Source of the DNA: Zooshikella ganghwensis DSM 15267
GTDB lineage: Bacteria; Pseudomonadota; Gammaproteobacteria; Pseudomonadales; Zooshikellaceae
Reading direction: 5' to 3'
DNA: 35,401 nucleotides
NCBI RefSeq assembly: GCF_000428585.1
Contig: NZ_AUAF01000039.1
Span: 1 to 35,401, forward strand
Shown here: positions 1 to 35,401 of the stretch, piece after piece
How positions within the stretch are numbered: position 1 is the first letter of the stretch
How the letters are laid out: each line of letters starts with the position of its first letter
Notes under the pieces: model-generated
What the model saw: only the letters and a program-made list of their open reading frames with translations
Told to the model about the DNA's origin: nothing
Database searches by the model: none
Made by a program: the position numbers and the translations under genes

Positions 1-127
1 TAAAACGTTTTTCACTCATATCACTGTAACGGTTCATATTTCTATAGGTTGCCTTGCCTTGAAATACGATTAATGTCGTCAACAATGCGGCTATAAATGT
101 GCGTTGAGGTTTATTAACGTTGGACAT
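1..127 (-). mobile_element. Transposase gene, N-terminal fragment cut by window edge
   Basis: Read on the minus strand, an ATG at 127 opens a frame that stays open for 42 codons to the window edge. The protein starts MSNVNKPQRTF and contains GKATYRNMNRYSDMSEKRF. This layout (a hydrophobic LL-TTL stretch, then GK-x-x-YRNM-x-RYS and an EK-x-F) resembles the N-terminus of DDE transposases of IS elements related to IS4/IS701; the family assignment is from memory and uncertain. In-frame stops lie just upstream of the ATG, so it is the first usable start. The catalytic part lies outside the window, so intactness cannot be judged. Confidence 0.6.
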
Positions 128-156
128 TGAGCGTAAAACCGTTTTTACTATGCTTT

Positions 157-220
157 CCAAAGATAGATTCCTGTGACAATACGACGTTGATAACCGCATT
201 CTCGCAGTTTCTATCTTTGG
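157..220. repeat. 11-bp inverted repeat upstream of transposase fragment
   Basis: CCAAAGATAGA at 157-167 is matched exactly by its reverse complement TCTATCTTTGG at 210-220, with 42 bases between. It lies 30-93 bases upstream of the transposase start. It may be an element end or a transposase-binding or regulatory structure. The outer border of the IS cannot be placed from the sequence alone. Confidence 0.5.
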
Positions 221-271
221 TACAACCTACGACTCTCAGCCAAAAAGTGTCCACAGTATTGCTATAAGATA

Positions 272-667
272 ATGCTAGTAACAATTTCTAGATTTACATT
301 TCCTTATGAGGCCCAGATAGCATGGGCAAAACTTGATGCTGAGGGCATTCCTGCTTTTATTGCTGATGAGCATACGATTAACATGCAGTGGTTGTATTCA
401 AATGCCCTGGGCGGAGTTCGTTTACAAGTTCCTGAAGAGTACGCTGATCAAGCCCAGCGCCTTTTAAGTGAGGATCGAGCACACGACCTGCTCTCACAAG
501 AAGGCAGTAGCAGCATACCTTGCCCTCAATGTGGTAGCACTGACACCAAATACTACCAGTTTGGAAAACGATGTGCTTTTCTTGTGTTCTTATGTATTGA
601 TTTTCCACTTTACCCAATAAAACATGGCATAAAATGCAGTCACTGCGGTCACAAATCAAGATTGTAG
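272..667 (+). CDS. DUF2007-type protein with C-terminal zinc ribbon
   Basis: A 131-residue soluble protein. Residues 1-70 match the DUF2007 (putative signal-transducing) pattern: a first strand, then YEAQIAWAKLDAEGIPAFI, and a second half ending GGVRLQVPEEYADQAQRLL, the usual alpha/beta ferredoxin-like fold. Residues about 83-127 add a zinc ribbon formed by CPQC and CSHC, separated by a hydrophobic stretch that could be membrane-associated. Fusions of DUF2007 to zinc ribbons are common, but no biochemical role is established. No strong ribosome-binding site precedes the ATG. It stands alone, about 160 bases before the ComFB-like gene on the same strand. Confidence 0.75.
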   Translation: MLVTISRFTFPYEAQIAWAKLDAEGIPAFIADEHTINMQWLYSNALGGVRLQVPEEYADQAQRLLSEDRAHDLLSQEGSSSIPCPQCGSTDTKYYQFGKRCAFLVFLCIDFPLYPIKHGIKCSHCGHKSRL

Positions 668-825
668 CCAATAACCTATGTCCGTCTTGCATTTTTCAAC
701 TAAAACCAGATTATTTGCCAAGCCATCTGGAATCATGTCCTTTCCTTCATGATCATCTACACTTTGGATAAAGGCTTACCCCTTAAGCTGTGGATTTAAT
801 GAATGCGTGTGTTGAGGTTACTAGC

Positions 826-1125
826 ATGGCTTTGCAAGAAGAGTTTCATAACTACTATGAAACAATGGTCATAGAGTACATTACTCAGGAATATCGAGGT
901 CAAGCCGAGATAGATGAAATGATTGTCGATGTGGCCTGTGTTGCATTAAATCACCTTCCTCCTCGGTACATTCATCATGATATCGATATGGCCTACTACC
1001 TTTCTCCTAAAGAACGCAAAGAAATGGAGAAAAAAGTCAAAGACGCCGTAGAAGATGCAATTCAGTTCGTTTATAAGCGTCGAAGAAAAGAAGGAGAAAG
1101 CGAACGGTCAGCATCTGCCTCATGA
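826..1125 (+). CDS. ComFB family protein
   Basis: A 99-residue protein with the ComFB (late competence development) pattern: an N-terminal helix FHNYYETMVIEYI, then DVACVALNHLPPRYIHHD, the family's hallmark 'ALN-x-LPP-x-Y' segment, followed by a charged helix. The Cys-x-x-Cys found in some members before the ALN segment is absent. ATG 826 is chosen because GAGG lies 8 bases upstream; a GTG at 790 would add 12 residues but has no such site. Cyanobacterial ComFB proteins have been reported to bind cyclic di-GMP. Whether this one does is inference. The C-terminus is basic, then Ser-rich. Confidence 0.75.
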   Translation: MALQEEFHNYYETMVIEYITQEYRGQAEIDEMIVDVACVALNHLPPRYIHHDIDMAYYLSPKERKEMEKKVKDAVEDAIQFVYKRRRKEGESERSASAS

Positions 1126-1244
1126 TGCTATGCGTTTCACCATTACCATGAGGCAATACATACTGCCGTTGAGCTTGATCGGCTTTTATGCTTTTAAGTT
1201 ATGCAGCAAAATTTAAAGAGCGTTTCACTCCACTTGTAAGCTTA

Positions 1245-2753
1245 TTAACCTTGTTTTGCCAGAATTTTTTCCTGCCAGATTTTAGGTCCCGTTTGGTGAA
1301 CAGAAATACCATTACTATCGACAGCAACAGTTACAGGCATATCTTCAACCTCAAACTCATATATAGCTTCCATTCCCAGTTCTGGAAAAGCCACCACTTC
1401 TGCTTTTTTAATCGCTTTAGACACTAAATAGGCTGCTCCACCCACAGCAATAAGGTATATAGCCTGGTGCTTACGAATGGCTTCAATGGCTACAGGGCCA
1501 CGCTCTGCTTTACCAATCATGCCAATTAGCCCTGTTTCAGCAAGCATTGTTTCAGTAAATTTATCCATACGGGTAGATGTGGTAGGACCTGCAGGACCAA
1601 CGGCTTCATCTCGGACTGGATCAACAGGACCTACGTAGTAAATAAAACGATTGTTTAGGTCTACGGGTAACTTCTCACCACTGGCTAACATTTCCGTCAT
1701 TTTCTTATGGGCTGCATCACGCCCTGTCAGCATTTTTCCTGAAAGTAAAACCGTTTCACCAGGTTGCCACTCTTTAATATCTTCAGCTGTTAACGTATCC
1801 AAATTAACTCGCCGCGCTTGAGGACCCACATCCCAAGTAATATTTGGCCACTCTTCCAACTTCAGTGGCTGTTGTAGTGCTGGGCCTTCACCATTTAGCG
1901 TAAAATGAGCATGACGAGTCGCTGCACAGTTAGGAATCATACACACCGGTAACGAGGCAGCATGTGTAGGATAATCTAGAATTTTAATATCCAGCACCGT
2001 CGTCAAGCCTCCTAAGCCTTGAGCACCAATTCCCAGGCTGTTTACTGCATCCATAATTTCCAGCCGAAGCTCTTCAATACGGTTTTGTGGTCCACGTACG
2101 CGTAGCTCATGAATATCTATGGGTGCCATTAATGACTCTTTGGCTAATACTGCAGCCTTTTCCGCTGTCCCCCCAATACCAATACCCAACATACCAGGAG
2201 GACACCAACCTGCTCCCATCGTTGGAACTGTTTTCACTACCCAGTCAACAATACTGTCACTTGGGTTCAACATAGCCATCTTAGTTTTATTTTCAGAACC
2301 ACCGCCTTTAGCGGCAACATGAACTTCCACGGTATCACCAGGCACCACCTGCATATGAATCACAGCAGGTGTATTATCTCGTGTATTTACCCGCTTGCCT
2401 GCAGGGTCTGCAAGAATTGATGCACGCAGTACATTATCAGGATGCGTGTATGCCTGGCGCACACCTTCATTGACCATATCTTCGACACTTAGCGTTGCTT
2501 GCCACTGAACATTCATACCGATCTTTAGAAAGACCGTTACAATGCCTGTATCCTGACAGATAGGACGATGTCCCTCAGCACAGAGCCGAGAGTTAATCAA
2601 AATTTGAGCAAGCGCATCTTTTGCAGCCTCTGACTCTTCTTTTTGATAGGCTTCATGGACTGCCTGAATAAAATCTACGGGGTGATAATAAGAAATATAC
2701 TGCAATGCATCAGCGACACTGGCGATAAAGTCTTCTTGACGAATGGTGGTCAT
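1245..2753 (-). CDS. fumA: Fumarate hydratase class I (4Fe-4S, iron-dependent)
   Basis: This enzyme interconverts fumarate and L-malate in the TCA cycle. The 502-residue protein has the class I layout. The N-terminal alpha domain carries GHRPICQDTG (cluster Cys near residue 66), GAGWCPPGMLGIGIGGTAE and MIPNCAATRHAHF, giving the three Cys expected to ligate the cluster. The C-terminal beta domain contains GETVLLSGKMLTGRDAAHK and GPTTSTRMD, also conserved in L(+)-tartrate dehydratase and class I fumarases. The ATG at 2753 is preferred because AGGAG lies about 11 bases upstream; the frame extends to 2807 without a better site. The single-chain form rules out the two-subunit tartrate dehydratase. 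It is transcribed alone and convergent with the ComFB-like gene. Confidence 0.93.
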   Translation of the reverse strand: MTTIRQEDFIASVADALQYISYYHPVDFIQAVHEAYQKEESEAAKDALAQILINSRLCAEGHRPICQDTGIVTVFLKIGMNVQWQATLSVEDMVNEGVRQAYTHPDNVLRASILADPAGKRVNTRDNTPAVIHMQVVPGDTVEVHVAAKGGGSENKTKMAMLNPSDSIVDWVVKTVPTMGAGWCPPGMLGIGIGGTAEKAAVLAKESLMAPIDIHELRVRGPQNRIEELRLEIMDAVNSLGIGAQGLGGLTTVLDIKILDYPTHAASLPVCMIPNCAATRHAHFTLNGEGPALQQPLKLEEWPNITWDVGPQARRVNLDTLTAEDIKEWQPGETVLLSGKMLTGRDAAHKKMTEMLASGEKLPVDLNNRFIYYVGPVDPVRDEAVGPAGPTTSTRMDKFTETMLAETGLIGMIGKAERGPVAIEAIRKHQAIYLIAVGGAAYLVSKAIKKAEVVAFPELGMEAIYEFEVEDMPVTVAVDSNGISVHQTGPKIWQEKILAKQG

Positions 2754-3313
2754 GCGGATACATACTCCTCTTGTATACAAGATGCCGGCAACCAACAGAC
2801 CTACCAAGACAATGAAAAAAGACGACAGAACCTGTACAGCCTCTTTTATTGTCAGTGCTAAGCAATGACCTTTGTCGACACCTTTTTAGGCTAGGCTATG
2901 AATCGAGAGTTACCTTTCTAATGAGGCTTACTCAAGGCTCCAAGGATCTAATTCAACAAATATCTGCCACTACCGCAACAGGTCTATCTCAGAACCTTTA
3001 CATGTAATGACAGACAAGTTTTCCCTTATACTCGGTTAATTCACCTTAGTAATATTATTCGCCCGAAATAGTAACATATTTTTCATACCTGGCAGCACTT
3101 CCCCCTTTACAGGTCTGACATCTCCAGGTAATTTCAAATTAGCTTAGGATCGAATATACCCCGCTATAGTGAAATCGAGCCAACGTGGAAGATCCACCTT
3201 ACTGATTCACTTCTAACGTTGGAGATGGATAACTTAAATAGAAAAGTACAACAAGTAGCGCAGGGTCTTAGCTGAAGTTAAACAGCGCTTATTGCAAGTA
3301 TTGGTTTAAAACG
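2754..3313. other. 560-base intergenic region, divergent promoters
   Basis: This region separates the minus-strand fumarase from the plus-strand ferredoxin-reductase-like gene, so it must hold both promoters. I see no gene, RNA or long inverted repeat. The only local symmetry noticed is GTGGA-AGA-TCCAC at about 3185-3197, too short to interpret. Confidence 0.5.
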
Positions 3314-4285
3314 ATGCCAATTATTCAATTCAAGGACCAGAACATCCATTGTGACAAACAGCAAATACTGCTGGACGAATTACTTGCAGCAGGCTGTTCA
3401 GTCCCCTTTTCGTGTCGGGCAGGCTTGTGTCATAGTTGCTTAATGTACGCTACCGCAGGAACACCCCCCAAAGCTGCCCAGCAAGGCCTTAATCAGGAGC
3501 AGTTACAGAAAAATGGCTTTCTTGCCTGTCAGTGCCACCCTGACGCAGATTTAGTGGTACGTCTACCTAACCGCCAACACGATGCAATGCCTGCGATTAT
3601 TACATCTGTTACAGCCTTGAATCAGGTCGTCAAACAGGTACAAATTTCACCCTCAAGATTAATTGATTACCACCCCGGCCAGCAGATTAAGCTTACCCAC
3701 CATGGACATGAACGCACCTATACGTTGGTGAGTCACCCAGAGCAAGACCAAGAACTCATTATTCATGTGCAACGAATTGCGGGAGGCAATATCAGCCAAT
3801 GGCTTTGTGAAAGCGCATCTCCAGGAGATACTATCACTCTGTGTGATGTTCAGGGAGACTGTTATTACCAGTCAAAAAACCCTCACTCTCCCCTGGTACT
3901 AATAGCAGCTGAAGTAGGCTTAGGTGCAATGCTTGGCGTTATTCAAGATGCTCTTTGGCATCAGCATCGAGGCCCTATTCACTTAATACATCATGTCCCC
4001 AGTGTTGCAGATCTTTATCTACAAGACTCCTTACGAGAGCTGTGCCACCACAATCAGCAACTTTCCTACCACACAGTGGTTGGTAGCTGGACTAAAGATA
4101 GCTTGCCTCAACTTACCTACCTGCAACAAAGCCATTTTTTCTTTGCAGGCGCAACACCACGTATCATGGAATACTGGACAACATTGCAACAGTTTAATAT
4201 TCCACTCAGCCAATGCTCTGTTATCTCATTTGGCCTAGAAGAGGTCTCTAACCAGGCTGTTGACAACCTGGACCTATCTTTCTAA
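3314..4285 (+). CDS. 2Fe-2S ferredoxin / FAD-oxidoreductase fusion, divergent NAD site
   Basis: A 323-residue flavoprotein-reductase-like fusion. Residues 1-90 form a plant-type 2Fe-2S ferredoxin with Cys34, Cys39, Cys42 and Cys72 in the C-x4-C-x2-C...C pattern. Residues about 95-190 match a ferredoxin-reductase FAD domain, with the flavin motif RTYTLVS. Residues about 195-310 correspond to the NAD(P)-binding domain. There the usual GGTG-x-x-P motif reads AEVGLGAML and the usual terminal CGP reads FAGATP, so nicotinamide binding may be altered. Relatives are the electron-transfer subunits of oxygenases and the CDP-6-deoxy-delta-3,4-glucoseen reductase group. No oxygenase gene is adjacent, so the partner is unknown. 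Confidence 0.8.
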   Translation: MPIIQFKDQNIHCDKQQILLDELLAAGCSVPFSCRAGLCHSCLMYATAGTPPKAAQQGLNQEQLQKNGFLACQCHPDADLVVRLPNRQHDAMPAIITSVTALNQVVKQVQISPSRLIDYHPGQQIKLTHHGHERTYTLVSHPEQDQELIIHVQRIAGGNISQWLCESASPGDTITLCDVQGDCYYQSKNPHSPLVLIAAEVGLGAMLGVIQDALWHQHRGPIHLIHHVPSVADLYLQDSLRELCHHNQQLSYHTVVGSWTKDSLPQLTYLQQSHFFFAGATPRIMEYWTTLQQFNIPLSQCSVISFGLEEVSNQAVDNLDLSF

Positions 4286-4444
4286 GCTTATTTCAAACAG
4301 TCGTTTAAATTAAGCTTATCTCAGCATACCCGCTATATAACAAGCACTACAAATAATACTAAAACCAATAATGCGCTCTGCCATATTGAGGGTGGAGTAA
4401 TAAGCAAAAAAATTAACGTGTACCTATCTGCAAGGAGTTAACCT

Positions 4445-5203
4445 GTGAGTGAAGTTCTAGTTGAGCAAGAGAATGGATGCCTAATTCTGCAAATTAATCG
4501 GCCTGAGAAAAAAAATGCACTCACCCATTCAATGTATACCCAACTCACTGAGGCGATACTTGCTGCGGATGAAGATGACTCCATTAAAAACCTTTTAATT
4601 ACTGGCAGTGGAACGTGCTTTACCAGTGGCAATGACATAAATGATTTTATGTTAAACCCACCTAAAGATAGTGACAGTCCTGTGTTTCAGTTTTTACAAG
4701 CACTCGCTAATTTAAAAAAACCGTTAATTGCTGCTGTAAATGGCAACGCTGTTGGTATTGGTACAACACTCTTGCTTCACTGCGATTTAGTTTATGTCGG
4801 ACAAAACGCTATTTTTCAATTACCTTTTGTTAATTTAGGTTTATGTCCCGAAGCTGCTTCAAGCTATTTATTACCGCTTTTGGCCGGCCATCGGTTAGCC
4901 GCTGAACTCTTATTACTCGGCCAGCCATTTGACTGCTACAAAGCCAAAGAAGCAGGACTCACCACGCAAATAGTCGAAGACCCATCACAAACACTGGTTA
5001 TCGCAAAGCAAGCTGCGCTCCAGCTCAGCAAACAGCCTACACAAGCTATCCTTTTCACAAAACAGTTAATGAAGCAAAGCATTAAATCCACGGTACAAGA
5101 TGTCATGCAGCAAGAAGGGAAACTATTTACGGAGCGTTTAAAAAGCCCTGAAGCACACGCGGCTTTTAGTGCATTTTTCAAGAAAACATCACAGCCAAAA
5201 TAG
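4445..5203 (+). CDS. Enoyl-CoA hydratase/isomerase, delta3-delta2-isomerase-like
   Basis: A 252-residue crotonase-fold protein. The oxyanion-hole strands read SGNDINDFM and AAVNGNAVGIGTT. Both catalytic glutamates of true enoyl-CoA hydratases are replaced (the GGGCE and QPE motifs read GIGTT and LPF). A Glu is instead present in LCPEAASSYLLP, the position and motif used by peroxisomal-type delta3,delta2-enoyl-CoA isomerases (ECI2/PECI). It therefore more probably shifts double bonds during degradation of unsaturated fatty acids than hydrates them. The start is GTG 4445, with AGGAG 7 bases upstream. It sits 159 bases after the oxidoreductase gene, with no visible operon partner. Tandem terminator hairpins follow. 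Confidence 0.85.
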   Translation: MSEVLVEQENGCLILQINRPEKKNALTHSMYTQLTEAILAADEDDSIKNLLITGSGTCFTSGNDINDFMLNPPKDSDSPVFQFLQALANLKKPLIAAVNGNAVGIGTTLLLHCDLVYVGQNAIFQLPFVNLGLCPEAASSYLLPLLAGHRLAAELLLLGQPFDCYKAKEAGLTTQIVEDPSQTLVIAKQAALQLSKQPTQAILFTKQLMKQSIKSTVQDVMQQEGKLFTERLKSPEAHAAFSAFFKKTSQPK

Positions 5204-5213
5204 TCACTCACTA

Positions 5214-5260
5214 GTGGTCCATGGGTTAAGTATGGACCACGTGGGCCTGTTTACAGGTCC
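5214..5260 (+). terminator. Two tandem hairpins after the isomerase gene
   Basis: The first hairpin has a perfect 9-bp stem (GTGGTCCAT 5214-5222, ATGGACCAC 5232-5240). The second has a 7-bp stem with one G-U pair (5243-5249 with 5254-5260, loop TTTA) and is followed by ATTTT. It lies 10 bases after the stop at 5203 and fits a rho-independent terminator. The opposite-strand gene ends at 5297, so it may serve both directions. Confidence 0.65.
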
Positions 5261-5296
5261 ATTTTCCAATAGTGCTTTATTTGCAACTCACGCAAG

Positions 5297-5533
5297 CTAA
5301 ACAAGGCCATCTGTTTCATCACACAGCATCGTCGCTTCCAAAATACACACTTGGTGTGTTATCTGTAAACGTTCCTGAACTAAACGCTCTAATAATGTTT
5401 CATCACCAATAATATGCCGATTGTTAATAATACAAAGATTATCGGCATTATCGCGTTTTATTTGATAAGGCAGTTCAAGAACTTCATATGTTTTTAGGCC
5501 TGCAGCCATAAAACTAATTCGATACAATGGCAT
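5297..5533 (-). CDS. Small hypothetical protein
   Basis: A 78-residue predicted protein starting MPLYRISFMAAG and rich in Leu, Ile and charged residues, with no signal peptide or membrane segment. I do not recognise a family. The composition and the position filling a gap between two plus-strand genes make it plausible, but no good ribosome-binding site precedes the ATG at 5533. An alternation of short strands and a helix (TLLERLVQERL) suggests a small soluble fold. It remains a moderate-confidence gene. Confidence 0.5.
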   Translation of the reverse strand: MPLYRISFMAAGLKTYEVLELPYQIKRDNADNLCIINNRHIIGDETLLERLVQERLQITHQVCILEATMLCDETDGLV

Positions 5534-5684
5534 ATTTCTAAGGCGTTATTTTTGTATATTATGTATAAATACCCGTTGTACAGGATATAATGTTTTAGCC
5601 GCTATGAATGTAGCATAATACCTATATTATTGCAGTATAATTCAGTTGCAGTAGGATTTATCCCCTCGAAAAAAAGGATTTTCT

Positions 5685-6245
5685 ATGGCTCTTACTCCCT
5701 CGTCAATGCTGCCACTAGGCACAAAAGCTCCCGACTTCAATCTTATTAATACAGTTAATCAACAATCCCTATCTCTAAACCAAGCCAAAAAAGATTTGGG
5801 TCTATTGGTTATGTTTATTTGCAACCATTGTCCTTATGTCAAACATATTTTAGATGGTCTCATTTCTTTAGGGCATGACTATCAAGATAAAGGGATTGGC
5901 ATTGTGGCTATTTGCTCAAATGATGCGATAACTCACCCCGACGATAGCCCAGAAAAAATGCATCAACTCGCCAAAGAAAAACATTTTCCCTTCCCTTACT
6001 TGCACGACGAAAGCCAACAAACTGCAAGCGCCTATCACGCAGAATGCACACCAGACTTTTTTTTGTTCGATCATAATCTGTATTGTGTGTACAGAGGCCA
6101 ATTTGATGGTGCCCGCCCTGGTAATACTATCCCTGTTACGGGACAAGACCTACGAATGGTAATGGATGCATTGTTAGGTAATAACCCCATTAGTACAGAA
6201 CAAAAACCCAGTATTGGTTGCAATATCAAGTGGAAAGCCGAGTAA
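5685..6245 (+). CDS. Thioredoxin-like redoxin family protein
   Basis: A 186-residue cytosolic redoxin (AhpC/TSA-like fold). After LGTKAPDFNL, the typical entry strand, the active site reads MFICNHCPYVKH, a C-x-x-C with the HCPYVKH extension typical of a widespread uncharacterised 'thioredoxin family protein' group. FLFDHNLYCVYRGQFDGARP forms the central sheet, and the terminal PSIGCNIKWK is the group's conserved tail, which supplies an extra Cys. The start at 5685 has AGGA 8 bases upstream. It probably acts as a thiol oxidoreductase or peroxidase; the substrate is unknown. It lies 50 bases before the PAP2 gene on the same strand and may be cotranscribed with it. Confidence 0.85.
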   Translation: MALTPSSMLPLGTKAPDFNLINTVNQQSLSLNQAKKDLGLLVMFICNHCPYVKHILDGLISLGHDYQDKGIGIVAICSNDAITHPDDSPEKMHQLAKEKHFPFPYLHDESQQTASAYHAECTPDFFLFDHNLYCVYRGQFDGARPGNTIPVTGQDLRMVMDALLGNNPISTEQKPSIGCNIKWKAE

Positions 6246-6295
6246 AGCAAGTGTGAATCAGGTTATTTCACATCATCAATGCTAGTGGAGTTGCA

Positions 6296-7270
6296 ATGAC
6301 CTTACCTATAGACCTACCCCTGATCCACTTTTTCCAGTCTCTACCCTCAGGAGCCGTCAGTGGACTTAGCTGGCTTTCATTGCTCGGCTATGGCGAAGCC
6401 TATGTGTTAATCCTTGTGCTTTTAATTTGGCGGAATCATCGCCAGCAGGCACAACCTTTATTATTTTTATTACTTTTTAGTAGTGCACTCAATCATTTAC
6501 TCAAGTTACTTATTGCAGCCCCACGCCCTTACTGGCTTTATCCTGAGCTGTTACTCAACTTGCCTGATACTGCTTTTGGTATGCCCTCTGGACATGCCCT
6601 CAGTGCCACTGTTTTTTGGTTAGGACTAGCGCTATGGGTTCGGCACTGGTTCTTTTGGGTGCTGGCCATTGCCATTGTGTTATTAACCGCCATTTCACGT
6701 ATCACACTGGGTGTCCACTTTCCATCGCAAACCCTGGCAGGCGTTCTACTTGGTCTACTGTCCCTGACAGCTCTGCCTCGACTCACCAGCCTCTGCCAAA
6801 ATGCTTCAAGTCACCGTTTTTTGGCACTTATTGGGCCAATCGTTTTGTTACTTATCACCGCTATTTGCTACCGCTTAATAAACCCTCCCTCTTTTACTGC
6901 TGGTTCACTCTCTCTTTATGACCAAACTTTCATAGACATTATTCATAGTCCATGGTCTTTAAAAGGGTTAGTGAGAGACTGTTTTCTACTCGCCGGACTT
7001 ATCTTTGGCTATCTGAAGCTGATGTCTACAAAGCCAAACTCACTATTCATCATCCGCTTTCCTCACATTCTTCTGGGTTTAGGTATTGGTCTCATATACT
7101 GGGTAACTAGCGGTATACTCACTAAAAGCGTTTTCTCAGAGGAGTGGCTATACCTGCTAGCACAAAGCCTTCGGAGCTTTTTGCTTGGATATGGAATCAG
7201 CTATTGGATTCCCTTTCTTTTGGTAGATCGCCACCATCAACAATTAAGCGCTCGCTTTGTTGATGGTTAA
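6296..7270 (+). CDS. PAP2-family membrane phosphatase
   Basis: A 324-residue polytopic inner-membrane protein with about eight hydrophobic segments. The three phosphatase motifs are seen: KLLIAAPRP (motif 1, K-x6-RP), MPSGHALS (motif 2) and SRITLGVHFPSQ (motif 3). The Asp that usually ends motif 3 is Gln here, although the nucleophilic His is kept. A C-terminal extension of about 150 residues adds further membrane spans with no recognised motif. Family members dephosphorylate lipid phosphates such as undecaprenyl pyrophosphate or phosphatidylglycerol phosphate. The substrate here is unknown. GGAG lies 6 bases before the ATG. Confidence 0.85.
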   Translation: MTLPIDLPLIHFFQSLPSGAVSGLSWLSLLGYGEAYVLILVLLIWRNHRQQAQPLLFLLLFSSALNHLLKLLIAAPRPYWLYPELLLNLPDTAFGMPSGHALSATVFWLGLALWVRHWFFWVLAIAIVLLTAISRITLGVHFPSQTLAGVLLGLLSLTALPRLTSLCQNASSHRFLALIGPIVLLLITAICYRLINPPSFTAGSLSLYDQTFIDIIHSPWSLKGLVRDCFLLAGLIFGYLKLMSTKPNSLFIIRFPHILLGLGIGLIYWVTSGILTKSVFSEEWLYLLAQSLRSFLLGYGISYWIPFLLVDRHHQQLSARFVDG

Positions 7271-7405
7271 CACATAATTAGGAGATAAGTCATAGCAGCT
7301 AGACTCAACTAGTGAGATGATCTTGACTTTAGACCAGAGCAGTCATTGTGATGAAGCTATACAGAGACCAATGTAAGCAGTATATAGCTCCACCACAAAT
7401 CAGAA

Positions 7406-7423
7406 TATACTCGTTTGGGTATA
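7406..7423. repeat. Solo end of the TATACCC repeat family
   Basis: TATACTCGTTTGGGTATA is a short imperfect palindrome whose right half closely matches the CGTTTTGGGTATA end of the dispersed elements described at 22321 and 34549. It lies in the leader of the methylglyoxal synthase gene, about 55 bases before its ATG. Confidence 0.4.
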
Positions 7424-7476
7424 AACTGACGTAAACTGGTCTACTTTACTCCACTATTGGTTTAGGTAGGTGTGTT

Positions 7477-7932
7477 ATGCAGTATAAAAACGCCGAAATG
7501 GATAAAAACAAAAAGATCGCTTTAGTTGCTCACGATAATAAAAAACAAGAGCTTATTGACTGGGTAAATAAAAACCTGCAACAACTGAGTCAACATAAAT
7601 TATTCGCCACTGGCACAACAGGCGCCCTTATTGAGTCAGAACTCAATTTACCGGTTCATAAACTGATTAGTGGTCCATTGGGTGGAGACCAGCAAATTGG
7701 TGCTAAAATCACGACAGGTGAAATAGATGTTTTGGTGTTTTTCTGGGACCCCTTTGAGCCAATGCCTCATGATCCTGATGTAAAAGCACTATTACGAATT
7801 GCAGCAGTTTGGAATATCCCAATTGCCTGTAATCTGACTTCTGCGGACTTCCTCATCAGCTCACCACTCATGGAAGAGCGTTACGCCAGAAGCATTCCTG
7901 ATTATGACCAGTACCTTGCTTCAAGGAATTAG
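7477..7932 (+). CDS. mgsA: Methylglyoxal synthase
   Basis: This enzyme converts dihydroxyacetone phosphate to methylglyoxal and phosphate, a bypass of lower glycolysis used under phosphate limitation or sugar-phosphate stress. At 151 residues it has the family's usual length. IALVAHDNKK forms the first strand, ATGTTG the phosphate-binding loop, and SGPLGGDQQIGA carries the catalytic Asp. FFWDPFEPMPHDPDVKALLR and WNIPIACNLTSADF complete the active site, and IPDYDQYL closes the protein. The ATG at 7477 is preceded by AGGTAGGTG; an in-frame ATG at 7498 would remove seven non-conserved residues. It stands alone, with more than 180 bases on either side. Confidence 0.95.
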   Translation: MQYKNAEMDKNKKIALVAHDNKKQELIDWVNKNLQQLSQHKLFATGTTGALIESELNLPVHKLISGPLGGDQQIGAKITTGEIDVLVFFWDPFEPMPHDPDVKALLRIAAVWNIPIACNLTSADFLISSPLMEERYARSIPDYDQYLASRN

Positions 7933-8113
7933 CAACATAAATTAACAGTAAATGCTCACTTACACGCAATAAATACAGTTACTTGCTTGCGGGCTTGAGT
8001 GGTTAAACTAAATTTATCAAAGAGTCCAACCATTATTAGCTTGGTTAACCCGAAAGGGTAGGTGCTAAGGAAGGCCCATATCACAGTAAGTTACAGAGTA
8101 GAGTATGGTGTAA

Positions 8114-8935
8114 GTGAGAACCTATATGTTGGATATTGCCTACTTCAACCCCCCTGTTCAAGGTGATCTTGATTTAAAGGCATATGATCCCAACTACACA
8201 TTCAATGCTGATAAAGTCCTGCTCAAAAAAGAAACTGAGCGATTACACCATGAGTTAAGTGCTTTGCAGCAATGTATGCTGGCAGAAAAAAAAGCATCTC
8301 TGCTACTGTTGTTCCAAGGGCTGGATTCTGCAGGAAAGGCGCATTCCATTAAGCATGTTTTTTATGGACTAAACCCCCAAGGACTCGCAGTACACGACTT
8401 TCAAAGTACTGTTTTGAGCAGAGCACATGACTTCTTATATCGATTTCATCAACGGGTACCGGCTTTAGGTCATATTGCTGTCTTCAGTCGCAGCTACTAC
8501 GATGACATCATCCATGAGCTGGAAATAACAACACAGTTTCCAGACAATGCACAACTACTTAAACAAGCCCACCATATTAACAACTTTGAACAGCTACTGA
8601 GTGATAACCATACTCTAGTGATAAAGTTTTACTTACATATTAGTAAACAAGAACATCGACGCCGCCTTGTTCAACGTATTCGAGACCCTGATAAACATTG
8701 GATGATCAATCAACAAGACTACGTTATACAAAAAAACTGGGAGCTAGCTATCCAAGGCTGTCAGCGCATAATTATGCTCACCCATTGCTTGGCAAACCCG
8801 TGGTATATTGTGCCTGCTAACCACCCCTGGTTTCGAGACTGGCTAATTATCAGTATCCTTCATCATTCACTCTCTCAATTAGCCCCCCAGTATCCTCGTC
8901 CACCCCTGCCTTTTACTGAAAAAGATCTTCCTTAG
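8114..8935 (+). CDS. PPK2-family polyphosphate kinase-like protein
   Basis: A 273-residue protein of the PPK2 superfamily, which transfers phosphate between polyphosphate and nucleotides. The Walker A region reads FQGLDSAGKAHSIKHV; canonical members have an acidic residue at the first position and a small residue (G or D) after the GK. The Walker B region reads VFSRSYYDDII, equivalent to FNRSWYEEV. A basic lid segment (HRRRLVQRIRDPDKHW) and the C-terminal YIVPANHPWFRDWLI match the family ending. The annotated start is GTG 8114; an in-frame ATG at 8126 is an alternative and neither has a strong ribosome-binding site. The altered Walker A leaves direction and substrate uncertain. Confidence 0.85.
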   Translation: MRTYMLDIAYFNPPVQGDLDLKAYDPNYTFNADKVLLKKETERLHHELSALQQCMLAEKKASLLLLFQGLDSAGKAHSIKHVFYGLNPQGLAVHDFQSTVLSRAHDFLYRFHQRVPALGHIAVFSRSYYDDIIHELEITTQFPDNAQLLKQAHHINNFEQLLSDNHTLVIKFYLHISKQEHRRRLVQRIRDPDKHWMINQQDYVIQKNWELAIQGCQRIIMLTHCLANPWYIVPANHPWFRDWLIISILHHSLSQLAPQYPRPPLPFTEKDLP

Positions 8936-8954
8936 CTTGTTTTCAGGGAGATCA

Positions 8955-8976
8955 TATACCCGCAAAAAAGGGTATA
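8955..8976. terminator. TATACCC/GGGTATA hairpin between convergent genes
   Basis: A 7-bp perfect stem TATACCC (8955-8961) / GGGTATA (8970-8976) with loop GCAAAAAA sits between two converging genes (stops at 8935 and 8983). It could work as a weak bidirectional terminator. Its stem is the same heptamer that ends the dispersed repeat elements in this window. Confidence 0.45.
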
Positions 8977-8982
8977 AGCGAC

Positions 8983-10056
8983 TTAAACCACTTTGATATG
9001 CCACGGTTCGTAACGAACACCAAACTGATTATCCAGCGTATAACGTATATTCACATAACCAAGATCCTGCAATTTTTTAAACTCATCAGTCTCTGCAAAG
9101 TCTTTGGTAAAATTTCGCTTGCCTAAGCCTTTACAGCCCACATCAAAATCACCGATAGCATGGTAGGAGTGGCCTGGTGGAGCCAAAGAGCGAGACGCCT
9201 GAGACAGGTTGCCTTTGGCATGTACAGCCTTCGCCATAAATAAATGCAGCTGTTTCATTACACCCCGAATACCAGAAGTGAGAATGAGAGAATCACCCAC
9301 TTCTGAGCGCACTTTTTTGTAGAGTTTTAAAGCTTCACCTTGAAATAGAAAGTGCCCTGTTCCAGGAATTTTATTGATGTCTTTTTCTGGCACTACCGCA
9401 GAAAGGTGAGTGATTATTTTTTCACCAAAAAAGCCATACTCTTTTGCTTCTGCAGAAAATAATTCCTCAATAAACGCAAGTTGATCTTTTGGAAAATCAC
9501 CACGCTTTGAATACCGAGAATAGGTTTTCAGCATAGTATCTAAATTAATAATATTAAAATTACCGTGCCCAACAATACGTTGAGCCTCAGTGAGAGTCGC
9601 TAGTGTAGCTTTTAACAGCTCAAACTTTTGCTCAGAAAGTACTACATCACCTTCATGGTACGTATCAAAATTATCTATTTTAGTTTGGTAACTCTGGGCA
9701 AAGTTAATGGGAGGCTCAGCCTGAGAGCTGTGAACATGAGATAACTGTGGCTGCTCATAGGCTAGCGGTTCAGGAAGTACAGACTGACTTGGCGTCAAGG
9801 TATCAATAGCAAAATACTCATGGCTTTTACTACCCCCTGGCACCAACACGGCATTTTCAGCCACTGCCGGCTGAGTAGTTACAGTCTCGATTATCGTTTG
9901 CGGGATATCTTCCAGGTCGGTTAGGACAATAGGCTGTTCACCAGGCGCAGCGACTCGATGCTGAACCTGCTTTGCTAACTGCCCCCACATAAGCGCACAG
10001 GATACGGTTACCGTTGAGCCTGCTAATACCCCTTCAAGAAAGACTCTTCGTTTCAC
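8983..10056 (-). CDS. Exported M15-family (VanY/DD-carboxypeptidase-like) peptidase
   Basis: A 357-residue protein. The N-terminus MKRRVFLEGVLAGSTVTVS resembles a twin-arginine signal (RR followed by V-F-L) before a hydrophobic stretch, so export to the periplasm by Tat is likely. Residues about 35-200 are low in recognisable motifs. The C-terminal third is an M15 zinc peptidase: LTSGIRG, then SYHAIGDFDVG carrying the zinc His and Asp, and finally EPWHIKV with the catalytic Glu and third zinc ligand. Family members trim D-alanine from peptidoglycan stem peptides. Two matching dyad sequences lie 110-166 bases upstream of the start and could control it. Confidence 0.82.
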   Translation of the reverse strand: MKRRVFLEGVLAGSTVTVSCALMWGQLAKQVQHRVAAPGEQPIVLTDLEDIPQTIIETVTTQPAVAENAVLVPGGSKSHEYFAIDTLTPSQSVLPEPLAYEQPQLSHVHSSQAEPPINFAQSYQTKIDNFDTYHEGDVVLSEQKFELLKATLATLTEAQRIVGHGNFNIINLDTMLKTYSRYSKRGDFPKDQLAFIEELFSAEAKEYGFFGEKIITHLSAVVPEKDINKIPGTGHFLFQGEALKLYKKVRSEVGDSLILTSGIRGVMKQLHLFMAKAVHAKGNLSQASRSLAPPGHSYHAIGDFDVGCKGLGKRNFTKDFAETDEFKKLQDLGYVNIRYTLDNQFGVRYEPWHIKVV

Positions 10057-10101
10057 AACTGATGAATCCCGTTTTCAAGTGTTGTGTATTATTTTTATTG
10101 A

Positions 10102-10121
10102 CTGGCATTTAAATATGCCAG
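10102..10121. promoter_or_regulatory. Short palindrome upstream of M15 peptidase
   Basis: CTGGCAT (10102-10108) and ATGCCAG (10115-10121) form a 7-bp inverted repeat around TTAAAT, about 46 bases upstream of the peptidase start on the minus strand. This position suits a promoter or operator. No T-run follows on either side, so a terminator is unlikely. Confidence 0.35.
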
Positions 10122-10166
10122 AATCACTACTATCCAGTGTAGCTAATAAAACTGAAAAGGATGAAT

Positions 10167-10222
10167 GTGATTTATAAAATCACAGCAAGAAATACGCTAT
10201 AAGCCGTGATTCTTAAAGTCAC
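10167..10222. promoter_or_regulatory. Two copies of a 17-bp dyad operator candidate
   Basis: GTGATTTATAAAATCAC (10167-10183) and GTGATTCTTAAAGTCAC (10206-10222) are both 17-bp dyads sharing the pattern GTGATTYWTAAARTCAC. Their centres are 39 bases apart. They lie upstream of the minus-strand M15 peptidase and downstream of the GST-like gene. The half-site GTGA/TCAC recalls CRP, but the spacing is longer than CRP's. An unidentified dimeric regulator is the simplest reading. Confidence 0.45.
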
Positions 10223-10343
10223 CTCCAAAAACACTAGCATAATCAGTATTTGACACTCAATGCAAGCAGTTCACACACTAGCTGTCGTTTTCTCTGTTGA
10301 GAGTGAAGCCTGTTAGTTGCCCTCAGGCTAGCTATTCACTGCA

Positions 10344-11051
10344 TTATTCCCCTTCTGGATAGTAGCGCTGATTCATTCGCTCACAGTACTCAGTCAGTAT
10401 TGGTAATGATTGAGCATGTTGTTGCAAAGGTGAGGGGAAAGTAGTGCATAACGTTCCAGCCAAAAAGGCATGAGCAGTAGCATCATAGACTGAGGGTTCT
10501 TCTCCCAACAGGAATGGTGAGCCAGACAATAAATCGGCAACGGTTGATAAATCTCGACAACCAAGCTGGTAAATAATTTCAGGTTTATGGCGACCTAAAC
10601 CTTGGGCTAATAACTGTCGTTTCACATGCCCTCGAGTCATCAGTGAAATAAAGCTCCCGACCCCGGGGGGCATATTCTCCATTAATAAGCTTTTAATAAC
10701 AGGCCAGTTTGTCTTGTCCACCCAGCGGCTATACATCATTATCCAATAAAAATGCTCTTCCAGCATGCGACACATCATGTATCCCGATGCTAATGCTTTG
10801 GCAGACAACCCCTGTTTTATATCCAATGAAAAGCGTTCAACTAAGTAGTTAATAATCAAAAAAGAGTCAGCTATTAATAAATCTTCTGCTTTAATAAAAG
10901 GTAGCTTTCCATTTGGTCCAGCCTGAGGGTTACGAATAAATTGAGATTTGTGCTGTATATCAAACATGCGCATGAATGTTTCTACTTTCATACAAAAAGG
11001 ACTTAACTCAGGTAACCCCAGGCCGGGTCCAAAGCGATATAGTTTTATCAT
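10344..11051 (-). CDS. Glutathione S-transferase-fold protein (FAXC/metaxin-like)
   Basis: A 235-residue protein. The thioredoxin-fold half contains SPFCMKVETFMRM (the site equivalent to the GST active-site helix), PNGKLPFIK with the cis-proline, and DSFLIINYL for the glutathione-binding Ser region. The helical half contains EEHFYWIMMYSRWVDKTNW and SVYDATAHAFLAGTL. This motif set is typical of the 'failed axon connections'/metaxin-like GST branch found in many proteobacteria. The function is unknown in bacteria; detoxification is assumed rather than shown. GAGGA lies about 9 bases before the ATG. It appears monocistronic. Confidence 0.85.
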   Translation of the reverse strand: MIKLYRFGPGLGLPELSPFCMKVETFMRMFDIQHKSQFIRNPQAGPNGKLPFIKAEDLLIADSFLIINYLVERFSLDIKQGLSAKALASGYMMCRMLEEHFYWIMMYSRWVDKTNWPVIKSLLMENMPPGVGSFISLMTRGHVKRQLLAQGLGRHKPEIIYQLGCRDLSTVADLLSGSPFLLGEEPSVYDATAHAFLAGTLCTTFPSPLQQHAQSLPILTEYCERMNQRYYPEGE

Positions 11052-11254
11052 TCCGCATGTCCTCTGGCGTTTTTATTATCAGTCTCACCTGTTTTAGACA
11101 ACCCTGTCAAACAACTCACCCTATTTAGCCATCACATTTTGATAGAAAGATTGTTATTTCTTCCAGCCACTGGCCAATATACAATTTCTGTGTTTCAACA
11201 TAGCATGCCTACCTACGAGTTACGTTATACTCTTCGTTTCTAACCACCAAGTAA

Positions 11255-11314
11255 CACTTAAACTATGTTAGAACCACTTAAACTATGTAAGTACCACTAA
11301 GACTATGCTTGAAG
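11255..11314 (+). repeat. Three tandem 20-bp repeats spanning a start codon
   Basis: Three imperfect 20-base units follow one another: CACTTAAACTATGTTAGAAC (11255), CACTTAAACTATGTAAGTAC (11275) and CACTAAGACTATGCTTGAAG (11295). Each holds an ATG, and the third ATG (11305) begins the DUF3301 gene. The first ATG opens an 11-codon frame that ends with TAA at 11298-11300, four bases before the real start. Confidence 0.85.
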
Positions 11315-11640
11315 GACTTTTTATTTGTACCTGTATTGCCGTAACCTGGCTTTGGCTTGATGGCATTCAATGCAAAGATATTGCCCGGGCCGCGGGCAAA
11401 CGGGCATGTGATGATTTACAACTACAACTGCTGGATGACACTGTTGCTAATATCAAAACACGGCTCTCACGCAACCAACAAGGCTCAATCACTTTACTCC
11501 GGTATTATCGCTTTGAGTTTACACAAACAGGTGAACACCGCTATAAAGGCACCGTACAACTGCTGGGTCACCGAATAAAGCATATACATTTAGACACCCC
11601 CGATGACACTGAGTCATCTCGGCAGACGTTTTTACAATAA
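11305..11640 (+). CDS. DUF3301 protein
   Basis: A 111-residue protein with the DUF3301 pattern: an N-terminal hydrophobic segment (LFICTCIAVTWLWL), then AGKRACDDLQLQLLDDTVA, then LLRYYRFEFTQTGEHRYKGTVQLLGHRI. It is anchored by one N-terminal membrane helix with the rest probably cytoplasmic. The function is unknown; the family is widespread in gammaproteobacteria. The start lies inside a three-unit tandem repeat and has no clear ribosome-binding site. It is followed 16 bases later by yeiP and probably cotranscribed with it and yjaG. Confidence 0.85.
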   Translation: MLEGLFICTCIAVTWLWLDGIQCKDIARAAGKRACDDLQLQLLDDTVANIKTRLSRNQQGSITLLRYYRFEFTQTGEHRYKGTVQLLGHRIKHIHLDTPDDTESSRQTFLQ

Positions 11641-11656
11641 TGGGAGACTTCCTTAG

Positions 11657-12223
11657 ATGCCAAAAGCAAGTGATTTAGCGAAAGGTCATGTTATCAACAT
11701 AAACAATTCGCTGGGCTTAGTTCGAGATATTGAGGTAAACTCGCCTTCATCTCGGGGTGCTCAGACATTGTATAAAGTCCGGTTTACACTGATTCCATCG
11801 CAGCAGAAGCTGGAAAAAACCTATACTGGTGATGACTGGCTTGACGATGCAGACTTCCAGCGCCGACAGTGTACTTTATTGTTTCGGGAGGATAACCTGC
11901 TGACCTTCATGGATACTGAAAACTATGAGCAATATAGCCTGGCAGCAGCTGATATTGGACAGCAAGTGTATTACTTGCCAGAAGAAAATCAGGAAATCAC
12001 GCTATTACTGGTTAATAATCAAGCTATAGCCCTTGAGCTACCCACAACAGTAGTACTAACGATTACTGACACCAGTCCTGGCATCAAAGGCGCCACAGCT
12101 ACAGGTAGAACAAAGCCAGCCACATTATCATCGGGGTTAGAAATACAAGTACCTGAATACATAACTACAGGTGAAAAAGTAAAAGTGAATACCAGTACTG
12201 GAAAATTTATGTCCCGTGCCTAA
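11657..12223 (+). CDS. yeiP: Elongation factor P-like protein YeiP/EfpL
   Basis: A 188-residue paralogue of elongation factor P that binds the ribosome between the P and E sites and relieves stalling at difficult peptide bonds. All three EF-P domains are present. The tip loop reads SPSSRGAQTLYK, with Arg33 where EF-P has its modified Lys, matching the EfpL/YeiP type and not canonical EF-P. FMDTENYEQYSL marks domain II, and SPGIKGATATGRTKPATLSSG with VPEYITTGEKVKVNTSTG marks domain III. GGAG lies about 10 bases before the ATG. It sits between the DUF3301 gene and yjaG. Confidence 0.95.
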   Translation: MPKASDLAKGHVININNSLGLVRDIEVNSPSSRGAQTLYKVRFTLIPSQQKLEKTYTGDDWLDDADFQRRQCTLLFREDNLLTFMDTENYEQYSLAAADIGQQVYYLPEENQEITLLLVNNQAIALELPTTVVLTITDTSPGIKGATATGRTKPATLSSGLEIQVPEYITTGEKVKVNTSTGKFMSRA

Positions 12224-12290
12224 CTTAAATATCAAGGCATAAAGCAATCAATACGACAACTGTCAGAAAATTTTAATTGATACCGCACTC

Positions 12291-12890
12291 ATGAAAACCC
12301 CGTCATTTCTTAGCCAACTAAATCCATTAACCCACCCTCAGCAAATATGTTTTGCAGCCGCCATCATTACTCGGAGTATGCCAAACTATCAGTTGTTTTT
12401 AGAGTTAACCCAAAGCGGTGACACACAGCTTTTTCGACAAGCATTAAATCTGCTTTGGGACTTTGCTTCAGGCCAACAAAATCAAGCAGCCTTAGAAAAA
12501 TGGTTACCACAAGTAGAGCAGCACATTCCAGATCGTGAAGCATTTGATATGTATGGAGTACATCCAGCCACTGATGCAATACTGAGTTTAAGTATGGCGA
12601 TGCACTGTGCATTATCACCTAGCACGGAAGAGGTTGATGGTATAGCACAACTTGCATTAAAAACGATTGGACAATTTCTAAAGTACAGCGAAGCTACTGA
12701 ACTTAAAGGCACAGAGCTACAGCAATATATAGAGCAACATCCCCTGTACCTTCAGCAGCTTGATTTTTATGATGAGCTCCTTGCTACGCTCACTAAAGCT
12801 AAACTGACCTCTCCTTTAATTAAAGAAATTAGGAACCTCTCGCGTAATGATGATATTAGCCACTTAGGCGTCAGTACGGCTGAAGAATAA
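12291..12890 (+). CDS. yjaG: YjaG family protein (DUF416)
   Basis: A 199-residue, mainly helical cytosolic protein matching YjaG/DUF416. The N-terminus PTHPQQ-like segment is followed by CFAAAIITRSMPNYQLF and LLWDFASGQQNQAALEKWLPQVEQHIPD, then a middle HPATDAILSLSMAMHCAL, a central helix in many family members. The function is unknown. It follows yeiP by 67 bases. A strong terminator hairpin lies about 40 bases downstream of its stop, so DUF3301-yeiP-yjaG forms one likely transcription unit. Confidence 0.88.
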   Translation: MKTPSFLSQLNPLTHPQQICFAAAIITRSMPNYQLFLELTQSGDTQLFRQALNLLWDFASGQQNQAALEKWLPQVEQHIPDREAFDMYGVHPATDAILSLSMAMHCALSPSTEEVDGIAQLALKTIGQFLKYSEATELKGTELQQYIEQHPLYLQQLDFYDELLATLTKAKLTSPLIKEIRNLSRNDDISHLGVSTAEE

Positions 12891-12931
12891 TGAGTTGTGC
12901 AAGATGATTCATCTTTAACTAAAAACATATG

Positions 12932-12971
12932 AACTCGTTGTAGAGGACTGACAACGAGTTTCGTATTTTTT
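12932..12971 (+). terminator. Intrinsic terminator between convergent genes
   Basis: A perfect 10-bp stem AACTCGTTGT (12932-12941) / ACAACGAGTT (12951-12960) has a 9-base loop and is followed by TCGTATTTTTT. It lies 42 bases after the yjaG stop and just before the stop of the minus-strand gene at 12976. A short A-run upstream may let it act for both directions. Confidence 0.85.
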
Positions 12972-12975
12972 AAAT

Positions 12976-13572
12976 CTAAGCCACTTTCTTTTGAAACACA
13001 CGTTGTAGCTTATCAGTGATGACCTGCTGAATACCACTATTGACCATTTTACTTAAATGCTGAATGGCAGATAACTCCAATCGATAAATGCGAATAGCCT
13101 TCCCTCCAGTAATACTTTTACCCGCAACAATCACAGGCAACACTGGCTTAGTATGTAACGCTAGACGTAATAATTCACTAATCCCTTCCTTTACTGAAAG
13201 CATTGCATTCGTAGAGGTAGGCTGACGAAATGCAAGTCCATGAGGAAACTCCTGACTTTTCTGGCAGCAATGGACCTCAATACCCGTATATCGAATAGCC
13301 TCTTGGGGAATATTATAAAAAGTATGATGTAATGCTGACTTATCAGGCTGAACAATTACCTTTTTCTGACTGGATAAATTACTGCTTTCTAAAATACTTT
13401 CATCACTACATTTTAACTGATAGTTGGTGATTAGCTTTGCAGCATCAGGCAAGTACACACAAAACAATAATTTGAGCAAGGGTAAAGCATTAATCTGGTT
13501 TTGATCTGAGACATGACCAAGCACTAACGACATGGCAGACTGAAATGTTTCGTTTGTAGTGTAAAACGACAT
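12976..13572 (-). CDS. Hypothetical protein, unknown family
   Basis: A 198-residue protein with no recognised domain, signal peptide or membrane segment. It contains a Leu-rich helical N-terminal half (ALPLLKLLFCVYLP), a Cys pair in VHCCQKSQ and a mixed alpha/beta C-terminal half ending QRVFQKKVA. ATG 13572 is chosen because GAGGG lies about 8 bases upstream; the frame extends 14 codons further to 13614 without a ribosome-binding site. It shares a terminator region with yjaG and stands alone. The clear translation signal makes a real gene likely. Confidence 0.72.
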   Translation of the reverse strand: MSFYTTNETFQSAMSLVLGHVSDQNQINALPLLKLLFCVYLPDAAKLITNYQLKCSDESILESSNLSSQKKVIVQPDKSALHHTFYNIPQEAIRYTGIEVHCCQKSQEFPHGLAFRQPTSTNAMLSVKEGISELLRLALHTKPVLPVIVAGKSITGGKAIRIYRLELSAIQHLSKMVNSGIQQVITDKLQRVFQKKVA

Positions 13573-13975
13573 AACTTTTCCCTCAGGCTTGTAAAAAGTT
13601 CCCGCAAACGCCATATGCTTTTACCTCACAAGAAGCTATTAAAGCTGTCCCTGTTATTAACCACTTATGTATAAACACAGGATTAATATTAGAGGTATCG
13701 AATTTAGCATATCTTACTCAACACGCTGCAAAACCGCTCTCTTTAGTTGCTTCCCCAAGAGCACTTAAGCATTACATGCCAATTAAGGCAGCGTTACGGG
13801 AACGATATACCTCAACACGAGGCATAAAATACAACACTGCACTATGAGCAGTTAATGTGCCAAATTAACGCCCCAAATTAACGTTAACCTCATCACAAAT
13901 TCAAAAATAAAATGCGACCTATATCACTATAGCGGCTGATTTAGTTACTTTTTTTGTCATTAACCAGGTCAACAA
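13573..13975. other. 400-base intergenic region with a direct repeat
   Basis: This is a divergent promoter region. CCAAATTAACG occurs twice (13860-13870 and 13873-13883, period 13), and the second copy runs into the palindrome TTAACGTTAA (13878-13887). The repeats are 90-115 bases before the small membrane protein at 13976 and may be operator half-sites. No gene or RNA is seen here. Confidence 0.45.
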
Positions 13976-14299
13976 GTGACAAAAACAGTCACGTTTGAAA
14001 AGCTGCGGAATAGCTTAAGACAAACAATTATCAATAACATGCTTTTACGATACACTATAGCGCTATTTTTTTGCTGTTTTCTCTGGAGTATCACCATGAC
14101 CTGGGAAGAATACGAAGCACTTTTCATGCAAGGCCTTATCGCTGCACTTATTATTTTTATGTTTTTTATTGTCTTTGATTTGGCCAGAAAAACTAAAGCA
14201 GGAAAGTTAGGCTCTTTCGTATTATTTGGAGCGCTCTGCCTGGGAGTTATTGCTTATATAATCAAGGCAGTAGTCGTTGATAGCTTTGGTGGATACTAA
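13976..14299 (+). CDS. Small inner-membrane protein, three predicted spans
   Basis: A 107-residue protein with a basic N-terminus (TKTVTFEKLRNSLRQT) and three hydrophobic segments at about residues 25-41, 52-68 and 79-96. A short TWEEYEALF lies between the first two and the connecting loop RKTKAGKLG is positive, so the N-terminus is probably cytoplasmic. I do not recognise the family. The start is GTG 13976 with a weak AGGT upstream. No same-strand neighbour is close. Confidence 0.65.
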   Translation: MTKTVTFEKLRNSLRQTIINNMLLRYTIALFFCCFLWSITMTWEEYEALFMQGLIAALIIFMFFIVFDLARKTKAGKLGSFVLFGALCLGVIAYIIKAVVVDSFGGY

Positions 14300-14392
14300 G
14301 GGTAGGGAGTGGGTAACAAACAGTTAAAGATGATTACTACAGCTAAAACCAGTTCTTTTATAACAGCTATCTATCTTTAAAAAAATACCCAT

Positions 14393-14422
14393 AAAAAAAG
14401 CCTGGTTGTTTAACAGCCAGGC
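14393..14422 (-). terminator. Intrinsic terminator for the lipoprotein hydrolase gene
   Basis: A 9-bp stem with one G-U pair (GCCTGGTTG 14400-14408 with CAGCCAGGC 14414-14422, loop TTTAA) is followed on the minus strand by seven T (complement of 14393-14399). It lies about 145 bases beyond the stop of the minus-strand gene at 14567. The lack of a T-run on the plus side argues that it serves that gene. Confidence 0.75.
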
Positions 14423-14566
14423 GAGACAAGAACGAACATGATAAGATAAGGCTTGGTGCAGCTTATCTTGATTCATTTTGGTCAATAGCCTTATTGACTA
14501 CAATCCGTACAAATACTGACTAAGTTATGATCAGCTCACAAACTAACCTTTCATCATCCTTTCAGT

Positions 14567-15613
14567 TTACAACTTTAGCTGCTGACCTACCCTGGGAATA
14601 ATAAAATGTCCATCTACCTGCTCTGCTTTTTCACTTAACAATGCGCGTAATTCATCTGCTGCTTGATACTGACCATCATCACCTAAATCGAAGGTACGGA
14701 AGTGAATAGCCATACTGTAGTCTGCTGCGATTAGTTGATGTGCAGACAGCGCATCCTTTGGAGAAAGATGATTATCAGCCATAAACCACCGAGGTAAATA
14801 AGCTCCAATCGGTAGTAACGCTAAATTAATGTGCTTAAATCGTTGCTTAATCTGCTCAAAGTGAGGTCCCATACCAGTATCTCCCGCAAAAAACGTTGTT
14901 CCCTGTTTGCCCTGCAACACATAACCAAGCCATAAAGTTCGGTTCACATCAAAGCGGGTTCTTGTCGACCAGTGCTGAGCAGGTACACCCGTAATAGTAA
15001 GAGAGGGAGAAATTCGCAGTGTTTGCCGCCAGTCTACTTCATTGACTTTTGTAATACCTGCGGCCTGTAACAACTTGCCATTACCCAGACCAACGACAAA
15101 CCTGGGATTAAATTGTTTTTTCAGTCTAACTAAGGTTGGCAAGTCCAAATGGTCATAATGGTTATGGCTAATAATAACAATATCAATAGGCGGTAATTCT
15201 TCAAGTGCTAAAGCTGGTGGGTGATAACGCTTGGGTCCAATGAAACTAACAGGACTACAACGCTCAGACCAAATGGGATCGGTTAAAATATTTACCTTAT
15301 CTTGTTGTACTAGAACTGTTGCATGGTTAATGAAAGTCGCTTTTATACCAGAGTGAACGCGTAAGGGCTGCACATGGGTGGGTTCGACCCGAAAAGCCTG
15401 CCAACTTTTACTGTCTACACTATTCCATCGCCAGCGGATAATATCCCACAGTGTTTTTCGCGTTGTAGGCACAATATTATAAAAATAAGTACCATCAAAG
15501 TGATCTGAGATTGGTCCCTGATATCTCGAACTGCACCCTGTTACTATAAAACTCATCACAAAGACTAACATGCAAACAGCAATAAGCTTCCTCGGACAGT
15601 GCCACATATTCAT
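14567..15613 (-). CDS. Lipoprotein metallo-beta-lactamase-fold hydrolase (NAPE-PLD/UlaG-like)
   Basis: A 348-residue protein. The N-terminus has a hydrophobic signal ending FIVTGCSSRY, a lipobox with Cys27, so it is probably a membrane-anchored lipoprotein. The body is a metallo-beta-lactamase fold of the N-acyl-phosphatidylethanolamine phospholipase D branch. It contains FINHATVLV, LTDPIWSERCSPVSFIGPKR and the metal motif ISHNHYDHLDL. VPAQHWSTRT, FFAGDTGMG and MAIHFRTFDLG supply the remaining His and Asp ligands. These enzymes are metal-dependent phosphodiesterases; the substrate is unknown. The start at 15613 has GGTGGA about 8 bases upstream. It is divergent from rluE. Confidence 0.88.
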   Translation of the reverse strand: MNMWHCPRKLIAVCMLVFVMSFIVTGCSSRYQGPISDHFDGTYFYNIVPTTRKTLWDIIRWRWNSVDSKSWQAFRVEPTHVQPLRVHSGIKATFINHATVLVQQDKVNILTDPIWSERCSPVSFIGPKRYHPPALALEELPPIDIVIISHNHYDHLDLPTLVRLKKQFNPRFVVGLGNGKLLQAAGITKVNEVDWRQTLRISPSLTITGVPAQHWSTRTRFDVNRTLWLGYVLQGKQGTTFFAGDTGMGPHFEQIKQRFKHINLALLPIGAYLPRWFMADNHLSPKDALSAHQLIAADYSMAIHFRTFDLGDDGQYQAADELRALLSEKAEQVDGHFIIPRVGQQLKL

Positions 15614-15795
15614 ATCATTTCCACCACATACTCAAGCCAGAGTGACCATGTTATACTCGTTGTCCATCAAATAATGTTTTCAGTAGAGACTACCCAAATA
15701 GTGTTAACAGCCCCAAATATCACTCACCTTAGTCTGACTATTAAGCCACTCGTTATGATCTCAAGGGCACCATGTTTAAGGGTTAAGACATAGCT

Positions 15796-16467
15796 ATGCC
15801 CTTTAAGAAGTCAACGCATAAACAGAAAACTCATCGCACAGATGTCAACCAGTATGACCCAAACGTGATGGTGGTTTTATTTAATAAACCTTACCAAGTA
15901 CTGTCACAATTTACTGATGGTGAACAACGGCAAACACTCGCTGACTATTTATCCATTCAAAACATTTACGCTGCAGGACGTTTAGACCGTGACAGCGAAG
16001 GCTTATTGCTTTTAACCAATAATGGCCGGCTACAACACACTATTGCTCACCCTAAGCACAAATTACCGAAAACTTACTGGGTACAAGTAGAGGGCATCCC
16101 CAGTAGTCATGCCTTACAGCAATTACGCGATGGCGTCATGCTCAATGATGGATTAACATTGCCGAGCACTGTTGAACTCATCCCCCCTCCTACAGCACTT
16201 TGGCAACGAGAGCCACCCATTAGAGAGCGTAAATCAATCCCCACCCAGTGGTTAGCAATAACAATCATTGAGGGACGCAATCGGCAAGTCCGGCGTATGA
16301 CAGCCGCTGTTGGTTATCCAACCTTAAGATTAATCCGTGCACAAATAGGCCCTTGGCATATTGGAAAGCTGCAGCCTGGTGAATCAAAAATCCTACAAAA
16401 CCCTTGGCAACTAATAGCGCGCTATCGGTCACAGCAATCTCAGCGCAAGCCATCTAAACTTCGATAA
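15796..16467 (+). CDS. rluE: 23S rRNA pseudouridine synthase RluE
   Basis: A 223-residue RsuA-family pseudouridine synthase. RluE makes pseudouridine 2457 of 23S rRNA in E. coli. The catalytic Asp lies in [29 protein letters not shown] starts the fold, and [25 protein letters not shown] is the conserved C-terminal block. It has no N-terminal S4 domain, which is typical of RluE and separates it from RluB, RluF and RsuA. The basic N- and C-terminal tails fit RNA binding. It leads a tight plus-strand run: the VanZ-like gene starts 22 bases later. Confidence 0.9.
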
Positions 16468-16489
16468 AAAATATGGTTATCAATATGTT

Positions 16490-16912
16490 ATGCAAATGAT
16501 TACTAAATTCTTACAAAATAACTATGTATTGCTAGCACGGCTGGCATTGAGCATTTGTTTAATTGCAATTTCAATACTTGCTTTCAGCCCAGCAGTCGTT
16601 GATCCCCTCATACATACCAGCGATAAACTTAAGCACGGATTTGCTTTTTTAGTGTTAGCCTATTTAGTCGATGCCGCCTGGCCCACAAGCACATTTAATT
16701 ATCAGAAATGGCTTGGCTTACTAGGTTATGGTGTATTTATCGAAGCTGTGCAGTATTTTATCCCTTACCGCTCCGCCTCCTGGCTAGACCTGCTAGCTGA
16801 TACTTCTGGTATCCTTTGTTATGGATTACTCATCCCTGGCTTTAAACACCTGCCACTTATTAACTGGCGTTGGCAACATCCCATGCTTTCTAGCCCACAC
16901 CAGCAAGATTAA
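16490..16912 (+). CDS. VanZ-family membrane protein
   Basis: A 140-residue integral membrane protein with four predicted spans. The VanZ-like signatures are SDKLKHGFAFLVLAYLVD and GVFIEAVQYFIPYRSASWLDLLADTSGI, which carry the conserved K-H and E-Q-x-x-x-x-R-x-x-x-x-D-x-x-x-D residues. VanZ itself gives low-level teicoplanin resistance, but most chromosomal homologues have no assigned role. It is 22 bases after rluE and 8 bases before the first InaA-like gene, so it is probably in one operon. Confidence 0.85.
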   Translation: MQMITKFLQNNYVLLARLALSICLIAISILAFSPAVVDPLIHTSDKLKHGFAFLVLAYLVDAAWPTSTFNYQKWLGLLGYGVFIEAVQYFIPYRSASWLDLLADTSGILCYGLLIPGFKHLPLINWRWQHPMLSSPHQQD

Positions 16913-16920
16913 GGACTGAT

Positions 16921-17667
16921 ATGCAGTATCTATGTCCCTCTTTTGCCACACTTGCAAAGCAACAACAACTTATCCACTTTAATGACTTTTGGGACTTAAC
17001 CACACCTTGGTTTGAAGCTCCCAACCACCGACGTAATGGTTGGAGTGGTGTCATTGAGTACACATTAACAGACTCAAATGGGCATCCTCACCGCTACTTT
17101 ATTAAGCGACAAGAAAATCACAATACGCGTAGTTTACGTCACCCGTTTTCTGGCGAGCCAACCTATCGTCGCGAATTGATTAGCATTCTGAAGCTTCAGG
17201 CACTCAATGTCCCTACTTTAGATGTTGTGTATTACCAGGAACGAAAAGAAAAAAACAACCATCAAGCTATTTTAATTTCTAAAGCCCTTGAGAATTATCA
17301 AAGTTTTGGCGAGTGGTACAAAAGCAAACCAGATGAACATCAGCTAGCTACAGCTTTTAAGCGGCTTGCAGCCATTATTAAACAGCTTCATCACCATAAA
17401 CTCGCACACTACTGCTTATACCCTAATCATGTTTTCATTAAATCTGATGAAAAAAATACATTTGATATTCGTCTAATTGACTTAGAAAAAGTCCGTTATA
17501 CCCCGATTTCTGCCCAAGGCCGCTATAAAGATTTAGATTGTTTCTTGCGTCACGCCTCGAGTTTTTCACCCAGTCACTTAAAAATGTTTTTCGATGAGTA
17601 TTTCAAAAACTTATCGAAATTTTCACATATTCAGCACAAGCTCATACAGCAGCTATCCCAACAGTAA
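16921..17667 (+). CDS. InaA/WaaP-like kinase-fold protein, copy 1
   Basis: A 248-residue member of the lipopolysaccharide-kinase (Kdo/WaaP) superfamily, InaA branch. WFEAPNHRRNGWSGV and YFIKRQENHNTRS give the nucleotide-binding Lys62, and PTYRRELISI supplies the helix-C Glu. The catalytic loop reads HYCLYPNHVFI, with Cys where the catalytic Asp of WaaP (HRDCY) sits. LIDLEKVR gives the metal-binding Asp. Activity is therefore uncertain; InaA-like proteins generally share this H-x-C-LYP pattern. The location is cytoplasmic, possibly membrane-peripheral. It starts 8 bases after the VanZ-like stop. Confidence 0.82.
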   Translation: MQYLCPSFATLAKQQQLIHFNDFWDLTTPWFEAPNHRRNGWSGVIEYTLTDSNGHPHRYFIKRQENHNTRSLRHPFSGEPTYRRELISILKLQALNVPTLDVVYYQERKEKNNHQAILISKALENYQSFGEWYKSKPDEHQLATAFKRLAAIIKQLHHHKLAHYCLYPNHVFIKSDEKNTFDIRLIDLEKVRYTPISAQGRYKDLDCFLRHASSFSPSHLKMFFDEYFKNLSKFSHIQHKLIQQLSQQ

Positions 17668-17730
17668 AGTTGTACTCAGAAATGGAGGGCTTTACATTTT
17701 ATTTTTGAAAGTGAGAACTACATAAAAGCT

Positions 17731-17759
17731 ATGACATTTCCCTTTTGGGGCAATGTCAT
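17731..17759. promoter_or_regulatory. Hairpin between the two InaA-like genes
   Basis: ATGACATT (17731-17738) pairs with AATGTCAT (17752-17759). After a T-C mismatch, CCC (17740-17742) pairs with GGG (17748-17750) around a short T-rich loop. There is no T-run after it, so it is more likely an mRNA-processing or attenuation structure than a full terminator. It lies 64-92 bases after the first gene and about 45 before the second. Confidence 0.45.
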
Positions 17760-17804
17760 TACCATACGGTGACAATAATAAATAAAAAGTGGTAGCAAAG
17801 CTGT

Positions 17805-18563
17805 ATGAATCACTTAAGCCGTTTAAGTCACTTTATTGTTGCCTCACAAGCAGTTGCGGAGCTGTTAAAGCAAAATCAACTGAGTAGTTTTGAGCAGGTA
17901 TGGGAGGCTAAACTCCCATGGTTTGAACCACCCAATCAACGACGAAATGGTTGGAGTGGTGTCAGTGAACATCAGTTACATACGGCTTCCGGTAATCACA
18001 TCAACATATTTATAAAACGCCAAGAAAATCATAATACCTTTAGCATTCAACATCCTATTACTGGCATTCCTACTTTTTACCGCGAATTTAATAACTTAAA
18101 ACGACTTTATCATCTTGGTATTGGTGCCCCTCAACCCCTCCTCTACGCAGAACGCACTCACCATGGCAAAAAACAAGCGGTATTAATCACCAAAGCACTC
18201 GATGGCTACTGCAGTTTAGAAAACTGGTATCAACGTTACTCAAAAGCAACATTAACAACTCGTGAAAAATTACTTAGCTCTCTGGCAATATGCTTACGAA
18301 ACTTTCACAACCATCATTTAGTTCATAACTGTCTTTATCCAAAACATATTTTTGTCACTAATGCTGAAAATCCCGCATCTTTTCAAATCTACTTAATAGA
18401 TTTAGAAAAAACCAAACGCGTATTCAATACAAAAAAACACTGCAATCATGACTTACAACGTTTTATTCGACACGCAAACATTATTCCTGAACATGATATA
18501 CAGTATTTTATTGACCACTACCAGCACGTGGATAAGCGCCAGCACTACCTTTGTGCCAGTTAA
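17805..18563 (+). CDS. InaA/WaaP-like kinase-fold protein, copy 2
   Basis: A 252-residue paralogue of the preceding gene, sharing the whole domain order: PWFEPPNQRRNGWSGVSE, FIKRQENHNTFSIQHP (ATP-site Lys), PTFYREFNNLKRL, HNCLYPKHIFV (Cys in place of the catalytic Asp) and LIDLEKTK. The two look like an old tandem duplication because they differ throughout. Unlike copy 1, the leader is 137 bases long and contains a hairpin, so it may be expressed separately. The substrate is unknown; lipid A core or another surface glycan is the family-based guess. Confidence 0.82.
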   Translation: MNHLSRLSHFIVASQAVAELLKQNQLSSFEQVWEAKLPWFEPPNQRRNGWSGVSEHQLHTASGNHINIFIKRQENHNTFSIQHPITGIPTFYREFNNLKRLYHLGIGAPQPLLYAERTHHGKKQAVLITKALDGYCSLENWYQRYSKATLTTREKLLSSLAICLRNFHNHHLVHNCLYPKHIFVTNAENPASFQIYLIDLEKTKRVFNTKKHCNHDLQRFIRHANIIPEHDIQYFIDHYQHVDKRQHYLCAS

Positions 18564-18680
18564 GTCCATAAAAACAAGACTCCAAGGAGGGGGATTTGCC
18601 GCGTGTTCGACAAGTGCGCTCCAAACTTTGGGCAAAAATGCTTATTAAAGAGTGGTTTTAAGGCAAATTTATAGGTGACA

Positions 18681-18697
18681 GCCCTGAGCAGCAGGGC
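18681..18697 (+). terminator. Weak terminator-like hairpin
   Basis: GCCCTG (18681-18686) and CAGGGC (18692-18697) form a 6-bp GC-rich stem with loop AGCAG, followed by an AT-rich but not pure-T stretch. It lies between the second InaA-like gene and the stop of the minus-strand UDG-like gene at 18705, a fitting place for a bidirectional terminator. Confidence 0.4.
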
Positions 18698-18704
18698 CAG
18701 TCAT

Positions 18705-19283
18705 TTATAATAATATTTTACGTATATGGGATTGAAGAAAAGGCACAACATCAGCCTCAAACCATGGATTTTTTCTTAACCATAACGTATTTCGAGGGGA
18801 TGGGTGAGGGAGTGGCAAGTAATCAGGTAAGCATTGTTGCCAATGACTAACACGAGCTGTTAGTGTTTTATGCTGATCTTGCAAGTAGTATTGCTGCGCA
18901 TATTGCCCTACTAATAAAGTAAACTGAATATTGGGCATTAAGGGACGGAGTAAGGGATGCCACTTAGGAGCACATTCAGGACGAGGAGGAAGATCACCAC
19001 TTTTACCTTTTCCCGGATAACATAAACCAACAGGTATAATGGCGATGTTACTTTCATCGTAAAACTGTTCACGATCCAAATCCAGCCACATATGTAACCG
19101 ATCGCCACTAGGATCATTCCACGGAATACCTGTAGCATGAACACGCGTTCCAGGAGCTTGTCCCACAATTAAAATCTTTGCAGTTTCGGTTGCACGCAAC
19201 ACGGGGTTAGCTCCCAGTGGCAAGTGCTCCTTGCAGATATTACACTGTCTGATGTCTGCCAATAAGTCTTTAAGTGAGATCAT
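18705..19283 (-). CDS. Uracil-DNA glycosylase superfamily protein, likely Fe-S type
   Basis: A 192-residue protein of the UDG superfamily, which removes damaged bases from DNA. Motif 1 reads VGQAPGTRVHATGIPWNDPSGDRL and the C-terminal motif LPHPSPRN, which holds the His contacting the flipped base. Cys14, Cys17, Cys88 and Cys104 have spacing like the 4Fe-4S ligands of family 4 enzymes, so a cluster is probable. The annotation for this subgroup is usually just 'UDG family protein'. True uracil specificity is not shown. It is separate from arfA upstream, with 118 bases between. Confidence 0.82.
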   Translation of the reverse strand: MISLKDLLADIRQCNICKEHLPLGANPVLRATETAKILIVGQAPGTRVHATGIPWNDPSGDRLHMWLDLDREQFYDESNIAIIPVGLCYPGKGKSGDLPPRPECAPKWHPLLRPLMPNIQFTLLVGQYAQQYYLQDQHKTLTARVSHWQQCLPDYLPLPHPSPRNTLWLRKNPWFEADVVPFLQSHIRKILL

Positions 19284-19401
19284 CGCTCATTGCATCCAAT
19301 ACTAGGGCCTGTAAACACTATTTGAATGATATGATGTAGGAATTTGAGCGGGAGTCAATGACTGCAGAAGGCGCTTAATGAGAAGAGGATATACGGAAGG
19401 A

Positions 19402-19605
19402 TCAAGCAGTTTTAACGTGAATAGCGCGTTTAAGGTGTACCATAAAAAAAGCCTCCGAGCATGAATACTTGGAGGCTTTTTTAAAGGCTTTGCGACTGTA
19501 TGAACCTTTACCTTTTTTCGGCTTTTCTGTCTGGCTACGGAACTGTCGCTGCATCACTAACTGTTTACCCAGAGCTCGACGCTTAGGTTTTGTTGAAGTT
19601 ACCAT
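19402..19605 (-). CDS. arfA: Alternative ribosome-rescue factor A, with internal terminator
   Basis: The 67-codon frame matches ArfA, which recruits RF2 to free ribosomes stalled on non-stop mRNA when trans-translation fails. The core QFRSQTEKPKKGKGSYSRK (residues 21-39) corresponds to the KGKGSY segment that threads into the empty mRNA channel. Codons 42-54 encode a strong hairpin with a T-run. The normal transcript would therefore end inside the gene and yield a truncated, tmRNA-tagged product unless trans-translation is blocked. This is the known feedback on arfA. Residues after about 54 are poorly conserved and may rarely be made. GGAAG lies about 10 bases upstream of the ATG. Confidence 0.85.
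   Translation of the reverse strand: MVTSTKPKRRALGKQLVMQRQFRSQTEKPKKGKGSYSRKAFKKASKYSCSEAFFMVHLKRAIHVKTA
19444..19482 (-). terminator. Intrinsic terminator inside arfA
   Basis: On the minus strand, A-rich GCCTCC and GGAGGC (19451-19456 with 19471-19476) plus six flanking A-T pairs form a 12-bp stem with a 14-base loop, followed by seven T. It falls within codons 42-54 of arfA, about 40 bases before the frame's own stop. The shape fits both Rho-independent termination and RNase III cleavage, as described for E. coli arfA. Confidence 0.85.
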
Positions 19606-19726
19606 AATAGTTTATCTTCCTGGTTTCCATTTTAAAACAATTGATCCCACAAGTTATTCGCTGCGATGCATATGCTGCAAGCTGCGAACTTGGGGCAGCA
19701 TCATAATAAATTTTTACACCAAACGC

Positions 19727-19753
19727 AAAAAAGCAGGCCAGTCACTGACCTGC
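19727..19753 (-). terminator. Intrinsic terminator of the small conserved gene
   Basis: GCAGG (19733-19737) pairs with CCTGC (19749-19753), and the inner CAG pairs with CTG after one mismatch. Six T follow on the minus strand (complement of 19727-19732). It lies about 75 bases past the stop of the minus-strand gene at 19827. Confidence 0.7.
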
Positions 19754-19826
19754 TAAAGGCAAGGGTAATGTACATCAGGGAAGATAAACTCAAAGTCCCT
19801 CGTTAAGGAGGGAAATAGTAATGTCG

Positions 19827-20135
19827 CTATTCGCCTTCACCAATAGGCTCTTTCGAAGTAGACAAGAAACCTCTACCTTGAGCAAAGTAAAGATAAACAG
19901 GCTTCTCATTACGTAATACATCAATTACATTTTCAAACATAGCTGATGGTAAATGCATCCGAATGATGCCACTACTTTCATAGTCATTTTCGTATTGCAT
20001 TCCTGGGTCGTTAAAGCGAACATACCCTTTTGTTTTACCATCTGAGCCATACAATGCTATTTGGGCACGGTTTGTTTGATAGCCTTCTGGGCCACCATAA
20101 AATAAAACATGATAGTTTTTAATTTCTGTAGACAT
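19827..20135 (-). CDS. Small conserved hypothetical protein
   Basis: A 102-residue soluble protein beginning MSTEIKNYHVLFYGGPEGYQ. The composition is aromatic- and Gly-rich with alternating short strands (HVLFYGG, QIALYG, GYVRFND, PVYLYFAQGRGFL), suggesting a small beta-sheet protein with one helix (SAMFENVIDVLRN). It has no signal peptide. I believe similar proteins occur in other gammaproteobacteria, but I cannot name a family. It has its own intrinsic terminator and a purine-rich leader, so it is a monocistronic real gene. The function is unknown. Confidence 0.75.
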   Translation of the reverse strand: MSTEIKNYHVLFYGGPEGYQTNRAQIALYGSDGKTKGYVRFNDPGMQYENDYESSGIIRMHLPSAMFENVIDVLRNEKPVYLYFAQGRGFLSTSKEPIGEGE

Positions 20136-20618
20136 AACTTACCAATCTCCCTTTGAAATAAGTTTGGCTATCTTTTACCTAAACAGGTAAACAGAATTTC
20201 TCTATGTAATTTCGTACACGCAGAATTAAAATAAATTATCGAAAAAAAACTTAAAGTCTAGTTCACCTATACTCTTCGCGAATGATTTTTAGGCTTTGTT
20301 ACCATCGCTCTTCACCCCAGTCATTTAGTTTATCTAAACTCCTGGAACTTCATCGCTCGGTGGCCTCGCCTAAATAACCCTTCGCTGTGAGTATATACCA
20401 CTTTATTTTGACACCTAAAAATGATTCATTATGGGTATACTTTGGAAAAGAGCTTAAAAAACCGTAAATCAACTCAACTAAGAGGTTAGCAGCTCGTTAA
20501 CTAACTGCAACACGTTTTTAGCGAAAATTCATGATTATTTTATGAAGTATTTTTAACAGTTCTACAATCATGACTACTAATTATTCGCTGACACTGAGAT
20601 TAATGTACTCATCAAACA
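20136..20618. other. 480-base intergenic region holding a repeat element
   Basis: The region lies between two minus-strand genes. Bases 20268-20439 are a copy of the dispersed TATACCC element. The 180 bases after it, up to the cyclase stop at 20619, are AT-rich with no gene or terminator that I can support. The 130 bases before it should contain the promoter of the small gene starting at 20135. Confidence 0.5.
20268..20439 (+). repeat. TATACCC repeat element, copy A
   Basis: A 172-base element. The left end TATACTCTTCGCGAATGATT, continuing TTTAGG, matches the reverse complement of the right end (TATACCCATAATGAATCATT, continuing TTTAGG at 20439-20414), giving imperfect terminal inverted repeats of about 27 bases. 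The interior from 20268 to about 20396 aligns along its whole length with copy B read on the minus strand. It contains no open frame. Confidence 0.75.
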
Positions 20619-22292
20619 TTAATTACCAAGCAACCAACTTTCAGGAATTTCATAAAAACCATAAAAAGTAATTTCTTGAGTTTTACCCTTTAGCTGCATG
20701 GTATAGCTTGGCCACTCATGGGTATCGATCTCCAAAATTGATAAAAATGCACTGGAAATAATAATAGGGTATCCTGCCACCTTACTTTGCTGTTCCAGTC
20801 TCGCGGCAATATTCACATCATCACCAATTGCGCTGATAATTTGTGCCGCAGGTGGTCCCATAGTACCCACAATTACCCGCCCAAAATGCAAGCCTATGCC
20901 ACATGACAATGGTGCTAGCAACTCAGAAGACAGTACCGCATTAAGACGCTTCAATTTTTCCTGCATTAACGCGACACCTTTTAAGGCTTGCCGGCAAATA
21001 CGCACGTGTTTCTCTTCAGCTAAACCATACAATGCCATCAAGCCATCACCGGCAAACTGGGCATAATGCCCTTCAGTTTCATGCAATGCAGCAGTCATTT
21101 CCGCAAAAAACTGGTTCAAAATAAACAGCACATCATAGGGTAAACGTTGCTCTCCTAAACGCGTTGAATCTCGAAGATCTAAAAAGAGTATTGCAACTTC
21201 TCGTTCATGCCCATCCAGCCCACCCGGCCGTTTACTTGCAGAAGCCCTTACATCAGGAGATAAAAGCGGCTGGACTGAAATGGTGCCTGTTGGATATAAC
21301 TGACATGCCAAACGAGTATGTGCTGGTGCACTAATTTTATCCAAAGCCTGCTTTTCAACTGCATTAGGTGGTGCTAAAGCAGCTTCACCAGCAGTAATTA
21401 ATACCCGACAAGTAGTGCACCTTCCTCTACCGCCACAAATAGCAGCATGAGGAATACCATGCTGTCTAAAGGTATCTAATAGTGAGGTATTTCGAAAAAG
21501 ACGTATGTTTTGGCCATTGGCTAAACATAACTGACCGACCGTTTGCTGCCGTAACCAAAAGTAATTTAGCCCTCGCACTATTAGCGGTAATAGCAAAATA
21601 AACGCATAAACTATCCAAGCATAAGAAGTATAGTTTTCAACCGCAGTAAAATAGTCACCCGTTAAGTTGGCTTGAGCTTTTATTGTTGCAATAAGCGTTT
21701 CATCGAGCATTCTCACTAACTGACGTCCGCTTGCTATAAACCCAGCAAGTGCTAAAACAGGTATTAATACTGCAACCCCAAGCCAGTAACTTTGTTGACC
21801 TTGATACCAACGATTAACTCGTAACCAATAATGAATACCCAAACAACCATGATACCAAACGAGCAGTAAAGTCACTGCCTGCCAAAGGCCTTTATCTGGC
21901 GCTAAATACCAGTAAATCAGTTGAATAGAATAATAGTCATGGTCTACCGCAAATCTATCCACTAAAACATCTGTCGCCAACACATGCTGTACCAACATGA
22001 GCGGTATCAGCAAGCCTGAAACAATCTGCCGCCACTCCCACCCAGCAATACCCAGCATATTTCTTCGGGCTAAAACCCATATAGCATTTACCAAGTGGGT
22101 TAAAACGGCTACTAACATAAGCATTTTGCCTACCGGGGTATTCCAAGGTGCCAGTAACCATTTTCGGACAGCATTTTGCCAATGAATGTCAAACAACCCC
22201 ATGCTGTGATTAACTAAGTGCATCAACACAAATGCAAATAACATCAGTCCAGAATAAAGCCTTAAGTTTGCCCTTAAATTCTTCGGCTGCAA
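20619..22292 (-). CDS. Membrane-ferredoxin-adenylate/guanylate cyclase fusion
   Basis: A 557-residue signalling enzyme in three parts. Residues 1-250 hold about six membrane spans with conserved His (HLVNHSMGLFD, LVQHVLATD, WYHGCLGIHYWLR), recalling haem-binding cytochrome b-like domains. Residues about 250-345 are a 2Fe-2S ferredoxin domain (CGGRGRCTTCR...ACQLYP). Residues about 360-550 are a class III cyclase: FLDLRDSTRLG and YAQFAGDGLMALYG give the two metal Asp, and DDVNIAARLE gives the Asn-Arg pair. All catalytic residues are present. TTG 22292 is chosen because GGAG lies 8 bases upstream; another TTG at 22328 is less likely. Redox control of cAMP synthesis is inferred. Confidence 0.88.
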   Translation of the reverse strand: MQPKNLRANLRLYSGLMLFAFVLMHLVNHSMGLFDIHWQNAVRKWLLAPWNTPVGKMLMLVAVLTHLVNAIWVLARRNMLGIAGWEWRQIVSGLLIPLMLVQHVLATDVLVDRFAVDHDYYSIQLIYWYLAPDKGLWQAVTLLLVWYHGCLGIHYWLRVNRWYQGQQSYWLGVAVLIPVLALAGFIASGRQLVRMLDETLIATIKAQANLTGDYFTAVENYTSYAWIVYAFILLLPLIVRGLNYFWLRQQTVGQLCLANGQNIRLFRNTSLLDTFRQHGIPHAAICGGRGRCTTCRVLITAGEAALAPPNAVEKQALDKISAPAHTRLACQLYPTGTISVQPLLSPDVRASASKRPGGLDGHEREVAILFLDLRDSTRLGEQRLPYDVLFILNQFFAEMTAALHETEGHYAQFAGDGLMALYGLAEEKHVRICRQALKGVALMQEKLKRLNAVLSSELLAPLSCGIGLHFGRVIVGTMGPPAAQIISAIGDDVNIAARLEQQSKVAGYPIIISSAFLSILEIDTHEWPSYTMQLKGKTQEITFYGFYEIPESWLLGN

Positions 22293-22320
22293 GTATCGAT
22301 CTCCGCAGTAGCATTTGAAG

Positions 22321-22403
22321 ACTCCCAAAGCGAAGAATTTTTAAGTGGAGCTAAGCTGGTCTGTTAAGACTAGCCCCACATAGAACCCTTCGTTTTGGGT
22401 ATA
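22321..22403. repeat. TATACCC repeat element, short copy D
   Basis: An 83-base element. The left arm ACTCCCAAAGCGAAGAATTT pairs with the right arm ending AACCCTTCGTTTTGGGTATA, and the symmetry extends inward through GTGGAGCT/AGCCCCAC. It lacks the interior of copies A-C and could fold into one long imperfect hairpin. It overlaps the leader of the minus-strand cyclase gene, 29-111 bases upstream of the chosen start. Confidence 0.65.
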
Positions 22404-22581
22404 TAATTTAGAATGTTCTCTATTTGATTGAATTTACGTCTGTCATTAGGGCAGCAGTTAGAATTCACTAAACTAATCAACCTCAATTAAAAATAACACT
22501 CCCCAAATAATTAAGAGTAAAAAAATGATTACTTTATCTTGTGAGTGAAACACTGTCATCGTTAGTTAAAAATTAAATATC

Positions 22582-22617
22582 ATCATGATACTAACACTAT
22601 AATGTTAGTATCATGAT
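22582..22617. promoter_or_regulatory. Perfect 15-bp inverted repeat
   Basis: ATCATGATACTAACA (22582-22596) is matched exactly by TGTTAGTATCATGAT (22603-22617) around CTATAA. No T-run follows in either direction, so a terminator is not favoured. It lies about 245 bases before the small plus-strand gene and 290 before the cyclase start, and may be a regulator site or an extruding hairpin. Confidence 0.6.
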
Positions 22618-22861
22618 TACTCCATCCATCCTACATATATCCTTCATCACAAGTACAAGAACATCCTCTATTATCCATAGCCAATGCATAACCTTACCCA
22701 GGTCCATGCATTTATAAGTTATACCATCTTTGATTAACTACCTGATTTTTAATTTGGGTATACAAGTCAGCTAACGTGACCAGCTGTCACGCAACCATTC
22801 TACTAGCGACTTTAATCAATGGTATTCAAAACCAATAGACTTCCTTACCGAGGATAATGAT

Positions 22862-23188
22862 ATGGCAACGAATGCAGCTCCTTATAACTTTGACAAAGAG
22901 CTTTTACAGAATACTCATGGACAAATAAACTGGGGACCACTTTCCCTGTCATATAGCCTGAACCTGTCAAAACTTTCTTTAGTCGCAAATGCAACGTTAC
23001 TAGGTGTTAATGTTGGTCATGTTCAAATTGATCCTCAGCATCCTGAAGCTCAACTTGGTGGCAGTGTTGGCTTTGCAACAGCAAAATTAATGCTCTCAGT
23101 AGATTTTGACAAAAAAGTGCTGCACTATGTTGTAGACCTTGAAGCCTTTGGTCATGGCATCAACAAAAAAGGTGATATCCACTTATAA
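22862..23188 (+). CDS. Small hypothetical protein, unknown family
   Basis: A 108-residue protein beginning MATNAAPYNFDKELL, with alternating hydrophobic strands (LSLSYSLNLSKLSLVANATLLG, KLMLSVDFDKKVLHYVVDLEAFG) and no signal peptide or membrane helix, so mostly beta structure is likely. I recognise no family. Translation signals are strong (GAGG 8 bases before the ATG) and an intrinsic terminator follows, so it forms its own transcription unit. The long leader with several inverted repeats suggests regulated expression. Confidence 0.72.
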   Translation: MATNAAPYNFDKELLQNTHGQINWGPLSLSYSLNLSKLSLVANATLLGVNVGHVQIDPQHPEAQLGGSVGFATAKLMLSVDFDKKVLHYVVDLEAFGHGINKKGDIHL

Positions 23189-23209
23189 TCAACCTTATAT
23201 GCCTGACCA

Positions 23210-23294
23210 GAGAACCCTTTAATAGTTAGGGTTTCTCACTTGTAATACCTACTCCGTCAGTATAGGGCCTCTACTTAACGTGAGGCCCTTTTTT
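23210..23294 (+). terminator. Hairpin plus intrinsic terminator after small gene
   Basis: The first hairpin is GAGAACCCT (23210-23218) with AGGGTTTCTC (23228-23237), with one bulged base. The second has an 8-bp perfect GC-rich stem AGGGCCTC (23264-23271) / GAGGCCCT (23282-23289) followed by six T (23289-23294). The second is a strong rho-independent terminator for the 22862-23188 gene. Confidence 0.85.
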
Positions 23295-23410
23295 CCCAAC
23301 AACTGTTCTCACCTTTACTTCTCTGACATTCACTCGGTATAGTTCACTATAAGACCAATAAATACTCTGTAAGAGAAGTATAGAAACCCAGCGTTGGATG
23401 AGAACACACA

Positions 23411-24193
23411 ATGTTAATGCTTATTTCTCCGGCAAAAACCCTTGACTTTGCCAGCCCAATTCTTAGCAACCTTACAGTTGTACAGCCACAATATACACAG
23501 CAAGCTGCACAACTTATTGAGATACTCCGCCAGTTCTCCGTTTCCGATATTAGTCAACTGATGAAGCTTAGCGATAAATTAGCGAGTTTAAACGTCGCTC
23601 GTTACGCCAGCTGGCAAGCAAAGCATACTAAAGAGAATAGTCGTCCAGCGATTTATGCCTTCAAGGGCGACGTTTACACAGGACTTGATATCGATGCATT
23701 CAGTCAGGAAGACCTCCAGTTTGCTAATACCCACCTAGGTATTCTTTCTGGTCTATATGGTTTACTTCAACCTTTAACCCTCATCCAGCCCTATCGATTG
23801 GAAATGGGCACAAAACTGCTTAACCCAAAAGGAAAATCACTGTATGACTTTTGGCAAAGTACTATAACCACACATGTTCGCCAACAACTCGATCAACAGG
23901 GTGATAATATTCTCATCAACCTGGCTTCAAACGAATATTTCTCAGCAATTGATAAAAAATCGCTCAATGCTGATATTATTACCCCTAGCTTCAAGGACTA
24001 TAAAAATGGTACCTATAAAATAATCAGTATGTATGCCAAAAAAGCAAGGGGCATGATGGCGCGTTATATTATTCAAAACAAAATTACTCATCCTGCCGAA
24101 ATCAAACAGTTTAACGAGGCAGGCTACCAGTTTAACGAACAGCTCTCAACTAATGATAACTGGGTATTTATACGAAAAATAAATAATGGCTAA
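23411..24193 (+). CDS. yaaA: Peroxide stress protein YaaA
   Basis: A 260-residue UPF0246/YaaA protein. In E. coli it is induced by OxyR and lowers free intracellular iron during hydrogen peroxide stress, and it can bind DNA. Family landmarks run the full length: MLMLISPAKTLDF, LMKLSDKLASLNVARY, AIYAFKGDVYTGLD, LSGLYGLLQPLTLIQPYRLEMGTKL, LINLASNEYFSAID and YAKKARGMMARYI. The length is normal and no key residue is missing. It is monocistronic, and no OxyR site could be recognised by eye in the 115-base leader. Confidence 0.95.
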   Translation: MLMLISPAKTLDFASPILSNLTVVQPQYTQQAAQLIEILRQFSVSDISQLMKLSDKLASLNVARYASWQAKHTKENSRPAIYAFKGDVYTGLDIDAFSQEDLQFANTHLGILSGLYGLLQPLTLIQPYRLEMGTKLLNPKGKSLYDFWQSTITTHVRQQLDQQGDNILINLASNEYFSAIDKKSLNADIITPSFKDYKNGTYKIISMYAKKARGMMARYIIQNKITHPAEIKQFNEAGYQFNEQLSTNDNWVFIRKINNG

Positions 24194-24600
24194 TTACCTG
24201 TTTCATAAACAAATTTAAACACTGCAAACAACCTTCTTGCTTTATTTTCACGTACGCTATACCCAATACGAATGGTTTTTAGGTGCGGCCATCGAGTGAC
24301 GAAGCCCCATGAGCCTATATTAATAGGTGATTGCGGGTGAGGAGTGAAGATAACAAAACCGAGAAATCATTCGTGAAGGGTATATATTAAACAAACACCA
24401 ATTGTACTTCGATATATGTTATTAGTAAGCAACGGCTGGATAACTCAAGTTAAACTGTTTGCCGCAAGGAAGCGGCAACCAAGCCTCCAGAGATCGATTC
24501 ACAGCGTGTTCAAGGGGATTTATCCAATTGTTGTATCACAGCAGGGAAATGGCTTTTATAGAAATTGCTTTAATACATGATCCCTCTAGTTACTACTCAA
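24194..24600. other. 400-base intergenic region with repeat and hairpin
   Basis: It lies between convergent genes yaaA and the MlaA-like gene. Bases 24258-24384 are repeat copy B. At 24459-24478 a 7-bp stem TTGCCGC/GCGGCAA with loop AAGGAA may help end transcription of the minus-strand operon. Nothing else is supported. Confidence 0.5.
24258..24384 (-). repeat. TATACCC repeat element, copy B
   Basis: A 127-base element. Its ends are TATACCCAATACGAATGGTT and, from the other side, TATACCCTTCACGAATGATT. The reverse complement aligns over its full length with copy A: shared blocks include the CGAATGATTT start, the TTTGTTA segment, the CTTCRTCRCTCGRTGGCC segment and a CCTAAAAA/CCTAAATAA block near the end. 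No coding capacity is seen. Confidence 0.78.
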
Positions 24601-25407
24601 CTACTCACTTATAACTTCCTGATTCACATTTTCTTTTATTTCAACTTTTAACTTTCTTGCTTCAGTATATAAATAGCGGACTAAATCATATTCAAATGGT
24701 GACCCCAAATCTCCATAACGAAAGGGTGTTACATAACGTTGGTTGATAGCTTGTAAAGCGAAAAGTTCATTATGATCTTTTCTAACACTAGCAACATTTA
24801 AAAAATTAATTTCTTTTTCTGTAACAATATCCACAAAGATTCCAGTCGAATCTCTCAAGTTACTGGGACCTAAAAAAGGCAAAACAAGGTAAGGGCCTTC
24901 ACCCACTCCCCAGTATGCTAATGTTTGACCAAAGTCCTCTTTAAATGCGGTCAATCCCATTGCAGATGCAGGGTCAAACAAGCCAAAAATACCAAAGGTT
25001 GTATTTATCAACAAACGTCCGAAGCTTTTCGTCGTATTTTTTATTTGCAATTGTAACAATGAGTTGACAATAGTGGGTACTTCACCAATATTCGAAAAAA
25101 AATTTGAAACTCCTGCTCTCATAAACTCAGGAGTTACGGTTTTATAACCTGAAACAACGGGTAAAAAAACATACTCATCAAAAAGATAGTTAAACTTATA
25201 GATTCGTCGATTAATGCCTTCCAAAGGGTCATAGACAATAAGAAAGTTTAAATTATCAGGAGTCGGTGTTAAACGGTCTGCTTTCTGTGTATAATCAATC
25301 GTTTTCAAAGGGTGTTTAAAGCCATCTTTAGCTGGCTCCGGGAGTTGTTTATCACCATAGCTCGAAAACGCCCATAAGCATAACACGATAGAAAGAAAAT
25401 ATTTCAT
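24601..25407 (-). CDS. MlaA/VacJ-family protein without lipobox
   Basis: A 268-residue MlaA-like protein. MlaA sits in the outer membrane and removes phospholipids from the outer leaflet for retrograde transport by the Mla system. The family body is clear: YDPLEGINRRIYKFNYLFDEYV, GVSNFFSNIGEVPTIVNSLLQ, GRLLINTTFGIFGLFDPA, EDFGQTLAYWGVGEGPYLVLPFLGPSNLRDS. The signal peptide MKYFLSIVLCLWAFSSYG has no Cys at the cleavage point, so it should be cut by signal peptidase I, unlike classical lipidated MlaA. It is the last gene of a three-gene operon, 14 bases after the hydrolase. A housekeeping mlaA probably exists elsewhere. Confidence 0.88.
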   Translation of the reverse strand: MKYFLSIVLCLWAFSSYGDKQLPEPAKDGFKHPLKTIDYTQKADRLTPTPDNLNFLIVYDPLEGINRRIYKFNYLFDEYVFLPVVSGYKTVTPEFMRAGVSNFFSNIGEVPTIVNSLLQLQIKNTTKSFGRLLINTTFGIFGLFDPASAMGLTAFKEDFGQTLAYWGVGEGPYLVLPFLGPSNLRDSTGIFVDIVTEKEINFLNVASVRKDHNELFALQAINQRYVTPFRYGDLGSPFEYDLVRYLYTEARKLKVEIKENVNQEVISE

Positions 25408-25421
25408 AATGAGCTGTTTTC

Positions 25422-26774
25422 CTACCTACTTAACGCTAATTCAAAAAATGCGAGTATATCCCTAGCATTTTGTTTGTAATTTAAGTTTCCACAGTGACCA
25501 CCATAAGGGTATATGGTGTAACGACCGGCTTGAAAAGTATCCTTAATAAATTGCAGATCGCCCTCTCCCAAAATAAAGTCATCCGCATTTGTCATAACGC
25601 CAATATAATCCGCTCTACTCAAGAAAGATTGAATACGGTATAAACTGACATTGTTCATTAAGTCATTCAATGTTTTAGTGGGATTTTCCTGCTTCCAATA
25701 AGGGTAAACCCGTTGTTGAACATAACACTCAAAGTCACAAATAAGCACTCGCCGCAGGTAACGGGTCAATGATGTACTTACCGTTACACGCTGATTAACC
25801 GGCAAATATATACCAGTTTTGCCAAGCTGATTTGATGTAAAGTTCATGTCAGCAACAGCAAAACGAAAAACAATACCAATAAGTGCAGCCATCTCTTCTC
25901 GAGTCATTGCATGACCAGAGCCTTGTAAGTCAAAAAGCAAAGCATCATCAACATTAATACGACCATACTCAGCAAAAAATTTAGCTAATTTATTAAAAAT
26001 ATGATTAAAAAACTGCTCAGCTGATTCAATGCCAGGGATCTTAGCATGAATCATTTTATCTAAGTTAGTGATAGACGTATAAAGATTGACTGGAGGGTTG
26101 AGCAATAATATTTTAGAAAAGTTAATACGTTTTTTTCTAGCATCAAGATCACCTAAATATGCTGCATCTAAAGCACCAAGACTATATCCTGTCAAAAATA
26201 TTTTAGAGACATCTATAGAATGATTAACCTTAATATATTCAAAAGCTTGCTGTATAACGTAATACAGATCAACTGCATCATGTTGACTAATACCAGGCAC
26301 AAAGCTCGTTGAAGCCGACGCAATAAAGTCATAGTTTGTTGGAGAGGATATTTGTAATACATGTAAACCTGCTCCATAGAAAAGCTTCTTTAAATACTCC
26401 ATTTTCTGTTCATTATAACTTCCTCCCGTGCCAGCAATAATAACTATTATTGGTGCCTTTTTTTCTTGCCATGCAATATTAATAGGTAGTTCAGCTACAT
26501 CCCATAGATTTTTAGGTAATTTTCGTTTAGGAAACACTTTTAATTTAAATGTCTCTTCTAAAATTTCCTTTTCATCGATAAGCTGAGGTCTAAACTCAGG
26601 TGGAGAAGTGGCAATCGTAGCAAAGAATGGGTTTTTTATCGGAAAATCATATTTGGCATAAGCTAGTGATGAGCACAGTATCAACCCCAAAAACAGGCGT
26701 AAATTATAGTGATATACTTTAAACAGTTTAATAGAAACTACTTGAGAAAATTTATGGCTAGAACATCCATCCAT
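25422..26774 (-). CDS. Exported alpha/beta-hydrolase-like protein
   Basis: A 450-residue protein with a long basic N-terminus and a signal sequence (LRLFLGLILCSSLAYA, cleavage after A likely), so periplasmic or outer-membrane-associated. The hydrolase fold shows in IVVIIAGTGGSYNEQK (oxyanion region), the nucleophile elbow FLTGYSLGALDAAYLG (G-x-S-x-G) and a late YPYGGHCGN with the likely catalytic His. A helical insert occupies the middle. ATG 26774 leaves a 29-base gap from the preceding gene; the frame extends upstream to 26864. Linkage to an MlaA-like protein suggests lipid hydrolysis at the envelope, but this is inference. Confidence 0.8.
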   Translation of the reverse strand: MDGCSSHKFSQVVSIKLFKVYHYNLRLFLGLILCSSLAYAKYDFPIKNPFFATIATSPPEFRPQLIDEKEILEETFKLKVFPKRKLPKNLWDVAELPINIAWQEKKAPIIVIIAGTGGSYNEQKMEYLKKLFYGAGLHVLQISSPTNYDFIASASTSFVPGISQHDAVDLYYVIQQAFEYIKVNHSIDVSKIFLTGYSLGALDAAYLGDLDARKKRINFSKILLLNPPVNLYTSITNLDKMIHAKIPGIESAEQFFNHIFNKLAKFFAEYGRINVDDALLFDLQGSGHAMTREEMAALIGIVFRFAVADMNFTSNQLGKTGIYLPVNQRVTVSTSLTRYLRRVLICDFECYVQQRVYPYWKQENPTKTLNDLMNNVSLYRIQSFLSRADYIGVMTNADDFILGEGDLQFIKDTFQAGRYTIYPYGGHCGNLNYKQNARDILAFFELALSR

Positions 26775-26803
26775 AGTAAAGGCTCGATTATCCTTTGTGT
26801 ACT

Positions 26804-27280
26804 CTAAGAGTAATTCTGAATATGTTGAGGAACCTGCGTATTGGCTACCCAACGACTCAACCATGCCGATAACTTATGGTCAACCGTGTCTGTTTGATCA
26901 AGTTTAAGCTTCAACGGCTCCAAGATACGCTTTGCATATAATTCAAGCAAATGCTCATCGATCAATGTGGTAGAACAGTGACCAACACTTTCCATCACTG
27001 TGAGGGGCGTAAAAACTATAACACCATAGCTTAAGCCCGCTAAGATAGGATTAACTTGTTTTATTTCACTAAAAAGCTCTTGATAACCTATTGGCGCCAT
27101 ATTAGTAGGAGAAGTCTCACACACTAGAATAACCTGACGGTGAGGTGGAGAAACCGACGCTAAAGAAGGCTGTTGTTGTTCTATAGTGAAGTGCTCAGCT
27201 GCCAATCGTTCTACAATCGTATGTACCCAGTATCGACTCTGCTTAGCCTGATCTGAAGAAACAATGGTAATTGTTGCCAT
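26804..27280 (-). CDS. Flavodoxin-fold protein (MioC-like), degenerate FMN loop
   Basis: A 158-residue protein resembling MioC/flavodoxin. It contains TITIVSSDQAKQSRYWVHTI, VILVCETSPTNMAPIGYQEL, LSYGVIVFTPL and a terminal LSAWLSRWV like MioC's EEWLGSWV. The phosphate loop that binds FMN (normally S-x-T-x-G-x-T/A) reads SSDQAKQS, so flavin binding is doubtful. No signal peptide is present, so it is cytoplasmic. It is the first gene of the minus-strand operon with the hydrolase and MlaA-like genes. Its upstream region contains a Fur-like sequence. Confidence 0.65.
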   Translation of the reverse strand: MATITIVSSDQAKQSRYWVHTIVERLAAEHFTIEQQQPSLASVSPPHRQVILVCETSPTNMAPIGYQELFSEIKQVNPILAGLSYGVIVFTPLTVMESVGHCSTTLIDEHLLELYAKRILEPLKLKLDQTDTVDHKLSAWLSRWVANTQVPQHIQNYS

Positions 27281-27597
27281 AATCCTTATGTCTACATCCC
27301 TATAGGTTACTGTTATGGTTTACAGCATTAATTATTATCATTTGATATTGATTACTCATACATAGTTTATGATGTTATGAGAAAGTCGCAACCCTATCTT
27401 TAAGATCTAACGTTAAGATGAAAGAGGCATTTCTCCTTACTTATATAAGCATACAATGCGTGTATATACCCCAATAGAATAGCTTTTATTTCTAGTTATC
27501 ATACTGTGCTATGCGTTTGACAAGCATCAAGGTAGATAGTGGCCAATACTCATACACTGCGCTTAGCTATTTCTCATGCATTCAGGATAACAGACTT
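27281..27597. other. 317-base divergent promoter region
   Basis: It separates the flavodoxin-fold operon (minus) from the radical SAM gene (plus). Apart from the Fur-like sequence at 27328-27355 I see only a short ATACA/TGTAT symmetry near 27452. No gene is supported. Confidence 0.4.
27328..27355 (-). promoter_or_regulatory. Possible Fur-box-like sequence
   Basis: Read on the minus strand, TGATAATAATTAATG matches the Fur 7-1-7 pattern TGATAATnATTATCA in its whole left half and the first four bases of the right half. An overlapping TGATATTGATTACTC lies on the plus strand. It lies 48-75 bases upstream of the flavodoxin-fold gene. This is a by-eye match in AT-rich DNA, so low confidence. Confidence 0.25.
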
Positions 27598-28200
27598 ATG
27601 ACAGCGGACACCTTAGTTTACGATATAGGCAATAGTCGGTATATCAATCTGACTGACCGTTGTACACTTCGCTGCCAGTTTTGCCCCAAACACAATGGTT
27701 CTACTCAGGTCCATGACTATCAATTAAAGTTATCAAAGCGTCCAACGGCTGAAGTCATTATTCCCCTATTAGAAAACCCTGCCCAGTACAAAGAAGTCGT
27801 TTTTTGTGGCTTTGGTGAGCCAACATTAAATCTTAAAACTTTGCTCAGCGTAGCTCACTACGTCAAAGCCCATGGTGGAAATGTTCGGGTAAATACGGAT
27901 GGCTTAGGTAATCGTCTTCATAAGCGCAATATTCTCCCCGAGCTTGCAGCCTGCGTTGACCGTTTATCCATTTCACTGAATGCCCAAAATGAGGATGTAT
28001 ATAACATACACTGTAAACCTCAACTCCCCAATGCTTATCAGGAATTACTCGACTTTATAAAACTCTCTCCGCACTACATCAAACATGTTACCATCACCGC
28101 TATAGAAGGGCTGCCAGGGGTCGATACCGCAGCCTGTGAAAAAATCGCTAAACAAGCAGGCGTCCACTTCAAAAAACGCTTTTTAGACCAGGTAGGCTAG
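27598..28200 (+). CDS. Radical SAM protein, TatD-linked type
   Basis: A 200-residue compact radical SAM enzyme. Cys22, Cys26 and Cys29 in DRCTLRCQFCPK bind the 4Fe-4S cluster. VVFCGFGEPTLN supplies the GEP motif and VRVNTDGLGN the ribose contact, while RLSISLNAQNEDVYN fits later strands. It matches the 'TatD family-associated radical SAM' group, normally found beside a TatD nuclease gene, but no tatD is in this window. ATG 27598 has AGGAT about 10 bases upstream; the frame extends to 27511 without a better signal. The reaction is unknown. It converges with metG, with 24 bases between the stops. Confidence 0.88.
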   Translation: MTADTLVYDIGNSRYINLTDRCTLRCQFCPKHNGSTQVHDYQLKLSKRPTAEVIIPLLENPAQYKEVVFCGFGEPTLNLKTLLSVAHYVKAHGGNVRVNTDGLGNRLHKRNILPELAACVDRLSISLNAQNEDVYNIHCKPQLPNAYQELLDFIKLSPHYIKHVTITAIEGLPGVDTAACEKIAKQAGVHFKKRFLDQVG

Positions 28201-28224
28201 TTAAGATACCAATAAAAGCCAATG

Positions 28225-29748
28225 CTAATGTTCTTTTTCTAGCCTTTTAAAGTGACTAAGCGCTTTATTAATTGTAATTGATTTAATGTCACATACTGAC
28301 TGCCATTGACACGTCGCTATATCCTCACCAAGTTCTTGTAGCACCTGTCTAGCCAAAGTTGGCACAAGCGGATAAGCAGCAGTAGCCACTAACCGTAACA
28401 AGTTTGAAATAACGAGGCAGGTCTCTTGTACTGATATATTATCTTTTCCTTTACTAATTTCCCATGGCGCTCGCTGGTGAAAAAAACGATTACAATGGTC
28501 TAGTGTATCTTTTAATAATAAAGAAGCATTATGGAAGTCAAATTGCTTGTAATAATTAAATATCTCATTAATGGCCTGCTCACAGTACTGAATAGTAAGT
28601 TTACTTTCATCAGCCAAAGCACGCTGACTAATAACCTTTGCATCAATATTGCCAGCAAAGTATTTCAATACAATGGTGTGGTTTCGCTTTACCAAATTAG
28701 CAAAATTATTTGCTAAATCAGCATTAATACTCTCAATCAGCTCATTAATTACAATATTACCATCCCTGGCAACGTGTTTTTGCCGAAATAACGCATACCG
28801 TAAACCATCACAGGTCAGCTTATCTACTAAATCTTTAGGAGTTATCAGTGTCTTAGGATTAGACTTAGCTATTTTTTGACCATTAATCGTCCACCAACCA
28901 TGCACAATTAGTTTTTTAGGTAGCGGTAAGTCTGCGGCAAGTAACAGTGCTGGCCAATAGATAGCATGAAATTTTAAAATATCTTTACCAATAATATGGG
29001 TCGTTTGCTCCAATACACCCAAATCAAATCCCGCTTTTTGTATAGCCGTGATATAACTAAAAAGAGCATCTATCCAAACATAAATAGTGTGCTCTTGGTG
29101 ATTAGGCACCTTGATGCCCCATGGAATATTCACGCGGGATACGGATAAATCCTCTAGTGGCCCTTGATTTAAGTAGTCTAGAATCACCTGACAGTAATAG
29201 TTTGGTGTAATAAAGTCCGATGAATTTAAGTAGTGCTCAATCAACTGTTGTCGGTAAGCATCAAGCCTGAACAGGTATGTTTCTTCACTTTTGTTTTCAA
29301 CTGGCGTTTTATGAATCGGACAACAGTTATCTTCCAGCTCATAGGCTGTATAATACTGTTCACAACCTAGACAATATAACCCTTGATAATAGCCGAGATA
29401 TACATCCCCTTTTTCCAGTAGTTTATGCCAAATAGTCTGGATTAATTTTAGGTGTTGTTCTTCTGAGGTTCTTACAAAAACATCAACTTGAACCGCTAAC
29501 TCTGGCCATAGCGCTTTAAATGCTTGTGCTTTATCATCAACAAACTGCTGTATGCCTACTTGACTACATTCCGCAGCCTCAAGAATTTTTTGTCCATGCT
29601 CATCAGTACCTGTAATCAAACAACAGGGATTATCACTGGTCAGCGAATGAAAGCGTTTAAAGACATCCGCAAGGTATCCACTATAAGCATGTCCAAGGTG
29701 GGGAGCACCATTAGCATAAAAAATGGGGGTTGTAATTATATTAGTCAT
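28225..29748 (-). CDS. metG: Methionyl-tRNA synthetase, short form
   Basis: A 507-residue class I synthetase that attaches methionine to tRNA-Met. The HIGH motif is HLGH (residues 17-20). The zinc knob has CLGCEQYY and CCPIH. HGWWTINGQKIAKSNPK gives KIAKS in place of KMSKS. The anticodon-binding helical domain follows (NADLANNFANLVKRN, FFHQRAPWE). There is no C-terminal EMAP/Trbp111-type tRNA-binding domain, unlike the roughly 670-residue E. coli enzyme. ATG 29748 has GGAG 8 bases upstream. The short form and altered motif suggest a second MetRS in addition to a housekeeping one, but that cannot be told from the window. Confidence 0.9.
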   Translation of the reverse strand: MTNIITTPIFYANGAPHLGHAYSGYLADVFKRFHSLTSDNPCCLITGTDEHGQKILEAAECSQVGIQQFVDDKAQAFKALWPELAVQVDVFVRTSEEQHLKLIQTIWHKLLEKGDVYLGYYQGLYCLGCEQYYTAYELEDNCCPIHKTPVENKSEETYLFRLDAYRQQLIEHYLNSSDFITPNYYCQVILDYLNQGPLEDLSVSRVNIPWGIKVPNHQEHTIYVWIDALFSYITAIQKAGFDLGVLEQTTHIIGKDILKFHAIYWPALLLAADLPLPKKLIVHGWWTINGQKIAKSNPKTLITPKDLVDKLTCDGLRYALFRQKHVARDGNIVINELIESINADLANNFANLVKRNHTIVLKYFAGNIDAKVISQRALADESKLTIQYCEQAINEIFNYYKQFDFHNASLLLKDTLDHCNRFFHQRAPWEISKGKDNISVQETCLVISNLLRLVATAAYPLVPTLARQVLQELGEDIATCQWQSVCDIKSITINKALSHFKRLEKEH

Positions 29749-30082
29749 GATTAAGTCTCCATATAGCAAGGTTAAACTTGACTGAAATGTAGACTTAATA
29801 AAAGGCGGCTATTTTCCCCACTCCAGTCAACACACTTTGATCAGGAATGGGTACTACCAAAAAAAGAATCAGAAAAGCAGGCAGCCCATTCCGCACAACA
29901 TTCGTTGTGTAGTCATGGGCATCATTTTGAATAGAGATATTTCTGTTGGTCTGTTCATATACTTCAAGATAACAAAACTTTGGAAAGCTTGCATCCTCTT
30001 TTTTCATTAACACTAAACAGCAAATACCCTTTGATTGTCTACTCACAACGAAGGGTATAGTCTGCTGCCAAGTTCATCTAGA
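29749..30082. other. 330-base intergenic region before metG
   Basis: The region between the aapP stop and the metG start (both minus strand) must hold the metG promoter and the end of the aap transcript. It contains an 8-bp inverted repeat (30024-30058). A minus-strand frame at 29795-30046 exists but is not supported as a gene. Confidence 0.45.
30024..30058 (-). repeat. TATACCC-type mini inverted repeat, copy E
   Basis: ATACCCTT (30024-30031) and AAGGGTAT (30051-30058) are a perfect 8-bp inverted repeat around 19 bases. On the minus strand it begins TATACCCTTCGTTG, like the ends of copies B and D. It is 25 bases after the aapP stop, so it may act as a transcript-end hairpin for the aap operon. 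Confidence 0.55.
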
Positions 30083-30859
30083 CTAATGCTGTAAGATTTG
30101 ACTTAAAAAGAGTTGGGTTCTTTCTGACTGAGGATTATTAAAAAATTCATGTGGACAGTTTTCTTCGATAATTTGCCCCCCGTCCATAAAGACTACCCGA
30201 TTTGCTACTGTTTTCGCGAAGCCCATTTCATGAGTTACACAGAGCATGGTCATACCATCTTCAGCCAACTCAATCATGGTATCCAGCACTTCCTTAATCA
30301 TTTCTGGGTCCAAAGCTGATGTTGGCTCATCAAACAGCATCACTTCAGGATTCATACATAAGCTTCTTGCAATAGCAACCCGCTGCTGCTGTCCTCCTGA
30401 AAGCTGGCCAGGATACTTAAGTGCCTGATCAGGAATCTTCACCCGTTTTAAGTAATTCATTGCTATTTCCTCAGCCTCTTTTTTTGGCATTTTTCTCACC
30501 CAGACAGGTGCCAAACAACAGTTTTCTAAAACGGTTAAATGAGGAAATAAATTAAAGTGCTGAAACACCATACCCACTTCGCGTCGAATCACCTCTATAT
30601 TTTTAAGATCATTAGTTAAAGGTGTACCTGCAACAATAATATCACCGGTTTGATGCTCCTCTAACCGGTTAATACATCGTATCGTGGTTGATTTTCCTGA
30701 GCCTGAAGGGCCACATAATACGATTCGTTCGCCACGCCGTACAGTTATATTAATATCCTTTAAAACATGAAACTCACCATACCATTTATTGACACTGCGC
30801 ATTTCCACCATAATCTCATCAGAGATTGCCATAAGGTTTTGCTGTACTTCATTACTCAT
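30083..30859 (-). CDS. aapP: Amino-acid ABC transporter ATPase
   Basis: This 258-residue ATPase powers the AapJQMP (BztABCD-type) general L-amino-acid importer. All motifs are intact: Walker [11 protein letters not shown]-loop [10 protein letters not shown], signature LSGGQQQR, Walker [14 protein letters not shown] and switch His in [12 protein letters not shown] lies 7 bases before the ATG. It is the last gene of the operon, 18 bases after aapM. GlnQ and HisP are close relatives, but the two fused-type permeases next door identify the Aap/Bzt class. Confidence 0.95.
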
Positions 30860-30877
30860 GATACGACTCCCTAATTA

Positions 30878-31978
30878 TTATGATTTATGCCCAGTATCTA
30901 ATTTCTTTTCTAGTGCCTGGCTATAACGCGACATTCCAAAACAGAACACCCAAAAAACCAGTCCTACAAATACATACCCTTCAACCGAGTAACCCGCCCA
31001 CTTTGCATCAGCCAATCCTGCTTGAACGATAGCCAACAAGTCTAATAAGCCAATAACCAAGACCAAACTGGTATCTTTAAATAAGGCAATAAACGTATTA
31101 ACGATACCAGGTATCATTAACTTAAGTGCTTGTGGCAAAATAATGAGTCCCATCATTTTCCAGTAAGATAATCCCAATGCACTCGCAGCTTCATATTGCC
31201 CTTTGGGAATGGCTTGCAACCCACCTCTGACAACTTCTGCCATATAAGCTGATTGAAACATCACAATACCAATCAATGCCCTTACCAGCTTATCAAAAAC
31301 AATTTCTTCCGGGATAAAAAGTGGCAACATAACAGAAGCCATAAACAATACGGTAATTAGTGGTACACCACGCCAAATTTCAATAAATAACGTACAGAAC
31401 GTTTTAATTACTGGCATGGTTGAACGTCGACCAAGCGCTAACAAAATACCAAACGGCAATGCTGCAACAATTCCCACAACAGCAAGAATCAGGGTCAACA
31501 TCAGACCACCCCATTTATGGGTTTCAACAACCTCTAAGCCAAATGCACCACCATAAACCAAATAAAAAGTAATAATGGGAAATACCGTCAACGTAAAGAT
31601 AACGATCCACTTTTTATAAGGTGTTTTTTCTGCAATAAGCAACGTAATTAACACACCAAAAAGAATAAAAACCCAATTGACTCGCCAATAAAGCTCCTCA
31701 GGATAAAAACCATAAACAAATTGATTCAAACGTGTCTTAATAAATACCCAGCATGCACCACCGACCGCACAATCATCACGAGTTTCTCCTACCCAACTGG
31801 CATCAATAAATGCCCATTGAATCAATGGCACTAAGCCAATATAAAGTAAGTAAACTGCTAGTAGCGTTAATAATGTATTTGTAACGGAGGAAAATAGATT
31901 CGCTCGAATCCAGCCAAAGGCCCCATCAGAACGTCGTGGTGGGGGTAAATCAGGCAATTTTTTATCACTTTGAATCAT
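30878..31978 (-). CDS. aapM: Amino-acid ABC transporter permease AapM/BztC
   Basis: A 366-residue inner-membrane permease of the polar amino-acid family, with about eight spans. The cytoplasmic N-terminus DLPPPRRSDGAFGWIRANLF is typical of AapM. The coupling EAA loop reads YEAASALGLSYWKMMGLIILPQALK. FGILLALGRRSTMPVI and FIEIWRGVPLITVLFM are permease-core landmarks. ATG 31978, with AGAGG about 8 bases upstream, leaves a 4-base gap after the aapQ stop; the frame runs to 32002 but overlaps aapQ. Together with AapQ it forms the channel. Confidence 0.95.
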   Translation of the reverse strand: MIQSDKKLPDLPPPRRSDGAFGWIRANLFSSVTNTLLTLLAVYLLYIGLVPLIQWAFIDASWVGETRDDCAVGGACWVFIKTRLNQFVYGFYPEELYWRVNWVFILFGVLITLLIAEKTPYKKWIVIFTLTVFPIITFYLVYGGAFGLEVVETHKWGGLMLTLILAVVGIVAALPFGILLALGRRSTMPVIKTFCTLFIEIWRGVPLITVLFMASVMLPLFIPEEIVFDKLVRALIGIVMFQSAYMAEVVRGGLQAIPKGQYEAASALGLSYWKMMGLIILPQALKLMIPGIVNTFIALFKDTSLVLVIGLLDLLAIVQAGLADAKWAGYSVEGYVFVGLVFWVFCFGMSRYSQALEKKLDTGHKS

Positions 31979-31982
31979 GCTA

Positions 31983-33170
31983 TTACCTCTCCACCAATGC
32001 AATTCGTTTGTTATACCAATTCATAAACAATGAAATAAGCAAACTCAACGTCAAATACACAGCCATTGTCATAGCAATAACCTCTATCGCTTGACCTGTT
32101 TGGTTTAACGTTGTACCCGCAAAAACAGATACTAAATCGGGATAACCAATCGCTGTGGCCAAAGAAGAGTTTTTAACCAAGTTAAGGAACTGACTGGTTA
32201 ATGGTGGGATAATGACCCGCATCGCTTGAGGTATAATGACTAATTTAAGCATTTTAGGACGTGAAAGGCCTAATGCAAATGATGCCTCCGTCTGGCCTTT
32301 ATTAATGGATAAAATACCCGACCTGACAATTTCTGCAATAAATGCCGCAGTGTACACACTCAAAGCCAGTAATAACGCAAGTAATTCAGGGATAACCGTA
32401 ATACCACCCCGATAGTTAAACCCACGCAGAGTAGGTACTTCCCAATCAATGGGACTACCAACGAAAAGGTATGTCAGGGCAGGTAAACCAAGCATGATAG
32501 CAAGAGACACACTAATAATAGGAAAGCCCTTACCTGTCGTATCCTGCCTGTTCTTAGCCCAGCGCTTTACACCTATAACCACAATCAAAGACAATGCAAA
32601 TACAAGCAATACCCAGCCAAAGCCTTCCAAAATGTTTGGCGCAGGCATGGCAAGCCCACGATTATTCAAAAAGAAAACATCAAACAATTCAATGCTTTGC
32701 TTGGGCCTAGGTAAGGGTCTAAGTACCGCAAAGTACCAAAAGAAAATTTGCAGCAATAGAGGGATATTACGAAATGTTTCAATATAAACAGCAGAAATTT
32801 TTGCAATTAACCAGTTGTTAGATAGCCTCGCGATGCCAATAGTAAAACCAAGTATGGTAGCCAAAAGAATACCCAACGATGCCACCAGTATGGTATTTAA
32901 CAAGCCAACAAAAAATGTACGCCCATATGAGTGACTTTCGTCATATTCAATAAGACTCTGGTTTATACCAAATCCGGCTTCAGACCATAAAAAGTCAAAC
33001 CCTGTTTTGATACCTCTAGAGTCGAGGTTATGCAGCGTATTCGAGATAATATAAGCACCGCATATTATCAAAATCACTAACATAATGATTTGATAAAGCA
33101 TGGATCGCTTTTCAGGGTCATTCCAAAAAGCCGTACGTCCCTTAGCCAGATCCTTCTTTTTTGACGGCAT
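31983..33170 (-). CDS. aapQ: Amino-acid ABC transporter permease AapQ/BztB
   Basis: A 395-residue inner-membrane permease with about eight spans. After a basic cytoplasmic N-terminus (WNDPEKRSMLYQ), a large periplasmic loop and FVGLLNTILVASLGILLAT, the core shows IETFRNIPLLLQIFFWYF. The EAA loop reads TEASFALGLSRPKMLKLVIIPQAMR. The long insert between spans 3 and 5 is characteristic of AapQ versus shorter HisM/GlnP permeases. ATG 33170 is preferred over the in-frame TTG at 33176 because GGAG is then about 10 bases away rather than 4. It follows aapJ by 193 bases and nearly abuts aapM. Confidence 0.95.
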   Translation of the reverse strand: MPSKKKDLAKGRTAFWNDPEKRSMLYQIIMLVILIICGAYIISNTLHNLDSRGIKTGFDFLWSEAGFGINQSLIEYDESHSYGRTFFVGLLNTILVASLGILLATILGFTIGIARLSNNWLIAKISAVYIETFRNIPLLLQIFFWYFAVLRPLPRPKQSIELFDVFFLNNRGLAMPAPNILEGFGWVLLVFALSLIVVIGVKRWAKNRQDTTGKGFPIISVSLAIMLGLPALTYLFVGSPIDWEVPTLRGFNYRGGITVIPELLALLLALSVYTAAFIAEIVRSGILSINKGQTEASFALGLSRPKMLKLVIIPQAMRVIIPPLTSQFLNLVKNSSLATAIGYPDLVSVFAGTTLNQTGQAIEVIAMTMAVYLTLSLLISLFMNWYNKRIALVER

Positions 33171-33363
33171 AAGCAATGATCTCCACTGTATCTGTAAGTG
33201 GTCAGGTTATTGTTATTTTCGACAATTCACTTCAGGGTTATTGGTTTTTGATCGCACTTTTCCTGTGCTTACAATTATTTCAGCAACTACTTTATACCTT
33301 TAACGAGTGATTTGTATTTATGAGCATAAAGCAGCTACTGATATTTATGTTATTAGTGAATAT

Positions 33364-34380
33364 TTAGCGCATAGGTGGCGCGTACTGAATCCCACCCTTT
33401 GTCCAAAGGGCATTCAAACCACGCTCAATTTTAAGCGGTGAACTTGCACCTACATTGCTTTCAAAGATTTCTCCATAATTACCCACCTGCTTAACAATTT
33501 GATAAGCCCAGTCACCAGGTACACCAAGTGCTTTGGAACCCTCACCATTAATAAAGCGTTGGACTTCTGGATTCTTTGATTTCTTTTCTTTTTCAATATT
33601 TGATGAAGTCAAACCTAATTCTTCAGCATTAACCATGGCAAAAAGTGTCCATTTCACCAAGTTAAACCATTGATCGTCACCTTGCCGAACAACAGGCCCT
33701 AAAGGCTCTTTTGAAATCACTTCAGGCAATACCACTGCGTTATCAGGTTTAGATAGTTTTATACGTAATGCATAAAGTTGAGACTGGTCACTCGTTAAGA
33801 CATCACAACGTCCTGCTTCAAATCCTTTTGCAGTTTGGTCTGCCGTATCAAAAACAACCGGCTCAAACTTCATTCCATTCTGTCTAAAATAGTCAGCTAA
33901 ATTTAATTCGGTAGTGGTACCAGACTGAATACACACCGAAGCACCATCTAACTCTTTTGCACTTTTAACGCCCAACTCTTTACTGACCATAAATCCTTGG
34001 CCGTCATAATAGGTAACCCCTGTAAAGTTAAGTCCCAGGGAGGCATCTCGCGTTATTGTCCAGGTAGTTACCCTAGACAGTAAATCAATTTCACCAGACT
34101 GAAGTGCGGTAAAACGTTCTTTTGCGGTTAAGGGAGTATATTTTACTTTGTTTGCATCACCCAAAGCTGCAGCAGCAACTGCACGGCAAACATCTACATC
34201 AACTCCCTGCCATTTGCCTTTGTCATCAGGATTAGAAAACCCTGGCAAGCCTGTCGTTACTCCACACTGGACATAGCCACGTTTTTGCACAGACTTAACT
34301 GTGCTATCAGCAGCACTTGCCATCATGGGAAAAGATACAGAAACAGCTGTTAATACTGCACATATACTTATTTTTTTCAT
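33364..34380 (-). CDS. aapJ: Amino-acid ABC transporter periplasmic binding protein
   Basis: A 338-residue periplasmic solute receptor (AapJ/BztA type) with a signal peptide ending SFPMMASA-ADS. The start of the mature protein, VKSVQKRGYVQCGVTTGLPGFS, and YTPLTAKERFTALQSGEIDLLSR are characteristic. SGTTTELNLADYFR and CDVLTSDQSQLYALR belong to lobe 2. The ATG at 34380 has AGGA about 7 bases upstream; a preceding in-frame GTG (34383) is less likely. It delivers a broad range of L-amino acids to AapQM. The 193-base gap before aapQ is a usual place for differential expression, but I see no strong hairpin in it. Confidence 0.95.
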   Translation of the reverse strand: MKKISICAVLTAVSVSFPMMASAADSTVKSVQKRGYVQCGVTTGLPGFSNPDDKGKWQGVDVDVCRAVAAAALGDANKVKYTPLTAKERFTALQSGEIDLLSRVTTWTITRDASLGLNFTGVTYYDGQGFMVSKELGVKSAKELDGASVCIQSGTTTELNLADYFRQNGMKFEPVVFDTADQTAKGFEAGRCDVLTSDQSQLYALRIKLSKPDNAVVLPEVISKEPLGPVVRQGDDQWFNLVKWTLFAMVNAEELGLTSSNIEKEKKSKNPEVQRFINGEGSKALGVPGDWAYQIVKQVGNYGEIFESNVGASSPLKIERGLNALWTKGGIQYAPPMR

Positions 34381-35210
34381 CACTTTTCCTTTATCTTATT
34401 AGAATTTTACAGGGGGTCTTCCTTTACTACTGATCAGTAACAGCAGTACTCGCTTGTTCCTTAAATAGGCCCCTTAACCTATAAACACTCTCTTTAACAT
34501 CCTTTGGCTGTAACCCTTCTCGAAAGCTACAGCAGGAATTCCTTTTGTTATCCCCTTCACGAATCCTTTTTAGGGTTTGTTGTCAGCGCTCTTGAACACC
34601 AAGGATGGTGGTGGGAATGCAGTTTATGCAGGAGCATTTAACTGCCACCACAGTCACTTATTTATATAAGCTCCTGGAGCTTCATTGCTTGACGGCCGCC
34701 CCCTTGTACCCTAGGGGTATAAAAACCCTTCGTTTTGGGAATATTACTTTCGCTTTTTGCGTTGCACTCTGTCAGAGACCTTGATAAGGACTTTTCGCAG
34801 TACAATACGTAAAAGACGAATGTGCGTGGGCTAATTAAACAACAATCCCTTCACAATGCAACGTGAAAATCGTCTTGAAATGATTAATAAATTGAAAAGA
34901 TTTGACGAACTTCAAATATTTAAAATTAAATTAAAACAAATCTACGTTTAATCACAAACAGTAAAGCAATGTTACAGTTAGAAACTTAAGTACTACAACC
35001 TTTTGTAACCTCATGCACTTACCATTAATTCGAAAAAATTTAACTTTGATCACTACTAATTTTCACTGCAAACTAAAAGTCCAGAGTAACTCGTAATAAC
35101 AACAAGAAAAGTTATGGCTCTATATGGATTCCTAGGGGGTAGCATATAATACAACCAAAGATGTATTATGCACGTCTATTTGGGTAAATTAAGTCAGTAA
35201 TAAGCAAAGA
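34381..35210. other. 830-base AT-rich intergenic region
   Basis: The region holds the aapJ promoter (nearest 34381-34545), repeat copy C (34549-34743) and about 470 bases of AT-rich sequence leading to the IS1595-like transposase. Its last part (from about 35135, CTAGGGGGTAGCATATAATA) may be the IS left end, but I cannot confirm the terminal repeat without the other end. No gene or RNA is supported. Confidence 0.45.
34549..34743 (+). repeat. TATACCC repeat element, copy C
   Basis: A 195-base element beginning TATCCCCTTCACGAATCCTT and ending AACCCTTCGTTTTGGGAATA. It matches copies A and B in the TTTTTAGGGTTTGTTG and TCCTGGAGCTTCATTGCTTG segments. It differs by about 60 extra interior bases (roughly 34595-34655), themselves symmetric (GGTGGTGGGAATGCAG against CTGCCACCAC). 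It lies about 170 bases upstream of aapJ. Confidence 0.7.
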
Positions 35211-35401
35211 ATGATCAATATCAAACAACTGGTAAATGATGAGCAATGCTACCAGTTTATTCGTCAGAGACGTTGGCCTGATGGCGTCAGCTGCCCTCAC
35301 TGCCAGTCTCAACAAGTAGAAGGCAATGGTAATCATCAAAAGCAAATTGCCCGAAAACGTTATCGCTGCCTAGCGTGTCATCGGGGATTTGATGACCTAA
35401 C
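35211..35401 (+). mobile_element. IS1595-like transposase, 5' part
   Basis: An ATG at 35211 opens a frame running off the window after 63 codons. The protein begins MINIKQLVNDEQCYQFIRQ and contains RRWPDGVSCPHCQSQQV followed by KRYRCLACHRGFDDLT. The N-terminal RWP-x-G-x-x-CPHC and CLAC zinc ribbon is the signature of the IS1595 (ISXO2-like) transposase family. The ISXO2 catalytic domain would lie beyond the window. Whether the copy is intact is unknown. Confidence 0.82.

Follow-up and report, generated by a model that had tools for sequence, protein, structure and literature searches.

The window analysed here, a stretch of 35,401 nt from Zooshikella ganghwensis DSM 15267, contains a small minus-strand reading frame which, judged by its sequence, is arfA. 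The product matches the PF03889 (ArfA) profile over residues 16-40, scoring 33.4 bits where the cut-off is 25.5, and a profile search of the 5.8-Mb genome gave it as the sole PF03889 match. When the PDB was searched by sequence, the solved E. coli ArfA chains were the best matches (residues 15-40, best E 0.01); among the NCBIfam models, none matched the product at E up to 1. The basic KGKGSY core expected of an ArfA protein is present upstream of a hairpin that lies within the frame. The preliminary description had put the KGKGSYSRK element before this hairpin, and the codon numbers bear this out (31-39 vs. 42-54); it had also placed a 12-bp stem with seven T residues at codons 42-54 of a 67-codon arfA, which proved exact when counted from the ATG. 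The features of the locus are collected in Table 1.

Table 1. Features of the arfA locus (positions are those of the window).
Feature	Position	Strand	Basis
arfA reading frame, 67 codons, ATG at 19605, TGA ending at 19402	19402..19605	-	PF03889 match
KGKGSYSRK core, codons 31-39	19489..19515	-	translation; alignment to solved E. coli ArfA
Shine-Dalgarno-like AGGAAG, 10 nt 5' of ATG	19616..19621	-	read by eye
In-frame hairpin: 12 bp, then A.C mismatch and 4 bp, TTCA loop; codons 42-54	19445..19482	-	sequence, RNA folding, scan
Hairpin left arm AAAAAAGCCTCC	19482-19471	-	sequence
Hairpin loop AAGTATTCATGCTC	19470-19457	-	sequence
Hairpin right arm GGAGGCTTTTTT	19456-19445	-	sequence
T7 tract	19444..19450	-	sequence
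Read-through tail, codons 55-67 and stop	19402..19443	-	non-conserved vs. Z. harenae from codon 56
Candidate arfA promoter TTGCGT-17-TATGAT, weak -35	19700..19728	-	by eye; hexamers and spacing same in Z. harenae
Terminator-like hairpin 3' of upstream 102-aa gene	19732..19754	-	terminator scan; palindrome kept in Z. harenae
Candidate promoter of downstream uracil-DNA glycosylase gene, TTGACT-16-CATCAT	19331..19358	-	scan; TTGACT block kept in Z. harenae
Uracil-DNA glycosylase superfamily gene (PF03167), downstream of arfA	18705..19283	-	profile match

The terminator-like and promoter-like sites that flank arfA suggest that it is probably a single-gene unit. The hairpin behind the 102-aa gene would separate that gene from arfA, and the candidate arfA promoter follows it, unlisted in the promoter scans. 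On the other side, the glycosylase gene has a candidate promoter of its own, of a kind that chance alone would produce once in 600 nt. Farther away in the window, a minus-strand frame of 569 aa (20619-22328) joins a 2Fe-2S ferredoxin domain to an adenylate/guanylate cyclase domain, its first part looking by eye like membrane segments. The neighbouring plus-strand frames 16921-17667 and 17805-18563 appear similar to each other by eye; the latter has a match to the Kdo/WaaP lipopolysaccharide kinase family.

The folding controls clearly set the in-frame hairpin apart from chance. The 56-nt hairpin stretch folds at -22 kcal/mol (z -4.9), with 1 of 200 dinucleotide shuffles as good. As a peptide-preserving control, codons 38-57 were replaced by 5,000 synonymous recodings drawn with the window's own codon usage; the observed energy was -24.8, the recodings had a mean of -10.7 (sd 3.1) and a best value of -23.7, and none of them folded as well. 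A chance hairpin is ruled out by the shuffles and the recodings, and a hairpin dictated by the peptide is ruled out by the recodings. The T7 tract by itself is not rare, as it occurred in 1,179 of the same 5,000. A simple terminator scan with a loop limit of 3-8 nt left the hairpin unlisted, because its loop measures 14 nt, or 4 nt if one goes past the A.C mismatch and the four further pairs. Our own scan, which allows one mismatch, detected it as an 11-position stem with a 4-nt loop and the tail TTTTTTTA. The Rfam families gave zero matches in the window at the gathering threshold. The fact that the frame stays open past the hairpin is uninformative either way, because chance alone would favour it ((61/64)^12 = 0.56).

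A close relative of the gene is found in Zooshikella harenae (L012), with 79% identity over 67 residues, and its comparison with the window showed three zones. In codons 2-41, 24 of 120 nt differ, 15 codons being changed synonymously and 4 non-synonymously, thus indicating that the peptide is under selection. Codons 42-55 are identical at all 42 nt, so that the hairpin zone departs from the upstream part both in nucleotide differences (0/42 vs. 24/120, Fisher p 0.0006) and in the share of changed codons among degenerate ones with the same amino acid (0/13 vs. 15/35, p 0.004). Beyond the hairpin, in codons 56-67, the two genes disagree at 20 of 36 nt and at 10 of 12 amino acids. This pattern implies selection on the peptide as far as the hairpin and on the hairpin, with the read-through tail left free of it. 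In two species of one genus, it fits the prediction for a gene that ends at its terminator. Conservation at the letter level is not unique to the hairpin, which counts against over-reading a two-species comparison: no stretch shared letter for letter by the two loci is longer than one of 52 nt upstream of arfA (19744-19795). This stretch lies between the 102-aa gene and arfA and runs into the terminator-like hairpin there. It is possibly a 3'-UTR element or a small RNA; it has no Rfam match, and it is unrecognisable in the other genus of the family.

The genome carries tmRNA, with the tag ANDENYALAA, and genes for SmpB, RNase III, RF1 and RF2. Thus, tmRNA and SmpB, the partners that a trans-translation-controlled arfA would need, occur in the same genome as the gene. 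No third PF00472 protein was found in it beyond RF1 and RF2, so by PF00472 there is no ArfB. Taken together, the data make it very probable that arfA is a single-gene unit whose in-frame intrinsic terminator gives rise to a non-stop mRNA, and that the ArfA of 53-54 residues made from it is tagged by tmRNA and released if trans-translation fails. Observed here are the gene, its conserved hairpin and U-tract, the unconserved tail and, in the genome, tmRNA, SmpB and RF2, while termination at the U-tract, tagging, degradation and rescue activity are modelled on E. coli and B. subtilis. RNA polymerase would stop in the U-tract after codon 53 or 54, with the mRNA 3' end predicted near 19446-19444, thereby leaving the arfA message without a stop codon. 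Ribosomes would then run to the end of the message. As long as trans-translation works, tmRNA-SmpB would add the ANDENYALAA tag and the truncated ArfA would be destroyed. With trans-translation blocked or saturated, the 53-54-residue ArfA, bearing the whole conserved core, would be released and would recruit RF2, freeing stalled ribosomes.

This scheme follows the model of tagging, degradation and release on tmRNA failure that is described for E. coli arfA (PMC3989581, PMC8012679, PMC10107115). Both genes are small frames with a stable hairpin in the 3' coding part and a core before the hairpin; the non-stop product of about 53-55 residues and the dispensable tail of E. coli arfA are predicted for the window as well (PMC3989581, PMC8012679, PMC3989591). 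The earlier suggestion that the truncated product would be active gains support by analogy, as 53-54 residues are predicted here and the 53-55 N-terminal residues of E. coli ArfA are reported to retain full function (PMC3989591). The suggestion that the fail-safe logic is conserved is likewise supported, given the presence of tmRNA and SmpB and a two-species comparison that fits zone by zone. The systems also differ. The E. coli stem is described as mismatched and cut by RNase III, and the instability of its full-length protein is ascribed to a hydrophobic tail (PMC3989581, PMC13159725, PMC11721466), whereas the tails of the window (MVHLKRAIHVKTA) and of Z. harenae (MAEIDLRTTMKAA) are not strongly hydrophobic by eye. 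In comparison with E. coli-like loci, the Zooshikella stem is shorter and its tract is T7; in comparison with E. coli ArfA itself, the family match of the window product is limited to residues 16-40. A parallel is B. subtilis brfA, a rescue-factor gene of 71 sense codons whose stop codon is preceded by a rho-independent terminator and whose product of about 62 residues is under trans-translation control; disruption of its in-frame terminator is reported to abolish SmpB control (PMC6881298). The accounts of its origin diverge, a review calling it independently evolved (PMC8012679) and another paper homologous to ArfA (PMC11633108); we take it as an analogue.

The strongest alternative is RNase III cleavage of the hairpin, in place of termination, as the source of the non-stop message. 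Such cleavage has been mapped for E. coli arfA, whose stem is cut by this enzyme (PMC3989581); the E. coli stem-loop has in fact been described as terminator and RNase III site both (PMC10107115, PMC3989581). The RNase III gene is present in the genome, and with its A-U part the window hairpin reaches 16 pairs with one mismatch. However, the GC-rich part comprises only 6 pairs plus 4 past the mismatch, whereas the E. coli-like arfA loci (L050, L053, L055, L061, L066, L078) have stems of 16-19 positions in our own scan, even with the A-U extension uncounted. A review gives the arfA hairpin of P. aeruginosa, also a short one, as below the length of known RNase III substrates (PMC13159725). Moreover, a T7 tract is needed by a terminator and not by an RNase III site. 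The shortness of the stem thus favours termination over RNase III as the way in which the message becomes non-stop, and cleavage appears improbable.

We surveyed cellular arfA genes in overlapping sets of 37, 369, 390 and 197 genomes, which yielded 3, 7, 29 and 69 matches and, at one locus per genome, 101 loci; lineage labels were assigned in this analysis. Z. harenae L012, being the same place as L011, was uncounted, and L049, which falls under the Pfam cut-off (E 0.001), was removed, leaving 100 loci in all counts. By our own rule, an in-frame intrinsic terminator is present in 40 of the 100 arfA loci and in 4 of 204 control ORFs (open frames of at least 200 aa, not called genes). The excess is not explained by length, because the scanned stretch is shorter in arfA (median 62 nt, above 86 nt in 33/100) than in the controls (median 86 nt). 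Several of the 40 terminators have weak tracts such as TTCTTACT, and Fisher p-values across arfA rows are overstated because the rows are related. A hairpin of -15 kcal/mol or below occurs in 97/100 loci. For the 3' region, taken from the core to 50 nt beyond the stop codon here and for the viral copies below, z-scores were computed with mononucleotide shuffles; of the 99 loci that offered sufficient sequence, 91 had z of -2 or lower. The minimum-energy hairpin lies wholly before the stop codon in 59/100. In the other 41 (L083, L094, L103 and L116, for example), it spans the stop codon; termination after such a hairpin would leave the stop in the message, which could become non-stop solely through cleavage in the left arm. 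In a tree of the core (37 columns; 4 of 89 inner branches starred), the window and Z. harenae stand next to L022 and L023, two loci whose in-frame terminators carry T5 and T8, at a fork with support 0.

The fail-safe logic is known for ArfA genes generally, those of E. coli and its relatives included, and its terminator form is known too; Zooshikella adds a further clear example. Schaub et al. 2012 reportedly recognised the arfA hairpin of N. gonorrhoeae as an intrinsic terminator inside the frame that makes the mRNA non-stop, and are said to have found hairpins in about 83% of 431 arfA genes. Some later papers cite Schaub et al. 2012 for the conservation of hairpin control in arfA.

Viral contigs contain at least 15 arfA loci (L137 and L140-L153 included), 11 of them distinct after merging identical proteins, among which is an unannotated arfA of Pseudomonas phage pf16 (L137:541-693). 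In a Pfam check of 10 of the 11 distinct copies listed, all 10 were above the ArfA cut-off. Over the same 3' region, 7 of the 11 copies listed have no excess structure (z > -1), and 4 (L140, L144, L151, L152) reach z of -2 or lower, compared with 91/99 cellular loci; 10 of the 11 stop 2-15 residues past the SYxR(K/E) of the core. Viral copies without excess 3' structure are possibly free of trans-translation control, and their number among those listed is what would be expected if the hairpin served the host as a means of control and had no share in the function of the protein. A further match, in phage Y3, whose record is flagged UNVERIFIED, looks like the Pseudomonas-type chromosomal gene and could come from host DNA. 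ArfA has also been reported in a pelagiphage (PMC12753301).

These comparisons bear on another explanation, in which an ordinary 3' terminator overlaps the frame by accident, an upstream stop codon having been lost by drift with no regulatory meaning. The unconserved tail past the hairpin and the fact that about half of random frames stay open as long would agree with this. Nevertheless, the arrangement is kept in both Zooshikella species and recurs among arfA loci at a rate far from that of other ORFs (40/100 vs. 4/204). A stop codon upstream of the hairpin should also be easy to regain, and 7 of the 11 distinct viral copies listed, none of these 7 with excess structure, do stop shortly past the core. 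We therefore regard accidental overlap as very unlikely. Least credible of all is that the terminator serves plus-strand transcription and lies in arfA incidentally: the A-tract and T-tract are near-symmetric and would work both ways on paper, but the nearest plus-strand family-matched gene among those scanned, the kinase gene 17805-18563, stops about 880 nt short of the hairpin, and the minus-strand glycosylase gene lies in between.

The survey pointed to a further feature of arfA frames, a terminal Ala-Ala, found in 42 of 100 arfA loci (L043, L083, L094, L104, L106 and L116 are examples) vs. 2 of 162 control ORFs (p 2e-18, overstated since the rows are related). These ends resemble the end of the tmRNA tag, and the residue before Ala-Ala is L, I or M in 30/42. 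The penultimate Ala codon is GCG in 16 cases, GCC in 12, GCT in 8 and GCA in 6, and the last one GCT in 25, GCC in 14, GCG in 2 and GCA in 1. With all four Ala codons in use, it is the peptide end, more than the RNA, that seems to be kept. The Ala-Ala end is more frequent in loci without an in-frame terminator than in those with one (34/60 vs. 8/40, p 0.0004). A mutual exclusion of the two features was considered and dropped: supported branches allow only 3 independent pairs, and the distribution may be plain ancestry. On the tree, the trait requires at least 12 changes, only 3 of which are forced by supported branches.

We tentatively suggest that ArfA may be marked for destruction either way, by the Ala-Ala of the tmRNA tag if its message is non-stop, and by an encoded ssrA-like -(L/I/M)AA end if the stop codon is reached. 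The window has the read-through end -KTA and Z. harenae has -KAA, so Zooshikella is a weak case, at most suggestive, of both locks together. The literature on ArfA degrons and C-terminal ends that was open to our search makes no mention of an Ala-Ala end; subscription papers fell mostly outside that search, and novelty is thus unproven.

Within the family, PF03889 had no match in the three genomes of the other genus (0/3); arfA is absent there from the sequence after the 102-aa gene, and a KGKG-type motif was found in 0/6 loci. The difference between the genera may reflect either a gain in Zooshikella or a loss in the other genus. A third PF00472 match over the cut-off is present in 3/3 genomes of the other genus (L133, L134, L135) vs. 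0/2 of Zooshikella, and one of those three genomes has a fourth, weak match. A swap of ArfA for ArfB between the genera was considered and dropped, because L133, the one of the three proteins compared, is peptide chain release factor H (TIGR03072, 220.9 bits) and not ArfB.

In this work, the terminator version of the ArfA fail-safe is extended to Zooshikella, in a family whose other genus in the data set shows no arfA by PF03889 in three genomes. The two Zooshikella species offer a clean signature, with conservation at the protein level up to the hairpin, at the letter level inside it and none after it. This three-zone signature could serve in a search for other genes that are deliberately made from non-stop messages. 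Moreover, the genome-encoded ssrA-like end carried by many ArfA proteins is a testable, possible degradation signal.
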